Source: an uncultured Muribaculaceae bacterium (lineage in GTDB: Bacteria > Bacteroidota > Bacteroidia > Bacteroidales > Muribaculaceae). From it: 64,000 nucleotides of DNA. The stretch spans positions 1 through 64,000 of the forward strand of contig CAMWRV010000003.1 of the NCBI GenBank assembly GCA_947176745.1. Reading direction: 5' to 3'. The translations under genes were made by a program, and so were the position numbers. Below the pieces are notes generated by a model. It saw only the letters and a program-made list of their open reading frames with translations. It was not told where the DNA came from and searched no databases. Numbering within the stretch: position 1 is the first letter of the stretch; each line of letters starts with the position of its first letter. Shown here piece by piece: positions 1 through 64,000 of the stretch.

Positions 1-65
1 TAAATTTTCAGGTGTGTTGAATGACGTTTTTTGGAACATCAAACTGAACACCCTAATTTTTTAAT

Positions 66-95
66 AACTCCACCATTCGTAGGAACAGTGGAGTT
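66..95. terminator. hairpin (terminator-like) upstream of tRNA array
   Basis: aactccac/gtggagtt 8-bp stem followed by tt. Confidence 0.4.
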
Positions 96-98
96 TTC

Positions 99-172
99 CG
101 GAAGGTAGCTCAATTGGTTAGAGCATTACACTGATAATGTAAAGGTCGCTGGTTCGACTCCAGCCTTTCCGA
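99..172 (+). tRNA. tRNA-Ile(GAT)
   Basis: CGGAAGG/CTTTCCG acceptor stem, anticodon loop CTGATAA, T-arm ctggTTCGACTccag. Confidence 0.93.
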
Positions 173-264
173 CAAATGAGACGTCAAGAGAGACGCTCAG
201 CCCATAGGCAACATCGGTCAATCGACTTGAATCGCTTTTCACACATCAAGTCCTATGGGCATTT

Positions 265-346
265 GGAAGCATAGCCAAGCGGCAACGGCGCCAGACTGTA
301 AATCTGGTCTCTTCGGAGTTCGGAGGTTCGAGTCCTTCTGCTTCCA
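265..346 (+). tRNA. tRNA-Tyr(GTA)
   Basis: GGAAGCA/TGCTTCC acceptor stem, long variable arm, anticodon loop CTGTAAA. Confidence 0.93.
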
Positions 347-399
347 CGATGTCAAAGTAACGAAGTTCGCAAAGGCGGCTTGTGAAAGTCGCTGAGCAT

Positions 400-471
400 G
401 TCCCTGTCGTCTAACGGTTAGGACGCGAGATTTTCATTCTCGAAATCCGGGTTCGATTCCCGGTGGGGGTA
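400..471 (+). tRNA. tRNA-Glu(TTC)
   Basis: cgaga-TTTTCAT-tctcg anticodon arm, ccggg-TTCGATT-cccgg T-arm; acceptor stem rich in G-U pairs. Confidence 0.85.
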
Positions 472-477
472 CTATTA

Positions 478-529
478 GGACTGGTAACTCAGGGGTAGAG
501 CGTCGGTAGTTCGATTCTATCCCAGTCCG
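478..529 (+). pseudogene. tRNA remnant lacking the anticodon arm
   Basis: GGACTGG/CCAGTCC 7-bp acceptor stem, D-arm aactcaggggtagagc, T-arm ggtag-TTCGATT-ctatc; only 52 nt, no anticodon stem-loop. Confidence 0.8.
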
Positions 530-537
530 CAAATACA

Positions 538-611
538 CAAGTCGTTGGCTGAGAGGTCAGGCGATGGTCTCCAAAACCATTTTACGGAGGTTCGATTCCT
601 TCACGGCTTGC
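538..611 (+). tRNA. tRNA-Trp(CCA)
   Basis: CAAGTCG/CGGCTTG acceptor, atggt-CTCCAAA-accat anticodon arm, ggagg-TTCGATT-ccttc T-arm. Confidence 0.88.
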
Positions 612-616
612 AATAT

Positions 617-689
617 ATGGGTGTAGCTCAGTTGGTAGAGTGCTACATTTGGGATGTAGATGTCGCAGGTTCGAGCCCTGTCACCCATA
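617..689 (+). tRNA. tRNA-Pro(TGG)
   Basis: ATGGGTG/CACCCAT acceptor, ctaca-TTTGGGA-tgtag anticodon arm. Confidence 0.92.
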
Positions 690-695
690 CAACAT

Positions 696-773
696 AGCGC
701 ATTGGTCCAGTCAGGAGTGGACGTCGCCCTGTCACGGCGAAGATCACGGGTTCAAATCCCGTATGCGCTGCCA
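696..773 (+). tRNA. tRNA-Asp(GTC), CCA encoded
   Basis: AGCGCAT/ATGCGCT acceptor, tcgcc-CTGTCAC-ggcga anticodon arm, genomic CCA at 771-773. Confidence 0.92.
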
Positions 774-794
774 AACCAATAAAATCAAACAATT

Positions 795-992
795 ATGGCA
801 AATCTTCAAAAGACCTCATCAGGCGGCTTCCCGTTTCTTGCGATTCTCAGCTTGATCTTTATTACGCTCAAACTGTGCAGTGTCATTTCTTGGTCATGGT
901 GGTGGGTGCTTGTTCCAATCTGGGGTCCAGCCGCTATCGTGATAGCGATTATACTCTTCAGTCTCATTATCGGAGGTATTCTACACCGATAA
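795..992 (+). CDS. small phage membrane protein (transmembrane Fragile-X-F-like)
   Basis: 65 aa, two hydrophobic stretches, LKLCSVISWSWWWVLVPIW motif seen in small phage TM proteins; lies between tRNA genes. Confidence 0.75.
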   Translation: MANLQKTSSGGFPFLAILSLIFITLKLCSVISWSWWWVLVPIWGPAAIVIAIILFSLIIGGILHR

Positions 993-998
993 ATTTCT

Positions 999-1071
999 TG
1001 CCCTGTGGTGTCAATGGTCAGCACGTCAGATTTTGGCTCTGAAGGTTCCAGTTCGAGTCTGGATAGGGTGA
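999..1071 (+). tRNA. tRNA-Gln(TTG)
   Basis: tcaga-TTTTGGC-tctga anticodon arm; tccag-TTCGAGT-ctgga T-arm. Confidence 0.88.
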
Positions 1072-1085
1072 CTAAATTTACCAAT

Positions 1086-1439
1086 ATGAAACGAAACCTC
1101 AACATCAAAACAAAACTTGCCACATGGTTATCGAAGTGCGCTCGACGTATCGACCCACAAGGCTATCAGCATTATTCGCTTCCAAATACGCCAGAGCCAA
1201 TTCTATTCTCATCACAGGTAAAATCTGTCGAGCGAATAATGGCCCAAATCTCATATTCGCGCACTTATTTGAATAAAGCGCCTGAGCAATTTGAGGAAAA
1301 CTATATATTGCCGGAAATTGCAGAGAAAATTGCCGATGAGTTACTGAAGTATGGGTTTGTTAAGGTTGAACCAATCGATACTCCATACGAGCGCAAATGG
1401 ATTGCCACACTATATGTAGTGAAATATGATGGAATTTGA
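1086..1439 (+). CDS. hypothetical phage protein
   Basis: ORF 1005-1439; first ATG downstream of the tRNA-Gln is at 1086. Confidence 0.6.
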   Translation: MKRNLNIKTKLATWLSKCARRIDPQGYQHYSLPNTPEPILFSSQVKSVERIMAQISYSRTYLNKAPEQFEENYILPEIAEKIADELLKYGFVKVEPIDTPYERKWIATLYVVKYDGI

Positions 1440-1755
1440 ATATCTGCTAAATCTTATACATCAAGATCCCCAGTTTCAATATCTCCAATTCTTGTATGGT
1501 AAGTTTATAAGTGCGTGGGGCAAACATTGTTATATTGTTACCACTGAACATCCGGATGGCACATTCGCATTTACAGTATCATCAGACATTGCAAATAAGC
1601 TCGCTGAATTAGAAAACATGGCTTATCAACGTATGGAAGTCATAGTACGGAGAGCGATTTCTTCAGGCTATCCAAAAGATTTAGGTGAACTATTCTTAAA
1701 TGCCAGTAAACCAAGACCTCGCAAGCGATTAACTGAAAATATCTACTTGATATAA
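1426..1755 (+). CDS. hypothetical phage protein
   Basis: 109-aa ORF overlapping the end of the previous ORF, same strand. Confidence 0.6.
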   Translation: MMEFEYLLNLIHQDPQFQYLQFLYGKFISAWGKHCYIVTTEHPDGTFAFTVSSDIANKLAELENMAYQRMEVIVRRAISSGYPKDLGELFLNASKPRPRKRLTENIYLI

Positions 1756-1804
1756 ACAACTGATCTGACTATCTCATTTAACAAAATTTCAGCATGAATC
1801 GTTC

Positions 1805-2563
1805 ATGAACACAAAACTAAAACACTATGTCGGCACCAAGCATATCTTGGCAATGCCGATGACCAAGGGCGAAGCCTATCAGAAAGGTATTTGTCGCTTT
1901 CAGTTTAACGACGATCAAGAACGAGAAGCCTTCGTTCAGAGTGACGATTACAAAACACCCGGTTATAAAGTCGTTTATCAGGATGGTTACGAATCGTGGT
2001 CTCCAGCAGACGTGTTTGAAGCGGCTTATAAAGTCGCTGAAACCGCACTCGATAGAGTAAATATTGAGGATGAAGAGTTGCGAGACAGAACCGACAAACT
2101 CGGACAATTTATTTTCAATAAGAACGACGGGGCCGACTATCAGTCTCTCCCACTCGGAACACGAGCAATGCTCTTAGCTCAATTCCATGCAATGTGCTCA
2201 TACTCTGTACTCCTGTCTCTCCGTCAGAGCTGCATGGAAGGTGGCGTGGATTGCCATCCTTGTGGCCTGAGTTTTGAACAGATCCTTCCACTTCTCAAAG
2301 AGGGCTTTGCTGTTCGCCGGGCAGGTTGGAACGGCAAGGACCTGATGGTTTTCAAGCAGGTTCCAGCCCGTATTTCTGCTGAAGTGATTCCCAATATGCA
2401 GTCACTTCCCAATGAGGCCAAACGTCTGGTTCTCGCTCATGGTGATCACATCGACTATGTTTCTCAGTGCCTCATCTTCAATCCGGCATTTGGAGAAGCA
2501 AATTCATGGGCTCCGTCTATCTCAGATATTTTTGCAAATGACTGGGAGCTCGTATTGGAATAA
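1805..2563 (+). CDS. composite phage protein with C-terminal DUF2829/Tad2-like domain
   Basis: aa 155-252 LSFEQILPLLKEGFAVRRAGWNGK...SWAPSISDIFANDWELV matches the DUF2829 (Thoeris anti-defense Tad2) pattern; aa ~83-142 predicted helical hairpin; N-term GTK...PMT..EA...GYESWSPxDVFExAY. Confidence 0.8.
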   Translation: MNTKLKHYVGTKHILAMPMTKGEAYQKGICRFQFNDDQEREAFVQSDDYKTPGYKVVYQDGYESWSPADVFEAAYKVAETALDRVNIEDEELRDRTDKLGQFIFNKNDGADYQSLPLGTRAMLLAQFHAMCSYSVLLSLRQSCMEGGVDCHPCGLSFEQILPLLKEGFAVRRAGWNGKDLMVFKQVPARISAEVIPNMQSLPNEAKRLVLAHGDHIDYVSQCLIFNPAFGEANSWAPSISDIFANDWELVLE

Positions 2564-2589
2564 TCATTAAATTACTGCCATATTATCAG

Positions 2590-2623
2590 AAAAGGCCACA
2601 TGGATTCGTCTGTGTGGCCTTTT
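2590..2623 (+). terminator. intrinsic terminator
   Basis: aaaaggccaca/tgtggcctttt 11-bp stem with T tract. Confidence 0.8.
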
Positions 2624-2683
2624 TATTATTCTTTTCCACCTTTGGCTGCTCCCTTTACCTATTCTTCATAAACAGAAGATATT

Positions 2684-5293
2684 ATGGTAAAAGGATTAAA
2701 AGCGCCGACTGGCTTAACCATAGATTTTAAGCCATCCCCCAGACAATATGAAATGTGGAAACTGCTTCAACCAAATTGTTGCCCTCATTGTGGCGGTGAA
2801 ATTGAAGTAGTACAATCAGGACTTGATGAAAGAGGTAAACCAAAATATGCACCTCAGTGTAAAAAATGTAATACTCGTCACCTTCCCAGATTTATTTTGG
2901 GCGGTGGTGCTGCCGGTGGTGGCAAGGCTATATCATTAGACGATAATGTCTTAACGCCTATGGGTTTTAAGAAAATGCGCGACATTCAATTGAATGATGT
3001 TGTATCAACTCCTGATGGCGGTTTAGCACATGTTATAGCAATTCATCCTCAGGGTAAAATTCAATTATGGGAACTCACAACAAACGATGGAATATCAGTT
3101 AAATGCTGTGATGACCATATTTGGAAAGTCAATGTTCACGACAAATCTGGTGCGCATGAAGTCATTACAGATACAAAGCATTTGAGGGCATGGTTGAGCG
3201 AAGGTAGAAAAATTAGCATATCTCTAACCAAACCAGTTTATACTTCCACTAATTATGGTTCTTTCATTCATCCATATATCATTGGCTTCTTAATAGGCGA
3301 TGGTGGCTTAACTGGGAATATGACATTTACCACAGCAGACACGGAGTTAGTTGATAAAATTAAAAGCCTTGTTCCTGATGGATGTACGGTTCATAAAGTA
3401 CCATCCAGTAAATATGGATATGTAATAAAAAATAAGTACACTGATGCTAAAGGTCATCCATATTCGCCTTTCAAAAATGAAATTATTCGTTTAGGACTAA
3501 ATTGTAGTAGCCACGACAAGCGCATCCCTAAGTTTATTTTATCAGGTGAATATAGTGTAAGGCTAAGCTGCGTACAAGGATTGATGGATTCTGATGGGTA
3601 TGTTGATAAGAGGGGGCATTGTAGTTTTTCGGTGTGTAACGAAGGCTTAGCAAGAGACTTCTTGTTTTTGGTTAGAAGTCTTGGAGCAAAAGCTACAATA
3701 AACAGTGGCGTCAAGTATTGCTATTATAAAGGTGAAAAGAAATCTGCAATTGCTTATACCGTGCGATTTAATTGCGAACATAAAGCGGACTTTGTAACCT
3801 TGCATCGCAGAAAGGAAAGAATACCTGAAAAGGTAAAAGTTGCTCCAAGGTTGATAACACATATCAAGGATGCTGGTATTCAAGAGGCTCAATGTATATC
3901 TATTGACACTGACGATGGTTTGTTTATTACAAATGATTATCTACCTACACACAACTCGTATGTAGGTAGTTGCTGGATTATAATGAGCTGTATCAGGTTC
4001 CCCGGCAATCGAGCAGTTGTGGCCCGTAAAACATTGAAGGCACTGAAGGGCTCTACATTTAATACAATCAAGTTCGTTCTCAGGCAATGGGGTCTTGAAC
4101 AGGACGTTCACTACAAGATCAACAATATAGAAGGTCTTGTTACTTTCTGGAATGAGAGTACGATTTCTCTGATTGAGTTGGAAGACCTGCCTTCTGATCC
4201 TGAATTTGAGCGTCTTGGTTCTAACGAATGGTCTTGTGGGTTCATCGACGAGTGCTCTCAGGTTTCAGAAAAGGCTGTCGAAATCTTATATAGTCGCCTT
4301 CGTTGGTTGGTTCCGGAATATTGGGGTTATCCTCGATTGCTGATGACAACCAACCCATCAATGAATTGGGTCCGGTCAAGATTTGTGCAAGATAATGACG
4401 GCAACCCAGTTGTTCTGGCTCCACAAGATGAATTTGTTCGCTTTTCAGTCTTTGATAATCCATGTACGTCATTTGTGGCCACATATCGTGATGCTCTTGA
4501 CAAGCTTTCAGACCCGGCAGCTCGTCATCGCCTTCTATATGGTGTTTGGGACTGGGTAGGTGAGAATGAGGCAGCCGCTTATTGGAATTTCGAAGGTAGC
4601 ACTCATCTGGTAGATAATCTTCGAGAGAAGGTTTATGATCCGCTGAAGCCCCTGATAATCTCATGGGACTTTAACGTAGCTCCGTTCATGTCAACATTGG
4701 CCCTCCAGGTGGATTATGACAATAAAAAGCTATATGTGTTGGAAGAGGTTATCGGACGCCCGGAGGATAAGGAGAATAACACGCCCAAGCTCGCCGACAA
4801 AATCTCCAACAAATACTTAACCGAAAGCCACATGGGTGGCCTATTAGTAACAGGAGACCCAGCTGGTCTGGCCCGGTCAACACAGACTGAGGATGGCGTA
4901 AACAACTATACTATTATTCTCAATCACTTGCACCCATCTCTCAGAGCGCAAAAGAAACTGTTGACCAAGCAGCCCCCTCAGGTTACACGTCTGGAATTTA
5001 TCAACAATCTGTTCAACGGATATGATGGTTGGGAGATTCTGATAGATATGAGATGCCGACGATTAACTGAAGACCTCATATATCAAAAGAAGAATGAGGA
5101 TGGTACCAAGAATAAGGCAAAGATTACCGATCCGAAACTTGGTATGAAATATGAGAAATACGGCCACATGTCCGATGCACTGGATTACGCAATATGCTTG
5201 TTGTTATCAAATCCGTGGAAGAAATTTCAGCATATAGGCAGTAGTGGTATAGCAACTGTTAACACGCCAATATACGGCCATTTTGACTATTGA
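2684..5293 (+). CDS. terL: phage terminase large subunit, intein-containing
   Basis: Extein FILGGGAAGGGK|SYVGSCWIIM (split Walker A), CGFIDECSQV Walker B-like, ISWDFNVAP nuclease motif; intein aa 82-424. Confidence 0.93.
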   Translation: MVKGLKAPTGLTIDFKPSPRQYEMWKLLQPNCCPHCGGEIEVVQSGLDERGKPKYAPQCKKCNTRHLPRFILGGGAAGGGKAISLDDNVLTPMGFKKMRDIQLNDVVSTPDGGLAHVIAIHPQGKIQLWELTTNDGISVKCCDDHIWKVNVHDKSGAHEVITDTKHLRAWLSEGRKISISLTKPVYTSTNYGSFIHPYIIGFLIGDGGLTGNMTFTTADTELVDKIKSLVPDGCTVHKVPSSKYGYVIKNKYTDAKGHPYSPFKNEIIRLGLNCSSHDKRIPKFILSGEYSVRLSCVQGLMDSDGYVDKRGHCSFSVCNEGLARDFLFLVRSLGAKATINSGVKYCYYKGEKKSAIAYTVRFNCEHKADFVTLHRRKERIPEKVKVAPRLITHIKDAGIQEAQCISIDTDDGLFITNDYLPTHNSYVGSCWIIMSCIRFPGNRAVVARKTLKALKGSTFNTIKFVLRQWGLEQDVHYKINNIEGLVTFWNESTISLIELEDLPSDPEFERLGSNEWSCGFIDECSQVSEKAVEILYSRLRWLVPEYWGYPRLLMTTNPSMNWVRSRFVQDNDGNPVVLAPQDEFVRFSVFDNPCTSFVATYRDALDKLSDPAARHRLLYGVWDWVGENEAAAYWNFEGSTHLVDNLREKVYDPLKPLIISWDFNVAPFMSTLALQVDYDNKKLYVLEEVIGRPEDKENNTPKLADKISNKYLTESHMGGLLVTGDPAGLARSTQTEDGVNNYTIILNHLHPSLRAQKKLLTKQPPQVTRLEFINNLFNGYDGWEILIDMRCRRLTEDLIYQKKNEDGTKNKAKITDPKLGMKYEKYGHMSDALDYAICLLLSNPWKKFQHIGSSGIATVNTPIYGHFDY
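2927..3955 (+). other. intein with LAGLIDADG homing endonuclease (343 aa)
   Basis: Begins AISLDDNVLTPMG, ends YLPTHN before Ser+1; IGFLIGDGGL and VQGLMDSDGYV dodecapeptide motifs. Confidence 0.92.
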
Positions 5294-5294
5294 T

Positions 5295-6314
5295 ATGAAA
5301 CGATTTCTGAATAATAACGATTATCTTGGTATCGTCACAGAAGAAGCTCTCGAACAGCTTATTCGTGGCAACGAGATTCGTTTAGCTCAGGCTGAAGAGG
5401 CTGCGATAGAATCGGTATTGGAATATTTGTCAGAAAACTATGAAGTTGAAGCCGCACTTAAAGTCGGATATGACTTGATTCCATATAATCCGCAAATAAC
5501 ATATCCAGCGGGAGCTCATTTCTATGTGGATGGAATAATATATAGATCTACGCGAGTTATCAATGGCAGAAAGGCCCCGGCCATTGGAATATACTGGAGG
5601 GAATATGAAGAATACATTCCCTCTGAAAACGAAATTCCATTCTACACTCAACGTGGAAGTTACATGCCCGGTGATATGGTAAAGTTCAATGGCCGTATCT
5701 ATCAGTGCATGAATTATAACGGAATGGATTATAACAGTATTCGTGTTCCAGGTGTAATTTCATGGGGTGAGGTTGACACATCTGAGTGGATTGTCAACCA
5801 AACCTATCAGCCATGGGATGTAGTGCGCTTTAATGGCCGTTTTTACGCCCTTCTGAGTGCCGAAAACATCGACTGGAATACAAACCCTCATGAAAGTGAT
5901 AATTGGGGCTTGATTGGCTCGTATGACCCCGAATTGAACAACTACGAATACTCATCTAATGAGTATGTAGAATATGGAGGCGCGGTCTTCTATCCTTATA
6001 CTAATCCCAACTCGGATGAGCTTAAAGTTGGATATAATATAATAGAAGACGACCCACGCCATCCAAATCTAAAGAAACATATTTTGAGGCTTGCAGTGTA
6101 TGAGCTTCACAAGTTGATTTCCCCGACAAACATCAGCTCAACCAGAATCACCGATTACGAAACATCGATTATGTGGCTTAGAGATGCTTCTCGGCTTAGA
6201 ATCAATCCTCAGATACCTCGTAAGCTGGACGATGAGAACAAGCCTGTGGCAGATTTTGCAACTGCCACATATATGAGAGATTACGATCCCTATAAGAATC
6301 CATGGCAAATATAA
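5295..6314 (+). CDS. head-tail connector (Mu gp36/DUF1320-like) with inserted chitin-binding-like repeats
   Basis: N-term NNDYLGIVTEEALEQL...EAAIESVLEYLSENY and C-term RLAVYELHKLISPTNIS..RITDYETSIMWLRDASRLRINPQIP flank repeats of Y.PGD.V.FNGR.Y type; first ATG after terL stop is 5295. Confidence 0.65.
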   Translation: MKRFLNNNDYLGIVTEEALEQLIRGNEIRLAQAEEAAIESVLEYLSENYEVEAALKVGYDLIPYNPQITYPAGAHFYVDGIIYRSTRVINGRKAPAIGIYWREYEEYIPSENEIPFYTQRGSYMPGDMVKFNGRIYQCMNYNGMDYNSIRVPGVISWGEVDTSEWIVNQTYQPWDVVRFNGRFYALLSAENIDWNTNPHESDNWGLIGSYDPELNNYEYSSNEYVEYGGAVFYPYTNPNSDELKVGYNIIEDDPRHPNLKKHILRLAVYELHKLISPTNISSTRITDYETSIMWLRDASRLRINPQIPRKLDDENKPVADFATATYMRDYDPYKNPWQI

Positions 6315-6336
6315 TTGCCATCACAGGAAAAATGTT

Positions 6337-6369
6337 AAAACCCACCCGGACAAATGAAGGGTGGGTTTT
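6337..6369. terminator. bidirectional terminator between convergent genes
   Basis: aaaacccaccc/gggtgggtttt perfect 11-bp stem. Confidence 0.8.
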
Positions 6370-6372
6370 TCA

Positions 6373-7719
6373 TTAATATGCAGCAAGAGCATCGAGATAG
6401 TTGGTGTAATGGCGTTCGATCATTCCCACAGATGTGCCCGCCACCTTTGCCAGCATAGAAATTGGCATATCGTTGTCGATGAGGGCCTTTGTTATAGCTG
6501 TTCGTCTGAACGCATAAATAGTCAGATGGTAAGGAAGACCGAAGTAGTCACCGACTTTCCACAGAAAGCGGTTTACACGTCCTTGTGCGCGATTCTGCTG
6601 AGTGTAGTACAAGTGGTACTGTTCAGGATCTTCAAGATCCCATTTCTTGTTGTTTTGCGAGAAAGGAAGAACATACCCATGGCGAGATTTATCTTTGTAT
6701 TTGAGAATGATCTCCATAGCGCGAGGTGTAAGAAATTGTACGACAAGTGGATTAGAGTCGTGCTCGCGTGTCAGGGCGTAATTCTTTTTCTTACTTGGAA
6801 TGTAAGTGCAGGTCCATCGCCCATATTGCTTGTTGTAGGCAATGTTGTCCCATGTCAGTTTCATAACATCAATGGGGCGTGACTTCATTTCATAAAGAAG
6901 TATACAGAAATCACGATAGAGTTCCTTGTAAAAGTTGAGATGAGGTCTTCGGAGCTTAATACAGTCAAGGTCAAGATTGACAAACTGCTCGTACTGTTCC
7001 GGGCTGAGAGATTTTATTGTCCCTCCATTGCTGTTGAGATCCGACGCCTTCTCTGACAGTTTATTGACAACTGGGGCATAATCCATATATGGAAAGTTTG
7101 GAACATACTCTGTAAGTCCAGCCTTACGTGCCCTATTCACAGTTGCAATCAAGAGCTTCATTAGAGAAATATAGTTCTTGCCTGTCCCTTTCTGGCTCTT
7201 TTGATTTAAAATGAAGTCTGAGAATTGCACAAATGTGCTTCGGTTGACCTTGCATAAGGGGATTCTGATAATCCGTTTTTCTTTCACCAACTTGCTCTGA
7301 AGCGTCTGATAGGTCATATAGTTGGATGAGGGCTTACGTCTGGTGGGGTTTTTCAGTTCCTCTATGACCTGCTCAAGAAATTTCCCAAGAGTCATTTCTT
7401 TCTGTTCTTCGATAAGAGCCTGTTCTATTCTTTCTTTTTCCGAAAGATCATACTTGGCGAACAATTCTTTACCAGATTCAAACTGATGCTCATTAAGCAG
7501 TTGTTCAAATGGAGCGAGATAGTCGAGAAGTCGGGTATTGTTCTGTAGATCACTCTCAGAGCTGGAAACGAACATCTGGACTTTGGGATTCCACTTCGAA
7601 AAATTAGGATTTTTTAACACATTCACCACCTTATAGTGGCGAACCTGAGTGCCCTTTACGTGGGCGCAGAGACAGAACTTGCCGTCTTTTTTAGTAAATT
7701 TTAACGAAATTTTGGACAT
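6373..7719 (-). CDS. tyrosine recombinase/phage integrase
   Basis: YEMKSRPIDVMKLTWDN...YAFRRTAITKALIDN...MLAKVAGTSVGMIERHYTNY; start at MSKISLKF. Confidence 0.9.
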   Translation of the reverse strand: MSKISLKFTKKDGKFCLCAHVKGTQVRHYKVVNVLKNPNFSKWNPKVQMFVSSSESDLQNNTRLLDYLAPFEQLLNEHQFESGKELFAKYDLSEKERIEQALIEEQKEMTLGKFLEQVIEELKNPTRRKPSSNYMTYQTLQSKLVKEKRIIRIPLCKVNRSTFVQFSDFILNQKSQKGTGKNYISLMKLLIATVNRARKAGLTEYVPNFPYMDYAPVVNKLSEKASDLNSNGGTIKSLSPEQYEQFVNLDLDCIKLRRPHLNFYKELYRDFCILLYEMKSRPIDVMKLTWDNIAYNKQYGRWTCTYIPSKKKNYALTREHDSNPLVVQFLTPRAMEIILKYKDKSRHGYVLPFSQNNKKWDLEDPEQYHLYYTQQNRAQGRVNRFLWKVGDYFGLPYHLTIYAFRRTAITKALIDNDMPISMLAKVAGTSVGMIERHYTNYLDALAAY

Positions 7720-7876
7720 AATGTTGAGATTTACGGTCCAATGGATTTCGATTATGGCCGGACTGCACAATTTACTGCACATCATTTACGCCATCGTGCG
7801 AGAAACAGGGTTTGCGTCGAGTGACCATATAGTAGACATCGACTGCAATTCGCTGTTACTCACTCAGATATAAAAA

Positions 7877-7907
7877 TAAAAGTGAGGGGTCAAATTCCTC
7901 ACTTTTA
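7877..7907. terminator. hairpin between integrase and tRNA-Gln
   Basis: taaaagtgagg/cctcactttta 11-bp perfect stem. Confidence 0.65.
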
Positions 7908-7910
7908 TCA

Positions 7911-7983
7911 GTTGCCTTGGAAAGACTCGAACTCTCACAAACGGAACCAGAATCCGGTGTGCTACCATTACACCACAAGGCAA
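7911..7983 (-). tRNA. tRNA-Gln(CTG), probable prophage attachment site
   Basis: Reverse complement TTGCCTT...ccgga-TTCTGGT-tccg...AAGGCAA-C. Confidence 0.9.
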
Positions 7984-8134
7984 TTTAAAACTGAATCTCT
8001 TTTCAGTGTCTTAGGTTGTTCCCTTTTGACACTGCAAAATTAGTGCTTTTATTTGAATCCACCAAATTTTTCAACAAAAAAAATTCAACTATTTTTTGAT
8101 TTTTAATTTGCCAAAGTGCGCTGTAATTGTATTA

Positions 8135-9493
8135 TTATTCTGTAGATGAGGAGTTTGAATATCTTTTGGATCGGATAAGATTTATGTCGCCACCTTTTTT
8201 ATATCTGGTGCCGTCTGCCCCTTTTGCTTCTATTACGTAGAAATAGACGCCTGGCTTGACATATTTTCCTTTGTATTTGCCGTCCCAGCCCTGCGTCGGA
8301 TCCTTGAAATGGAACAGTTCGTTGCCGTAGCGGTCAAAGATCGTGCAACTGAATTCAAGAAGAGAACGATATGCGACTTTCCACACGTCGTTGACGCCAT
8401 CTTCATTCGGAGTGAACGCATTCGGAATACGCAGATCCGATGAACCTATGCCTACTGTATAGGTCTCCCCTGCCGTTTCACATGATCCGTCGGCATTGCT
8501 GCCCACAAAGCGGACATAATACGTTCCTTCTTCTGTGAATGTATAGTCGAGGTTCTGCTCATTAAAACGATAGTCTATGTGCTCGAAATCCTGATCACTC
8601 GCGATCTGCCATTCATTATGGATCACGGCGTCTGTCGTAAAAGCCCTGAAACTGATGTCGGCCGGTGCGGAACCTCCGATTCCCTGTGTTTCCGTCTTTA
8701 TCATGTTTGAGGGGTCTGCATTGGGGTCATCATCATCCGGCAGGTTTGTCTGCTCGGCTGTAGTGCGCACATCAAGTCCGTTTGCATATACAAGTTCCGA
8801 CTCGACATGTTGCTCCATACCCCAGGCCTTGAGAAACCGGTCGCCGTAAATGGAGAATGTCGAATTGCAATAAAGGGGTGGAGAAATCACTATGGGATTG
8901 GATATGTGGACTACTGTTTTTGTGATCCGCTCCTGAATGAACGACTCTGACTGTTCATCCCACCCAAGATTGAGGTAATCGATGTCGATCTCTCTTGAAA
9001 GTTCGCATTGACGTCCGTCGATTGAATAATAGTAGACCGGTTCGCCAGAACCGACAATATCTATACGTGTGTTTTCACATTCCTGTTCTTCAGAAGCATG
9101 CGCCGAAGAGATTGCAAGCCGGTAGTGAAGATAATCCACGAGCCAGATACACACCGTGCGGCCATCAGCCTCGAAGATATAACCGGTGTCGCCCGCAGGA
9201 GATGCGATGACAACGTTGCCGTCGCTCAGAGAATAGTCTACAGGCACAGCATATCCGCCTCCGAGATTACTGTATTTTGAAACTCCGGAGACATTTCCTG
9301 CACCGGAGACGATCATTTCCTGAATCTGAGACGCATCATAGGCGACATACACTGACTCCAGCCCGGAGTTGCGGTCAGGAGTGAACGACAGAACCTCCTG
9401 GCTCACCCCCCTGAACGAGACATCAAGTGCGTGAACGGCAGATGCAGAAGACAAAAGGCAGACCGCCAATCCTAAATTTCTTAATTTGCACAT
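8135..9493 (-). CDS. secreted protein with T9SS type B (gliding motility) sorting domain
   Basis: C-term IPNAFTPNEDGVNDVWKV...FDRYGNELFHFKDPTQGWDGKYKGKYVKPGVYFYVIEAKGADG; signal peptide. Confidence 0.85.
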   Translation of the reverse strand: MCKLRNLGLAVCLLSSASAVHALDVSFRGVSQEVLSFTPDRNSGLESVYVAYDASQIQEMIVSGAGNVSGVSKYSNLGGGYAVPVDYSLSDGNVVIASPAGDTGYIFEADGRTVCIWLVDYLHYRLAISSAHASEEQECENTRIDIVGSGEPVYYYSIDGRQCELSREIDIDYLNLGWDEQSESFIQERITKTVVHISNPIVISPPLYCNSTFSIYGDRFLKAWGMEQHVESELVYANGLDVRTTAEQTNLPDDDDPNADPSNMIKTETQGIGGSAPADISFRAFTTDAVIHNEWQIASDQDFEHIDYRFNEQNLDYTFTEEGTYYVRFVGSNADGSCETAGETYTVGIGSSDLRIPNAFTPNEDGVNDVWKVAYRSLLEFSCTIFDRYGNELFHFKDPTQGWDGKYKGKYVKPGVYFYVIEAKGADGTRYKKGGDINLIRSKRYSNSSSTE

Positions 9494-9572
9494 AACTTAT
9501 AAACGACTTGCGTTTGCTCTAAAGTATATGTGTCATTCAATTCACAAGTAAGTGTTGCTTTTTCCTGATCTC

Positions 9573-10970
9573 TCATTCCGAGTCTGACGGCCATGGAAAA
9601 CCGGTAGGATTGACAGTAAGATGAATAGCCTTCTGCCCCAGTCTGACTTTAATATAGTCTGTCAGTTTCTTGCGTTCTCCTGAAGTGAGCCCTTTCGGAG
9701 CGTTTACGAATATCATGCTTATGGTGTCGGTCTGCGAATGCGTGACCGACGACGCCACCATCCTCGACAATGCGAGATCCTTTACCGATGGGAAGAGCAC
9801 TTTGACTTCCGGAGATATGCGTACACTTTCGTCAGAAAACTGATTGTGGGCCGATAATACATTACGAAGAGAATCGATTGTCATCTGCCTGCGGCCGATC
9901 TCCGCCTGCATAAGCTGATAGAACTTGTCGGCATTGGCTTCATCATTCAGATCTGTTTTGGTCAGGGCGAATCCCTGCTTGATATCAAGCACAGTCCCGC
10001 CCAGTCCTACGGAATCAAGTTTGTTCATCATGGCAAGCTGAAGCGAATCTTTTGGCAACGCCTCCCCTATCAGAGTGACGTCTATGAATCTCTTCCCTCC
10101 TTTCATATATTCTTCATGCGACAGAACCTGTGTGTTGGGAAATACCATCTCGTTCTTGACAAATGCCGAAGCCTTGTCAAGAAATATATTTCTGTTTATC
10201 ATTATTACTGTCAGATACACACTTACACCAATGGTCAGTCCGACCACCGTAAAAGCGACAGCCCGCATTCTGCGTGCTCTTTTCTCGTTCTGATAGACCA
10301 CCTTTTTGAATCCCATCAGCTTCACCCCTATCCATGTGGCGAAAAATATGAAGATCATATTTGTCAGGAACAAATAGAGCGCGCCCAGAAAGAAGTGAAG
10401 CTGCAATGTGGCTATTCCATAGCCTGCTGTACACAATGGGGGCATCAGCGATGTGGCTATGGCCACACCCGGCATGACCTGTCCCTTATTTTTTGCGGCA
10501 ATACTCAGTATTCCGGCCGCTCCGCCGAACAAAGCGACAAACACATCGTATATGGAAGGTGACGTGCGCGCAAGCAGCTGACTGGCACCTTCATACTGCG
10601 GCGAAATCAGAAAATAAAGCGCCGACGTGGCCAAAGAACCGACCACGGCGGCAGTCACGTTCTTCAGGCTTCTCTTTACAAGCGTGAAGTCCTGGACGCC
10701 AATGCCGAGTCCCATCCCTATTATGGGCCCCATGAGAGGCGAGATAAGCATGGCTCCTATTATGACGGGAATGCTGTTGGTGTTGAGTCCGAGCGACGCG
10801 ATGAATATGGCGAATATCAGAGTCAGCAACTGACTTCCTTTGAAAGATACTCCGGATCTGATGCTCGTCTCGATATCTGTCTGCGACTCTATGTCATCCT
10901 TCACGTTGAAGTATGACAAAAGATCCTGCCACGACTGCCGGATATGTCTTTTTGTGGTATTATTCTCCAT
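9573..10970 (-). CDS. DUF389 domain-containing membrane protein
   Basis: SIPVIIGAMLISPLMGPIIGMGLGIG motif and multiple TM segments. Confidence 0.85.
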   Translation of the reverse strand: MENNTTKRHIRQSWQDLLSYFNVKDDIESQTDIETSIRSGVSFKGSQLLTLIFAIFIASLGLNTNSIPVIIGAMLISPLMGPIIGMGLGIGVQDFTLVKRSLKNVTAAVVGSLATSALYFLISPQYEGASQLLARTSPSIYDVFVALFGGAAGILSIAAKNKGQVMPGVAIATSLMPPLCTAGYGIATLQLHFFLGALYLFLTNMIFIFFATWIGVKLMGFKKVVYQNEKRARRMRAVAFTVVGLTIGVSVYLTVIMINRNIFLDKASAFVKNEMVFPNTQVLSHEEYMKGGKRFIDVTLIGEALPKDSLQLAMMNKLDSVGLGGTVLDIKQGFALTKTDLNDEANADKFYQLMQAEIGRRQMTIDSLRNVLSAHNQFSDESVRISPEVKVLFPSVKDLALSRMVASSVTHSQTDTISMIFVNAPKGLTSGERKKLTDYIKVRLGQKAIHLTVNPTGFPWPSDSE

Positions 10971-11150
10971 GATGTAAATTATCGGGATGAGGTCTATGTC
11001 TTATTAACATGCGGATCGGCATAATGTTGCCTCCTGTCTCGTGTATCTTGGCCGCTTTCCTGAAAGTCTCCGGATGGGCGGACATAATGAAAATATCCTC
11101 CAAGGGGAAGAGCCCGCCCTTGGAGGATATTGAAATTTTGAGAGTCGATT

Positions 11151-12965
11151 TTAGTTGGCTCTTATTTTTACGTCTGAAGGATTGCAGTTGGAGACTGTGT
11201 ATTCAACCGGGAACCAAGTCTTGCCATCACGATAATCCATGAGAAGTATGTCCCATTCGCTCAGTGTTGTGGCAAATGTACAACCTTCAACTTGCAGTTT
11301 CATTGAATTGGCAACGCCGCCATTGTCAACGACGCGGATAGGTGCCGCATAATTATAAGCATTGCTACTGGTATTATCCGGAGCTATGCCACAACCGTTG
11401 AATGTGCAATTGACAACCTTCACATCTGCAGTCTGAGTAGCGGATCTCTTTGCAAGGTTCAGAGGAACGGCTACATTTTCGAAAGTACAATTGTTAAAAA
11501 CAACTGACCCTCCATAAATAGAGTGAACACCATCCTGAGAATCTTTCATATAGCAATCATCAAGATTGATATTGACGGTCGCATTGACATCCTGGCCACG
11601 AGTCATGACAAAACTCTTGCTTCCATCAGTAGGACCGCTGCCGAACAACGAGCAATTTGTCAAGTTGATATTCAGCACGACACCGGTTGAGGGCATGCCC
11701 CATATCTTTACGCCATTAAGGTCAGAGATGTTGATATCAACTGAACTGCCTGACTCATAACCTACATTTACAGAGAAATCCTGCTCCTGACCCGATAATG
11801 TGGCACCGTTACCATGGACAGTAATGCCCGACTGAGGCACCACCATCTGGTGAGATCTGGTATTAATGACAACATTTGGCGCGAAGTAGATCTCCGAGGA
11901 GTTTTTCATTGCCTCATTAACTGAGGCACTTGTCGCTTCGAAGTAAACGGGATTGCCGTCGGCTCCGATCGCAACACCACCTTTGCCATTGAGATCCTTT
12001 ACGGTTACTCCTGCAGGAAGAGCGGGAGTGATGCATGTGATGGTGCCGTCAGCGTTTTTCTGCATGAAAGACTCGTTGCTGCCATCAAATCCAGGGGCGA
12101 TTCTTACCTCGTATTCTGCGGGGTTCGTGAGCAAAGCGCCGTATATGTTTGTGCGGTAGTTGCGCTGTACGGGGATGTGGCGATACACAACCTCAGATGC
12201 ATTTGCGTTGTCGCTTGTCCAGGTTACATCGACAGTTGCCTTAGTGTCGCCTACGAGGATATAGTTGGTTGTAAGCCAGCGCTGCGCAGGAGTGGTGGCA
12301 ACAGGAAATTCCTCTGTTTCGGCTACTAAGGCAGCGGGAGTGTAGACATATTCAGTTTCCGTTGTTTCATCAACTGAACCGTCGCGGAGGTCAAGCACTG
12401 TGGGAGAGCTTACTTTTATGCCGGAGGTGGAGATGGTGCCACCTGCATTCTGGAAATCCGCGAGGTCGCTGGTACCGATGTTGATCTGGGCGAAAGGACG
12501 CTTGAGCTCGACAGTTTTATTGATGGCTCCGGTTACTTTGAATTTTTCGTAAGCAAAGAACGCGTCGCGGCTTTTGTCGTTGGCAGCACCGGTGGGGGTG
12601 ACAGTCATCTTACCGGTAGAAGCGTCGAAACTGTAGTAAGAAGCATCTGGAGAAGATCCCCAGAATACTACAGTGTAGGTTTTGCCAGTGATGAGATTAA
12701 GTTTGACAGTTGTTTTTAGATTCTCATCGAAAGTCTCTGTGCCATTGAGAGTTGCGATGTTGTTGCCGTCTTCGTCGTAAACAGCATAGGTGAGGTTTAC
12801 GGCAAGTTTGCCGTCATCGTATGAGCTGCGGGTTTTGATACCGCCGGGGATTGAGGCTGTGAACACGACGTTGCCTTCGTCAGTTGTCATGTACAGCTCA
12901 TCGGAGGAGCATGATGCGAGCAGTAACATCCCGGCAGTCATGCAAGTTAGAGTTTTTTTGATCAT
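11151..12965 (-). CDS. fimbrillin-like lipoprotein with C-terminal beta-helix
   Basis: Lipobox LLLASCSSD; VVFTASIPGGIKTRS / FAYEKFKV...LKRPFAQINIGTSD fimbrillin pattern; C-terminal repetitive N/D/V-rich segment. Confidence 0.75.
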   Translation of the reverse strand: MIKKTLTCMTAGMLLLASCSSDELYMTTDEGNVVFTASIPGGIKTRSSYDDGKLAVNLTYAVYDEDGNNIATLNGTETFDENLKTTVKLNLITGKTYTVVFWGSSPDASYYSFDASTGKMTVTPTGAANDKSRDAFFAYEKFKVTGAINKTVELKRPFAQINIGTSDLADFQNAGGTISTSGIKVSSPTVLDLRDGSVDETTETEYVYTPAALVAETEEFPVATTPAQRWLTTNYILVGDTKATVDVTWTSDNANASEVVYRHIPVQRNYRTNIYGALLTNPAEYEVRIAPGFDGSNESFMQKNADGTITCITPALPAGVTVKDLNGKGGVAIGADGNPVYFEATSASVNEAMKNSSEIYFAPNVVINTRSHQMVVPQSGITVHGNGATLSGQEQDFSVNVGYESGSSVDINISDLNGVKIWGMPSTGVVLNINLTNCSLFGSGPTDGSKSFVMTRGQDVNATVNINLDDCYMKDSQDGVHSIYGGSVVFNNCTFENVAVPLNLAKRSATQTADVKVVNCTFNGCGIAPDNTSSNAYNYAAPIRVVDNGGVANSMKLQVEGCTFATTLSEWDILLMDYRDGKTWFPVEYTVSNCNPSDVKIRAN

Positions 12966-12999
12966 AAAATACAGAATTAAAGGTTAATGATTAGAGTTG

Positions 13000-14070
13000 T
13001 TATTTGATGACAATATTAAATTCTCCGTCGAAATCGGTGTTGATTCCGATATCACCTCCTGACTTGGTGGTCAGGAATTTGCCGACAACATATGTCTGAC
13101 TTGATCGACGCAGGGGAACGTCGAACTGAGGCACTCGCGCCACCACTGTTCCATCGTGGTGAATAACTTCCATTGCCACTGTGATCGCCGTTTCTGTGCC
13201 GTTGGTGAAGACATAGTCGAAAGCCAGCTGAGCCCTGTCTTCATCGAGCATAGAAATCTTTGAGCGGTATTCTACACCAAGTCGCGAGTCGCAGGGTTTT
13301 CCGCTGAACGCATTGAACGAACACGGCATATACTGGGTATAGACAATTCTTACGGTATAGTCGTCAAGCACTGATTCTTCCGATTTGACGGTCTCGTGCC
13401 GGCGCGATTGTTCTTTGTCGAAAAATTTGCGTAAGTCGTCGGAAATAAAGGTGTACCTTGCCAATGGTCTGTTCAGCTCAATGTATGCCTCGGCTTTGTC
13501 TTCTGTAGATTTGTTTACCGTTACGTTTGTTTCGCCGTAGAATGCATCACGGTAAAGATTGCTTCCTGGGTGTCCATTGTCGTCATTCAATATAATTTCG
13601 GAGAAATTCGAGGCATCGTAAAGCGGACTGACCGAGTTTGCGGCAGACACATAATCAGCCCATACGACGATCCGATATTCGCCGGGAAGTAATTCGAGAT
13701 CAATCGACTCCTCGGTATTGATGTCAATGCCGGTGATTACCGTTTGCTCGAAGAGTGCCACAGGATTGGGAAAGTGATCATCCACAGAGAAGGCTTTAAT
13801 GGTATATCTGTGGAGATATGCTTCTATTGAAGAGCTGTGGCTCCGCGGTGATATGAGAACGAAAGGATTCTCAATGTCATATTCGAATTCACCCAGTAGA
13901 TTGAAAGCCCGGTTATAATGGAGAGTAAGAGTAAGCGTTCCTTTCGGGCGCGAGGGATCGACGCCCGGACCTTCCGGATATTGCAGAACGGTGTCGCAGG
14001 ATGTCAATAGCACTAAAATTGATATTAACGAGAAGATGTGAGACGGAAGACGGGAATGGATATGCTTCAT
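13000..14070 (-). CDS. FimB/Mfa2-like (DUF5119-type) lipoprotein
   Basis: Lipobox LLTSCD; GTLTLTLHYN...LLPGEYRIVVWADY...LNRPLARYTFISDDL. Confidence 0.75.
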   Translation of the reverse strand: MKHIHSRLPSHIFSLISILVLLTSCDTVLQYPEGPGVDPSRPKGTLTLTLHYNRAFNLLGEFEYDIENPFVLISPRSHSSSIEAYLHRYTIKAFSVDDHFPNPVALFEQTVITGIDINTEESIDLELLPGEYRIVVWADYVSAANSVSPLYDASNFSEIILNDDNGHPGSNLYRDAFYGETNVTVNKSTEDKAEAYIELNRPLARYTFISDDLRKFFDKEQSRRHETVKSEESVLDDYTVRIVYTQYMPCSFNAFSGKPCDSRLGVEYRSKISMLDEDRAQLAFDYVFTNGTETAITVAMEVIHHDGTVVARVPQFDVPLRRSSQTYVVGKFLTTKSGGDIGINTDFDGEFNIVIK

Positions 14071-15428
14071 GGCTTAACCTCCTTCCTTTTGCACGACCTG
14101 TTGCCAAAGCGATAGACGATATCGACACCAAGTTTGGTTATGCCCCAATAGTTATATGGCACATCTTTCATGTAGCGTATCCCATTCGGCACATTATAAT
14201 ATGTGCAGTATCTGGTAAAGGCATAGCCGATGCCAATTGTGAACTCAGCACTCCAATGCTTTGCAAACGGAAGCGAATAGCCGTAGGACACTCCGCCTCC
14301 GTAGAAGCCTTTTTCCGACTGGTAGCGGTTGTTGTTATCAAGCGATACATTGAAAACTCCTGCATGTAGATGTACACCGAAGAAGTGTCCGCGCATAGGA
14401 TTATCAAGCCAATAACGCGTCTCGGGCTGAATGTAGAGGAACCGCATACGATATGTCCGTGCAATTGTATATGGACTATACACTAACGGCAAGTCAATCG
14501 ACCAATGGGGGTGGAACGCATATTCAGTACCGAAGTTGGTGACACCGGCTGCAAGATAGAGAGCGTTGGTCTTGACAGACCACCTGTCATAATCCTTAAA
14601 ATTCGGGAACTGAGGGGCAATAACAGAGGCTGTGTCTGTCTGATCATCGATTATGGATTCGGAAAATACTGTGTCGGATTCCTCGAAATGTACAGGTTCG
14701 ACAGCGTCTTCCTTTATTACAGTGTCGAGTACGGCAATCGGCGGAATGCGTTCAAAGTCGCAGATGACATAAGCACCGGCAGCACGGAGCGAGGGGAATA
14801 AATTGTCATGCATATACCAATAAGGTCGACCGCCATGCAGATCCATCAGATGCTTAAGGCGGCTGTCCGCGAGTTTTCCATTACGGTAGGTTGTCTCAGG
14901 TACGTTATGGAGAATATCAAGCACTTCCGATCGGTGTTTCATATCAGAAGCCGAAACCATGTCAATAAGACCGTTCCAATCTATGCCTTTGGGCTGAACA
15001 TTGAAAATCGAGTCCGAAAGATAATGCATACGTTCGCGCAAGTAAGCCGCGATATTGTCAGCGCGTTTTCTTGCAAGCCGGATATTATGTTTCAGAGAGC
15101 CGTCAGGCGATGAGAAAGCCATAATGTCAATAGCAGAAATGCGCATAGCCGAATCATTCTGCATTTCGGAGACGCGGCGGATGAACTCGTCAACTCGCAT
15201 GCCGTTCTGGCGGAAATCAGGTTGTAGAGTGGAATATCCTTTTCGGAAAAATATCTGAACTCCGATGGAATCGGATTCAGAATCATGCCTGTTTTGTGCT
15301 GAGACAAAAGAGCATGAGAGCGCGAATAAAACAAAGAGAGGTATAAGCCGACATTGTACATACCAGGATACTGAAAGCATCTTTGCTTTCAGACAGTAAA
15401 AATGTCGGCAGCATAATAAGCAATGCAT
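14067..15428 (-). CDS. DUF3575 domain-containing protein with N-terminal OmpA-like segment
   Basis: VKTNALYLAAGVTNFGTEYAFHPHWSIDLPLVYSPY...RYWLDNPMRGHFFGVHLHAGVFN; upstream FSSPDGSLKHNIRLARKRADNIAAYLRE. Confidence 0.85.
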   Translation of the reverse strand: MHCLLCCRHFYCLKAKMLSVSWYVQCRLIPLFVLFALSCSFVSAQNRHDSESDSIGVQIFFRKGYSTLQPDFRQNGMRVDEFIRRVSEMQNDSAMRISAIDIMAFSSPDGSLKHNIRLARKRADNIAAYLRERMHYLSDSIFNVQPKGIDWNGLIDMVSASDMKHRSEVLDILHNVPETTYRNGKLADSRLKHLMDLHGGRPYWYMHDNLFPSLRAAGAYVICDFERIPPIAVLDTVIKEDAVEPVHFEESDTVFSESIIDDQTDTASVIAPQFPNFKDYDRWSVKTNALYLAAGVTNFGTEYAFHPHWSIDLPLVYSPYTIARTYRMRFLYIQPETRYWLDNPMRGHFFGVHLHAGVFNVSLDNNNRYQSEKGFYGGGVSYGYSLPFAKHWSAEFTIGIGYAFTRYCTYYNVPNGIRYMKDVPYNYWGITKLGVDIVYRFGNRSCKRKEVKP

Positions 15429-15500
15429 CAGTCGTTTCGCATGTCGCTATCATGATTCCCTCTGACAACATAGTGATATTGTAGTTAGCTAAAAGAGAAA

Positions 15501-15589
15501 AAGCGTAGGAACCTTACCATTGCCATTCCCTACTAAAGGCTCTCGCATTGCCTAACCATGTGGAACGGCAATGTGTAGAGCCTACGCTT
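15501..15589 (-). promoter_or_regulatory. structured leader hairpin upstream of fimbrial operon
   Basis: Outer arms aagcgtagg/cctacgctt; inner GGCTCTcGCATTGCC (15538-15552) pairs with GGCAATGtgTAGAGCC (15567-15582). Confidence 0.5.
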
Positions 15590-15804
15590 GAATATGTAAA
15601 ATACCCTTGCTCTCTCACGAAAGCGGTATATGTATTTACATACCTCACGCATCTACCATTGCTCCGCCCTTGACATGGTTGTTGGAATTTGCGAGATTCT
15701 TAGTAGTCAAGAACAAGCGCAGAATAAACGCTTTTCATATATATGTCTGCTTCCCGCCCCATTGAACCCTCGACCGGGCTCTACGTACGGACGGTCTGCG
15801 GTCG

Positions 15805-15812
15805 CAAATTTA
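15805..15812 (-). promoter_or_regulatory. putative Bacteroidetes -7 box for the fimbrial operon
   Basis: CAAATTTA = TAAATTTG on the minus strand (TAnnTTTG). Confidence 0.4.
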
Positions 15813-15977
15813 GCAATGATATCCGAGTCTGCAATAGAAGAAAACAAGTTTTAACATTCTTTAACACCTTGCTTCTGACTGGTAATCACTTGCCTATAGT
15901 GCGTATGGCTTGGTAATATGGACCGGATGCTGATTGGGTAGGTCATCCTGAATATGATGTGTTTTGTGGAATTTTTG

Positions 15978-15985
15978 TAATTTTG
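15978..15985 (+). promoter_or_regulatory. putative -7 box
   Basis: TAATTTTG 18 nt upstream of the ATG at 16003. Confidence 0.6.
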
Positions 15986-16002
15986 CCACAAATTCTACTA
16001 TT

Positions 16003-16800
16003 ATGAATCTTATCGAAATTGAAGATCTTTCTTTTCCCGGCGTTGATGTGTACTCTGGACTGACAGAAGCAAGCCTGCGCGGATATGACTCCTCGGGAAT
16101 TTTTATCGCTGAAAGTCCTAAGGTGATCAGCATGGCTTTACGGCATGGCTATGAACCGCTCTCTATACTTTGCGAAAGGAAACACATTGAAGGAGATGCC
16201 GCAGATATCATTGCCGGATTACCCGGAATTACGGTTTATACCGGCAGCAGGGAACTCCTGTCAAAACTGACCGGATATAAACTTACAAGAGGCGTTCTCT
16301 GTGCGATGCGCCGCAAGCCACTTCCTGATTTAGACAGCATAACCGGAAAGTCAAAAATAATAGCGATACTTCAGAGCATTACCGACACCACCAACATAGG
16401 CGCAATATTCAGATCGGCATCCGCTCTTGGAGTAGACGGAATAATTGTTTCCGGTGACACTTGCGATCCACTCAACCGCAGGGCAGTCAGAGTGTCGATG
16501 GGGACAGTGTTCTCTGTTCCGTGGACAATAGCGGATAATCCGGTAAAAGAAGTCTCATCGCGCGGCTTTCAGACCGCAGCTCTTGCCCTCGATGACAATT
16601 CCATCTCACTTGATGACTATTCACTCAAAGAGATAGACAGACTGGCCGTAGTGTTCGGCACGGAAGGAGACGGTTTGCCGAGAAAAGTCATTGCATCGTG
16701 CGACCATGTGGTGAGGATACCGATGCACCACGGAGTAGACTCGCTCAATGTGGCGGCGGCCGCCGCAGTGACTTTCTGGGAACTCCGCAAGAGGCATTGA
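16003..16800 (+). CDS. TrmH/SpoU family RNA methyltransferase
   Basis: ILQSITDTTNIGAIFRSASALGVDGIIVSG...VFGTEGDGLP...RIPMHHGVDSLNVAAAAAV. Confidence 0.92.
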   Translation: MNLIEIEDLSFPGVDVYSGLTEASLRGYDSSGIFIAESPKVISMALRHGYEPLSILCERKHIEGDAADIIAGLPGITVYTGSRELLSKLTGYKLTRGVLCAMRRKPLPDLDSITGKSKIIAILQSITDTTNIGAIFRSASALGVDGIIVSGDTCDPLNRRAVRVSMGTVFSVPWTIADNPVKEVSSRGFQTAALALDDNSISLDDYSLKEIDRLAVVFGTEGDGLPRKVIASCDHVVRIPMHHGVDSLNVAAAAAVTFWELRKRH

Positions 16801-17070
16801 AAACCTCTGTCAGAACGCGCATCTTCCTCCGTGGCACGCATGTCAGGATAAAAATATTTAAAAATCAGGGATAGCGATAAAATAAAACGCATAAGTTTCT
16901 GTTATTAAGTAGAAGTCATGGAGAGACTTCTTGATAATCATTACAAAAATACTGTTATAACCAATTGGTTTTTCGATAGTTGAAAGATTGATCGGTTGTA
17001 GTATTTTCTGTGGTTGATATTGTAATGCTGTGGTTGCCGAGACAGCCGTGGCGGAATTTTAGAAATAGAC

Positions 17071-17931
17071 ATGAGACAACTAAAGATAACAAAATCAATC
17101 ACCAACCGCGAAAGCGCGTCACTCGACAAGTATCTGCAGGAAATAGGCCGCGAGGAGCTGATCTCCGTAAGTGAGGAGGTAGAATTGGCCCAGCGAATTA
17201 AGAAAGGAGACCATGCAGCACTCGAGAAATTGACAAAAGCCAATTTGCGTTTTGTGGTGTCAGTGGCAAAACAATACCAGAACCAAGGCCTCAGTCTTCC
17301 CGACTTGATCAATGAGGGCAATCTTGGACTTATAAGAGCGGCACAGAAATTTGATGAAACCCGAGGTTTCAAATTCATATCCTACGCAGTGTGGTGGATC
17401 CGCCAGTCAATTCTGCAGGCTCTCGCCGAGCAGTCGCGAATTGTCAGACTTCCGCTCAATCAGGTCGGATCGCTCAACAAGATCACTAAAGAGATGTCGC
17501 GTTTCGAGCAGGAAAACGAAAGACGCCCGAGCACCGAAGAGCTCGCCGAACGACTTGACATGCCGGTTGACAAGATATCCGACACGATCCAGGTTTCGGG
17601 AAGACACATATCGGTCGATGCCCCGTTTGTAGAAGGTGAAGACAACTCGCTTCTTGACGTTCTCAACAACGAAGACAGTCCGATGGCCGACGCAAGCCTG
17701 AATCAGGAGTCGCTTTCAAAGGAAGTGGACCGCGCTCTCAAGCAGTTGTATGACCGCGAGCGAGACATACTCAAAATGTTCTTCGGCATCGGCTGTCAGG
17801 AGATGACACTCGAAGAGATCGGTGCAAAATTCGACCTGACACGCGAACGCGTGCGCCAGATAAAAGAGAAGGCCATACGCCGTCTCAAAGGTCAAAAAAG
17901 CAAACTGCTCAAAAGTTACCTCGGAGAGTAA
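17071..17931 (+). CDS. rpoD: RNA polymerase primary sigma factor
   Basis: [32 protein letters not shown]...[24 protein letters not shown]...[16 protein letters not shown]. Confidence 0.96.
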
Positions 17932-17976
17932 ATCTCTCGGTAATACAGTCAAATCTAAATACACAAGCATATACCC

Positions 17977-18603
17977 ATGGTAAAGATATTCAGATCTGCA
18001 ATTTTCTTTACTATGGGTTTGCTGTCTCTTTCCCCATGTGTCGCATCGAGTGATTCCGCCACTCGACAACAGCCGGATACAGTTTTTGTGGCTGACGCCG
18101 ACACCGAAAGAGAAAGCCTTTTCCCGGAAAGATCGCGAAGCCTTGCCTTCTCTAACTTCACATGGGGAGCAGAAGCCGGATCGTCTCTCGATCTTACGAG
18201 CCATGACCTTTCATCGTTCGACCTTGATGTATTGTTCGGATACAAGAATTCATATATCAAGATGGCAGGAATAGGAGCCGGCATCCATCGTTCCATCCAC
18301 ACGGGCAACAACTTCATTCCGGTCTACGCCGTGATCCGGACAAATTTCAGGAGAACTCCCTCCTTGCTGTTTCTCAATCTGCAGGGTGGATATTCATTCA
18401 ACTCATTCAGCAGCTCCGGCACCGTAGGTGATTTTTACGGAGCTCTCGGAGTGGGAATAAACCTGCAGCAGACCAATACATCGAAGACATACGTGATACT
18501 GTCGGGCGCATACCAGTACTTCAGCGAAGGCAACCGTATGAAGACAGACATAGACACAAATTATATATTCTTTGCCAAACTGGTGATCGGTGTGAATTTC
18601 TGA
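17977..18603 (+). CDS. putative outer-membrane beta-barrel protein
   Basis: Signal peptide, alternating hydrophobic strands, C-terminal Phe. Confidence 0.6.
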   Translation: MVKIFRSAIFFTMGLLSLSPCVASSDSATRQQPDTVFVADADTERESLFPERSRSLAFSNFTWGAEAGSSLDLTSHDLSSFDLDVLFGYKNSYIKMAGIGAGIHRSIHTGNNFIPVYAVIRTNFRRTPSLLFLNLQGGYSFNSFSSSGTVGDFYGALGVGINLQQTNTSKTYVILSGAYQYFSEGNRMKTDIDTNYIFFAKLVIGVNF

Positions 18604-18655
18604 TATTCCACTGAACCGAGACATGGCTTCGGAAGTCTAATCTAATATACATGAC

Positions 18656-20794
18656 ATGAAGAAATTTTTGCTTAAATCAGCTACAGTCTTGACACTTATG
18701 ACAATCACTTCAAATATAGAGTGTTCAGCCGTCAATCCGCTTATCGCCGGATCTGACGCGCCTTTCGGAACAATGCCCCTCTCCGTTCTCACCGCCTCCG
18801 ACTACGAGCAGGGTGTGCTTGAGGGTATCAGACTACAGAATCAAGAGATCGAATCGATATGCAGACAGAGGAGCGTTCCCACATTTGAGAACACCGTTGT
18901 CGCGCTTGACCGCAGCGGCGAGGTTCTGAACCGCTCCGTGCTTGCATTGAGCAATCTTGAAAGCGCAATGGGCGACACGACTCTCATGAATGCTCTCGCG
19001 CGTGTCACTCCGGCACTGTCGGAACACTCTACCGACATGATGCTCAACGAGTGCCTGTGGAACCGGATCCGGCAAGTCTATGAAAACAGAGAGGCAGATA
19101 AATCTCTCTCTCCTGAGGATCTGAGACTTATCGAGAAAACATATCGCTCGTTCGTACACTCCGGAGCCAATCTCACAGGCGAAGAGAGAGAAAAATTCAG
19201 AAAGCTCAGTGCCGAACTCTCTGATCTGAATGTAAGATTCTCGCAGAATGTCACAAATGCCATGAAAGATCCTGCAAGAAGGATGTGGCTTAAAGAATCC
19301 GACCTTTCCGGCATTCCCGAATCAATAAAATCAGCATACCGTGCGGCAGCAGCCGAAACCCTTGCCGAAGAAGGTAAGCAGGATGACGAATCACTGTATC
19401 TCGTCACAATCTTCCGTCCGAGCTATGGCCCGTTCATGATGTATTCCGACCGCCGCGACCTGCGCGAGCGTCTGTATCGTCTGAACGGCAGCACAAACAC
19501 CTCGGGAGAATTCGACAATATGCAGATTCTCAAGGATATCGCAAACATCCGACTTGAGATGGCGCGCCTTATGGGCCGCAAGAACTATGCTGAATACGCG
19601 CTTGAGCTCACAATGGCCAAGACGCCTGAAAACGTAATGGCATTCCTTGAAGATCTCCGCAAGGCTTACACTGCGCCGATGCACAAAGAACTTGATGAGA
19701 TCCAGACACTCGCCCGCGCAACCGAAGGCGATGATTTTATTCTCCAGCCTTGGGATTATTCCTACTGGTCGGATAAACTGAAAAACAGCCGGTACGCATT
19801 CAACGACGAGGATCTTAAGCCCTATTTCGAACTCAACCGCACGATCGACGGCGTTTTCGGACTTGCCACAAAATTGTACGGCTACAAATTCAAGGAGACA
19901 GACAAGGTTGACAAATATCATCCTGATGTCAGAATATATGAAGTCTATAAGAAAGACGGCGAGATGCTTGGCCTGCTATATGCAGACTTCTTCTACCGCG
20001 CCGGCAAGTCTCCCGGAGCATGGATGACAGAGTTCCGCGCCGAGAGCAAAGACGACGAGGGCAAAAAGACCCTTCCTCTCATCTCGATCGTATGCAACTT
20101 CTCCAAACCTGTAGGAAAAGCTCCCGTTCTTCTGACAGCCGACGAGGTCGAGACTTTCCTTCATGAGTTCGGACATGCGCTACACGGACTTTCATCCGAA
20201 GCAAAATACGAATCTCTCAGCGGCACAAACGTAGACCATGACTTTGTGGAACTTTTCTCGCAGTTCAACGAGAATTTCCTGACACGCAAAGAGTATCTTG
20301 ACAGTTTTGCCCGTCATTACAAAACAGGTAAAAAGATTCCGGCCGATCTTCTCGACCGGTTTGTCAAGTCGGCGCAATTCGGAGCCGCATACTCGACAAT
20401 GCGCCAGCTCGGATTCGGTTACCTTGACATGGCCTACCATACAATTACCGAACCTCTGAGGGCTTCCGCCGACATTGAGGAATTCGAGGCAGCCGCCCAG
20501 GCACCCGTAAAAATATTCGAACCCGTGAGCGGATCTGTGATGTCACCTTCATTCGGACATATATTCTCAGGAGGATATGCAGCCGGCTATTACGGCTACA
20601 AATGGTCGGAAGAACTTGACGCAGACGCATTCGCCGCATTCAAGGAGAACGGCATTTTCGATCAGAAAACAGCAGCAAAGTTCCTGAAAATGCTCCAGTC
20701 AGGCGACACTCGCGACGCTATGGAACTTTATATAGAATTCCGCGGAAAGAAACCGACAGTAGATGCATTGCTTGAAAGAGACGGCATAAAATAA
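18656..20794 (+). CDS. dcp: M3 family metallopeptidase (peptidyl-dipeptidase)
   Basis: FLHEFGHALHG zinc motif; overall Dcp-like layout. Confidence 0.93.
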   Translation: MKKFLLKSATVLTLMTITSNIECSAVNPLIAGSDAPFGTMPLSVLTASDYEQGVLEGIRLQNQEIESICRQRSVPTFENTVVALDRSGEVLNRSVLALSNLESAMGDTTLMNALARVTPALSEHSTDMMLNECLWNRIRQVYENREADKSLSPEDLRLIEKTYRSFVHSGANLTGEEREKFRKLSAELSDLNVRFSQNVTNAMKDPARRMWLKESDLSGIPESIKSAYRAAAAETLAEEGKQDDESLYLVTIFRPSYGPFMMYSDRRDLRERLYRLNGSTNTSGEFDNMQILKDIANIRLEMARLMGRKNYAEYALELTMAKTPENVMAFLEDLRKAYTAPMHKELDEIQTLARATEGDDFILQPWDYSYWSDKLKNSRYAFNDEDLKPYFELNRTIDGVFGLATKLYGYKFKETDKVDKYHPDVRIYEVYKKDGEMLGLLYADFFYRAGKSPGAWMTEFRAESKDDEGKKTLPLISIVCNFSKPVGKAPVLLTADEVETFLHEFGHALHGLSSEAKYESLSGTNVDHDFVELFSQFNENFLTRKEYLDSFARHYKTGKKIPADLLDRFVKSAQFGAAYSTMRQLGFGYLDMAYHTITEPLRASADIEEFEAAAQAPVKIFEPVSGSVMSPSFGHIFSGGYAAGYYGYKWSEELDADAFAAFKENGIFDQKTAAKFLKMLQSGDTRDAMELYIEFRGKKPTVDALLERDGIK

Positions 20795-20855
20795 TCTGTC
20801 GGGCAGGCAATCAGGAATATTTCACTACATTCACACCCCATCCCACAAAAACAGA

Positions 20856-21704
20856 ATGAAAACAAAAGACCAGCTTATAGACGAGCTTCTTGATCTGGCA
20901 TTTGCCGAGGATCTTGGAGACGGAGACCATACCACTCTTTCCACAATTCCGGCTGATGCCGTAGGCAAAAGCCGGCTGATAATCAAGGAAGACGGAATAC
21001 TTTCGGGAGTCAATATCGCAATGAAAGTACTCAGTAAAGTCGATCCTTCAATCAAAACGGAAGTTATGATCGAAGATGGAGCCGAGGTAAAGAAAGGCGA
21101 TGTCGCGTTCATATCCGAGGGTCCGGTCCGGTCTCTTCTCATAGCTGAGCGCACGATGCTCAACATAATGCAGCGCATGAGCGGAGTAGCCACCATGACC
21201 AGAAAGTATCAGAATGAGCTTCAGGGCCTTCACACCAGAGTTCTCGACACCCGCAAGACAACTCCAGGCATGAGAATGCTTGAAAAGGAGGCGGTCAAGA
21301 CCGGGGGCGGAACCAATCACCGCATCGGACTGTTCGACATGATCCTTATAAAAGACAACCACATCGATTTTGCCGGAGGTCTTGAGAAAGCAATCGACCG
21401 TGCACGAGAGTACTGCAAGACGAATGGCAAGGATCTGAAAATCGAAGTAGAAGTCCGCAGTCTCGACGACATACGCAGAGTGATCGCTCACGGAGGCGTG
21501 GACAGAATCATGTTCGACAATTTCACACCGGAACAGACACGCGAGGCGGTAGCACTCGTCGACGGAAGATTCGAGACAGAATCGTCTGGCGGAATCACAT
21601 TGGAGAATCTGCGCCAGTATGGCGAGGCAGGAGTCGATTTCATTTCTGTGGGAGCGCTCACACACAGCGTGAAGGGACTCGACATGAGTTTCAAGGCTGT
21701 CTGA
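20856..21704 (+). CDS. nadC: nicotinate-nucleotide diphosphorylase (carboxylating)
   Basis: EDLGDGDHTTLSTIP...LNIMQRMSGVAT...DTRKTTPGMRMLEKEAVKTGGGTNHRIGLFD. Confidence 0.97.
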   Translation: MKTKDQLIDELLDLAFAEDLGDGDHTTLSTIPADAVGKSRLIIKEDGILSGVNIAMKVLSKVDPSIKTEVMIEDGAEVKKGDVAFISEGPVRSLLIAERTMLNIMQRMSGVATMTRKYQNELQGLHTRVLDTRKTTPGMRMLEKEAVKTGGGTNHRIGLFDMILIKDNHIDFAGGLEKAIDRAREYCKTNGKDLKIEVEVRSLDDIRRVIAHGGVDRIMFDNFTPEQTREAVALVDGRFETESSGGITLENLRQYGEAGVDFISVGALTHSVKGLDMSFKAV

Positions 21705-21733
21705 AGGGATCACTCTGACACGAAGGTATCCGT

Positions 21734-22132
21734 ATGGGCAGAATTGACAGGAAGGAACTCGGACATAAAAACCGCGCGTGGGGACTCAAAGCCGAGGCAC
21801 TCGCCGCCGAATACTTTCTGAAGGAGGGTTATACCATCCGAGAGCGCAACTGGCGTCACGGACATCTTGAAGTAGATCTCATTCTCGAGCTTGACCGGAC
21901 GATAATATTTGTGGAAGTCAAGGCAAGATCAGGAGAGGGAGAGGATCCGGCTCTTTATGTAGACAGACGCAAAAGACATCGTATCGTATGCGCCGCCGAC
22001 TCCTACCTCAGAAGGCAGAAAGTCCTTTACCAGTATCGGTTTGACATAGTGACTTTCACTGGTTCGGAAGAAAACTATAAGTTCGCCCATTACGCAGACG
22101 CGTTCCTTCCGGAAGTAAATTCAGGACGATAG
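21734..22132 (+). CDS. YraN family endonuclease-like protein
   Basis: GLKAEALAAEYFLKEGYTIRERNWRHGHLEVDLI...IIFVEVKARS. Confidence 0.92.
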   Translation: MGRIDRKELGHKNRAWGLKAEALAAEYFLKEGYTIRERNWRHGHLEVDLILELDRTIIFVEVKARSGEGEDPALYVDRRKRHRIVCAADSYLRRQKVLYQYRFDIVTFTGSEENYKFAHYADAFLPEVNSGR

Positions 22133-22187
22133 TCGCCGTCATCATGACAGCCTTAGGAAACGCAGTCAGAAATCTTACGGCAATATA

Positions 22188-22231
22188 GACAGCGGCGGGG
22201 CAGATGCTGAGTCATCTGCCCCGCCGCTGTC
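22188..22231. terminator. bidirectional terminator hairpin
   Basis: gacagcggcggggcagatg/catctgccccgccgctgtc perfect 19-bp stem between convergent genes. Confidence 0.8.
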
Positions 22232-22258
22232 GTATGTCAGGACGCGATAGGTCTTCCG

Positions 22259-22996
22259 TCACTTTCTGAACTGAGCTATCGTTATTGCCGCCGCCACAGA
22301 GACATTGAGCGATTCGCTGTGATCGGCACAGGCCGGCGGTATGTTCAGAGGGAGACTTATTCTTTTGCGGATCTCCTCCGAAATGCCCTTTCCCTCGTTA
22401 CCCATCACAATGAAGCCATTGCGGTCAAGTTCACACTTGAAAATGTTTTTCCCTTCAAGAAGAGTGCCGTAAACAGGAAGCCCCGGGTTTCTGTCAAGAA
22501 GCGTGCCTATGTCACAATAACGCACTTTCACTTTTGCAATTGAACCCATCGTGGCCTGCACTGACTTCGGATTAAAGATATCGACAGTATCCTTAGACGC
22601 GAAAATGGTGTATATGCCAAACCAATGGCAGGTCCGCACGATAGTGCCGAGATTGCCCGGATCCTGAATTCCGTCAAGCACGACATACAGTCCTGCCGGC
22701 ACTTCGAGATCCGCATCGACACAACCTGGAATGCGATATACCGCCATGACCGACGGAGGAGTCGAAAGGTTTGACAATTTACCCATTTCATCATGACCGG
22801 TCTCATATAGAGGAGTTCCTTGCGGAATAAAGGCCGGGACATGTCCGCGCACGCAGATCACGGCCTCCGGCATAAATGCATCAATGGTGTCGGCCACAGA
22901 CTTCTCTCCCTCAACGGTAAACAAACCATATTTTTTTCTCATCTTGGCAGACCCGAGAGATGAAAACATGTTTAATTTGGTCTTTGATAGTTCCAT
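22259..22996 (-). CDS. TrmH family RNA methyltransferase
   Basis: VVLDGIQDPGNLGTIVRTCHWFGI...VMGNEGKGIS...LNIPPACADHSESLNVSVAAAI. Confidence 0.92.
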   Translation of the reverse strand: MELSKTKLNMFSSLGSAKMRKKYGLFTVEGEKSVADTIDAFMPEAVICVRGHVPAFIPQGTPLYETGHDEMGKLSNLSTPPSVMAVYRIPGCVDADLEVPAGLYVVLDGIQDPGNLGTIVRTCHWFGIYTIFASKDTVDIFNPKSVQATMGSIAKVKVRYCDIGTLLDRNPGLPVYGTLLEGKNIFKCELDRNGFIVMGNEGKGISEEIRKRISLPLNIPPACADHSESLNVSVAAAITIAQFRK

Positions 22997-23074
22997 TACC
23001 TTTGATTTGACCGCTAAGTTAATACTTTTTGGCCATTTTTTAATCAAATCCATCAATTATTGAAAAAAAATGCG

Positions 23075-23082
23075 TAAATTTG
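23075..23082 (+). promoter_or_regulatory. putative -7 box for nfo
   Basis: TAAATTTG with upstream ttg at 23060. Confidence 0.5.
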
Positions 23083-23188
23083 TTTGCTAAAACAGAAGTC
23101 ATCATCGGCAGAGGTATCTGACAGACAAGAGATAATAAATTGTGGTCTGTCAAGCCATGCCGTGCATTCAATAAACGATAACAGCTTT

Positions 23189-24037
23189 ATGGCAAAATAT
23201 ATAGGAGCCCACGTCAGTGCCGCAGGGGGCGTGCAGAACACGCCCATCGAGGCAAAGGCCATAGGAGCCAGAGCATTCGCTCTCTTCACTGGTTCGAGTG
23301 CGAGATGGAGTTCAAAAGCCATCACGGCAGAAGCTGCCGACGCATTCAGACGCAATTGCGAGGAATTCGGTTTTGACCCCTCGGTGATACTGCCTCACGA
23401 CAACTTTCTGATCAATCTCGGAAGTCCCGACCCCGAAAAGCTCGAAAAATCAAGAAAATCATTTCTTGACGAAATGAACAGATGCATGCAGTTAGGGCTC
23501 ACCATGCTGAACTTTCATCCGGGCAGTCATCTCGGACAGATGGATCCCGACGCATGTCTTGATCTCATTGCCGAGAGCATCAACCTGACACTCGAAAAGA
23601 CCTCGGGAGTCTCGGCCATTCTCGAATCCACAGCCGGACAGGGAACAAACCTCGGATTCCGTTTCGAGCAGCTTGCCCGAATCATCGACGGCGTGGAAGA
23701 CAAAAGCAGAATCGGCGTATGCATCGACACCTGCCACACCCATTCGGCCGGATATGACCTCACCTCGGAAGAGGGATATGAAGCTACGTGGAAAGAATTT
23801 GACAATACGATAGGACGCGGTTATCTCCGCGCATTGCATCTGAATGACAACAAGCGGACCCTTGGCTCGCGCATTGACAGGCATGAACTCATCGGCAAGG
23901 GGTCACTCGGAGCGGAATTTTTCGCACGACTTGTCAACGATCCACGGTTTGACGACATGCCGCTGATACTCGAGACTCCCGACCCGTCGGCATGGAAAGA
24001 GGAGATAAGCTGGCTTTATTCGCAGATCAGGAAGTGA
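23189..24037 (+). CDS. nfo: deoxyribonuclease IV (endonuclease IV)
   Basis: MAKYIGAHVSAAGGVQNTP...LNFHPGSHLG...GVCIDTCHTHSAGYD...LHLNDNKRTLGSRIDRHELIGKG. Confidence 0.97.
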   Translation: MAKYIGAHVSAAGGVQNTPIEAKAIGARAFALFTGSSARWSSKAITAEAADAFRRNCEEFGFDPSVILPHDNFLINLGSPDPEKLEKSRKSFLDEMNRCMQLGLTMLNFHPGSHLGQMDPDACLDLIAESINLTLEKTSGVSAILESTAGQGTNLGFRFEQLARIIDGVEDKSRIGVCIDTCHTHSAGYDLTSEEGYEATWKEFDNTIGRGYLRALHLNDNKRTLGSRIDRHELIGKGSLGAEFFARLVNDPRFDDMPLILETPDPSAWKEEISWLYSQIRK

Positions 24038-24097
24038 TTGCCCCGGTCTGACTCCTCAACTCTGATAACCCCGAAATCTAAATAACACAACATACTC

Positions 24098-25738
24098 ATG
24101 AAAACGAAACCTGATTTAAGTTTCTGGAAGCTGTGGAATCTATCTTTCGGCTTCTTCGGTGTGCAGATTGCATACGCTTTGCAGAGCGCCAATGTGTCGC
24201 GAATATTCACGACAATCGGTGCCGATCCCCACGATCTGAGTTATTTCTGGATTCTGCCCCCTCTGATGGGACTTGTGGTGCAGCCGATTGTCGGCATGAT
24301 GAGCGACAAGACCTGGAACAGATTCGGGCGTCGTCTCCCCTACCTGATCGCCGGCGCGCTTGTCGCCGTAGTCGTGATGTGTCTTCTTCCCAATGCCGGA
24401 AGTTTCCATTTCACAGTAGCGAGCGCGATTCTCTTCGGTCTTGTTGCGCTGATGCTGCTTGACACATCGATCAACATGGCCATGCAGCCGTTCAAGATGC
24501 TTGTCGGAGACATGGTGAACGAGAAACAGAAAGGTCTCGCCTACTCGATCCAGAGTTTCCTCTGCAACGCCGGATCGGTGGTCGGCTACATCTTCCCGAT
24601 CCTGTTCATGTGGTTCGGCATACAGAATACCGCTCCTGAAGGAGTAGTGCCCGACACCGTGATCTGGTCATTCTATATCGGAGCCGCCATACTTCTGATC
24701 TGCGTGATATATTCCCTTATAAAAATCAAGGAATGGCCCCCAAAACTGTATAATGAATACAACGGCATAGAAGAGAATCCCGGCATAAAGGAGAAATCGG
24801 CCAAGAAAGAGAAAAAAGATGTCATAACCCTTCTTCGTCACGCCCCCGCCACTTTCTGGACTGTCGGCGTTGTCCAGTTCTTCTGCTGGTTCGCGTTCCT
24901 CTTCCTGTGGACATATGCCACAAACACAGTGGCACACAATGCATTCGATGCCCCGACGACAGTCAACTATCCCGGCATATCGTATGAAGGGAAGGACTAT
25001 CAGGGCAAATACCTGATAGCCAACGACAGCATCATAATCCTCGATCACGGCAAAAAGACCGGTGACTTTCTCTCGATGCATCAGGGCGCGTTCACACTCA
25101 CTACCGCCGATATCGTAGAGAAAAAGGCCGACGGCACGCTCGATATAAGCGCGACAGGAACAGCCCATATCGACAACGCGTCAGGATGCACATATATGAC
25201 CCGTACGGTTCTTGACGCCACCTCAACAGCATACAACGAGGCGGGAAACTGGGTCGGCGTCCTTTTTGCCATTCAGGCACTCGGTTCAGTGCTTTGGGCA
25301 GTCGTACTTCCCCGTTTCCGCAGCCGAAAATTCTCCTACACGCTCAGTCTGCTTCTCGGCGCTGCCGGATTCTTCATGACAGCATTCATCACCAATCCTT
25401 ATCTGCTGTTTGTGGCGTTCGCACTCATAGGATGCGCATGGGCCGCAATGCTTGCATGGCCGTTCACCATACTCACCAACTCACTGCGTGGCGGCAACAT
25501 CGGTGCTTACCTCGGACTTTTCAACTGCACGATATGCGTTCCCCAGATCGTGGCAGCACTTGTCGGCGGCTGGATTCTTACGATGCTCAGCATGCCCGGA
25601 GAGCTCGCGCCCGAGTATCTGATGATGGCAGTGGCCGGCGTTTCACTCGTGATCGGATCAGTATGCGTGTTCTTCATAAAAGAGGGTCCGGGCAAACAGA
25701 AACCGGAGGAAACTCCTGAAATCAGCGAAGTGATCTAA
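24098..25738 (+). CDS. MFS/GPH-type sugar transporter (SLC45-like)
   Basis: FWKLWNLSFGFFGVQIAYALQSANVSRIF...PLMGLVVQPIVGMMSDKTWNRFGRRLPY, multiple TM segments. Confidence 0.9.
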   Translation: MKTKPDLSFWKLWNLSFGFFGVQIAYALQSANVSRIFTTIGADPHDLSYFWILPPLMGLVVQPIVGMMSDKTWNRFGRRLPYLIAGALVAVVVMCLLPNAGSFHFTVASAILFGLVALMLLDTSINMAMQPFKMLVGDMVNEKQKGLAYSIQSFLCNAGSVVGYIFPILFMWFGIQNTAPEGVVPDTVIWSFYIGAAILLICVIYSLIKIKEWPPKLYNEYNGIEENPGIKEKSAKKEKKDVITLLRHAPATFWTVGVVQFFCWFAFLFLWTYATNTVAHNAFDAPTTVNYPGISYEGKDYQGKYLIANDSIIILDHGKKTGDFLSMHQGAFTLTTADIVEKKADGTLDISATGTAHIDNASGCTYMTRTVLDATSTAYNEAGNWVGVLFAIQALGSVLWAVVLPRFRSRKFSYTLSLLLGAAGFFMTAFITNPYLLFVAFALIGCAWAAMLAWPFTILTNSLRGGNIGAYLGLFNCTICVPQIVAALVGGWILTMLSMPGELAPEYLMMAVAGVSLVIGSVCVFFIKEGPGKQKPEETPEISEVI

Positions 25739-25771
25739 TCTTCGGATCAGACAGACATTCAAGAATATACA

Positions 25772-25812
25772 CCCTGCGGAATCATAAGAATCCCGCAGGG
25801 ATTTTTTTTTAT
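25772..25812 (+). terminator. intrinsic terminator
   Basis: ccctgcgg..cccgcaggg stem then T tract. Confidence 0.85.
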
Positions 25813-25891
25813 CGTCAAAATCTTGCAGGATTTATTAATTTCGCTTATCTTTGCGCAAAACAACCAACTAAAATCTATATTGACAACGATC

Positions 25892-26959
25892 ATGAAGAAA
25901 CACAATTTCTATGCTGGCCCCAGCATACTCTCACCTTACACGATCCAGAAGACTGCCGACGCAGTCATCAACTTCGCCGACATGGGACTCTCAATTCTTG
26001 AGATCTCACACAGAAGCAAGCAATTTCAGGCGGTTGTCGACGAGGCTGTCGCTCTGACAAAAGAACTTCTCAATATTCCCGAAGGATACCATGTGCTTTT
26101 CCTCGGCGGCGGCGCAAGCCTCCAGTTCTGCATGGTGCCATTCAACCTTCTGAATAAGAAAGCTGCATATATCAACACAGGCACATGGGCTACCAACGCC
26201 ATCAAGGAGGCCCGCATATTCGGAGAAGTCGACGTGATCGCATCTTCCGAAGACAAGAACTTCACCTACATTCCCAAGGATTTCGTGATTCCCTCGGATG
26301 TAGACTACTTCCACTACACATCGAACAACACAATTTACGGAACCGAGATCCGCAAGGACTTCGACAGTCCTGTGCCGATGGTCTGCGACATGTCGTCCGA
26401 CATTTTCTCTCGTGAATTCGACGTATCGAAATATGACTGCATCTATGCCGGAGCACAGAAAAACCTCGCCCCCTCCGGCGTCACTATCGTAATCGTCAAA
26501 GAAGACGCCCTCGGCAAAGTTAGCCGCGAGATCCCGACGATGCTCGACTACCGCACTCATATCAAGAAAGGCTCGATGTTCAACACTCCGCCGGTTCTTC
26601 CCATCTACTCGGCGCTTATGACTCTCCGTTACTACAAGGAGCAGGGAGGCGTAAAGGAGATGGAACGCCGCGATATCGAGAAAGCCGGCATACTTTATGA
26701 CGAGATCGACCGCAACCGTCTATTCCGCGGCACAGTGGCAGAAGAGGATCGTTCGATCATGAACGTATGTTTCGTAATGAATCCCGAATACGCTGATCTT
26801 GAGAAAGAATTCATGGAGTTCGCCACTTCGAAAGGCATGGTCGGCATAAAAGGTCACCGTTCAGTAGGTGGTTTCCGTGCATCACTCTACAACGCGCTCC
26901 CCAAAGAAAGCGTAGAGGCACTTGTAGCCACAATGAAGGAATTCGAGGCTAAACACTGA
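25892..26959 (+). CDS. serC: 3-phosphoserine/phosphohydroxythreonine transaminase
   Basis: [22 protein letters not shown]...[18 protein letters not shown]...[18 protein letters not shown]. Confidence 0.97.
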
Positions 26960-26973
26960 TAATCCGTCGGCAT

Positions 26974-27891
26974 ATGAAAATATTGGTTTTCACAGAGAAG
27001 CCTTTCGCTCCCGCAGCGGTAAAGGCGATCGAGAACACAGTAAACGCTTCCGGCAACGAGCTTCTGCTTGTGGAGGGCGGCACACGCGAAGATCTTCTTG
27101 AGGCCGTAAAAGAGGCCGAGGGACTGATTGTCCGCAGCGACAAGATCGACGGCAACGTCATGGACGCCGCACCCAAGCTGAAGGTGATTGTCCGCGCAGG
27201 CGCAGGATATGACAATATCGACCTTGAGGCTGCGACCGCTCATGGCATATGCGTCATGAACACGCCCGGACAGAACTCAAACGCCGTGGCCGAACTCGTA
27301 TTCGGCATGGCTGTGATGATGTGCCGCAACCAGTACAACGGCAAATCAGGAACAGAGCTTAAAGAGAAAAGTCTCGGCATATACGCATTCGGACAAGTTG
27401 GCCGCAATGTGGCAAGAATCGCAAAAGGATTCGGCATGAGGCTTGAGGCTCTCGACACATTCGTGCCCGATGCCGTTATGGAAGGCGAGGGAGTCAAGCC
27501 CGTACACACACCGGAAGAGCTCTTTGCCGAGAATGACTTCGTGTCACTTCATATCCCGGCCACACCGCAGACCCGCAAATCTATCGGCTATGATCTTATG
27601 ATGAAGATGCCTAAGGGCGGTGTGCTGATAAACACAGCCCGTAAGGAAGTCATAGATGAGGAAGGGCTGATGAAGGCTCTTGAGGAGCGTACGGACCTCC
27701 GTTATATCTCCGACATCAAGCCTGATGCAGCCGAGGAGTTTGAGAAAAGATTCGCTTCGCGGGTATTCTTCACTCCAAAGAAGATGGGAGCTCAGACAGC
27801 CGAAGCCAACTTCAACGCGGGGGTTGCCGCTGCAGAGCAGACAATAGCATATCTGAAAGACGGCTGGAACAAATTCCAGGTCAACAAGTAA
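26974..27891 (+). CDS. serA: D-3-phosphoglycerate dehydrogenase
   Basis: LIVRSDKIDGNVMDAAPKLKVIVRAGAGYDNIDLEAAT...GRNVARIAKGFGM; directly after serC. Confidence 0.93.
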   Translation: MKILVFTEKPFAPAAVKAIENTVNASGNELLLVEGGTREDLLEAVKEAEGLIVRSDKIDGNVMDAAPKLKVIVRAGAGYDNIDLEAATAHGICVMNTPGQNSNAVAELVFGMAVMMCRNQYNGKSGTELKEKSLGIYAFGQVGRNVARIAKGFGMRLEALDTFVPDAVMEGEGVKPVHTPEELFAENDFVSLHIPATPQTRKSIGYDLMMKMPKGGVLINTARKEVIDEEGLMKALEERTDLRYISDIKPDAAEEFEKRFASRVFFTPKKMGAQTAEANFNAGVAAAEQTIAYLKDGWNKFQVNK

Positions 27892-27929
27892 TATTCAGAT
27901 AATCACCTGTCAGGTGAGATCTATATCAA

Positions 27930-27964
27930 AAATGGATCTGTCGTCGGTTGCGGCAGATCCATTT
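27930..27964 (+). terminator. terminator hairpin after serA
   Basis: aaatggatctg/cagatccattt 11-bp stem. Confidence 0.7.
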
Positions 27965-28017
27965 CTGTATGAAGTAATACACTGGTTAAGATACTATTGA
28001 CACTTAATATGCGTTGA

Positions 28018-28184
28018 TAAGTATATCTCACCAAATACTTAAGGTATTCCTTAATGAGCCTTGCGGCAGTCTTCCGACTTGCCGTTCAGTTACAATGGAA
28101 CCCCATTGCTCCATCTCGGCGAGCCGGAATCCTTTCCACAAATCTCGTCAATCAACACATTAACTATTTGGTGAGATATACTTA
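28018..28184. repeat. MITE-like element with 25-bp terminal inverted repeats
   Basis: taagtatatctcaccaaatacttaa (28018-28042) vs ttaactatttggtgagatatactta (28160-28184), 24/25 complementary. Confidence 0.75.
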
Positions 28185-28254
28185 ATATTGAAGTTTACAT
28201 GACTTCAAAGACTTCAAAGCTTAAATACCTGTTTAACTATTTTCAATATACTAC

Positions 28255-29937
28255 ATGAAACATTTTTACGCACTTCTCGCGAGTGCCGTTATTCTCCCTT
28301 CTGCGGCAATGTCTGCGGAACAACATTCCGGGACTCTTCCGGTTCTTTATGTTAACACAGAGAACAACGAGGAGATCACAACAAAAGAGTATTATCTTCA
28401 GGCCACCTACTACCTCGACAATAACGGTCTTCCTGATATCGAATCAATCGGAGATGCCGACAACCCCGTATCGGTAGAGATAAAGGCTCGCGGAAACTAT
28501 ACGTGGACCGGTTTTGACAAAAAACCTTATAAACTGAAGTTTTCAAAAAAGACCGAGTTCATGGGCATGGATAAAAACAAGCATTTCGCATTGCTGGCAC
28601 ATGCCGACGATGAACAGGGGTTCATGCGCAACATCGCCGGCTTCGAACTGAGCCGCCGCCTCGGACTTCCATGGACACCCGCCGAACGGCCTGTGGAGTT
28701 CTATCTTAACGGAGACTACAAGGGTCTTTATTTCGTAACACAAACCATCAGAATAGATTCCACACGGGTTGACATAACCGAGCAGGAAGATGAAGCAGTG
28801 ACTGATGTTGACGGCGGCTGGCTCGTAGAGATCGACAACTATGACACAGATCCGCATATCACTGTCATCGAGCACAACGGCTATCCGATATACTTCACAT
28901 ATTCAAGTCCGGAAATTCTCAGCCCCGAGCAGGAGGCATATCTCACAGAACAGATGAACGGCATAAACGATGCAGTCTACGCCGAAGATAAAAACACATC
29001 CGGCTGGCTCGATTACATCGACCTCGAATCTGCCGCACGCTTCTACATAGTGCAGGAGATACTTGACGACTGCGAATCGTATCATGGCTCATGCTACTTA
29101 TACAAAGACCGCGGAGAAAGCACAAAATGGCATTTCGGCCCGGTATGGGACTTCGGCAACGCCTTCCGTCGCGGCAGTAAGGATAAATTCGTATGGCAGG
29201 ATCCTGAATTCAACCAGACATGGATAGGTGAAATATATAAGTTCCCCGCATTCCAGGCCAAAGTCAGGGAAGTCTGGGCTGAATTCTGCAAAACCGGTTA
29301 CGACGGTCTGGAACAGTATCTGACAGACTATGCCTCTAAAATCTCCGTAGCCGCCGGTTTCAACTATGAGCGCTGGAACCAGTATGGCAATGATGATGTG
29401 AAAGCCAGGACACAAGAAATGATTCAGATGATCAGGAACAGTGTGGACTGGCTCGGAGACCAGTGGGGCGCCAAACCGGAGATATCGACAGAACCCGGTG
29501 TCGACATATATATCCGCGGAGATTTCAACAACTGGAACACTACCCACAGGCTAACTTGTCTCGGAAACGGCATATACGAATACGATCTGCAGGATGCCGA
29601 CTTTTCAGGAGCATTCAAGATTGCATCGTCAGACTGGAACACAATAGACTACGGAGCAGCTGAAGATGGTATGACTCCTCAGGCTGAGCAAGAATTCAAA
29701 CTGGAGAAAAGCGGTAAGAATATCAACTTCCCTCAGGTGCTGACTCACAGGCTGGTTGTAGACCTTAAAAACGAGACATTGATGTTTACAGATCATTCAG
29801 GTGTTGATGCCGTGGAAACCGATAGTGCCGACCGGACAGAAATATACACCGTTACAGGACAAAGGGTATCGGAAATGGGAGACAACGGAATATATATCGT
29901 GAAAACGGGAACCAAAACAGTGAAAATAATAAAATAA
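28255..29937 (+). CDS. CotH kinase family protein with T9SS-like C-terminal sorting domain
   Basis: IKARGNYTWTGFDKKPYKLKFSKKTEFMGMDKNKHFALLAHADDEQGFMRN...LEIDNYD; C-term TEIYTVTGQRVSEMGDNGIYIVKTGTKTVKIIK. Confidence 0.88.
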   Translation: MKHFYALLASAVILPSAAMSAEQHSGTLPVLYVNTENNEEITTKEYYLQATYYLDNNGLPDIESIGDADNPVSVEIKARGNYTWTGFDKKPYKLKFSKKTEFMGMDKNKHFALLAHADDEQGFMRNIAGFELSRRLGLPWTPAERPVEFYLNGDYKGLYFVTQTIRIDSTRVDITEQEDEAVTDVDGGWLVEIDNYDTDPHITVIEHNGYPIYFTYSSPEILSPEQEAYLTEQMNGINDAVYAEDKNTSGWLDYIDLESAARFYIVQEILDDCESYHGSCYLYKDRGESTKWHFGPVWDFGNAFRRGSKDKFVWQDPEFNQTWIGEIYKFPAFQAKVREVWAEFCKTGYDGLEQYLTDYASKISVAAGFNYERWNQYGNDDVKARTQEMIQMIRNSVDWLGDQWGAKPEISTEPGVDIYIRGDFNNWNTTHRLTCLGNGIYEYDLQDADFSGAFKIASSDWNTIDYGAAEDGMTPQAEQEFKLEKSGKNINFPQVLTHRLVVDLKNETLMFTDHSGVDAVETDSADRTEIYTVTGQRVSEMGDNGIYIVKTGTKTVKIIK

Positions 29938-29982
29938 GTATCTCTCGCCAATCAATACATTAACTATTTAACGAGACATACC
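29935..29982. repeat. short (internally deleted) copy of the 28018-28184 element
   Basis: TAAGTATCTCTCGCCAATCAATACATTAACTATTTAACGAGACATACC joins the left and right ends of the first copy. Confidence 0.7.
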
Positions 29983-29999
29983 AACAGTCGGAAATAAAC

Positions 30000-30039
30000 C
30001 AATGTAGCCGCATAGCTCTCAGGCCATGCGGCTACATTG
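30000..30039 (+). terminator. terminator hairpin
   Basis: caatgtagccgcat/atgcggctacattg 14-bp stem. Confidence 0.7.
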
Positions 30040-30126
30040 TCATTATGACACTCCTGCCGGAATTACGTCGATTCTTATTGGTCCATTATTGGTAGCAGGC
30101 GGTTTTTATTTGTGGGAGATTTTTGC

Positions 30127-30134
30127 TAATTTTG
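30127..30134 (+). promoter_or_regulatory. putative -7 box
   Basis: TAATTTTG upstream of ATG at 30160. Confidence 0.6.
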
Positions 30135-30159
30135 TTTTCTATTCGAAAAATTGAAGATT

Positions 30160-30945
30160 ATGATTTGGAACCACCGGATTTTAATTGCCGCGCTTTCACT
30201 GACTTTCCCTATTGCGGCGTTGCCGTGGGGACAGAAGGGTCATGACACTGTGGCATATATAGCGGAGTGCCGCATGACTCCTGAAGCCAAAGCTGCAGCG
30301 GAAGATTTGCTTGACGGCAGATCGATCGTGTACTATGCCAACTGGCTCGACAATGCGTCGCATACTCCGGAATATGCCTACAGCAAGACCTGGCATTACA
30401 AGAATATTGACGCAGATGAAAATTTCTCCAATGCAAAAATCAACGAGAAAGGCGATATTGTCATAGCTCTTGACTCCTGTATATCTCAGCTTGCAGATAC
30501 AACCCGATCGAAAGAAGAGCGGGCTCTTGCTTTGAAAATGATTGTACATCTTCTCGGAGATCTTCACCAGCCGCTTCACCTCGGTCACGCAAGTGATCTC
30601 GGCGGAAACCGTCATGAAGTAAGATTCTTCAAGAAACCGACGAATCTTCACACCGTATGGGACAGCAACCTTGTCGAGGCCGGTCACAAATGGAGTTATA
30701 CCGAATGGAAGGAGCAGATAGACAGGACTACTCCCGGACAGGAGAATGAGATACTGCGGCTCACAACCCCGGCGCAATGGGCGGAAGAGACATATGGAAT
30801 CGCACAGGAAGTATATCGGAACACCCCCATCGATATGAACATCGAATACACGTATATAGCAGACTGGACACCTGTTGTCGAACAGCAACTGCTCCGAGGC
30901 GGGCTACGCCTTGCAAAAGTGCTCAATGATGTCCTATCAAAATAA
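30160..30945 (+). CDS. S1/P1 nuclease family protein
   Basis: WGQKGHDTVAYIAE...NWLDNASHTPEYAYSKTWHYKNID...MIVHLLGDLHQPLHLGHASDLGGN...LHTVWDSNLV. Confidence 0.95.
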   Translation: MIWNHRILIAALSLTFPIAALPWGQKGHDTVAYIAECRMTPEAKAAAEDLLDGRSIVYYANWLDNASHTPEYAYSKTWHYKNIDADENFSNAKINEKGDIVIALDSCISQLADTTRSKEERALALKMIVHLLGDLHQPLHLGHASDLGGNRHEVRFFKKPTNLHTVWDSNLVEAGHKWSYTEWKEQIDRTTPGQENEILRLTTPAQWAEETYGIAQEVYRNTPIDMNIEYTYIADWTPVVEQQLLRGGLRLAKVLNDVLSK

Positions 30946-30957
30946 AGAACTAAAGGC

Positions 30958-31437
30958 ATGAATAAATATGAGGAGCTGAATCTGCCGCCCGCACCACTGC
31001 GTATCCGCGATGAAAACGGAACCCGAAAAGTATTTGACCCGCTGCGCGACAAGTGGGTTGTGCTTACACCGGAAGAGTGGGTCAGACAGCATTTCACACA
31101 CTGGCTGATCAATGAATACCACTATCCTCCGAGCCTCATGGCCAACGAAACTGGCATAGAGGTCAACGGCACCAGGAAGCGTTGCGACACGGTGGCATTC
31201 AGAAGAGAGGGCTCTCCCCTTCTGATTGTAGAATACAAGGCACCAGACATACGTATCACCCAGACCGTGTTTGACCAGATCGTACGCTACAACATGTGCC
31301 TGCATGCAGAATATCTCATCGTATCGAACGGCATGGAGCATTTCTGCTGCAAGATTGACTATGACGGCAACACATACCACTTCATACCGGTAATACCGGA
31401 TTATCAGGATTTATATCTCTCCAGATCGGAAAATTAA
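30958..31437 (+). CDS. stand-alone type I restriction HsdR N-terminal-like nuclease domain protein
   Basis: RKVFDPLRDKWVVLTPEEWVRQHF...RCDTVAFRREGSPLLIVEYKAPDIRITQTVFDQI. Confidence 0.85.
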   Translation: MNKYEELNLPPAPLRIRDENGTRKVFDPLRDKWVVLTPEEWVRQHFTHWLINEYHYPPSLMANETGIEVNGTRKRCDTVAFRREGSPLLIVEYKAPDIRITQTVFDQIVRYNMCLHAEYLIVSNGMEHFCCKIDYDGNTYHFIPVIPDYQDLYLSRSEN

Positions 31438-31439
31438 GT

Positions 31440-33746
31440 ATGTCATCAGAAATCACACCGAATTACAATTACCTTGACGAGCTTAATCCTCAGCAGCGAG
31501 CCGCAGTGGAATACTGCGACGGTCCCTCTCTGGTCATAGCAGGAGCTGGATCGGGCAAGACGAGAGTGTTGACTTACAAGATTCTTCACCTGCTTCGTTC
31601 CGGCATCGAGCCTCACCGTATCCTCGCACTGACCTTCACCAACAAAGCCGCGCGAGAGATGAAAAGCCGCATTGCCCGTGTCGCAGGCGAGAAAGCCGGA
31701 GCCAGACTGTGGATGGGAACTTTCCACTCCGTGTTTCTCCGCATTTTGCGAAGACATGCGGAGGAGATCGGCTTCAAAAACGGATTCACGATCTACGACG
31801 CGACCGATTCGCGTAATCTGGTCAAGCAGATCATCAAGGAACTCGGCCTTGACGAGAAGCAGTATAAACCCGCGTCAGTAGCATCGCAGATATCCAATGC
31901 CAAAAACGCGATGATGACTCCCGGCCAATATCATAACGAATATTACGATGACGACAGGAAATCGAAAAGGCCTATGGTTTCACGGATTTTCGATATCTAT
32001 GTCAGACGTTGCCGGGCGGCCAATGCGATGGACTTCGACGACATACTGTTCTTCATGAACACCATGCTGCGTGACAATCCCGACATACTCCGGCATTATC
32101 AGGAGTTTTTCCGATACATTCTCGTGGATGAATATCAGGACACCAACTTCGCGCAGCATCTTGTCGTGTCGCAGCTTGCAAAACCCGACAACATGCTTTG
32201 TGTAGTCGGAGACGACGCCCAGAGCATTTACTCATTCCGTGGCGCGAACATCGCCAACATCATAAACCTTGAGAAAGCATATCCCGGACTTAGAACATTC
32301 AAACTTGAAAGAAACTACCGGTCAACCAAAAACATCGTCAATGCAGCCGGAAGCCTGATAAAGAAGAATACCCATCAGCTTCCCAAGCAGGTTTATTCAG
32401 AAAACGAGACCGGCTCTCCCATAGAGATCATACGCACATACAGCGATATCGAGGAGGCATATATTGTAGCCACAGGCATCAATGCCACCAAGATGTCGGA
32501 ACATGATTCATATGACGACTATGCCGTCCTTTACCGGACCAATGCCCAGAGCCGCGTCATAGAGGAGGCGCTCCGGAAACGGAATATCAGTTACAGGATT
32601 GTGGGCGGAACCGCTTTCTATCAGAGAAAGGAAGTGAAAGACATGATCGCATATTTCAGACTCGCAGTCAACCCGGATGACGACGAGGCCCTGCGACGTG
32701 TCATCAATTTCCCTGCACGCGGAATCGGCGACACCACCGTGAAAAAGATACAGACAGCCGCGTCTGCCGCGGATGTAAGCCTGTGGAGTGTGCTCGACAA
32801 TCCCGATACATATGCACTTGATGTCAACGCCGGAACACGCAAGAAACTAAATGCTTTTGTCGACATGATCCATGAGTTCATAGCCGACAACGGCCGATCA
32901 AACGCGTTCGAGCTCGGACAGCTTATCTACAACCGCACCGGAATTCTGCTGCTATACGCACACGACAACACTCCCGAAAGCATATCGCGCCAGGAGAACC
33001 TGTCGGAAATGCTCTCCGGTCTCAAAGACTTTTCCGAGACAGCTCTTGAAACAGGCGAAGGCAATGCAAAAATGGCCGACTTTCTGTCGGAAGTATCACT
33101 CGCCACCGATGCGGATGAAAAAGACAAGACTGATGAACCTAAAGTGACGCTGATGACCGTGCATGCCGCAAAAGGACTTGAATTCAAGCATGTATACATT
33201 GTCGGGGCAGAAGAGGAACTGTTCCCGTCGTCAATGGCAATGAATACGATAGCAGAGATCGAAGAGGAACGCCGCCTGATGTACGTGGCCATCACGCGTG
33301 CCGAAAAAAGCTGCATCATCACATATGCAAAATCCCGTTTCCGCAACGGCCAGACAAAAATGACATCTCCCTCAAGATTTCTGGCAGAGATAGATCCACG
33401 TTTTGTCAATTCAGGAGATTCTTCAGACTCCCGTCAGACCGAAAGACCCTCATTTGTCAATCCGGCTGCCAACTATCGTGAAAATACATATGGGAGTTTC
33501 AGCGTGTATAAGCCTGCGACGTCGGCAAAACTAAAATCAGTCAGATCAGTTGCAGCATCTGATGACAGACCTCAGCACTCCCCCGACAGCCTCACTGCCG
33601 GAATGCGGATCGAACATGCTAAATTCGGCAAGGGCACCATTGTAAAAACAGGCAATATCAGCGGCGAACCAAGCATAACGGTTGATTTCGGTCCGACCGG
33701 AACAAAAAACCTTCTGCTCCGCTACGCAAAATTCAATATCATATGA
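31440..33746 (+). CDS. pcrA: UvrD/PcrA-type superfamily 1 DNA helicase
   Basis: LNPQQRAAVEYCDGPSLVIAGAGSGKTRVLTYKI...VDEYQDTN...VGDDAQSIYSFRGA...TVHAAKGLEFKHVYIVG. Confidence 0.95.
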   Translation: MSSEITPNYNYLDELNPQQRAAVEYCDGPSLVIAGAGSGKTRVLTYKILHLLRSGIEPHRILALTFTNKAAREMKSRIARVAGEKAGARLWMGTFHSVFLRILRRHAEEIGFKNGFTIYDATDSRNLVKQIIKELGLDEKQYKPASVASQISNAKNAMMTPGQYHNEYYDDDRKSKRPMVSRIFDIYVRRCRAANAMDFDDILFFMNTMLRDNPDILRHYQEFFRYILVDEYQDTNFAQHLVVSQLAKPDNMLCVVGDDAQSIYSFRGANIANIINLEKAYPGLRTFKLERNYRSTKNIVNAAGSLIKKNTHQLPKQVYSENETGSPIEIIRTYSDIEEAYIVATGINATKMSEHDSYDDYAVLYRTNAQSRVIEEALRKRNISYRIVGGTAFYQRKEVKDMIAYFRLAVNPDDDEALRRVINFPARGIGDTTVKKIQTAASAADVSLWSVLDNPDTYALDVNAGTRKKLNAFVDMIHEFIADNGRSNAFELGQLIYNRTGILLLYAHDNTPESISRQENLSEMLSGLKDFSETALETGEGNAKMADFLSEVSLATDADEKDKTDEPKVTLMTVHAAKGLEFKHVYIVGAEEELFPSSMAMNTIAEIEEERRLMYVAITRAEKSCIITYAKSRFRNGQTKMTSPSRFLAEIDPRFVNSGDSSDSRQTERPSFVNPAANYRENTYGSFSVYKPATSAKLKSVRSVAASDDRPQHSPDSLTAGMRIEHAKFGKGTIVKTGNISGEPSITVDFGPTGTKNLLLRYAKFNII

Positions 33747-34906
33747 CAATACAGACACCATATTATATAGTTTACGAAGAGCGACTCCGCGCAAATCTTG
33801 AGAAACTGCAGAAAGTGAGCCGGGATGCCAATCTTAAGATAATAATGGCATTCAAGGCCAATGCCCTGTGGAAGACATTCCCGATCATTAAGGAATATTT
33901 CACGGCCTCTACAGCAAGCTCGCTTAACGAGATGCGACTATCGCTTGAGTATCTCGGCAATGACGTGCATGCATACTGCCCGGTGTATACTGAAGCATCC
34001 TTCCCCGATTTTCTCGACGGATGCACTCATATCACATTCAATTCGCTCGCCCAGTTCCACAAATTCCATCCCCTTATGCAGGCACACAAGCGAAAAGTTT
34101 CTGCCGGCCTGAGGGTCAATCCCCACTGCAGTGTCATCGATACAGACATCTACAATCCCTGCAAACCGGGATCGCGTTTCGGAGAGAATCCCGAAAACCT
34201 GCGGAACGGACTGCCGGAAGGGATCGAGGGGCTACATTTCCACGCGCTCTGCGAATCGTCGAGCTATGATCTTGAGGCTGTACTCGACGCTTTTATCGCA
34301 CAATACGGGCATCTTCTGCCGCATGTGAAATGGCTCAACATGGGCGGAGGCCACCTGATAACGCGCAAAGACTATGATACCGATCATCTGGTCAGACTGA
34401 TTAACACTCTTCACGAACGGTATCCACATCTCGAACTGATCATAGAGCCTGGGAGCGCGTTTACATGGCAGACAGGAGATCTGGTTACAGAGGTTCTCGA
34501 TGTAGTTGAGGATTCAGGAATACGCACCGCGGTAATCGATGCATCTTTCGCATGTCACATGCCCGATTGTCTTGAAATGCCCTATAAGCCTGCCATAGCG
34601 GAAGCAATGGCCGACAGCAGTGAAACTGATGAAAACGTAGATTCCGCGAACGGTAGTGAGGGCATATCCTATCGTCTGGGAGGAAATTCATGTCTGAGCG
34701 GAGATTATGTAGGCGACTGGCGATTCAAAGTTCCGCTTAAAGCAGGCGACCGTCTGACCCTGCTCGACATGAACCACTATACCACCGTCAAGACCAATAT
34801 GTTCAACGGCATCCAGCACCCGTCGATATGGCTTAAACCTGTAGATGGAGACCCGGTTCTGCTGCGGGAATATACGTATGAAGACTATAAGACCAGAATG
34901 GACTGA
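33743..34906 (+). CDS. nspC: carboxynorspermidine decarboxylase
   Basis: TPYYIVYEERLRANLEKLQKV...MAFKANALW...LHFHALCESSSYDLEAVL...WLNMGGGHLITRKDYD...EPGSAFTWQTGDL. Confidence 0.95.
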   Translation: MTIQTPYYIVYEERLRANLEKLQKVSRDANLKIIMAFKANALWKTFPIIKEYFTASTASSLNEMRLSLEYLGNDVHAYCPVYTEASFPDFLDGCTHITFNSLAQFHKFHPLMQAHKRKVSAGLRVNPHCSVIDTDIYNPCKPGSRFGENPENLRNGLPEGIEGLHFHALCESSSYDLEAVLDAFIAQYGHLLPHVKWLNMGGGHLITRKDYDTDHLVRLINTLHERYPHLELIIEPGSAFTWQTGDLVTEVLDVVEDSGIRTAVIDASFACHMPDCLEMPYKPAIAEAMADSSETDENVDSANGSEGISYRLGGNSCLSGDYVGDWRFKVPLKAGDRLTLLDMNHYTTVKTNMFNGIQHPSIWLKPVDGDPVLLREYTYEDYKTRMD

Positions 34907-34967
34907 CATTCTGACTTTTTCAAATGCAGCGTCGGTTCTTTATAGACATTATATTCAATTTAAATAA

Positions 34968-35006
34968 ATTTTCGGACAGCTTAAATACTAAAAGTTGTCC
35001 GAAAAT
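34968..35006 (+). terminator. terminator hairpin after nspC
   Basis: attttcggaca/tgtccgaaaat stem then T tract. Confidence 0.75.
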
Positions 35007-35126
35007 ATTTTTTACAATCTATTTATCAGCATTTTATAAAATTTAACAACTCCAAAAGTTTTCCATTTTATAAATTCCGATCATTCTCCTCTTGAAATAT
35101 TTTTTTGCGGATTCGAATTTATATTG

Positions 35127-35134
35127 TAATTTTG
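35127..35134 (+). promoter_or_regulatory. putative -7 box for nrdD
   Basis: TAATTTTG. Confidence 0.6.
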
Positions 35135-35179
35135 TGGCGGCTTTCAAGGCCATAATTCGAACCAAAATTCCAGAAACAG

Positions 35180-37384
35180 ATGATACAGACAGTTGTTAAG
35201 CGCGACGGCCGTGTGGTCGGATATAATGAGGAAAAAATCAAAGCCGCCATCCGCAAGGCCATGCTCACCACAGAAATGGGCGAGGATGAGGCTCTCATAC
35301 AGAAAATAACCGACAGGGTAGGAATGTCGGGCAAAGAGCGCATGACTGTCGAAGAAATTCAGGACAAGGTCGAGATCGAACTCATGAAATCCGCCCGCAA
35401 GGATGTGGCCAAAAGATACATCGCATACCGCGACCAGCGCAGCATTGCCCGCAGGGCAAAGACCCGCGACATGTTTCTTGAGATCATAGAGGCGAAAAAC
35501 AACGACATCACACGTGAGAACGCCAACATGAACACTGATTCGCCGGCAGGAATGATGATGAAGTTCGCCAGCGAGACCACGAAGCCGTTTGTCGATGACT
35601 ACCTGCTGTCTGCAACGGTAAAACAAGCCGTCAAGAACAACTATATACACATACACGACAAAGACTACTACCCTACCAAGAGTCTTACATGCGTGCAGCA
35701 TCCGCTCGACCGCATTCTGGAGCGCGGCTTTGTAGCGGGTCACGGCGAATCACGCCCTGCCAAAAGAATCGAGACAGCAAGTGTCATCGCCTGCATATCG
35801 TTGGAGACTGCCCAGAACGAGATGCACGGAGGTCAGGCCATACCGGCGTTCGACTTCTATCTCGCGCCGTTCGTGCGCCGTTCGTTCATTGAAGAGGTAA
35901 AGACTCTCGAACAGCTTACAGGTGAAAACCTTGAATCACTTTATGAAGCCGACATCGAAGACTTCATAAAGAAAGATCTTGACGGACTTACAGGCACCGC
36001 GCGATATATCCAGCACGCAGTCAACAAGACCGTGGATCGTGTGCACCAGTCGATGGAAGCATTCATACACAATATGAACACCATACACTCGCGCGGAGGC
36101 AATCAGGTAGTGTTCTCGTCGATCAACTACGGCACCGACACATCGGCAGAAGGCCGCTGCGTGATACGCGAATTGCTTAAATCCACATATGAAGGAGTCG
36201 GGAACGGCGCAACTGCCATTTTCCCCATCCAGATCTGGAAAAAGAAAAGAGGCGTAAGCTATCTTCCCGAAGACAGGAACTATGACCTTTACAAGCTCGC
36301 ATGCAAAGTGACCGCGAGAAGATTCTTCCCCAACTTCCTTAATCTTGACGCCACATTCAACAAGGCCGAGGAGTGGAATGAAAATGATCCGAAGCGCTAT
36401 CTTCATGAGGTTGCCACGATGGGATGCCGCACCCGCGTGTTCGAGAACCGATATGGCGAGAAGACATCGGTTGGACGGGGAAATCTCTCTTTCACTACTA
36501 TCAATATTGTACGTCTCGCCATTGAAGTGATGAACGTACAGGACAAGAACGAGAGAATAGAAAGATTTTTCGAAAAACTCGATGAGATTCTTGACATCAC
36601 AGCCATGCAGCTCAACGAACGCTTCAATTTCCAGAAGACAGCGCTCGCCAAGCAGTTCCCGCTTGTGATGAGCGTGCTGTGGAACCACACAGAAGACCTT
36701 GGACCGAACGACACGATCGAGTCCGTGATCAATCAGGGAACGCTGGGTATCGGATTCATCGGTCTTGCCGAGTGTCTGATCGCTCTCGTCGGCAAGCATC
36801 ACGGCGAAAGCGAGGAGGCGCAGGCTCTCGGTCTTAAGATTGTCGGCCATATGCGCAGCCGCGTCAATGAGTTCTGCGAGAAATATGAGCACAACTTCTC
36901 GGTTCTTGCCACTCCTGCCGAAGGACTTTCAGGCAAATTCACAAAGAAAGACCGCAAGTCGTTCGGGATCATTGCGGGAGTCACTGACAAAGAATACTAC
37001 ACCAACTCCAACCACGTGCCGGTCTACTATCACTGTTCTCCTCGTCACAAGGCAAAAGTAGAGGCCCCCTATCATCCTCTTACCACAGGAGGCCACATAT
37101 TCTATGTTGAAATCGACGGAGACGCCACCCATAACGAGGAATCGATCATGCAGATTGTCGACATGATGGATCAGTACAACCTCGGTTACGGTTCGGTGAA
37201 TCACAACCGCAACCATTGTCCCAACTGCGGATACGAGAACGCGGCAAAGAATGAGGAGACATGTCCGAAATGCGGCACCGCATTCGAGACCATACAGCGC
37301 ATAACAGGCTATCTTGTGGGTACGACCGACCGCTGGAACTCCGGCAAACTCGCCGAACTTCACGACCGCATCGTTCATAAATAA
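35180..37384 (+). CDS. nrdD: anaerobic ribonucleoside-triphosphate reductase
   Basis: VVKRDGRVVGYNEEKIKAAI ATP-cone; CPNCGYENAAKNEETCPKCG; C-terminal RITGYLVGTTDRWNSGK glycyl radical site. Confidence 0.97.
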   Translation: MIQTVVKRDGRVVGYNEEKIKAAIRKAMLTTEMGEDEALIQKITDRVGMSGKERMTVEEIQDKVEIELMKSARKDVAKRYIAYRDQRSIARRAKTRDMFLEIIEAKNNDITRENANMNTDSPAGMMMKFASETTKPFVDDYLLSATVKQAVKNNYIHIHDKDYYPTKSLTCVQHPLDRILERGFVAGHGESRPAKRIETASVIACISLETAQNEMHGGQAIPAFDFYLAPFVRRSFIEEVKTLEQLTGENLESLYEADIEDFIKKDLDGLTGTARYIQHAVNKTVDRVHQSMEAFIHNMNTIHSRGGNQVVFSSINYGTDTSAEGRCVIRELLKSTYEGVGNGATAIFPIQIWKKKRGVSYLPEDRNYDLYKLACKVTARRFFPNFLNLDATFNKAEEWNENDPKRYLHEVATMGCRTRVFENRYGEKTSVGRGNLSFTTINIVRLAIEVMNVQDKNERIERFFEKLDEILDITAMQLNERFNFQKTALAKQFPLVMSVLWNHTEDLGPNDTIESVINQGTLGIGFIGLAECLIALVGKHHGESEEAQALGLKIVGHMRSRVNEFCEKYEHNFSVLATPAEGLSGKFTKKDRKSFGIIAGVTDKEYYTNSNHVPVYYHCSPRHKAKVEAPYHPLTTGGHIFYVEIDGDATHNEESIMQIVDMMDQYNLGYGSVNHNRNHCPNCGYENAAKNEETCPKCGTAFETIQRITGYLVGTTDRWNSGKLAELHDRIVHK

Positions 37385-37403
37385 CTATCCTGCGAATCGT
37401 ATT

Positions 37404-37847
37404 ATGACAGTACGCGTTCTTGATATTGTCAGAGGCACAACGGTGGATGGTCCGGGATTCCGGACCTCCATCTATCTTGCCGGATGCCGGCATCATTGTC
37501 CGGGATGTCACAATCCTCAGTCATGGGACTTCGGAGGGGGCTCAGAGATGGAAATCGACGATCTGATGGAAATCGTGAAAGAAGAGGACTTTGATGTAAC
37601 GCTGTCGGGAGGTGATCCGATGTACAGACCCGACGCTGTCCGCGAGATATCGCGAAGGGTCCGGTCTCTCGGACATAGGGTATGGGTCTACACCGGCTTC
37701 ACATGGGAACAGATCAAATCTGATCCTCAACTTCTCGAGGCTCTTGAAGATGTGGAAGCCATAGTCGAGGGTCCCTTCATATCAGAACTCAGAGACACAG
37801 ACCTCCGGTTCAGGGGATCATCCAACCAGCGCATCATTTATCTGTAG
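37404..37847 (+). CDS. nrdG: anaerobic RNR activating protein (radical SAM)
   Basis: VDGPGFRTSIYLAGCRHHCPGCHNPQSWDF; follows nrdD. Confidence 0.95.
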   Translation: MTVRVLDIVRGTTVDGPGFRTSIYLAGCRHHCPGCHNPQSWDFGGGSEMEIDDLMEIVKEEDFDVTLSGGDPMYRPDAVREISRRVRSLGHRVWVYTGFTWEQIKSDPQLLEALEDVEAIVEGPFISELRDTDLRFRGSSNQRIIYL

Positions 37848-37875
37848 ACGCACATGATGTGCACATGACAATCGC

Positions 37876-37883
37876 TAATTTTG
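37876..37883 (+). promoter_or_regulatory. putative -7 box
   Basis: TAATTTTG upstream of ATG at 37911. Confidence 0.6.
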
Positions 37884-37910
37884 TAACGTTTAACAAAAAA
37901 CGGCATTATC

Positions 37911-39875
37911 ATGGATACGCATCATCATCATGACCATCAATGCGGTTGCTGCTGCAACAAGAGCGGACATGAGCATCACTCTCACGATGCCGGCGGATCG
38001 GCATGGAAACGGTTTGTTCCGGAACTGGTTTCGGGTCTTCTTCTCATACTGGCGATATCAGTGTCATGGCCCGACGGCATTGGGCGCCTGTGTGTGTTTA
38101 TCGCGGCATTACTGCCGGTAGGGATTCCGATCCTGAGGTCGACCGTATCTGAATGGCTTCGTCGCGACATATTCAATGAATTCACACTTATGGTTCTCGC
38201 GAGCGCCGGTGCGTTTGTCATCGGTGAATATCCCGAGGCTGTGGCGGTTCTTCTGTTTTATTCCATAGGAGAGAAACTCGAGGATGTGGTGTCGGGAGAT
38301 GTAAAAGGGGAAATAAAGAAGCTGCTCGGAGATCTGCCCAATAAAGTCACCGTTATCAAAGAAGGAATAAGAACAGACTTGGCGCCCGATCAAGTCAGAC
38401 CGGGAATGACAGTGGCCGTAAAAGCGGGAGAGAGCGTGCCGGTAGACGGAATCCTGCTTTCAGACGAAGGTGCTGATCTTAACACAGCGGCCATAACAGG
38501 AGAGAGCGTGCCTCGCTATCATGCCTGCGGAGACAATGTGATGTCGGGTACTATTCCGGTAGACCGCGAGATTCTTGTAGAGGCGACCCGGGAATGGAAC
38601 GACAGTTCGATGACGCGGATCATGAAGATGATCGAAGACGCGTCAGCGCATCGCGCCCCGTCAGAATCCCGACTGCGCAGAATCACCAGATGGTATACTC
38701 CAGCCGTTTTCACGGCGGCCCTGCTGATCTTCACGATTCCATGGATTGTCGGGATGTGCGATGGCTCTTTCAGTTTCGATTGGACAGTGTGGCTGCGCAG
38801 ATCTCTTGTGTTTCTTGTATGTTCATGCCCGTGTGCTCTGGTTGTAAGCATACCGCTGACATATTTCGCTTCGATCGGCATCTCGTCGCGTAAAGGCATT
38901 CTTTTCAAAGGGCATGACAGCCTCGACGCTATCGGAAGAACCCGCATGGTGCTCCTCGACAAGACCGGGACTGTAACAACCGGAGAATTCAGTATCGAAT
39001 CAATAAATACGGTTGGATCGCTTGACCGGAATCAGCTTCTTGCCATTGCGGCGTCTGCCGAGACAGGGAGCACGCATCCGATAGCACGCGCGCTGATACG
39101 CGAGGCAGAAAACATGAATCTGACTCTACCCGCAATCACCGGAGCCGTAACCGTTCCTCATGGCATCACAGGAGTTATTGAAGGCCGTCAGGTAATCGTC
39201 GGTTCTCCCGGAATCATGCGGACTGAAGGAATAATCTTTCCTGAAAAGATCGACGGGCAGACATGCGTGCTGATCGCAATCGACAGAAAACCGGAGGGAA
39301 TCATCATGCTGGCTGATACTGTAAAGCCGGGAGCCAAAGAAGCCGTCTGCGCTCTTCACCTGAGAGGCGTAGAAACGGTCGGCATATTGTCAGGTGACTC
39401 TGAGGCGTCTGTAAGAAAAGCCGCCGCCGAATCGGGCATTGATTTTTACAAATCATCACTGCTTCCGGAAGAGAAACGCAATCTGGTTTCACAATATTCG
39501 GAAAAAGAGAAAAACATTCTTTTCGCAGGCGACGGGATCAACGACGCTCCCGCACTCGCGGCAGCCGGTGTCGGAGTGGCCATGGGCGATATCGGCACAT
39601 CCATAGCTATAGAATCAGCCGGAGTCGTGATTGCAGGCGGAGATCTTCGCAAGATTCCACTGGCCATTGATATCTCACGCCGGGTCAGACGCGTTATAAT
39701 GGAAAATGTGACATTCGCGTTCGGAGTCAAGATCATAGTAATGACCCTCGGAGCATTCGGTATCGCAAGTCTTTGGGCCGCGGTTTTTGCCGACACAGGA
39801 GTCACGGCCATCACAATTTTATGGACATTATACAGGTTGAAAATATGGCAACTGAGAAGAGTGAGAAAGAGCTGA
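37911..39875 (+). CDS. P1B-type heavy-metal (Zn/Cd-like) translocating ATPase
   Basis: His/Cys-rich N-term MDTHHHHDHQCGCCCNKSGHEHHSHD; CSCPCALVVSIPL; DKTGTVTTG; GDGINDAPALAAAGVGVAMG. Confidence 0.95.
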   Translation: MDTHHHHDHQCGCCCNKSGHEHHSHDAGGSAWKRFVPELVSGLLLILAISVSWPDGIGRLCVFIAALLPVGIPILRSTVSEWLRRDIFNEFTLMVLASAGAFVIGEYPEAVAVLLFYSIGEKLEDVVSGDVKGEIKKLLGDLPNKVTVIKEGIRTDLAPDQVRPGMTVAVKAGESVPVDGILLSDEGADLNTAAITGESVPRYHACGDNVMSGTIPVDREILVEATREWNDSSMTRIMKMIEDASAHRAPSESRLRRITRWYTPAVFTAALLIFTIPWIVGMCDGSFSFDWTVWLRRSLVFLVCSCPCALVVSIPLTYFASIGISSRKGILFKGHDSLDAIGRTRMVLLDKTGTVTTGEFSIESINTVGSLDRNQLLAIAASAETGSTHPIARALIREAENMNLTLPAITGAVTVPHGITGVIEGRQVIVGSPGIMRTEGIIFPEKIDGQTCVLIAIDRKPEGIIMLADTVKPGAKEAVCALHLRGVETVGILSGDSEASVRKAAAESGIDFYKSSLLPEEKRNLVSQYSEKEKNILFAGDGINDAPALAAAGVGVAMGDIGTSIAIESAGVVIAGGDLRKIPLAIDISRRVRRVIMENVTFAFGVKIIVMTLGAFGIASLWAAVFADTGVTAITILWTLYRLKIWQLRRVRKS

Positions 39876-40288
39876 CAGAGAAACTATCAAGATCAGGCAT
39901 CCGTCTCTCCCCGGTGAGACTGCTTGTATTGAAGCTTCTTATGTCATCAGACAAACCAATGTCATCACTGGAGATCGAGACCCGTCTTGAAACTGTGGAC
40001 CGCTCTTCGATAACGAGGACTCTGTCGGTATTTACGGAGGCTCACATAGTCCATGTCATTTCCGACGGTTCCGGCTCGATGAAATATGAGGTATGTGCCG
40101 ATACGGAAGCACACTCCGGACAGTTCCATTCAGATGAACACGCGCATTTTCACTGTCGCAACTGCGGAGAGACAGTATGCCTTCCATCCGCACCGATGCC
40201 GGAGCCGGATCTTCCGGAAGGATTTCTGGCTGAAAATGCCACGTATGTCATTACCGGACTGTGTCCGGCTTGTAACAAAGAGAAATGA
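39845..40288 (+). CDS. Fur family transcriptional regulator
   Basis: LSRSGIRLSPVRLLVLKLLMSSDKPMSSLEIETRLETVDRSSITRTLSVFTEA...HAHFHCRNCGETVCLP. Confidence 0.93.
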   Translation: MATEKSEKELTEKLSRSGIRLSPVRLLVLKLLMSSDKPMSSLEIETRLETVDRSSITRTLSVFTEAHIVHVISDGSGSMKYEVCADTEAHSGQFHSDEHAHFHCRNCGETVCLPSAPMPEPDLPEGFLAENATYVITGLCPACNKEK

Positions 40289-40304
40289 TGACGATCCGCT
40301 TCTG

Positions 40305-42179
40305 TCAGACACGTTTCACCTCATCAACGCCCTCGATGTCTGAAATATGGTGAATAATGGTCTGCAGTTCCTGGAACGAATGAACGGCGAAAGAGATTCT
40401 TAATGTGACGATCGAATCGACAGTCGATGTATTTATGCTGTCCATTGCAAGGTGAAGCCTGTTGGTGATGCAGTCGACAAGATCGACAAAAAGGTGGTAT
40501 CTGTCTACCGCCTTGATGACAATGGTAACGGGATACAGAGTGGCGTCGGGTCTGTAGTCAACAGGAACAATGCTGTCGCCGAACTGCGAGGCAAGTCTGA
40601 CAGCGAGAGGACAGTCGCGCTTGTGCAGAGTGATGGAGCCGTCGGCCTCACGGAATCCGATCACCTCTTCTCCCGGAATCGGCATACAGGCTTCACAGCG
40701 GTTGTACTCCGGTTTCGGCAGAGAAGCGATATAGGCGGCGATCGCTTTCTTTGCCTTGTATGTCACCACTGCGTCAAGCCAGTCAGGATTCGGATGACTC
40801 TCGGGATCTGTGAAGATTTCGACCACGTCTCCCCTTCTCAACTGCGCCTTGATCGATGACAGGAAGCCATTGACTCTCGCATATTTCGCTCTTGCCCCAA
40901 GATCAAGACCGACCTCATAGGCAAAATCAAGCACGGTGGCTTTCTGCGGAAGTATGATCTCCTTCCCTTTGGGAGTGAAGGTCATGATATCGTCATTGTA
41001 GAAAGAAGTGACTACATTGTCGATAAAGCCTGTGCCATTACTGTGACCCGCAATGTCTCGCAGCACGGTGCGGAACTTCTGTATCCACCGGCTTATGTTA
41101 TCACCCGATCTGTCGGCCACGCATCCGAGCTGCGATTCCCTCACCATACGCGTGCTGCTGATATGCACTTCCTGCCAACGCCCGAAATCGGCGAGCAACT
41201 TGACATGAAAGCTCTGATAGCCGTTTTCCTTCGGAGAATCTATGTAGTTTGATATTCCTCCCGGTTTCTCCTTGAATCTGTCGGTGAGGACGGAATAGAT
41301 ACGCAACGCCATGTCCTTCTCCGACAATCCTTCGGGTGTACGGTAAACAATCTCTGTGAAATGTCGGTATTTGAGATGATTGAAATCATCACCGTATTTG
41401 TGCATCTTGCGCCATATGCTGTAGGGATGGCGATATTCCACAGAGACTTCCACCTCGATGCCGGCATGTTCGAGTGTCGCCTTGATCTCATCGGCAAAGA
41501 TGCCGAGACGTTTGCGCTGTGCCTCCTCGTCGTTTCTGATAAGATGTTCAAGATCGGCATATTCATGGGGACACCGGAACTGAAAACTCAGATTCTCAAG
41601 CTCTGTCTTTACATTATAGAGCCCAAGCCTGTTGGCCAGCGGAGCATAGAAATAGTCGGTTTCTCCGGCAATTTTCATCTGCTTGTCGGCAGGCATCGAC
41701 GACAGGGTTCTCATATTATGAAGTCGGTCGGCGAGTTTTACAAGGAGTGCCCTTATGTCATACTGCACCGAATCAAGCATCTGTTTATAGTTGTCAACCT
41801 GTTTGGACTCGACATATTTGTCTTTCTTCTGCTTGGTGACAACCCCGACAAGGTAGGCTACATCCTCACCGAATCTGTCTCTTATGTCATCTATGGTATA
41901 ATGGGTGTCTTCCACCACATCATGAAGAAAGGCCGCAATGACAAGATTGGTTTCGAGCATAAGTTCGTCGGCGGCTATTGTCGCCACCGCTATGGGATGC
42001 AAAATATATGGCTCTCCAGTCTTGCGCTTCTGCGGAGAATGAGCTTCCCGTGCGAATTCAAATGCGCTCTTCAGACGGAGTATATCTTCATCCGAAACCC
42101 GTTGCGCCATCACATCTATGACGTGCGCCGCTTTTTCCTCTATAATCCTGTCGTAATTGTCATGCATAGGCCTATCCAT
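40305..42179 (-). CDS. RelA/SpoT homolog (HD hydrolase, divergent synthetase, TGS, ACT)
   Basis: LHPIAVATIAADE...AAFLHDVVEDTHYTIDDI; SNYIDSPKENGYQSFHVKL; MTFTPKGKEIILPQKATVLDFAYEVGLDLG TGS. Confidence 0.93.
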   Translation of the reverse strand: MDRPMHDNYDRIIEEKAAHVIDVMAQRVSDEDILRLKSAFEFAREAHSPQKRKTGEPYILHPIAVATIAADELMLETNLVIAAFLHDVVEDTHYTIDDIRDRFGEDVAYLVGVVTKQKKDKYVESKQVDNYKQMLDSVQYDIRALLVKLADRLHNMRTLSSMPADKQMKIAGETDYFYAPLANRLGLYNVKTELENLSFQFRCPHEYADLEHLIRNDEEAQRKRLGIFADEIKATLEHAGIEVEVSVEYRHPYSIWRKMHKYGDDFNHLKYRHFTEIVYRTPEGLSEKDMALRIYSVLTDRFKEKPGGISNYIDSPKENGYQSFHVKLLADFGRWQEVHISSTRMVRESQLGCVADRSGDNISRWIQKFRTVLRDIAGHSNGTGFIDNVVTSFYNDDIMTFTPKGKEIILPQKATVLDFAYEVGLDLGARAKYARVNGFLSSIKAQLRRGDVVEIFTDPESHPNPDWLDAVVTYKAKKAIAAYIASLPKPEYNRCEACMPIPGEEVIGFREADGSITLHKRDCPLAVRLASQFGDSIVPVDYRPDATLYPVTIVIKAVDRYHLFVDLVDCITNRLHLAMDSINTSTVDSIVTLRISFAVHSFQELQTIIHHISDIEGVDEVKRV

Positions 42180-42389
42180 TTGTTTTCAGCTGTGATCTTA
42201 TTCCGATGCGTTCGAAAAAACAAGCCACTTACCGATGCAAATTTGTATATTTTTTTTGAAAAATCCAAATTCCAGAAAGGATTTCGGAGTTTCCGAATTA
42301 TTCTGATCTTCGCGAAACGGAGTAAGATTCCATCCCACAAAACCAATACTTCATTCCACAGAATACAAGAATCTATAAACGACTGAACC

Positions 42390-42590
42390 CTACGCCTTGA
42401 TACGCCTAACGGCGATTAAGACCAGATAAAGTGCGACGAATATGCTTGACAGCATCTCCATCAGATGGACATCGTCGTAAAATAACGCTCTTATCAGCCA
42501 ATATATACCTGCTGCAGCTGACAGGACGCCGGCCGTATAACATATAGTCCTGCCTGAAATTCTAATTTTCTTCTCTTTTTCCGTCTTCAT
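42390..42590 (-). CDS. small membrane protein
   Basis: 66 aa, two hydrophobic segments, basic N-terminus. Confidence 0.6.
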   Translation of the reverse strand: MKTEKEKKIRISGRTICYTAGVLSAAAGIYWLIRALFYDDVHLMEMLSSIFVALYLVLIAVRRIKA

Positions 42591-42892
42591 CCTAATTTAT
42601 TATATTACAGATTGATAGGCGCCCCAACTCAGATTGAGGCTTAGACCCAAACCTAAGATTTTTTGAGGAGGTGAGGCTAAGCACACCTTTACAGTGTTGA
42701 ATCCCGACAGCCCCTGTATATAAGGTTGTCGGGGTATAATTTTTCAGTGCAAATATAATCATTCTCATCGGATTAGGCAACCGAAAAGATTTAAAGACAT
42801 GCCCTACTAAGACCCCATCCCACAAAAAATGTTAAAACATTCAAAAATACAACATATTTTAGTAAATTTGAATAAAATTAAGAACTTAAGTT

Positions 42893-44002
42893 ATGAAACA
42901 TTTCCATATAACAAGACATAAGATAGGCATAAGCGTGATACTTGCCGCAGTATCTGTCGCCTCCGGTGTTGCAAACGCAACCGTTGTGGTCGACAGTCTG
43001 AGCAATGAACCCCTGCCAAGGGCCTCAGTGTTTGACTGCAACGGCAATATGACCGCAACATGCAGTGATGACGGAACTTTGCCTGCCGTAAAGTCGGACA
43101 AATATCCACTAACGGTCAGATATCTCGGATACATGCCTGCCACACTTGAGTATGCCGGAGAAGACACTGTAAGAATGGCAGCACTGAGGTATGAGTTGCC
43201 GGAAATCGTGATCGACACGCAAAGCCACAATATCCTTCATCTTAAAGGATATATGCGAGAGTACACATCTATGACAAGATCTTCCGACACTGTGCAGCTT
43301 TTCAGCGAAAAAATTGTCGACTTCATGTTGCCAACGGAGAAAAACAAAAAGTTCAAAGGGTGGAAATCGCCACGCACGCTGGCCGAACGGAATTTTTACA
43401 GGTTTACGGACTCCGCCGGTCTTGACAGCGTAAGCAGCTTGAATAGCAACCATTTCCAATGGTTTGACTTTGTCGATATTTTCTCAAAGAATATCAAGAT
43501 TCAGGAAACCTTGAGAGACAACTCCGCAAAAGCCGACACTGTCGCCGGAAAGTATGGTGTGAAAATCTTGTGGAACAAACTCTCGGACCGCTATATCTTC
43601 GAGACTGACATGCTTGCTGACAAGAAAGACCATAAATGGTCACCCAATTTCCTGAAGTTTTTCGGATTGACCACTGACTTCACAAGACTGTCCACAAAAT
43701 ATACATTTACGGAACCCGACGGCTCCGACATATCTCCCGCAGAGATATCGATGGCGACTTTCGATATCGAGGCACTGTGCAGAGGGAAACTATACAGATG
43801 GGTCTCCGGAAGCGATGAGCCGTTCAACATCCGGTCATATTATGAATTCTATGTGACCGACAAGGAGTATCTGACTCCCGATGATGCCAAAGACTGGAAG
43901 GAACATCCTGAAACCAAAGGCATAGCAGTCATAGTTCCGGACGGAGTCCCGGAACTTGAACCTGGCATTATCAGACTCATTGAACGGGTCGGTGAAGAAT
44001 GA
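42893..44002 (+). CDS. exported protein with carboxypeptidase-like regulatory segment
   Basis: VVVDSLSNEPLPRASVFDCNGNMTATCSDDGTLPAV..YPLTVRYLGYMPATLEYAG after signal peptide. Confidence 0.65.
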   Translation: MKHFHITRHKIGISVILAAVSVASGVANATVVVDSLSNEPLPRASVFDCNGNMTATCSDDGTLPAVKSDKYPLTVRYLGYMPATLEYAGEDTVRMAALRYELPEIVIDTQSHNILHLKGYMREYTSMTRSSDTVQLFSEKIVDFMLPTEKNKKFKGWKSPRTLAERNFYRFTDSAGLDSVSSLNSNHFQWFDFVDIFSKNIKIQETLRDNSAKADTVAGKYGVKILWNKLSDRYIFETDMLADKKDHKWSPNFLKFFGLTTDFTRLSTKYTFTEPDGSDISPAEISMATFDIEALCRGKLYRWVSGSDEPFNIRSYYEFYVTDKEYLTPDDAKDWKEHPETKGIAVIVPDGVPELEPGIIRLIERVGEE

Positions 44003-44636
44003 CTTTTATGTCTGCTATCCGGTCGATGACATGATCGGCACCAGCCTCCTGCAACTCTCCTATCGTGCCATTGCCATATGTGACACCGCACGTTGTGGCG
44101 CCTGCCGCCTTACCCATCAGAATATCGACAGCCGCGTCACCGACAACCAGCGTCTCCTCTGGAATCCAGCCAAGAGAGTCGGCAATGATATATACCGGCT
44201 CTGGCGAAGGCTTGCCCGACGTGACATCGTCTCCGCCGACAATCATGCCGATCAATCCGTCGATCGACAAGGATCGGCAATATTCATCGAGCGATCTGTG
44301 ACTCCGGCTGCTCGCTATGGCGATGCCATATCCGGCATCGGAAAGATAAGAGAGGATTTCATGGACTCCCGGAAAACACCTCTCTTCAAAACCGGGTTTC
44401 AATTCATAAAAGAGCGATCGGTAAGTTTCGGCAAAGTGTTCGCCGGAAATTGATTTACCCGGGTAAAGGGTCTCCGGCACATCCGTGAGTCTGAGCCCGA
44501 TAGTGGCACGGCACTTCTCATCACTGACCGGCGGCAGGTTCAGTCGGGACACTGCAGCCTGCATGGTCGTAACGATCAGAGATGCTGTGTCGGCAAGAGT
44601 GCCGTCAAAATCAAAAATAACATTCCTGATATTCAT
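43977..44636 (-). CDS. HAD family hydrolase (phosphoglycolate phosphatase-like)
   Basis: NVIFDFDGTLADTASLIVTTM...GMIVGGDDVTSGKPSPEPVYIIADSLG...TLVVGDAAVDILMGKAAGATT. Confidence 0.93.
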   Translation of the reverse strand: MNIRNVIFDFDGTLADTASLIVTTMQAAVSRLNLPPVSDEKCRATIGLRLTDVPETLYPGKSISGEHFAETYRSLFYELKPGFEERCFPGVHEILSYLSDAGYGIAIASSRSHRSLDEYCRSLSIDGLIGMIVGGDDVTSGKPSPEPVYIIADSLGWIPEETLVVGDAAVDILMGKAAGATTCGVTYGNGTIGELQEAGADHVIDRIADIKVILHRPVQ

Positions 44637-44732
44637 AATATCATGCTTGGATCAGAACATACCAGATTAGTGGATGATCAATTAAAGAACGGTGCGGAGA
44701 GATCATAATTTTACAGGAACTAATAAAATGAA

Positions 44733-44778
44733 GCGGCGGGACTATGTCATATTGAGTAATATAACATAGTCCCGCCGC
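44733..44778. terminator. bidirectional terminator hairpin
   Basis: gcggcgggactatgt/acatagtcccgccgc 15-bp perfect stem. Confidence 0.75.
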
Positions 44779-44809
44779 CATGCGGATAGGATTCCAGTTA
44801 TGAGCTCTC

Positions 44810-44962
44810 CTACTTTTCTTTCTTTTCAATAGCTTTGTGAACTTTGTGGACTTCCTTCATCAGACAGAATGCCGCAGCTACGGCAGCCGCCTCAAGAGCG
44901 AGTTTCGCGATCTTGAATCCGAGATGGAGAGCGAAATGATCACAATTCTTTTCGTGGTTCAT
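44810..44962 (-). CDS. 50-aa small protein (not in ORF track)
   Basis: Hand translation: MNHEKNCDHFALHLGFKIAKLALEAAAVAAAFCLMKEVHKVHKAIEKKEK*, hydrophobic core, immediately followed by a strong terminator. Confidence 0.6.
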   Translation of the reverse strand: MNHEKNCDHFALHLGFKIAKLALEAAAVAAAFCLMKEVHKVHKAIEKKEK

Positions 44963-45168
44963 AGTTTTGATAATTAAGATGGTTAAATATTGATGCCATA
45001 CCCCGTTATCTCAAGGCACTCGCCTTGCGGGTATCCGACGATAGAACGTCTGCACGACTTCATTGGTTCGAACGCAGACCGTGTAAAGAGTTATAATCAA
45101 CTGACGCATTCCGGCAGGTCTCCTATATTTTATCAGTATGCCGATTTGCGTGTCTGACGTGGATTTTG

Positions 45169-45176
45169 TAATTTTG
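45169..45176 (+). promoter_or_regulatory. putative -7 box very close to a start codon
   Basis: TAATTTTG ending 5 nt before ATG at 45182. Confidence 0.6.
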
Positions 45177-45181
45177 CAGAC

Positions 45182-46645
45182 ATGAAAATCGGATTTGACA
45201 ACGAAAAGTATCTGCGGATACAATCAGAACACATCAAGGAGCGCATCGCTCATTTCGGTAACAAACTATATCTCGAACTTGGAGGAAAACTCTTCGACGA
45301 CCACCATGCAAGCCGTGTGCTACCCGGCTTCGAGCCCGACAGCAAACTCAGGATGCTGAGCCAGTTGAGCGACAGGGCTGAGATTGTGATCGTGATAAGT
45401 GCCAAGGACATCGAGAAAAACAAAGTCCGCAATGACCTCGGCATCACATATGACATGGATGTTCTCAGGCTACGCGATGAATTCCAGAAACGCGGATTTC
45501 TTGTCAGTTCAGTTGTGATCACCCATTACAACGGGCAGAGCAGCGCAGATGCTTTCAGGGAAAAGCTTGAACGCATGGGAATAACCGCCTACTATCACTA
45601 CACCATCGAAGGTTATCCCACCAATGTCGCGCTCATAGATTCCGACCAGGGATTCGGCAGAAATGACTATGTGGAGACTACCAGGCCTCTCGTGATTGTC
45701 ACGGCCCCCGGCCCCGGAAGCGGCAAAATGGCGGTCTGCCTGAGCCAGCTCTACAATGAGAACAAAAGAGGCATCGAGGCAGGATACGCCAAATTCGAGA
45801 CTTTCCCCGTGTGGAGTCTCCCGCTCAAGCATCCGGTCAACATCGCATATGAAGCAGCTACCGCAGATCTCAATGATGTCAACATGATCGATCCTTTCCA
45901 TCTGGAAGCATACGGCAAAACTGCCATCAACTATAACCGCGACATCGAGATCTTCCCGGTGCTCAATGCGCTGTTCGAAGGCATCTACGGAGAAAATCCT
46001 TACAAATCTCCGACCGACATGGGTGTCAACATGGTCGGCTTCTGCATCTCGGACGACGAGGTCTGCTGCAACGCATCGCGCGATGAGATTATACGCAGAT
46101 ATTTTACCGCCCTCAACAGATTCGCACAGGGTGAGACAGCCGAAGATGAAGTCAACAAAATCAGGCTTCTTTTCAATCAGGCAAAAATAGACGTCAACTA
46201 CCGCAAGACTGTTGTAGCGGCACGTGCGCGGGCACTTGAGACAGGCGTGGCATGTTCGGCTATCGAACTTGAAGACGGCACGATCATCACGGCAAAGTCA
46301 AGTCAGCTTCTCGGTCCGAGCGCCGCTCTTCTGCTGAACGCCATGAAACATCTGGCCGGCATAGACCACGAGATAAAACTTATTCCCCAGCAGCTTATCG
46401 AGCCCGTTCAGCACATGAAGCTCAATTGTCTCAGAGGCAAGAACCCGCGATTGCACACGGATGAAGTGCTCGTTGTGCTCGCTGTGCTGAGTCAATACAA
46501 CGACTTGTGCAGAAAGGCTCTTGACAAGCTCCCTGCACTTGCCGGCTGTCAGGTGCACAGCACGGTGATGCTCGGAGAAGTCGACCACAAGATATTCAAG
46601 AAACTCGGAGTAGGTCTCACCTGCGACCCGGCAAAGAAGCGATAA
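45182..46645 (+). CDS. DUF1846 domain-containing protein
   Basis: MKIGFDNEKYLRIQSEHIKERIAHFGNKLYLELGGKLFDDHHASRVLPGFEPDSKLRML. Confidence 0.95.
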   Translation: MKIGFDNEKYLRIQSEHIKERIAHFGNKLYLELGGKLFDDHHASRVLPGFEPDSKLRMLSQLSDRAEIVIVISAKDIEKNKVRNDLGITYDMDVLRLRDEFQKRGFLVSSVVITHYNGQSSADAFREKLERMGITAYYHYTIEGYPTNVALIDSDQGFGRNDYVETTRPLVIVTAPGPGSGKMAVCLSQLYNENKRGIEAGYAKFETFPVWSLPLKHPVNIAYEAATADLNDVNMIDPFHLEAYGKTAINYNRDIEIFPVLNALFEGIYGENPYKSPTDMGVNMVGFCISDDEVCCNASRDEIIRRYFTALNRFAQGETAEDEVNKIRLLFNQAKIDVNYRKTVVAARARALETGVACSAIELEDGTIITAKSSQLLGPSAALLLNAMKHLAGIDHEIKLIPQQLIEPVQHMKLNCLRGKNPRLHTDEVLVVLAVLSQYNDLCRKALDKLPALAGCQVHSTVMLGEVDHKIFKKLGVGLTCDPAKKR

Positions 46646-46687
46646 GCTCCGCACAATCTGTCGGACGAAGCTGAACCGAAATCAGAT

Positions 46688-46741
46688 AAATAAATAATAG
46701 AGAAGCCGGATTCGTGAATCCGGCTTCTCTATTATTTATTT
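46688..46741. terminator. bidirectional terminator, 25-bp perfect stem
   Basis: aaataaataatagagaagccggatt-cgtg-aatccggcttctctattatttattt between convergent genes. Confidence 0.85.
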
Positions 46742-46754
46742 TTACAGCCAGTTC

Positions 46755-49559
46755 TTATTCAGACTCCGCCACACCCTGCATCACAACCTGAATATGGTTC
46801 TTGCCATCGTAGAGAGAAGACATGAACTTGTTGAAATCCGCGAGTGTGAGATTCTCGATAGCGGCCTTGTGACCGGTGATATCATCATATCCGAGCTCAA
46901 GTCTCTGAAGATTGTTTCTCCAGTAGCCGTTTGTGCGGACATTGATTTCATACTGCTTCAAGGCAGCCTCTTTCACCTTGTTGAAATTAGCCTCGTCGGC
47001 ACCGTTGGAAAGGAGCTTGAGAAGTTCCTCGTTCGCACGGGTAATGAGCTTATCCTGCATCTTGTCATTGGTCTGGAAGACGTATATGATCTGCCATGTG
47101 CCGGTGAACGGATTGAATGTTCCGTAAGCATAAGGACTGTATGTTCCGCCCTCTTCCTCGCGCAGAGTATCTGTGAAGATATTGCTGAGGATATCGCCAA
47201 TAAGATCAACTTTCACGTAATTGTCGATACTGTAGCCGACATTTTTACCGCTGATGTTAGTGAGAACCATTGTCGAAGGCACCTGCATAGGCTGGCTGAA
47301 TGTATCGTTTACCACGCCCTCGGCTATATTGATAGAGGAAAGTCTTGCGGGAGCCGCATCTTTCTTTCCGGCAGAAGGCAGAGCCGCGATATACTGCTCT
47401 ACAAGAGGCTTGAACGTATCAAGGTCGATATTGCCCGTAAAGATAAACGTATAGTCAGCTGCGTTCGCGAGAGAAGATTTCACGATCTCAAGCTCACGTG
47501 AATAATTACCGGCCTCAAGAAGCTCGACGCTGGGCTGCTGGAACATCGGATTTCCGCCATATGTAGCCTTGGCTACTGCACGCTGGAACACAGAAGTCGG
47601 GTTCTTGTCGTTGTTCTTGAGGATAGTCTTGATCTGGTCGATGTAAGCGTTGTATGCGGTCTCGTCGGGATTGAGCTCGGTGAATGTGGCATAAAGCACC
47701 TCCATGAAAGTAGGAAGATCCTTTACAGTCGACTTGCCGTCAAGGGCGTTGACCGTATTGCCTATACTGTAACCGAGCGACACATTCTTACCGGCGAGAT
47801 ACTTGCCGAGCTTCACCTGGTCAAAAGATCCGAGTTTGCTGACTTCAGCGGCATCGCCGGCGAGAATTACGTTGGCAGCGTCTTTGGCGTCATACGAACG
47901 TTTGCCACCATCTTTGAACGCAGTCATCACAATCTCATCCTGCTTGAAATCGGTGGGCTTCACAATCACCTTGGCACCGTTGGAGAGCATGAGCACTGTT
48001 GTGCCGAACTGACCTTCGCTCACCGACGCGATCTTTCCGGGAGCAGGAAGGTTCTCGATCAGAGGATCGGTGATGACTTCGTCAACGTAAGCCTCGTAAT
48101 CAGCATTGAGGATGTCAGCAAGACGACCGGTGATCTCTTCTTCCGAGATGGCAGTCATGCCGTCGCGAAGAGGCTCTGAAACCACGATGACCTGATTGTT
48201 GGCAGTAAGAAGCTGGGCGGCCTCCTCGTTGAACGCCTGAACAGGTATCACCGGAAGGATCATCTTCGCAAGCTCATATTCCTTCTCAATGCCCGGCGCG
48301 GCCTCATTGTCGATGAAGTGTCTGCAAAGCTCGCGGGCAAGAGTCTCGGTCTTCGTATTGTTGCGCTCGTTGAAGAGTTTCTCATACTGGGCGAGAAGTT
48401 CGTCGCGGGCACGCACAAGCTCAGACTCCATGAAGCCGGTCTTGCAAGCACGGGCCACGATTCCCATCGCATCATCGAGAGCCTCCTTCACATCACCTTT
48501 CGGGATGATGAAAGTGTCGAACGCAGCCTTGGTCTTGGAGACAAAGAAGTCACCGAACGAGACGCCGGCCTGAACATATTTGCAGTCAGGATTCTTGGCA
48601 TAGTCATTGAGACGATTGTTGATCATGGTGGAGAGAAGCACGTCGACAAGCTGGGTCTGGATATATGCCTCAACTGTATTGCGCATCTCCATCGGGATCT
48701 TCTCGGTCTTGAAATTAACCATGATCATAGGGAAGCGGAGCTCCTTGTCGCTGAAATAGAAATAGATCGGCTTCTCATTATCTGATACCGAGGGATATGT
48801 ACGCTCGGCGGCATTCTCTGGCATGGGAATTGTCGAGAAAAGATCGATCACCTTCTTCTCCATCTCGGCGGCGTCGATGTCACCGACGATCACGATACCC
48901 TGCTGATCCGGACGATACCATTTATGGTAATAGTCTCTGATGGCCTGGGGAGGGAAGTTTCTTACGATCTCCATCTTGCCGATAGGCATCTGCTGATACT
49001 GATACTCCTGATAGATCTTCGGAAGCATTGCCTCATACATGCGCTGCTGCGCGCTGTTGCGAGAGCGCCATTCCTCTTCGATGACTCCGCGTTCGGCATC
49101 AATCTCCGATTCCTCAAGCAGAATGCTTCCGCTCCAGTCATGCAGCACGAGAAGCACACTGTCTACGAGAGCCTTGTCGGTAGAGGGCACATTGTCGATG
49201 TTGTAGACCGTCTCGTCGAACGATGTGTAGGCATTGATATCGGCACCGAACCGTATGCCCTTAGCCTGAAGATAATTGAGCATTGTCTTGCCGGGGAAGT
49301 TGGTCGTACCGTTAAACGCCATGTGCTCAAGGAAGTGCGCGAGACCCAGCTGCTCAGGCGTCTCAAGAGTTGATCCAACCTTCTGGGCGATATAGAAATT
49401 CACTCGCTCTTTGGGCTCCTCGTTATGGAGGATATAATAATTGAGCCCGTTGGGAAGAGTGCCATGCTTTACCGCCTCATTGAGAGGAAGCGGAGTCTGG
49501 GCACCCGCGAACAATGCCGACACTGTCAGCACCGCCGATGTTAGAATCTTTTTGATCAT
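46755..49559 (-). CDS. M16 family (insulinase-like) metallopeptidase
   Basis: LGLAHFLEHMAFNGTTNFPG inverted zinc motif HxxEH; two-lobed 934 aa. Confidence 0.95.
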   Translation of the reverse strand: MIKKILTSAVLTVSALFAGAQTPLPLNEAVKHGTLPNGLNYYILHNEEPKERVNFYIAQKVGSTLETPEQLGLAHFLEHMAFNGTTNFPGKTMLNYLQAKGIRFGADINAYTSFDETVYNIDNVPSTDKALVDSVLLVLHDWSGSILLEESEIDAERGVIEEEWRSRNSAQQRMYEAMLPKIYQEYQYQQMPIGKMEIVRNFPPQAIRDYYHKWYRPDQQGIVIVGDIDAAEMEKKVIDLFSTIPMPENAAERTYPSVSDNEKPIYFYFSDKELRFPMIMVNFKTEKIPMEMRNTVEAYIQTQLVDVLLSTMINNRLNDYAKNPDCKYVQAGVSFGDFFVSKTKAAFDTFIIPKGDVKEALDDAMGIVARACKTGFMESELVRARDELLAQYEKLFNERNNTKTETLARELCRHFIDNEAAPGIEKEYELAKMILPVIPVQAFNEEAAQLLTANNQVIVVSEPLRDGMTAISEEEITGRLADILNADYEAYVDEVITDPLIENLPAPGKIASVSEGQFGTTVLMLSNGAKVIVKPTDFKQDEIVMTAFKDGGKRSYDAKDAANVILAGDAAEVSKLGSFDQVKLGKYLAGKNVSLGYSIGNTVNALDGKSTVKDLPTFMEVLYATFTELNPDETAYNAYIDQIKTILKNNDKNPTSVFQRAVAKATYGGNPMFQQPSVELLEAGNYSRELEIVKSSLANAADYTFIFTGNIDLDTFKPLVEQYIAALPSAGKKDAAPARLSSINIAEGVVNDTFSQPMQVPSTMVLTNISGKNVGYSIDNYVKVDLIGDILSNIFTDTLREEEGGTYSPYAYGTFNPFTGTWQIIYVFQTNDKMQDKLITRANEELLKLLSNGADEANFNKVKEAALKQYEINVRTNGYWRNNLQRLELGYDDITGHKAAIENLTLADFNKFMSSLYDGKNHIQVVMQGVAESE

Positions 49560-49921
49560 AGAATTCTGATTGGGGTTATATTATTGTTGTTAATTCTGTA
49601 TGCCAACCAAGGTCTACCATGCTAACGGACATCGCGGTCAGGCTGTGACACGGGAGCCTCAGTTTTTACAAAAGTACAAATAATTTGGTGAATTCAAACA
49701 CCGAGGTCGACTTTTTTTGACAGCTGAGGCAAACTATTGCAGTCTCTTTTTAGTTTTTTTAATAAAACGGGCCGCCACGGCTTGATCTTCCGTCCGCCTG
49801 CTGAAATCACTCCGATCCCGACCGGCATCCCTCACGACAAAATGTGTGCGTTCAGGGTCAAGTCAATTTCAGATACACGGACAACTGATAAAGATACTTT
49901 ATAGAACATAAACATACATGT

Positions 49922-50878
49922 ATGGCAATCACAGTCGCATTAAGACATTGCAATAATCAGACCGCCACAGACTCCAAAGCCTGCGAACCAAGGTTCAGGC
50001 CGGTCGAGTTCCGTGACATTCCTATGCTTACAGATTTTTTCAACCGCTATCCATCCCGGTCGTGCGACTTCTCCATAGGAGGAGTGCTTATGTGGGCGGA
50101 TTATTTCGATTACAGAATCGCCGTGCAAGATGACAGCCTGTTGATATGCGGCACAGATCCTACAAGCGGAGACAAGCTGTTTTACGCACCTTGCGGCCCG
50201 ATGGAGAACAAGCGATTCATGCAACTGGTCAATGGATATTGCCGTAATAACAGGAAAGCCGGGGCAATCCTTATGCCTTTCGAATCAGTTCCCGACTCTC
50301 CGGTGACAGCTCTCGACTACGAAAACGAGTGCGCCACTTGCTGGAAAGAGTATCTTTACGACATCGACCGTTTCACATCGTTCTCCGGCAGAAAGATGGA
50401 GAAAAAGCGGAATCATCTCAATTTCTTCATCAACAACTACTCTCCGTTCGAGACAGAAATAATAAGCGGAAAATCGGTTGCCGAACTCATAGCGTTTACC
50501 ATCGCATTCGACGCATCGCACACCGATAATCCACTCGCAGCCTACGAATGCGGCCAGGTGATCGAGGTGCTCAGGCGTTTCGATGATTACCCGTTCTTCG
50601 GTCTTGCCATAAGAATAGACGGGGAGGTGGCAGGATATACATTCGGAGAGAAGAGCGGCGACACATTTTTCGTACACGTAGAGAAAGGAAACATAGACTT
50701 TCGCGGCATATATCAGGCGCTTGCGTCGGGTCTCGCACGGGAGGTCAGATCACGCTTTCCTGATGTAAGATATCTCAACAGAGAGGAAGACATGGGCGAC
50801 GAAAGTCTCAGGCGAAGCAAAGAGTCATATCATCCGACACTCTTTGTCAACAAGCGAATCGTCAGATGCGAGAAATGA
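49922..50878 (+). CDS. DUF2156 (phosphatidylglycerol lysyltransferase-like) protein
   Basis: FRPVEFRDIPMLTDFFNRYPSRSCDFSIGGVLMWADYFDYRIAVQDD...GRKMEKKRNHLNFF. Confidence 0.85.
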   Translation: MAITVALRHCNNQTATDSKACEPRFRPVEFRDIPMLTDFFNRYPSRSCDFSIGGVLMWADYFDYRIAVQDDSLLICGTDPTSGDKLFYAPCGPMENKRFMQLVNGYCRNNRKAGAILMPFESVPDSPVTALDYENECATCWKEYLYDIDRFTSFSGRKMEKKRNHLNFFINNYSPFETEIISGKSVAELIAFTIAFDASHTDNPLAAYECGQVIEVLRRFDDYPFFGLAIRIDGEVAGYTFGEKSGDTFFVHVEKGNIDFRGIYQALASGLAREVRSRFPDVRYLNREEDMGDESLRRSKESYHPTLFVNKRIVRCEK

Positions 50879-50951
50879 TCTGATAAGATAAGAAAGCCTT
50901 CATAAAAATGAAAAATATCCCGGCATATGGCGGAGATTAAGAATTTTTGAT

Positions 50952-50959
50952 TAATTTTG
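50952..50959 (+). promoter_or_regulatory. putative -7 box
   Basis: TAATTTTG upstream of ATG at 50984. Confidence 0.55.
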
Positions 50960-50983
50960 TAAACAAACAAACTGTGACCCGAA

Positions 50984-51718
50984 ATGAGCGACATCCTCGT
51001 CATCATACCGACATACAACGAGATTGAGAACATCGGCAATATAATCGATGCTGTCATGTCGTTGCCCGACGGATTCGACGTCCTTGTCATTGATGACGCA
51101 TCGCCGGACGGCACACAGGAGGCCGTGAGAGAGAAAATGGCACAATATTCCGGTCGCGTCCATATGGAGACAAGAACTGGCAAACTCGGACTCGGCACCG
51201 CATATATCCACGGATTCCGATGGGCACTCGGCCGCGGCTATGACTACGTGGTTGAGATGGATGCCGACTTTTCTCACAATCCTGCCGATCTCCCCCGCCT
51301 TTATCACGAATGTAAGGAGAAGGGAGCCGACGTGGCTGTCGGATCGCGCTACATATCGGGCGTAAATGTAGTGAACTGGCCTATGGGACGCGTGCTTATG
51401 TCATATTTCGCGTCCGTCTACGTCAGGATGATCACCCGCATGGATCTCAGGGACTCTACTGCCGGATTCGTATGCTACAGAGCGCAGGTGCTCAGAGAGC
51501 TTAATCTCGACAGGATTCAGTTCAAAGGATACGCGTTCCAGATCGAGATGAAATTCAAGTCATATTTCAAGAAGTTCAGGATCGTCGAAGTGCCCATAGT
51601 CTTTGTCAACCGTCAGCTCGGCACATCGAAAATGAACACAAGTATTTTCGGAGAGGCCATTTTCGGTGTCATCACACTGAAAATGAAAAGCATATTCAAA
51701 AAGAAAACATTCTGCTGA
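50984..51718 (+). CDS. polyprenol monophosphomannose synthase-like GT2 glycosyltransferase
   Basis: ILVIIPTYNEIENIGNIIDAV...VIDDASPDGTQ...VEMDADFSHNPADLPRL...DSTAGFVCYR. Confidence 0.93.
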   Translation: MSDILVIIPTYNEIENIGNIIDAVMSLPDGFDVLVIDDASPDGTQEAVREKMAQYSGRVHMETRTGKLGLGTAYIHGFRWALGRGYDYVVEMDADFSHNPADLPRLYHECKEKGADVAVGSRYISGVNVVNWPMGRVLMSYFASVYVRMITRMDLRDSTAGFVCYRAQVLRELNLDRIQFKGYAFQIEMKFKSYFKKFRIVEVPIVFVNRQLGTSKMNTSIFGEAIFGVITLKMKSIFKKKTFC

Positions 51719-51897
51719 GTCAGATCCGGGCGATCAGAATCCATATCGGAAGTCTTTCTTCAGGCACAGAAGGAAAGACTTCCTTTTTCATGTCATGTAA
51801 CTTCATTTAGGATTCATTAGCAGGAATTAGGGCACAATATGCGTTTAAATGAGAAAAATATGCGATAAATGCGATAATCACGATAATTATTAACCTC

Positions 51898-52728
51898 TTG
51901 ACTCTTGAAATTATGGAAAAGACAGATCAAAACAAACCAAGGAGTGGCGAGGGATGCGCAGTATTCAATGATTCCACGCCCGAACAGAAGTATATTGAAA
52001 ATCACGAGCACCTGCTTATTGAAGACAAGGGTGAAATCGAAGAACCGTCATTTGTCGACGGACCGGAGCCTGTACGCAAGAAAAACTGGTTCGGATGGTG
52101 GGCCTGCGCTCTTCTTGCAATAGCAGTCATAGGTCTATGCCTGTATTTCGCAACAGATGATTCACAACCCAGACCGTCGGCAAGCGCCCTTGCATCAGGC
52201 AACTCCGCTTTCGTAAGCGCATCCGACAGTGTCGGGCAGAACGGGCGGAAAGCGGTCAACAAAAAAGTAGTCATGCTCAAAAAGGTAATCGTGCGCGGCA
52301 ATGCGGATGACACGACTGCCGGAGTGACAGCCGCCGGCAGCGGAGTGTCAGACTCAGCAAATGCGGGCGTGCTCGCATCTGAAGCATCGATCGACAAGGC
52401 GGCAAACCTTGAAGCCTCAGTCGACTACATCTACTACTTCGGCAATGACCAGTCAGCAGTGTCAGACAACACTCTGCTTGATGAAATTGCCCAGAAAGCA
52501 AGCGAGACAGGAGCCGACATAACAGTGACGGCATATGCGAGTGAAACAGGGTCTGCCGCCTACAATAAGGAACTTACAAAAGAGAGAGCCACCAATCTTG
52601 CAGACTATCTGATTTCACGCGGTGTTCCGGCTGACCACATCAAGATCAGTGCCGGAGGACAGACTGACAGATATGGAGACTACGCACTCAACCGCAGGGC
52701 CGACATTGTGGTTGACTATGCGGGCTAA
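51898..52728 (+). CDS. OmpA family protein
   Basis: Single TM segment plus IYYFGNDQSAVSDNTLLDEIAQKA...YASETGSAAYNKELTKERATNLADYLISRGVPADHIKISAGGQTDRYGDYALNRRADIVV. Confidence 0.92.
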   Translation: MTLEIMEKTDQNKPRSGEGCAVFNDSTPEQKYIENHEHLLIEDKGEIEEPSFVDGPEPVRKKNWFGWWACALLAIAVIGLCLYFATDDSQPRPSASALASGNSAFVSASDSVGQNGRKAVNKKVVMLKKVIVRGNADDTTAGVTAAGSGVSDSANAGVLASEASIDKAANLEASVDYIYYFGNDQSAVSDNTLLDEIAQKASETGADITVTAYASETGSAAYNKELTKERATNLADYLISRGVPADHIKISAGGQTDRYGDYALNRRADIVVDYAG

Positions 52729-52762
52729 GCAGAAACCTCTCTCCTATTATCAATATATACGC

Positions 52763-52798
52763 AAGCCGGGCGAAGAATCGAGAATCTTCGCCCGGCTT
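52763..52798 (+). terminator. intrinsic terminator
   Basis: aagccgggcgaaga/tcttcgcccggctt then tt. Confidence 0.8.
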
Positions 52799-52831
52799 TT
52801 ATGCAATCCGGACTCCGCATAGACGCGGGTC

Positions 52832-54100
52832 CTATTTCATCACACTCTGAAAATATGCCTTGACATCCTTCCAGTCATAATAGGGCCAGCTGTCGGTATC
52901 GACCGGGAGCGAAGTCTCACGTTCATTGTGAAGGATCTTGACCAGAATTGTTTCGGGCTTCTTCTTATTGCGGTAAAATATCATCTGTATGTTGGCCGCC
53001 ATCGGAGTGACTTTCCAGTCGCACCATCCCTTATAGAAATCTTCGGGTTCATCGATGACTGCGTCACATCCGCGCAAGTGCATTAGAGATGTCAGCGGAA
53101 CGACATTGCCGTCATGACCGAACCGTAACGCCGCCGACGGTTGGTTTGACTCAATCGCCGCATCTGCGGTCTCTATTATATTTCTGAGAAGAGGAGCTGC
53201 ATTCTGCAGATGCACTCCACCTGAAGGTCCGAAATCGGCGTGCCGGGCATAGAAAACGGAGTTGAAGCACTGCCAAAGATCAAAGAGCTCGTCGGAAGTG
53301 AAAAAATCATGGAAAGAGATGCGGCATTCAGTGTTCTGCGCATCAGAAGCCAACCAATATATACTCCACATGAAGTCTTCAGGATTCACATATCTGCTGA
53401 CAAAACGGGCGTCACTGAATACGGAAGAGACAAGCCGACCGGGGTTCGTATGGCTTTTTACAAATTTACGGTAAACCTCCTCCCACCATCCGTCGGGGGC
53501 ATTGAACGAGTTCGACTCCGGAGTACTGTAACAGATATAAGGCATATATCTGTTGGAAGATTCCATATCGATATAGAGACGAGGATTGCGCTCCTTAAGA
53601 CTCTCACAGAATGAAGCCATGCTGAGAATGCATCGCGGCACAAGGGTCGATCTTGCCGAGATCGCAGAATTTTCTGTGAATACTTCAGGATAATTGGCAT
53701 ACATTCTCGCAGCGATGTCATGGTGCTGTCGACGGCCGAGCGGAGAGAGATCTCCCCCGCGTCCGGCAGTCTCCACCATAACGGAGTCGAGTCTTGTCTT
53801 AAGTTCGATGCCCATCTCCGTGAGAGCACCGAGGGAGTCTGCCTTGTGAAGAAGTTCGGACACAACCGTGTAATCGCGGTCTCCAATAAGGTAGCGAGAG
53901 CCGTGACGCCCGTAGTGGCTTATATGGAAAGGAGAAAATCCTTTGGGAGCCGGCGTATTGTCGGCTGAAACTGACGGATAGGCATAGTAAACCCCTCCCG
54001 TCTTGTCAGGATCAGCAGCCATTTCCTCGCGCGTTGTCTGGGCAAGACATACGCCGGAACATGCCACCGCCGATATAACCAGATACAAATATTTTTTCAT
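52832..54100 (-). CDS. histidine acid phosphatase family (phytase/MINPP-like)
   Basis: FHISHYGRHGSRYLIGDRDY (RHGxR) and LRFGHDGNVVPL (HD). Confidence 0.85.
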   Translation of the reverse strand: MKKYLYLVISAVACSGVCLAQTTREEMAADPDKTGGVYYAYPSVSADNTPAPKGFSPFHISHYGRHGSRYLIGDRDYTVVSELLHKADSLGALTEMGIELKTRLDSVMVETAGRGGDLSPLGRRQHHDIAARMYANYPEVFTENSAISARSTLVPRCILSMASFCESLKERNPRLYIDMESSNRYMPYICYSTPESNSFNAPDGWWEEVYRKFVKSHTNPGRLVSSVFSDARFVSRYVNPEDFMWSIYWLASDAQNTECRISFHDFFTSDELFDLWQCFNSVFYARHADFGPSGGVHLQNAAPLLRNIIETADAAIESNQPSAALRFGHDGNVVPLTSLMHLRGCDAVIDEPEDFYKGWCDWKVTPMAANIQMIFYRNKKKPETILVKILHNERETSLPVDTDSWPYYDWKDVKAYFQSVMK

Positions 54101-54178
54101 AATGTCAGGTAAATTGTGTAATCGGATCGTTTAAATCAAGTCATGTCCGCACTCGTGCGGACAATCAATTTCTCCTGG

Positions 54179-55399
54179 TCAGTCTCCCCTGTAGTACAGT
54201 TGCAGATAGCATCTTGCTATGAAATCCTGATTTGCCGAGACCAGAGTCGTGTCGTCCGTTCCCGGAAATCTTGCGTCAGGCAGCCATCCGTTGTTTATGA
54301 TATGACAAAGCATATCGCCCGGGCATCTGCCGCGCTCCGACAGGAGACCGAATGCGTGCGTTGAGGCATAATCCCTGTCATAGAGAGGATTTCCTTCCGC
54401 ACATATGCACCTTGCGATATCGGGGGCCATCATCATACCCTTGCGGGGTGTGACCATGAGCGTATAATCATGAGCGCCTTTTGACTGTGCGAGATGCTCC
54501 ACGCCTTCCTCCCAACCGAGAGCCTCGATAAAGAACCTGTTCATAGCTTCATAGCTGCCGAAGAACTTGATCACCTCTCCCCCCGTGCTCTTTACAAATG
54601 CCTTGTAATATGGATGCAAACCTTCATTCTCTTTTTGGCCGCTTTCATCCTTATTGCCGACGGGAGGGAGTTTCCTCTCGAGCATCAGGTAGACCCACTC
54701 AGGCATGAAAAGCGCCAACGGGCCGGTGGGATCCTCCATCATAGCCTTTTCCAGACGCTCGTTGATTTGGGCAACCGGATCCTCTCCTCCAGATGAAACC
54801 TCGGTCACAATATCACGCAAAGACTCCGAAAAGGCGGGAGTGAGAAGATACGAATGCATGAAAAGCCATGTTCCGAGCCGATAAATCGCCTTATGGTCAT
54901 CGGGATCATTGAATTCGAGTCCGAGCGAGATATTAAAATCCTCCGGCAGCGGTGACTCATCATACTCAGACTCGAGAATTGCGAAACACCCGTCGGCATA
55001 TGCGAGCAACCTGTGGTCGTGAGGATATATGAAACGGAGTTCCTCGCAATACATGGCCACAACATACCATACGAGAAATCTCACATCCTCCCGGTTCAGT
55101 TCGTAATCTATATAACTTTCAGGCAACTCATGGAAAGGTACAGACCACCCGTAGAGCTCTCTGTCGGCATCTACGAACGACCGCCACAAACCGGCATCCG
55201 AGACTATGTCCTGCATATAGTCGGCGAGGGTCAGAGCCACTCTTTTTCTGACAGCATCCGACAGTTCGCCGGCAAGACCGATGGAGCGGGTCTCGTTCAG
55301 CAGACGGTTTGCAAGCGCGAGATAGTACGAATCGGTCTCTGTCTGCTCCGGAAATGAGGGCTGTCGCAACAGAAACTCCCTCAGATCAATCTTTTCCAT
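54179..55399 (-). CDS. DUF3843-type uncharacterised protein
   Basis: 406 aa; layout recalled from the DUF3843 family, weak by-eye assignment. Confidence 0.55.
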   Translation of the reverse strand: MEKIDLREFLLRQPSFPEQTETDSYYLALANRLLNETRSIGLAGELSDAVRKRVALTLADYMQDIVSDAGLWRSFVDADRELYGWSVPFHELPESYIDYELNREDVRFLVWYVVAMYCEELRFIYPHDHRLLAYADGCFAILESEYDESPLPEDFNISLGLEFNDPDDHKAIYRLGTWLFMHSYLLTPAFSESLRDIVTEVSSGGEDPVAQINERLEKAMMEDPTGPLALFMPEWVYLMLERKLPPVGNKDESGQKENEGLHPYYKAFVKSTGGEVIKFFGSYEAMNRFFIEALGWEEGVEHLAQSKGAHDYTLMVTPRKGMMMAPDIARCICAEGNPLYDRDYASTHAFGLLSERGRCPGDMLCHIINNGWLPDARFPGTDDTTLVSANQDFIARCYLQLYYRGD

Positions 55400-55417
55400 A
55401 AGCTACAATTCTGCTTG

Positions 55418-56797
55418 TTATTCTCCGGCGCACGGAGATGAAAGGCGCCCGATGAGTTCAGCCAGCGAAACGGTTGTCTGCTCACCGCTCTTCATATCCT
55501 TAAGAACAATTGCGTCCTTACCGAGTTCAGACTCCCCTACGAAAGCGACATAGGGCACATTGTCGGAATCGGCAGCCGACATCTGTTTCTTCATCTTCGC
55601 GCTGTCAGGATATAGCTGTGACGGCACGCCATGTTCACGCAGAGCCTTGACGTATACCATTGACTGCTCCGCTTCTTTGGCACCGAAATTCACAAACATG
55701 ACCTTGACCGTCTGCCCGAGATCTTCGGGGAAAAGGTCGAGTTGAAGCATGACATCATATATGCGGTCAGCTCCATAGGAGATACCGACACCCGAAAGAC
55801 CCGGCATGCCGAACACTCCCGTAAGGTTGTCGTAGCGTCCACCTCCACTGATGCTGCCGATGGCCACATCTTTGGCCTTGACTTCTATAATAGTGCCGGT
55901 GTAGTAGTTCAGCCCTCGCGCAAGAGAGATGTCAAGTCTGACTTCCGACTTTATTCCGAGACGCCCTACGGCACCAACGACCTCACGCAATTCTTCGATT
56001 CCTTTCATTCCGGTCTCCGAATCTTTCAGGATCTCAGACATCACGGCGAGCTTCTCTTCATTTGAGCCCGACAGTTCGAGAATGGGACGCAAGGCATTGA
56101 CCGCGTCTTCGCTGAGGCCTTTCTCACGTAGCTCGACATTGACATTGTCAAGTCCGATCTTGTCGATTTTGTCGATGGCCACGGTAATGTCGATCAGACG
56201 GTCAGCCTCGCCGATGACCTCGGCGATACCCGTCAGAATCTTACGGTTATTGACATGTATGCAGACATTGATGCCAAGGTCGGAAAAATTCTTGTCGGTG
56301 AGCATGAGGAGATCAACCTCGTTGAGCAGAGAGTCCGAACCTACAATGTCGGCGTCACACTGATAAAACTCACGGTAACGCCCTTTCTGCGGACGGTCGG
56401 CTCTCCAGACCGGCTGGATCTGATATCTCTTGAACGGCAATACAAGGTCGTTGCGGTGCTGCACGACGTAACGGGCAAAAGGAACTGTCAGATCATAGCG
56501 GAGACCTTTCTCACACATCTTGTTGGTAAGCCTTACGAGGTTTCTTTCAAGCAGCTCCTGATCATCGCACGACTTGAGAAAGTCGCCGGAATTCTGAATC
56601 TTGAAAAGGAGTTTGTCGCCCTCCTCTCCATACTTGCCCATGAGTGTCGACAGATTTTCCATCGACGGGGTCTCGATCTGCTTATATCCGAACAGTCTGA
56701 AATTTCTTTTGATTGTGTCAAAGATATAGTTTCTACGCGCCATCTCCACAGGAGAGAAGTCGCGTGTTCCTTTAGGAATGCCGGGTTTCTGAGCCAT
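55418..56797 (-). CDS. hisS: histidine--tRNA ligase
   Basis: [26 protein letters not shown]...[12 protein letters not shown]...[10 protein letters not shown]...[11 protein letters not shown]. Confidence 0.97.
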
Positions 56798-56909
56798 TAT
56801 ATAATTTGTTTAAAAATTATGCGAATTTACAAAAATGTCGTCATTTTTGCAAATGACGACACATGATGTTCGATAATGCGGGATACGCGGATGCCGGAAG
56901 CGGTTGAGG

Positions 56910-59345
56910 TCAGAACTCTACAGACAGACGGACGTTGAACTGTCTTCGCGTCAGATAATTCGGCACGGCGTACTGTATGTTGTTGACATCAGTCACCCAA
57001 TAGTAGCTGCTGACGTTGGCGATATCAAGAAGATTAAACACATCCACACCGAGCACTATGCTTTTGAAATGACGCAGAAAATTCTTCGGGCGCTCATTGT
57101 CTGACGGTGCACCGACAAACTGCCAGCTCAATCCGATATCCACCCTCTTGTAGGCCGGAGCCCTGAAATACGACACGGCTCTGCTCGTATGAGGCGGAGT
57201 CATGGTGAGACCGTCGGAGAAGACACCCCTCAGACTGAATTTCAATTTCGGAAACTTCGGAAAGTAATCCGTGAAATATGCAGTGACAGCATACCTCTGG
57301 TCGCTCGGCAGCGGCACCTTCTTTCCGTCAAGATCCTGACTGGTCTTCATCAGCGAGAAGCTGATCCATGAATCGCTTCCCTCTACAAACTGGCCGAACA
57401 GTTTGAAGTCGAGACCCATAGTATATCCCTTGGAGTCATTGCGTCCGGAATAACTTATCTTCAGATTGTCGTACTCATACGATATCAGATCGGAGAGATT
57501 TTTATAATACGCCTCTCCTGTCAGCTTGAAAGGTCTATTCATGGCTCGGAACGTATAATCCGCCCCTATTATGAACTGGAGACTGCGGGGAGACTTTATG
57601 TCTCGGTTAAGAGCGATCACGCAGTTGCCGAAATCATCTTCGGTCATCTGGCGGTATTCCTTATAAAACGGCGACTGATAATAAAGACCTGCTCCGATAC
57701 GGTAGTACCAGTTGGGATAATCCACAGGATTGAGCGAGAAATTCACCCTTGGAGAAACGAGAAACTCACGGTTGAAGCCATTGTATGAAAACCGTAGCCC
57801 GGCATTGAGCGTCATGTATGCGAAATTGCTGCTCATATAGACAGCATCTTCCACATAGGCATGAAATCTGTTGACGCTGATATTCTGCCGCGAGCTGAGA
57901 TTATAGACAAGATGCACTCCTTCCGGAAGAGTGGGCAATGAATATCCGGCCGAATCACGCCATTCCCATTCCTTGGTTCTGTCGTGAAACCGCTCGGTCT
58001 GATACCCTATGCCGTAGCTGATATTGTTGGCACGGAATTTCGTGGTGCCTTTAAGCGACACCTGGAATACCGATGTCTTGAGACGGTTGCGCGAATGCTC
58101 CATATATTTGCCGACACCAAGCTCTCCGCCTATGCCGTCTTCGCCTGACGTGCCGGCCTGATTGAGCCAATACTCTCCGGAAATATCATATGTGACAAGC
58201 TCGTTCGAAAGAAAACCTGAGACACCGAGCGAAAAACTTGTGGCCTTGTTATAGCGGTATGTCGCCTGCAGAGAACCGAGATACGTCTCGAACTTGTCTT
58301 TCTCCTCGCCGTCGAAATAGACCCTGAAACTCTTGGCGTCTTCCGAAGTTCCGAAAGTAGTCTCGCGATCCTGCGGCCTGAAATTAAAATGATTTAGAGA
58401 GATATTTCCGAGCAGGTTGATGGTCCAGCGTTCACTGGGCTTGTAGTTCATATTGGTCTGAAAATCGAAATAGACCGGGTCATACTCACCCTTGGTATCC
58501 ATTGTCGAGAGAAGCGAATTGTTCTTTTTGAAACGCACTCCCGACAACTGAGAGAACTTACCGGAGTTCGTGCCGACAGTGGCCGAAGCACCCATAAGGC
58601 TTGCGGAAACCGCCCCCTCGAACGCCTCCGGCTCACGGTAAGTGATATCAAGAGCTGACGACATTTTGTCGGCATAACGCGCCGGGAAGCCGCCCGATGA
58701 AAATCGGATGTTGCCTACCATGTCCGGATTGATGACACTCAGTCCCTCCTGCTGGCCGCTTCGCACGAGTTGCGGACGATATATCTCCATGCCGTTGATG
58801 TAGACGGAATTCTCGTCGAACGATCCTCCCCTGACAGAATATTGCGAACTCATCTCGTTCGACGAATTCACACCAGGCATGGTTGTGATAAGAGCCTCCA
58901 CGCTTCCTCCCGACACATCGGGCGAAAGCTTGTAACTCTCCGTATTGAGGGTCTGCATGCCATTTGAATTCTGACGATAGCCTATTACCTCGATTTCGCG
59001 CAGATCGACATCGAGCGGATAAAGCCGTATATTGAGAGTAAGCTCACCTTTGGGATTGACAAGCTTATGATGCACTGTCTTGAATCCGATGCAGCTGTAA
59101 ATCACCTCTATCGTATCTTTCTGTGCAACCGACAGCGAATAATAACCTTTGAGATCCGTGTTTGTTCCGATCGCTGAATTCGCCACACGCACTGTGGCGA
59201 ATTCTACCGGACTGTCGTCACTGTCGACGACTTTGCCTGATATTCTGACATTGTCCGCACCCGCCTTAAGGAAGCAGAACGCCAAAATCAATATGATAAC
59301 CGCTGAATTTCTCATTTCAAAATAAAAACGTGTCTGTGACACCAT
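56910..59345 (-). CDS. TonB-dependent receptor with carboxypeptidase-like N-domain
   Basis: VRISGKVVDSDDSPVEFATVRVANSAIGTNTDLKGYYSL...LITTMPGVNSSNEMSSQYSVRGGSFDENSVYINGMEIYRPQ. Confidence 0.92.
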   Translation of the reverse strand: MVSQTRFYFEMRNSAVIILILAFCFLKAGADNVRISGKVVDSDDSPVEFATVRVANSAIGTNTDLKGYYSLSVAQKDTIEVIYSCIGFKTVHHKLVNPKGELTLNIRLYPLDVDLREIEVIGYRQNSNGMQTLNTESYKLSPDVSGGSVEALITTMPGVNSSNEMSSQYSVRGGSFDENSVYINGMEIYRPQLVRSGQQEGLSVINPDMVGNIRFSSGGFPARYADKMSSALDITYREPEAFEGAVSASLMGASATVGTNSGKFSQLSGVRFKKNNSLLSTMDTKGEYDPVYFDFQTNMNYKPSERWTINLLGNISLNHFNFRPQDRETTFGTSEDAKSFRVYFDGEEKDKFETYLGSLQATYRYNKATSFSLGVSGFLSNELVTYDISGEYWLNQAGTSGEDGIGGELGVGKYMEHSRNRLKTSVFQVSLKGTTKFRANNISYGIGYQTERFHDRTKEWEWRDSAGYSLPTLPEGVHLVYNLSSRQNISVNRFHAYVEDAVYMSSNFAYMTLNAGLRFSYNGFNREFLVSPRVNFSLNPVDYPNWYYRIGAGLYYQSPFYKEYRQMTEDDFGNCVIALNRDIKSPRSLQFIIGADYTFRAMNRPFKLTGEAYYKNLSDLISYEYDNLKISYSGRNDSKGYTMGLDFKLFGQFVEGSDSWISFSLMKTSQDLDGKKVPLPSDQRYAVTAYFTDYFPKFPKLKFSLRGVFSDGLTMTPPHTSRAVSYFRAPAYKRVDIGLSWQFVGAPSDNERPKNFLRHFKSIVLGVDVFNLLDIANVSSYYWVTDVNNIQYAVPNYLTRRQFNVRLSVEF

Positions 59346-59613
59346 TATTATTTCACCTGTGTTTCTGCCGTCGGATACGTGCAGATGGCGTTTTTAGGAA
59401 AAAATAACAGTTCTGTTTAAAACCAAATTGTTAAATTTGCAAAAATTTTCGGAACTACCCCTGTCAAAACAGTTATGACGATGATAAATTTGGCGTTATA
59501 ATTGTTATAGTTTACGGAGAGGAATATATCCGCCCGTCTACGGAATCACCGTCAGTCACGATTACCGGATTGAACTTCTTCGAATCATGATTCAGAATAT
59601 TATTTACAACAGC

Positions 59614-60009
59614 ATGACAAACCTGACAAACGGAACAGAGGAAACAGGAGAACAAATATCTGTCTCTCTTGAGAATGCCATCATCGAGGCCATCCGCAAC
59701 CGCAAGGGAACAAAAATCACGGAGATCGATTTCCGAGGGCTTGAGACGGCTCCGGCCAGAAAATTCATAATCTGCCAGGGCAACTCCACATCACAGGTGT
59801 CTTCGGTTGCCGACAATGTCCGCGAGGAAGTGCGTGAGAATCTCGGCATAAAGCCATATAACTACGACGGCTACCGAAACTCCCAGTGGATTGTGATCGA
59901 TTATGGCAATGTGATGGTTCATGTGTTCCTGCCTGACACAAGAGAATTCTACAATATCGAGGATCTGTGGAGCGACGCCAGACTCACTGTCCTCCCCGAT
60001 CTTGACTGA
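59614..60009 (+). CDS. rsfS: ribosome silencing factor
   Basis: IIEAIRNRKGTKITEIDFRGLETAPARKFIICQGNSTSQVSSVADNVREEV...SQWIVIDYGNVMVHVFLPDTREFYNIEDLWSDA. Confidence 0.95.
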   Translation: MTNLTNGTEETGEQISVSLENAIIEAIRNRKGTKITEIDFRGLETAPARKFIICQGNSTSQVSSVADNVREEVRENLGIKPYNYDGYRNSQWIVIDYGNVMVHVFLPDTREFYNIEDLWSDARLTVLPDLD

Positions 60010-60058
60010 GGCCAGGGGCCTTTTGAAAAAGCATATACACTCAACACTACGGAATTAT

Positions 60059-62128
60059 ATGAAACTCCCCAAACCAGGTAAAAACAGAAATCAGGACAGG
60101 AGGCCACTGTTCAACATGTATTGGATGTATGGTCTTATCATCCTGTCGCTGCTTGCACTATACTATTTTCAGGACGGCTCGCAGACCAAAGACGTGGACT
60201 GGTCTGATTTCGAAAAAGCCGCGCTGGCCGGAGACATGGACAAAATCATGGTGTTTGCCCAGAACGGCACAGCCGAAGGTTTTCTGACCGAACAGGGAGC
60301 CAAGAACCAGAATTTCGACATGTCACCCCAGATGACAGGTGACAAAAAGATAAAGACCACCATCCCCTCGTCCGACAAAATCCAGGACAAGATCGACAGT
60401 TGGAACGCGAAGCTGTCGGCAGAAGGAAGGCCTGAGATAAAAGTCAATTACGAGAAAGGGAGCGACCTTATGAAAGTGATCTGGTATTTCGGTCCGATCA
60501 TACTCATAATCGTCGTCATGGTGTTCATGTCCAGACGCATGTCGGGCGGAGCCGGAGGCACCGGAGGAATCTTCAATGTAGGTAAATCCAAAGCCACTGT
60601 CTTTGACAAGAACAACGGCACCAACGTGACATTCAAGGATGTGGCCGGTCTTGCGGAAGCCAAAGTCGAGATTGAGGAGATCGTAGAATTTCTTAAAAAC
60701 CCGCAGAGATACACCGAACTCGGTGCAAAAATTCCAAAGGGAGCACTTCTTGTCGGCCCTCCGGGAACCGGCAAGACGCTGCTTGCAAAGGCAGTTGCCG
60801 GCGAGGCAGACGTGCCGTTTCTGTCTGTATCAGGTTCTGACTTTGTCGAGATGTTTGTCGGAGTCGGAGCCGCCCGCGTAAGAGACCTGTTCAAGCAGGC
60901 CAAAGAGAAAGCACCATGCATCGTATTTATCGACGAGATCGATGCTGTCGGTCGCGCACGCGGACGCAATCCGAATATGGGCTCGAACGACGAACGGGAG
61001 AATACACTTAACCAGATGCTTACTGCCATGGACGGATTTCAGTCGAACAACGGCGTAATCTGTCTTGCCGCCACCAACCGTGCAGATATGCTCGACAAGG
61101 CTCTTCTCCGTCCCGGTCGCTTCGACCGTCAGATTTATGTGGATCTTCCGGAGCTGTCCGACAGGGTTGAGATATTCAACGTGCATCTTCGCAACATCAA
61201 ATGCAACAGCAAGCTCGATGTCGAGCAGCTGGCACGTCAGACACAAGGGTTCTCGGGCGCAGACATAGCCAACGTCTGCAACGAGGCCGCCCTTATAGCC
61301 GCCCGCTACAATAAGGATTCGGTCGACTGGAGCGATTTCATGAAAGCTATCGACAGAATAGTCGGAGGGCTTGAGAAAAAATCGCGCATTATAACCGACG
61401 AAGAGAAGGTGGCGATCGCCACACATGAGGCCGGACACGCCACTATCACATGGATGACCAAATATGGCAATCCGCTTGTGAAGGTGACAATCGTTCCTCG
61501 TGGCCGCGCGCTCGGAGCCGCATGGTATGCTCCTGAGGAACGGCAGATAATTCCCACTCAGGCTCTTCTTGACACCATGTGCGGACTTCTCGGCGGACGT
61601 GCCGCCGAAGACCTCTTTCTCGGACAAATCGGCACGGGAGCAAGCGACGACCTTGAGAAATGCACCAAGATTGCCCGTTCTCTCGTACTTGTATATGGGA
61701 TGAGCGAAAAACTGCCCAACCTCAACTACAATGACTCGACCGGACAAGAGATGGGATTTACAAAACCATACTCCGACGAGACCGCCAGAACCATCGACGC
61801 CGAAGTGATGAGGATTGTAAACGAGCAATATGAGCGTGCGAAAAATATTCTGAGAGAATATGCCCGACAGCACAATCAGATACGCGATCTTCTTGTTGAA
61901 AAAGAAGTGATCTTCCACGATGACGTGGAAAAAATACTCGGCAAGCGCCAGTGGAAATCCAGAACAGACGAAATAATCGAGATAAACAGAAAAGAGGAGG
62001 CCGACAGAAAAGTCAAAGCCATAGAAGCCTCGACTCCGGAAAAGGAGAACAGTCGTGGCAGTCTTCCCCTGCCTGAAGATTCGGATGATTCTGATGACGC
62101 AGGCACGCCTCCGCCGTTCAATAAATAA
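60059..62128 (+). CDS. ftsH: ATP-dependent zinc metalloprotease
   Basis: [59 protein letters not shown]...[10 protein letters not shown]. Confidence 0.97.
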
Positions 62129-62437
62129 TAATGTTATCGCGGACTTGAGTGTCCGCGATAATTTTACAGATTCTGAAAACTCAAATCCAAATATTAGTTT
62201 TACAAATTACCTAAAATTGTCCTTTTACACGCAATTTGAGTCTAAAACGGAAATTAAGAGGCAAATTTTTAGTAGTTTTGCAAATCATTTCGGATTTGAA
62301 AGCCAAAATCCTCCTACAGGTAAAGAGAAACAGCGTCTTATCCGCATATGCCGGGATGCGACGGCACCCCCGATGTGTCACGGCTTGTATTAGAAAAAAT
62401 ATATCTAACAAGAACAATACATAAAAAAATTCAGCTC

Positions 62438-63556
62438 ATGACTATCAGAAGAATGAATGGACTGATGTTGCCTGCTGTGGCAATAATCATGTTGATGCCC
62501 TCATGTAAGGGTAATCAGAACCAGCAGCAACAGCAGGTTCCCGAACTTGCAGTTCTTACAGTAAGCGAAGAAAGCACTACACTCCAGTCGGGCATGCCCA
62601 CAACTCTCGAAGGAGAGAACGATGTCGAGATACGTCCGCAAATACAGGGATTTCTTACCAAAGTCTGTGTCGAGGAAGGACAGAAAGTAACCAAAGGACA
62701 GACCCTCTTCACGATCGACCAGGTGTCGCTTCAGGCAGCTGTCGACGCAGCCCAGGCAGCAGTGGCAGTTGCCCAGGCGAATGTCAACACAGCGACCACA
62801 AACATGAACAACAACAAGATGCTGTTCGAGAAAAACATTATAAGCCAACCGGCCTACCAGACATCGGTCGACGCATACAACGCGGCAAAAGCACAGTACA
62901 ACCAGGCTATGGCAAACCTGACAAGCGCACGCAAAAATCTGTCGTATTCGGTTGTTACCGCACCAGCATCGGGTGTTGTCGGCAGCATAGATTTCCGTGA
63001 GGGATCGCTGGTATCCCCTACATCGCTTCTCACCGTGCTGTCAAACAACAGCGACATGCGCGCCACATTCTCGCTCAATGAGAAAGAAATCCTCGCGCTG
63101 ACCGACGACGGCAAAAGATCACTTCAGGAAGCAATAAAACTCATGCCTCAGGTGACGCTTACACTTGCCAACGGAGAGAAATATCAGTATCCGGGCAAGA
63201 TAGTGTCGATATCAGGCGTGATCGACCCATCGACAGGCAGCGCCACGGCCAAGGCTATCTTTCCCAATCCTGACGGCATGCTCCACAGTGGGAATACCGG
63301 CAAGGTCATGATTCCGCGCACGCGTGCCAATTCGATCCTCATTCCTCAGGCTGCCACATATGAGATGCAGGATATGAAATTCGTATATGTAGTGAACGAC
63401 AGCAACAAGGTAAAATCGCGTGCCATCCAGATCGCAGACGAGAACGACGGGCAGAACTACATCGTCATCGGGGGTCTTCAGCCCGGCGAGCGTATCGTGA
63501 CCGAGGGTGTCGGCATCACAGTCAAGGATGACATGACCATCAAACCCAAGAAATAA
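62438..63556 (+). CDS. RND efflux periplasmic adaptor subunit
   Basis: EGENDVEIRPQIQGFLTKVCVEEGQKVTKGQTLFTID...APASGVVGSIDFREGSLVSP. Confidence 0.95.
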   Translation: MTIRRMNGLMLPAVAIIMLMPSCKGNQNQQQQQVPELAVLTVSEESTTLQSGMPTTLEGENDVEIRPQIQGFLTKVCVEEGQKVTKGQTLFTIDQVSLQAAVDAAQAAVAVAQANVNTATTNMNNNKMLFEKNIISQPAYQTSVDAYNAAKAQYNQAMANLTSARKNLSYSVVTAPASGVVGSIDFREGSLVSPTSLLTVLSNNSDMRATFSLNEKEILALTDDGKRSLQEAIKLMPQVTLTLANGEKYQYPGKIVSISGVIDPSTGSATAKAIFPNPDGMLHSGNTGKVMIPRTRANSILIPQAATYEMQDMKFVYVVNDSNKVKSRAIQIADENDGQNYIVIGGLQPGERIVTEGVGITVKDDMTIKPKK

Positions 63557-63603
63557 GTACATCCACACCTGCCTCCAGCGAAGGAGACAGACAAACAGCC
63601 ATT

Positions 63604-64000
63604 ATGAAACTATCCACATTTATCAATCGTCCGGTACTCTCGACGGTAATCTCGATATTTATCGTGATATTCGGAGCCCTGGGTCTGATGACATTGCCAG
63701 TAGAGCAATACCCCAACATCGCGCCCCCGACCATTCGAGTAAGTACCACCTACACCGGAGCAAACGCACAGTCTGTGCTTAACTCCGTCATCGCCCCTCT
63801 CGAGGAGCAGATAAATGGCGCCGAGAACATGGACTACATGTATTCATCGGCCACAAACAACGGATCCGCCGACATCGACATATACTTCAAATCAGGAATG
63901 GACCCCGACATGGCGGCAGTCGACGTGCAGAACCGTGTTGCCAAAGCAGCGAGTTTCCTGCCCTCTGAGGTGAATCAGGTCGGCGTCACGACACAGAAAC
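63604..64000 (+). CDS. RND efflux permease (AcrB-like), truncated by window end
   Basis: Hand translation MKLSTFINRPVLSTVISIFIVIFGALGLMTLPVEQYPNIAPPTIRVSTTYTGANAQSV; open to the end of the window. Confidence 0.95.
   Translation, partial: MKLSTFINRPVLSTVISIFIVIFGALGLMTLPVEQYPNIAPPTIRVSTTYTGANAQSVLNSVIAPLEEQINGAENMDYMYSSATNNGSADIDIYFKSGMDPDMAAVDVQNRVAKAASFLPSEVNQVGVTTQK

Follow-up and report, generated by a model that had tools for sequence, protein, structure and literature searches.

A probable prophage gene of a Muribaculaceae genome codes for a Tad2-like domain joined to a PF21825 helical hairpin and a third, N-terminal module

The window analyzed here is the first 64,000 nucleotides of the forward strand of contig CAMWRV010000003.1, from the assembly of an uncultured Muribaculaceae bacterium (GCA_947176745.1). 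The gene under study is probably carried by a prophage in this gut-type Bacteroidales genome and lies close to the contig end, from which the gene order is a tRNA array, two small ORFs, the ORF at 1805-2563, the terminase gene, and a recombinase-like ORF by a tRNA-Gln. Seven tRNA genes (Ile, Tyr, Glu, Trp, Pro, Asp, and Gln; 99-1072) make up the array at this phage end of the contig, and two other loci with the same kind of protein (L063 and L076) also carry many tRNAs. Neither Pfam nor PHROG matched the two small ORFs upstream of the gene (1005-1439 and 1426-1755) above chance, and the loci that we fetched for comparison contained no relatives of them. The terminase large subunit ORF (Terminase_3; 2684-5293) is split by an intein-like insert that follows directly after the GGGK (Walker A-like) motif and carries LAGLIDADG/Hom_end homing-endonuclease domains. 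Last, a tyrosine-recombinase-like ORF of 470 aa on the minus strand (6373-7982) adjoins the tRNA-Gln (ctg); together they are likely the prophage attachment end, and we infer that this end of the contig is one end of the prophage.

ORF calling in the window gave a reading frame of 252 aa, running from ATG to stop, whose product is divided into three modules (Table 1), all of them far above chance. The full chain was modeled with AlphaFold2 from a 60-sequence alignment (mean pLDDT, 93.1; pTM, 0.80), and the model consists of a beta-rich N-terminal module (N-module), two long helices (aa 81-113 and 117-146), and a Tad2 domain. A preliminary description of this DNA had proposed a composite phage protein with a third module at its N terminus. 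Both points held, as the ORF was confirmed, the same architecture recurs in at least 42 non-redundant proteins, and conservation and the AlphaFold2 model delimit the N terminus as a separate beta-rich unit of about aa 5-78. PADLOC and NCBIfam returned no match for the ORF product.

Table 1. Positions in the window of the three-module ORF, its modules, and the motifs of its Tad2 domain
Feature	Position	Strand	Basis
Three-module ORF: N-module, helical hairpin, Tad2	1805..2563	+	ORF calls, AlphaFold2, recurrent architecture
N-module (aa 5-78), GTK...GYxVxYxDGYxSWSPxxxFExAY, beta-rich	1817..2038	+	phrog_872/32732/9467, conservation, AlphaFold2
Helical hairpin (aa 80-146), PF21825, crAss001_48 related	2042..2242	+	Pfam, AlphaFold2 helices, conservation in 49 sequences
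Tad2-like domain, PF11195 (aa 155-250)	2267..2554	+	Pfam E=2.1e-16, PDB sequence matches, Foldseek
GWNGK loop (aa 174-178), beta1-beta2 loop of the predicted gcADPR pocket	2324..2338	+	Alignment with SptTad2, HgmTad2, and SPO1 Tad2
Long Tad2 insertion (aa 185-221), SLP..AK motif	2357..2467	+	Alignment
WAPSISDIFANDW motif (aa 235-247), covering strand beta4, helix alpha3, and the loop between them in the predicted pocket	2507..2545	+	Alignment

The last of the three modules belongs to Tad2, a type of domain known to sequester the nucleotides that serve as bacterial immune signals. Its Pfam family, PF11195, matched aa 156-250 over profile positions 2-73 of 73 with a score of 60.6 bits (cut-off, 25), and the best sequence matches in the PDB were SptTad2 (8wjd; 5e-13) and HgmTad2/AcrIIA7 (8kbi and others; 1.5e-10), with SPO1 Tad2 and ModTad2 also among the nearest solved structures. 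The same four proteins were found when the AlphaFold2 model was compared by Foldseek (SptTad2, 8e-9; HgmTad2, 1.5e-8), with a TM score to the target of about 0.7 to 0.87 for the solved Tad2 structures. According to their titles, the nearest solved relatives by fold are SptTad2 bound to cGG and HgmTad2 bound to 1',2'-cADPR/cGG. The Tad2-like domain that had been placed at aa 155-252 is therefore borne out by Pfam, by the PDB sequence matches, by the predicted fold, and by its pocket motifs, and the structural comparison that had been proposed as a check gave a match, with Foldseek E values down to 8e-9. The context of the domain is different, however, as the solved Tad2 proteins stand alone and have about 90-105 aa (158 aa in the AcrIIA7 construct 9kzr), whereas the window protein has 252 aa, of which Tad2 makes up the final third, behind the N-module and the PF21825 hairpin.

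The gcADPR pocket of Tad2 is made up of the beta1-beta2 loop, strand beta4, the beta4-alpha3 loop, and helix alpha3, while cyclic dinucleotides bind to the Tad2 insertion, separate from the gcADPR site (PMC12043709). In an alignment with SptTad2, HgmTad2, and SPO1 Tad2, the window protein keeps both the GWNGK and the W.PS.SD motifs, which appear to correspond to the pocket elements of that review, and the W, S, D, A, D, and W of the WAPSISDIFANDW motif are invariant in all the aligned Tad2 rows. The long insertion with its SLP..AK motif is common to the window protein, SptTad2, and HgmTad2 but missing in SPO1 Tad2. As this insertion is the cyclic-dinucleotide site in Tad2 proteins, a dual signal range, if there is any, is more likely to lie within the Tad2 domain, and the alignment supports the insertion as its source better than a second sponge fold. 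A paralogue with 66% identity in the same genome (contig C68, 1618-2334; L022:1621-2337) has VWGEN where the window copy has GWNGK, and its signal range may possibly have changed.

The middle module is a member of the crAss001_48 related family, as PF21825 matched aa 80-140 with 40.6 bits (cut-off, 24.8; E=2.4e-10; positions 2-58 of 61), and modeled alone the hairpin reached a pLDDT of 95. Conserved positions in 49 hairpin sequences are, in the numbering of the window protein, R84, E88, Q126, M130, Y133, L137, and R140, whose spacing would put them along one side of helix 2 and at the beginning of helix 1 opposite to it, close to the open end. Elsewhere PF21825 occurs by itself or combined with different phage domains, and a profile search among 149 genomes of the phylum found it only in the window's own genome, a distribution consistent with a phage-borne domain.

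The helices at aa ~83-142 had been tentatively assigned to the Acb2/Tad1 hairpin in the preliminary description, which had raised the prospect of two nucleotide-sponge folds in one polypeptide. The label is tempting; Acb2 and Tad1 also have two long antiparallel helices and Tad1 likewise has a beta part before them (PMC12043709), but only the hairpin itself stands, by PF21825 and the modeled helices, and the family assignment has to be corrected. PF24729 (Acb2_Tad1_hairpin), searched in the same Pfam library that gave PF21825, had no match to the window protein at E<=1 and none in the window's own genome, while it recognized T4 Acb2 at 71 bits and found SBSphiJ7 Tad1 as controls; its lack of any match across Bacillota genomes is uninformative. 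With hhalign, the 49 hairpins aligned to eight Acb2 proteins with P=0.26 over 6 columns and gave nothing against Tad1 (P=0.68 over 1 column), whereas the control alignment of Tad1 with Acb2 had P=0.002 over 26 columns. A PDB search with a profile of ten hairpins did not find Acb2 or Tad1, and neither was among the best 50 of 112 Foldseek matches of the hairpin model (best E=1.3), a weak comparison, as two-helix hairpins are poor Foldseek queries. We also asked whether the N-module and hairpin together, with a beta part preceding two long helices, could be a remote version of Tad1, but there was no signal against SBSphiJ7 Tad1 or in the PDB. The Acb2/Tad1 identity of the hairpin is thus rejected by Pfam, by hhalign with its Tad1-Acb2 control, and by the PDB profile search, and the idea of two sponge folds, with no profile or fold link of the hairpin to those proteins, is left unsupported.

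No Pfam family matched the N-module, which has near-invariant residues at K12, G53, Y54, G61, Y62, W65, S66, P67, F71, and Y75. It is widespread in phages, and its partners include RyR, WDGH, gp49/66, and hairpin domains, as in the gp49/66-N-hairpin protein of Stenotrophomonas phage Philippe (L151:955-1638), a protein of LASTA with an unknown region between N-module and hairpin (L150:814-1689), and an N-WDGH protein (L050:957-1592). The hairpin was also found in a protein annotated as MazG-like, in which the MazG Pfam domain was not detected.

A profile scan of the fetched loci found the N-hairpin-Tad2 order in at least 42 non-redundant proteins, mostly from Muribaculaceae, Prevotella, and other Bacteroidales and their phages, together with 18 N-Tad2, 11 N-hairpin, and 5 Tad2-hairpin (reverse order) proteins and 21 Tad2 proteins without the other two modules; because the loci had been selected for their similarity to the query, these counts are not population frequencies. 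One protein with the three-module order is gp86 of Bacteroides phage BS-TP1 (XPO95219.1), isolated on B. salyersiae, with 47% identity over 99% of the query. The modules also occur as neighboring genes. Vibrio phage 1.205.O has hairpin and Tad2 fused in one gene that adjoins an N-module gene, another locus (L135) has separate but overlapping genes for hairpin and Tad2, a third (L012) has an N-Tad2 gene followed by a hairpin gene, and phage Philippe carries its gp49/66-N-hairpin gene two genes after a Tad2 gene. In a quickly built tree with 87 Tad2 domains, the presence of the hairpin changed at least 12 times, a count that is approximate, as the tree is based on 98 columns and leaves many forks open. 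This mix-and-match pattern of fusions and adjoining genes suggests that hairpin and Tad2 work together, and the occurrence of the N-module and the hairpin on other phage domains as well (RyR, gp49/66, WDGH, and the MazG-like protein) would suit a role as adaptors.

The most likely reading, which we consider somewhat probable, is that the protein acts as a nucleotide sponge through its Tad2 domain and that the other two modules are accessory. The gene product would be a phage counter-defense protein whose Tad2 domain, going by the rest of the family, would assemble as a tetramer of V-shaped dimers. The pocket between protomers, with GWNGK and W.PS.SD, would hold signals made by TIR proteins, gcADPR or a related ADP-ribose compound, and the long insertion of the SptTad2/HgmTad2 type would probably also bind cyclic dinucleotides such as cGG. 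By capturing these signals, the protein would keep the effectors of Thoeris and of some CBASS systems off; the binding of signals, the tetramer, and the anti-defense effect are all extrapolated from what Tad2 proteins do. For the other two modules we can only offer guesses guided by their distribution. The hairpin, whose role as an adaptor is a guess reached by elimination, would drive or stabilize oligomerization, and a protein-protein contact would come from the N-module, a phage adaptor of general use that is found on several unrelated domains.

The hairpin could instead be a second ligand-binding (sponge) module of a family other than Acb2/Tad1, so that the chain would hold two sequestering folds. 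The 49 hairpins hardly vary at R84, E88, Q126, Y133, and R140, whether they are alone, before, or after Tad2, a polar conservation that exceeds the needs of a plain coiled coil, and the hairpin is found repeatedly with Tad2, before or after it in fusions and in adjoining genes, as well as in the protein annotated as MazG-like. We regard this as unlikely, as the hairpin has no link by sequence, profile, or fold to Acb2 or Tad1, PF21825 has no solved structure or known function, and polar networks are also present in helical oligomer interfaces.

Some Tad2-domain proteins may have roles other than that of a sponge, and two such roles have to be weighed against the accessory-module reading. The first is that of a protein for virion assembly or other housekeeping of the phage that reuses the Tad2 fold and has no anti-defense activity. 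The window copy does precede the terminase large subunit gene, and the N-Tad2 gene of Bacteroides phage BS-TP2 has head-tail genes on one side and tail genes on the other. However, the paralogue on contig C68, which is found among small genes and beside an integrase-like ORF, and the copy in BS-TP1 are in accessory regions, no structural domain was found in the protein, and the scattered distribution with frequent gain and loss of modules is unlike that of a structural gene, so we hold such a role to be quite unlikely. The second, an AcrIIA7-type anti-CRISPR that would inhibit Cas9 instead of, or in addition to, binding nucleotides, is suggested by the annotation of some phage homologues as anti-CRISPR and by the second-best PDB match, HgmTad2, which was deposited as AcrIIA7 (8kbi and 9kzr), but the titles of the HgmTad2/AcrIIA7 structures indicate bound 1',2'-cADPR and cGG, and we consider it very improbable.

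Tad2 itself is already known, and the three-module form is present in public records, where BS-TP1 gp86 is annotated only as a DUF2829 domain-containing protein. Tad2 has been studied so far as a stand-alone sponge; here, in many phages and prophages, mostly of Bacteroidales, it is joined to two uncharacterized domains in several orders and also in neighboring genes, so that both PF21825 and the N-module become candidate parts of the phage counter-defense toolbox. No paper on the fusion or on the function of PF21825/crAss001_48 was found in the literature searched, most subscription papers being outside it. The architecture raises the question of whether the hairpin affects the Tad2 oligomer, its affinity, or its range of signals. 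A more speculative idea, which we hold to be improbable, is that PF21825 is an unrecognized ligand-binding module that widens the signal range of Tad2, with the N-module as the common adaptor of a mix-and-match anti-defense set; if true, this set would comprise Tad2, the hairpin, RyR, WDGH, gp49/66, and the MazG-like protein.

We have also looked for the defenses that such a protein would counter. No match to prok_STING was found in the genomes of the order, a search in which the controls were likewise silent, and ThsB_TIR had no match in the window's own genome. Genes for ThsB-type TIR proteins are present in 29 of the 247 genomes of the same order, which makes a matching defense plausible for the hosts.

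Follow-up and report, generated by a model that had tools for sequence, protein, structure and literature searches.

In the portion of Kelley et al. (2016; PMC5050341) drawn on here, the inteins described in the large terminase subunit (TerL) of mycobacteriophages include TerL1-a, which sits at the P-loop Lys↓Thr (the arrow marks an insertion point) and is called a classic P-loop insertion, as well as W-C-T class 3 inteins at the c and e sites. By 2020, 1701 class 3 inteins had been catalogued, with LAGLIDADG motifs in 82.5% of them (PMC7891396). The mechanism of class 3 splicing has been published (PMC3196547, PMC7664689, PMC7891396, PMC6195587), and the DnaB inteins Msm DnaBi1 and MchDnaB1 (6bs8, 6rix; PMC6195587, PMC7664689) possess the same W-C-T set and the same splicing fold as the intein described below. 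Here, we analyse a prophage-borne TerL gene near the start of a 64,000-nucleotide stretch of DNA (the window). We conclude with high confidence that the Walker A motif of this Bacteroidales prophage TerL is split between its Lys and its Ser by a cis-splicing class 3 intein, which also carries a LAGLIDADG homing endonuclease.

Results

The open reading frame at 2684–5293 (forward strand) codes for an 869-aa TerL precursor of the Terminase_3 / PBSX type (Pfam Terminase_3, E 1.1e-7; assigned by PHROG as terminase large subunit). The first 81 residues (N-extein, 2684–2926, forward strand) are collinear with intein-less TerLs and end with the Walker A sequence GGGAAGGGK. The C-extein of 445 residues (3956–5290, forward strand) starts with Ser+1, the Walker A serine. 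The 343-aa intein with its homing endonuclease lies between them in frame (2927–3955, forward strand; residues 82–424), as delimited by alignments, empty alleles and a structural model. The precursor thus reads ...FILGGGAAGGGK↓AISLDDNVLTP ... NDYLPTHN↓SYVGSCW..., where the intein begins after the FILGGGAAGGGK junction with the stretch AISLDDNVLTPMGFKKM, and its edge codons are GCT (2927–2929) and AAC (3953–3955). This insert is absent from homologous genes, ends with His-Asn, and is followed by a nucleophilic +1 residue, Ser. The original prediction of a 343-aa intein at 2927–3955 with GCT as first codon, interrupting the terminase P-loop as GGGAAGGGK↓S with Ser at +1, is exact to the base according to the reading frame, the DNA and the empty alleles, and intein-less TerLs are uninterrupted at this position. 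The TerL N-terminus (2780–2878) also contains a zinc-ribbon-like CPHCG...CKKC element with a weak Lar-family match, which is common to the intein-less relatives.

The contig starts within a prophage (window 1–8000). This region contains seven tRNA genes (99–1072, forward strand), an integrase gene (6373–7785, reverse strand) and a tRNA-Gln gene (7911–7982, reverse strand). The gene order TerL, a protein of about 340 residues (340 aa in the window) and integrase recurs in related prophages, several of which also contain a tRNA gene past the integrase: Pro in L119, Phe in L121 and Lys in L005. The tRNA-Gln gene at 7911–7982 is likely the attachment site of the prophage. The contig L033 (see below) and the relatives at family level point to a Muribaculaceae-like host.

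A search for intein-less TerL alleles in relatives, which had been proposed as a check, found them in prophages and viral contigs with 50–71% identity, at the protein and at the DNA level. Without the intein, the TerL is 526 aa long and can be aligned over its entire length with eight TerLs of IMG/VR contigs that contain no intein (61–71% identity). A further intein-less TerL with 71% identity occurs on a Muribaculaceae contig (L033). Excluding the genome that contains the window, 7 of 397 family genomes code for a TerL of 50–71% identity in open frames of 516–571 aa, which are too short to accommodate a 343-aa intein. The DNA was also compared with an intein-less prophage from the same bacterial genus (L119), the TerL of which is 71% identical. 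In nucleotide BLAST, window positions 2685–2926 match 8599–8840 and positions 3961–5525 match 8846–10450 of this prophage. The match breaks at window position 2926 and restarts at 3961, and only 5 bases separate both matches in the intein-less copy. From these boundaries we can derive that the window contains exactly 1029 extra base pairs. The DNA of this empty site reads GGTGGCAAG↓AGT. Empty-site DNA was collected from eight loci, in one of which (L120) the Lys codon is followed by a Thr codon and not by a Ser codon. Since phage inteins match the insert over nearly its full length, and since the 526-aa remainder is collinear with intein-less TerLs, the insert is not a chance occurrence.

In GenBank, 782 phage records match the intein. 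For 721 of these the match spans 80% or more of the intein; the best identity is 34%, and E values reach down to 9e-47. From viral loci and phage records, we aligned 75 distinct full-length inteins; because these 75 were gathered with class 3-like sequences and a class 3-like profile, which also placed their ends, the counts given below describe this group and do not represent an unbiased survey. The diagnostic motifs of the window intein are CCDDHIWKV (His64 and Trp66), EAQCISIDTDDGLFIT (Cys323) and THN (Thr341-His342-Asn343). The block B residues His64 (B:10) and Trp66 (B:12) are encoded at 3116–3124 (forward strand). The histidine is invariant in the 75 relatives, and position B:12 is Trp in 72, Phe in two and Asn in one. 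Cys323 (F:4; 3893–3895, forward strand), the predicted first nucleophile, aligns with the corresponding Cys of 6bs8 and is conserved in 75/75 relatives, as are all three residues of Thr341-His342-Asn343 (G:5 to G:7; 3947–3955, forward strand). The first residue of the intein is Ala, so that, with the boundary set by the empty alleles, Cys, Ser and Thr are absent from A:1. Among the relatives, 50 start with Ala and only two with Cys. The +1 position is occupied by Thr in 43 relatives and by Ser in 32, the residue preceding the intein is Lys in 71, and 71/75 contain a K↓S/T junction. Two inteins with Phe at B:12, from near relatives of this TerL with the same intein site (L043:462–1493 and L045:3001–4014), retain Cys F:4 and Thr G:5 and contain a Trp three residues further on (HLFDCW). 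Even the closest inteins share only about 36–40% identity with that of the window, and hence the inferred activity rests on the conserved residues.

When only the splicing halves were compared with PDB sequences, Msm DnaBi1 (6bs8) aligned from the first to the last residue, pairing Ala1, the block B His and Trp, the block F Cys and Thr-His-Asn. The full intein matched gp41-1 and PI-SceI. The alignments to this crystallised class 3 intein and to the 75 relatives substantiate the features on which the class 3 proposal had been based, namely an initial Ala in place of Cys or Ser, and a Trp, a Cys and a Thr inside blocks B, F and G, which the alignments place at B:12, F:4 and G:5, respectively. 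The Pfam Intein_splicing profile gave no score on this intein, which we do not count against the assignment because both the fold and the set of class 3 homologues are unambiguous.

Six class 1 inteins served as comparators (L018, L020, L132, L133, L134 and L054, the last a ribonucleotide-reductase-like intein). All six begin with Cys, and four do not contain Cys at F:4. In a quick tree with weakly supported deep branches, the six class 1 rows require one change (support 50), and the window intein is placed among the class 3 rows within a weakly supported cluster of 18 rows (SH-aLRT 84) that are mostly inserted at TerL-like GGxxGGGK↓S/T sites. One comparator, the class 1 intein in the helicase of Escherichia phage Sciku (L132; Cys1, no Cys F:4), is inserted in a P-loop at GSGK↓T, a type of site that the class 3 relatives use as well.

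An AlphaFold2 model of the intein (63 sequences; pLDDT 96.5, pTM 0.92) is predicted to contain a HINT fold that superimposes on 6bs8 with Z 20.1 and an rmsd of 1.5 Å over 123 residues (VIA-align). According to this model and the 6bs8 alignment, the splicing domain consists of an N-terminal half with Ala1 and blocks A and B (2927 to approximately 3241, forward strand) and a C-terminal part with blocks F and G (approximately 3827 to 3955, forward strand). Compared over the whole intein, PI-SceI scores Z 28.7 over 335 residues. Among structures that contain only a splicing domain, the class 3 inteins 6bs8 (20.1) and MchDnaB1 (19.8) score highest, followed by the class 1 inteins Prp8 (19.1) and gp41-1 (18.8), a near tie that leaves the class unset by fold alone. 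Together, sequence and predicted fold support reading this intein as class 3.

The homing endonuclease domain occupies approximately 3242–3826 (forward strand; Pfam LAGLIDADG_3, E 2.4e-7; Hom_end, E 1.6e-6; PI-SceI match of the whole intein). It contains two LAGLIDADG motifs (GFLIGDG and GLMDSDG) with their acidic residues: YIIGFLIGDG (3275–3304, forward strand) with Asp125, which is Asp in 67/75 relatives, and VQGLMDSDG (3572–3598, forward strand) with Asp223, which is Asp in 71/75. Lys198 (3518–3520, forward strand; Lys in 70/75), located before the second motif, is presumably the block D lysine. The endonuclease is apparently intact as judged from its sequence. Because Asp125, Asp223 and Lys198 are retained, homing into intein-less TerL genes seems plausible.

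Discussion

If the intein follows the published class 3 pathway, Cys323 would attack the Lys-Ala1 bond, so that the N-extein is held as a block F thioester. Transesterification would pass the N-extein from Cys323 to Ser+1, Asn343 would cyclise with the aid of His342, and an O-N shift would rebuild GGGK-S to give the active ATPase. The freed intein could then cut TerL genes that contain no intein, and spread through homing. This chemistry is the most likely course. Since the junction lies inside the Walker A motif, unspliced TerL presumably has no ATPase activity and would require self-removal of the intein to work as an enzyme.

An initial Ala would also be compatible with a class 2-like intein, a class that has no N-terminal nucleophile (PMC3196547), in which Ser+1 itself attacks the N-terminal junction and the block F Cys has no role in splicing. 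This scenario is highly unlikely: the W-C-T set in the window intein is complete, Cys F:4 and Thr G:5 do not vary among the relatives, and KlbA was the only protein in which class 2 was known at the time of PMC3196547. Even less probable, to the point of being negligible, is a class 1 intein with a start that we misplaced by one or more residues and that truly begins with Ser or Cys. A serine does occur near the start (Ser3 in AISLDD), but the empty alleles set the ends at GGGK↓...↓S, Ala1 pairs with residue 1 of 6bs8, and 50 of the 75 relatives likewise start with Ala.

It is also conceivable that the intein has recently decayed, like that of Arthrobacter Arth_1007, so that the residues persist in a dead prophage while splicing has been lost. 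Class 3 pseudo-inteins are indeed known (PMC3196547), and the phage in question is known as a prophage from a genome assembly, with only one end on the contig. We nevertheless consider decay very unlikely, because the reading frame is uninterrupted, every splicing residue and the two LAGLIDADG acids are preserved, whereas the known pseudogene has lost Cys F:4, and both exteins of TerL are complete and collinear with their relatives.

Block B of this intein contains adjacent cysteines at B:6 and B:7 (Cys60 and Cys61) near the splicing active site. Position B:7 is Cys in 28, Gly in 18, Asp in 15 and Thr in nine of the 75 relatives. As a speculation to which we assign little likelihood, Cys60 or Cys61 might form a reversible disulfide with Cys323, by which oxygen could block splicing of the terminase and so control DNA packaging in a phage with an anaerobic host. 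The Cys48-Cys118 disulfide in Msm DnaBi1 provides a parallel.

The window intein is an ordinary addition to a known theme, since TerL inteins in the P-loop and class 3 inteins in TerL have already been published and are common in phages. The idea that no class 3 intein precedes it in phages of Bacteroidales was rejected, because such inteins occur in Parabacteroides phage PF672P1 and in Bacteroides phage BF486P1. Both (L127 and L128) are annotated merely as hypothetical proteins. Bacterial genomes of the order seldom contain a full-length relative: a search of 397 family genomes and 393 order genomes found none outside the window's own genome, and the weaker matches were partial, two of them (L018 and L020) being class 1. 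The significance of this case is limited: a prophage family of Bacteroidales, the other TerLs of which were seen without an intein, gains a complete class 3 intein. The resulting natural pair of intein-plus and intein-less alleles could be used to test splicing and homing in gut phages.

The same arrangement exists in other phages, mostly without annotation. The PF672P1 intein (L127, OP172819.1) shares class 3 features and the GGGK↓S/T site with the window intein; in this case the likeness is judged by the P-loop-like site. Eight inteins from viral contigs (L010, L012, L014, L043, L045, L048, L053 and L056) also combine class 3 features with GGGK↓S/T insertion. Together with L127 they are about 28–40% identical to the window intein and belong to the same 18-row cluster. 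Acinetobacter phage TaPaz (L034, MZ043613.1) has an annotated intein-containing TerL with class 3 features and a GSGK↓T site; its intein is 32% identical to that of the window, and the TerL exteins are barely similar (25% over 154 aa). The host proteins of the relatives are often not recognisably similar beyond the intein, and the recurrence of K↓S/T junctions in such dissimilar proteins fits the published preference of inteins for P-loops. Like the window intein, mycobacteriophage TerL1-a is inserted in a phage TerL after the invariant P-loop Lys. Site a differs by its +1 Thr, in place of Ser, and by its mycobacterial hosts (PMC5050341); the likeness of the two is one of position. Msm DnaBi1 shares Ala1, P-loop insertion and Ser+1 with the window intein. 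In contrast to the TerL intein, Msm DnaBi1 and MchDnaB1 reside in the DnaB helicase, and Msm DnaBi1 has no homing endonuclease and an Asp at B:7 (PMC6195587), where the window intein contains an endonuclease domain and a Cys.
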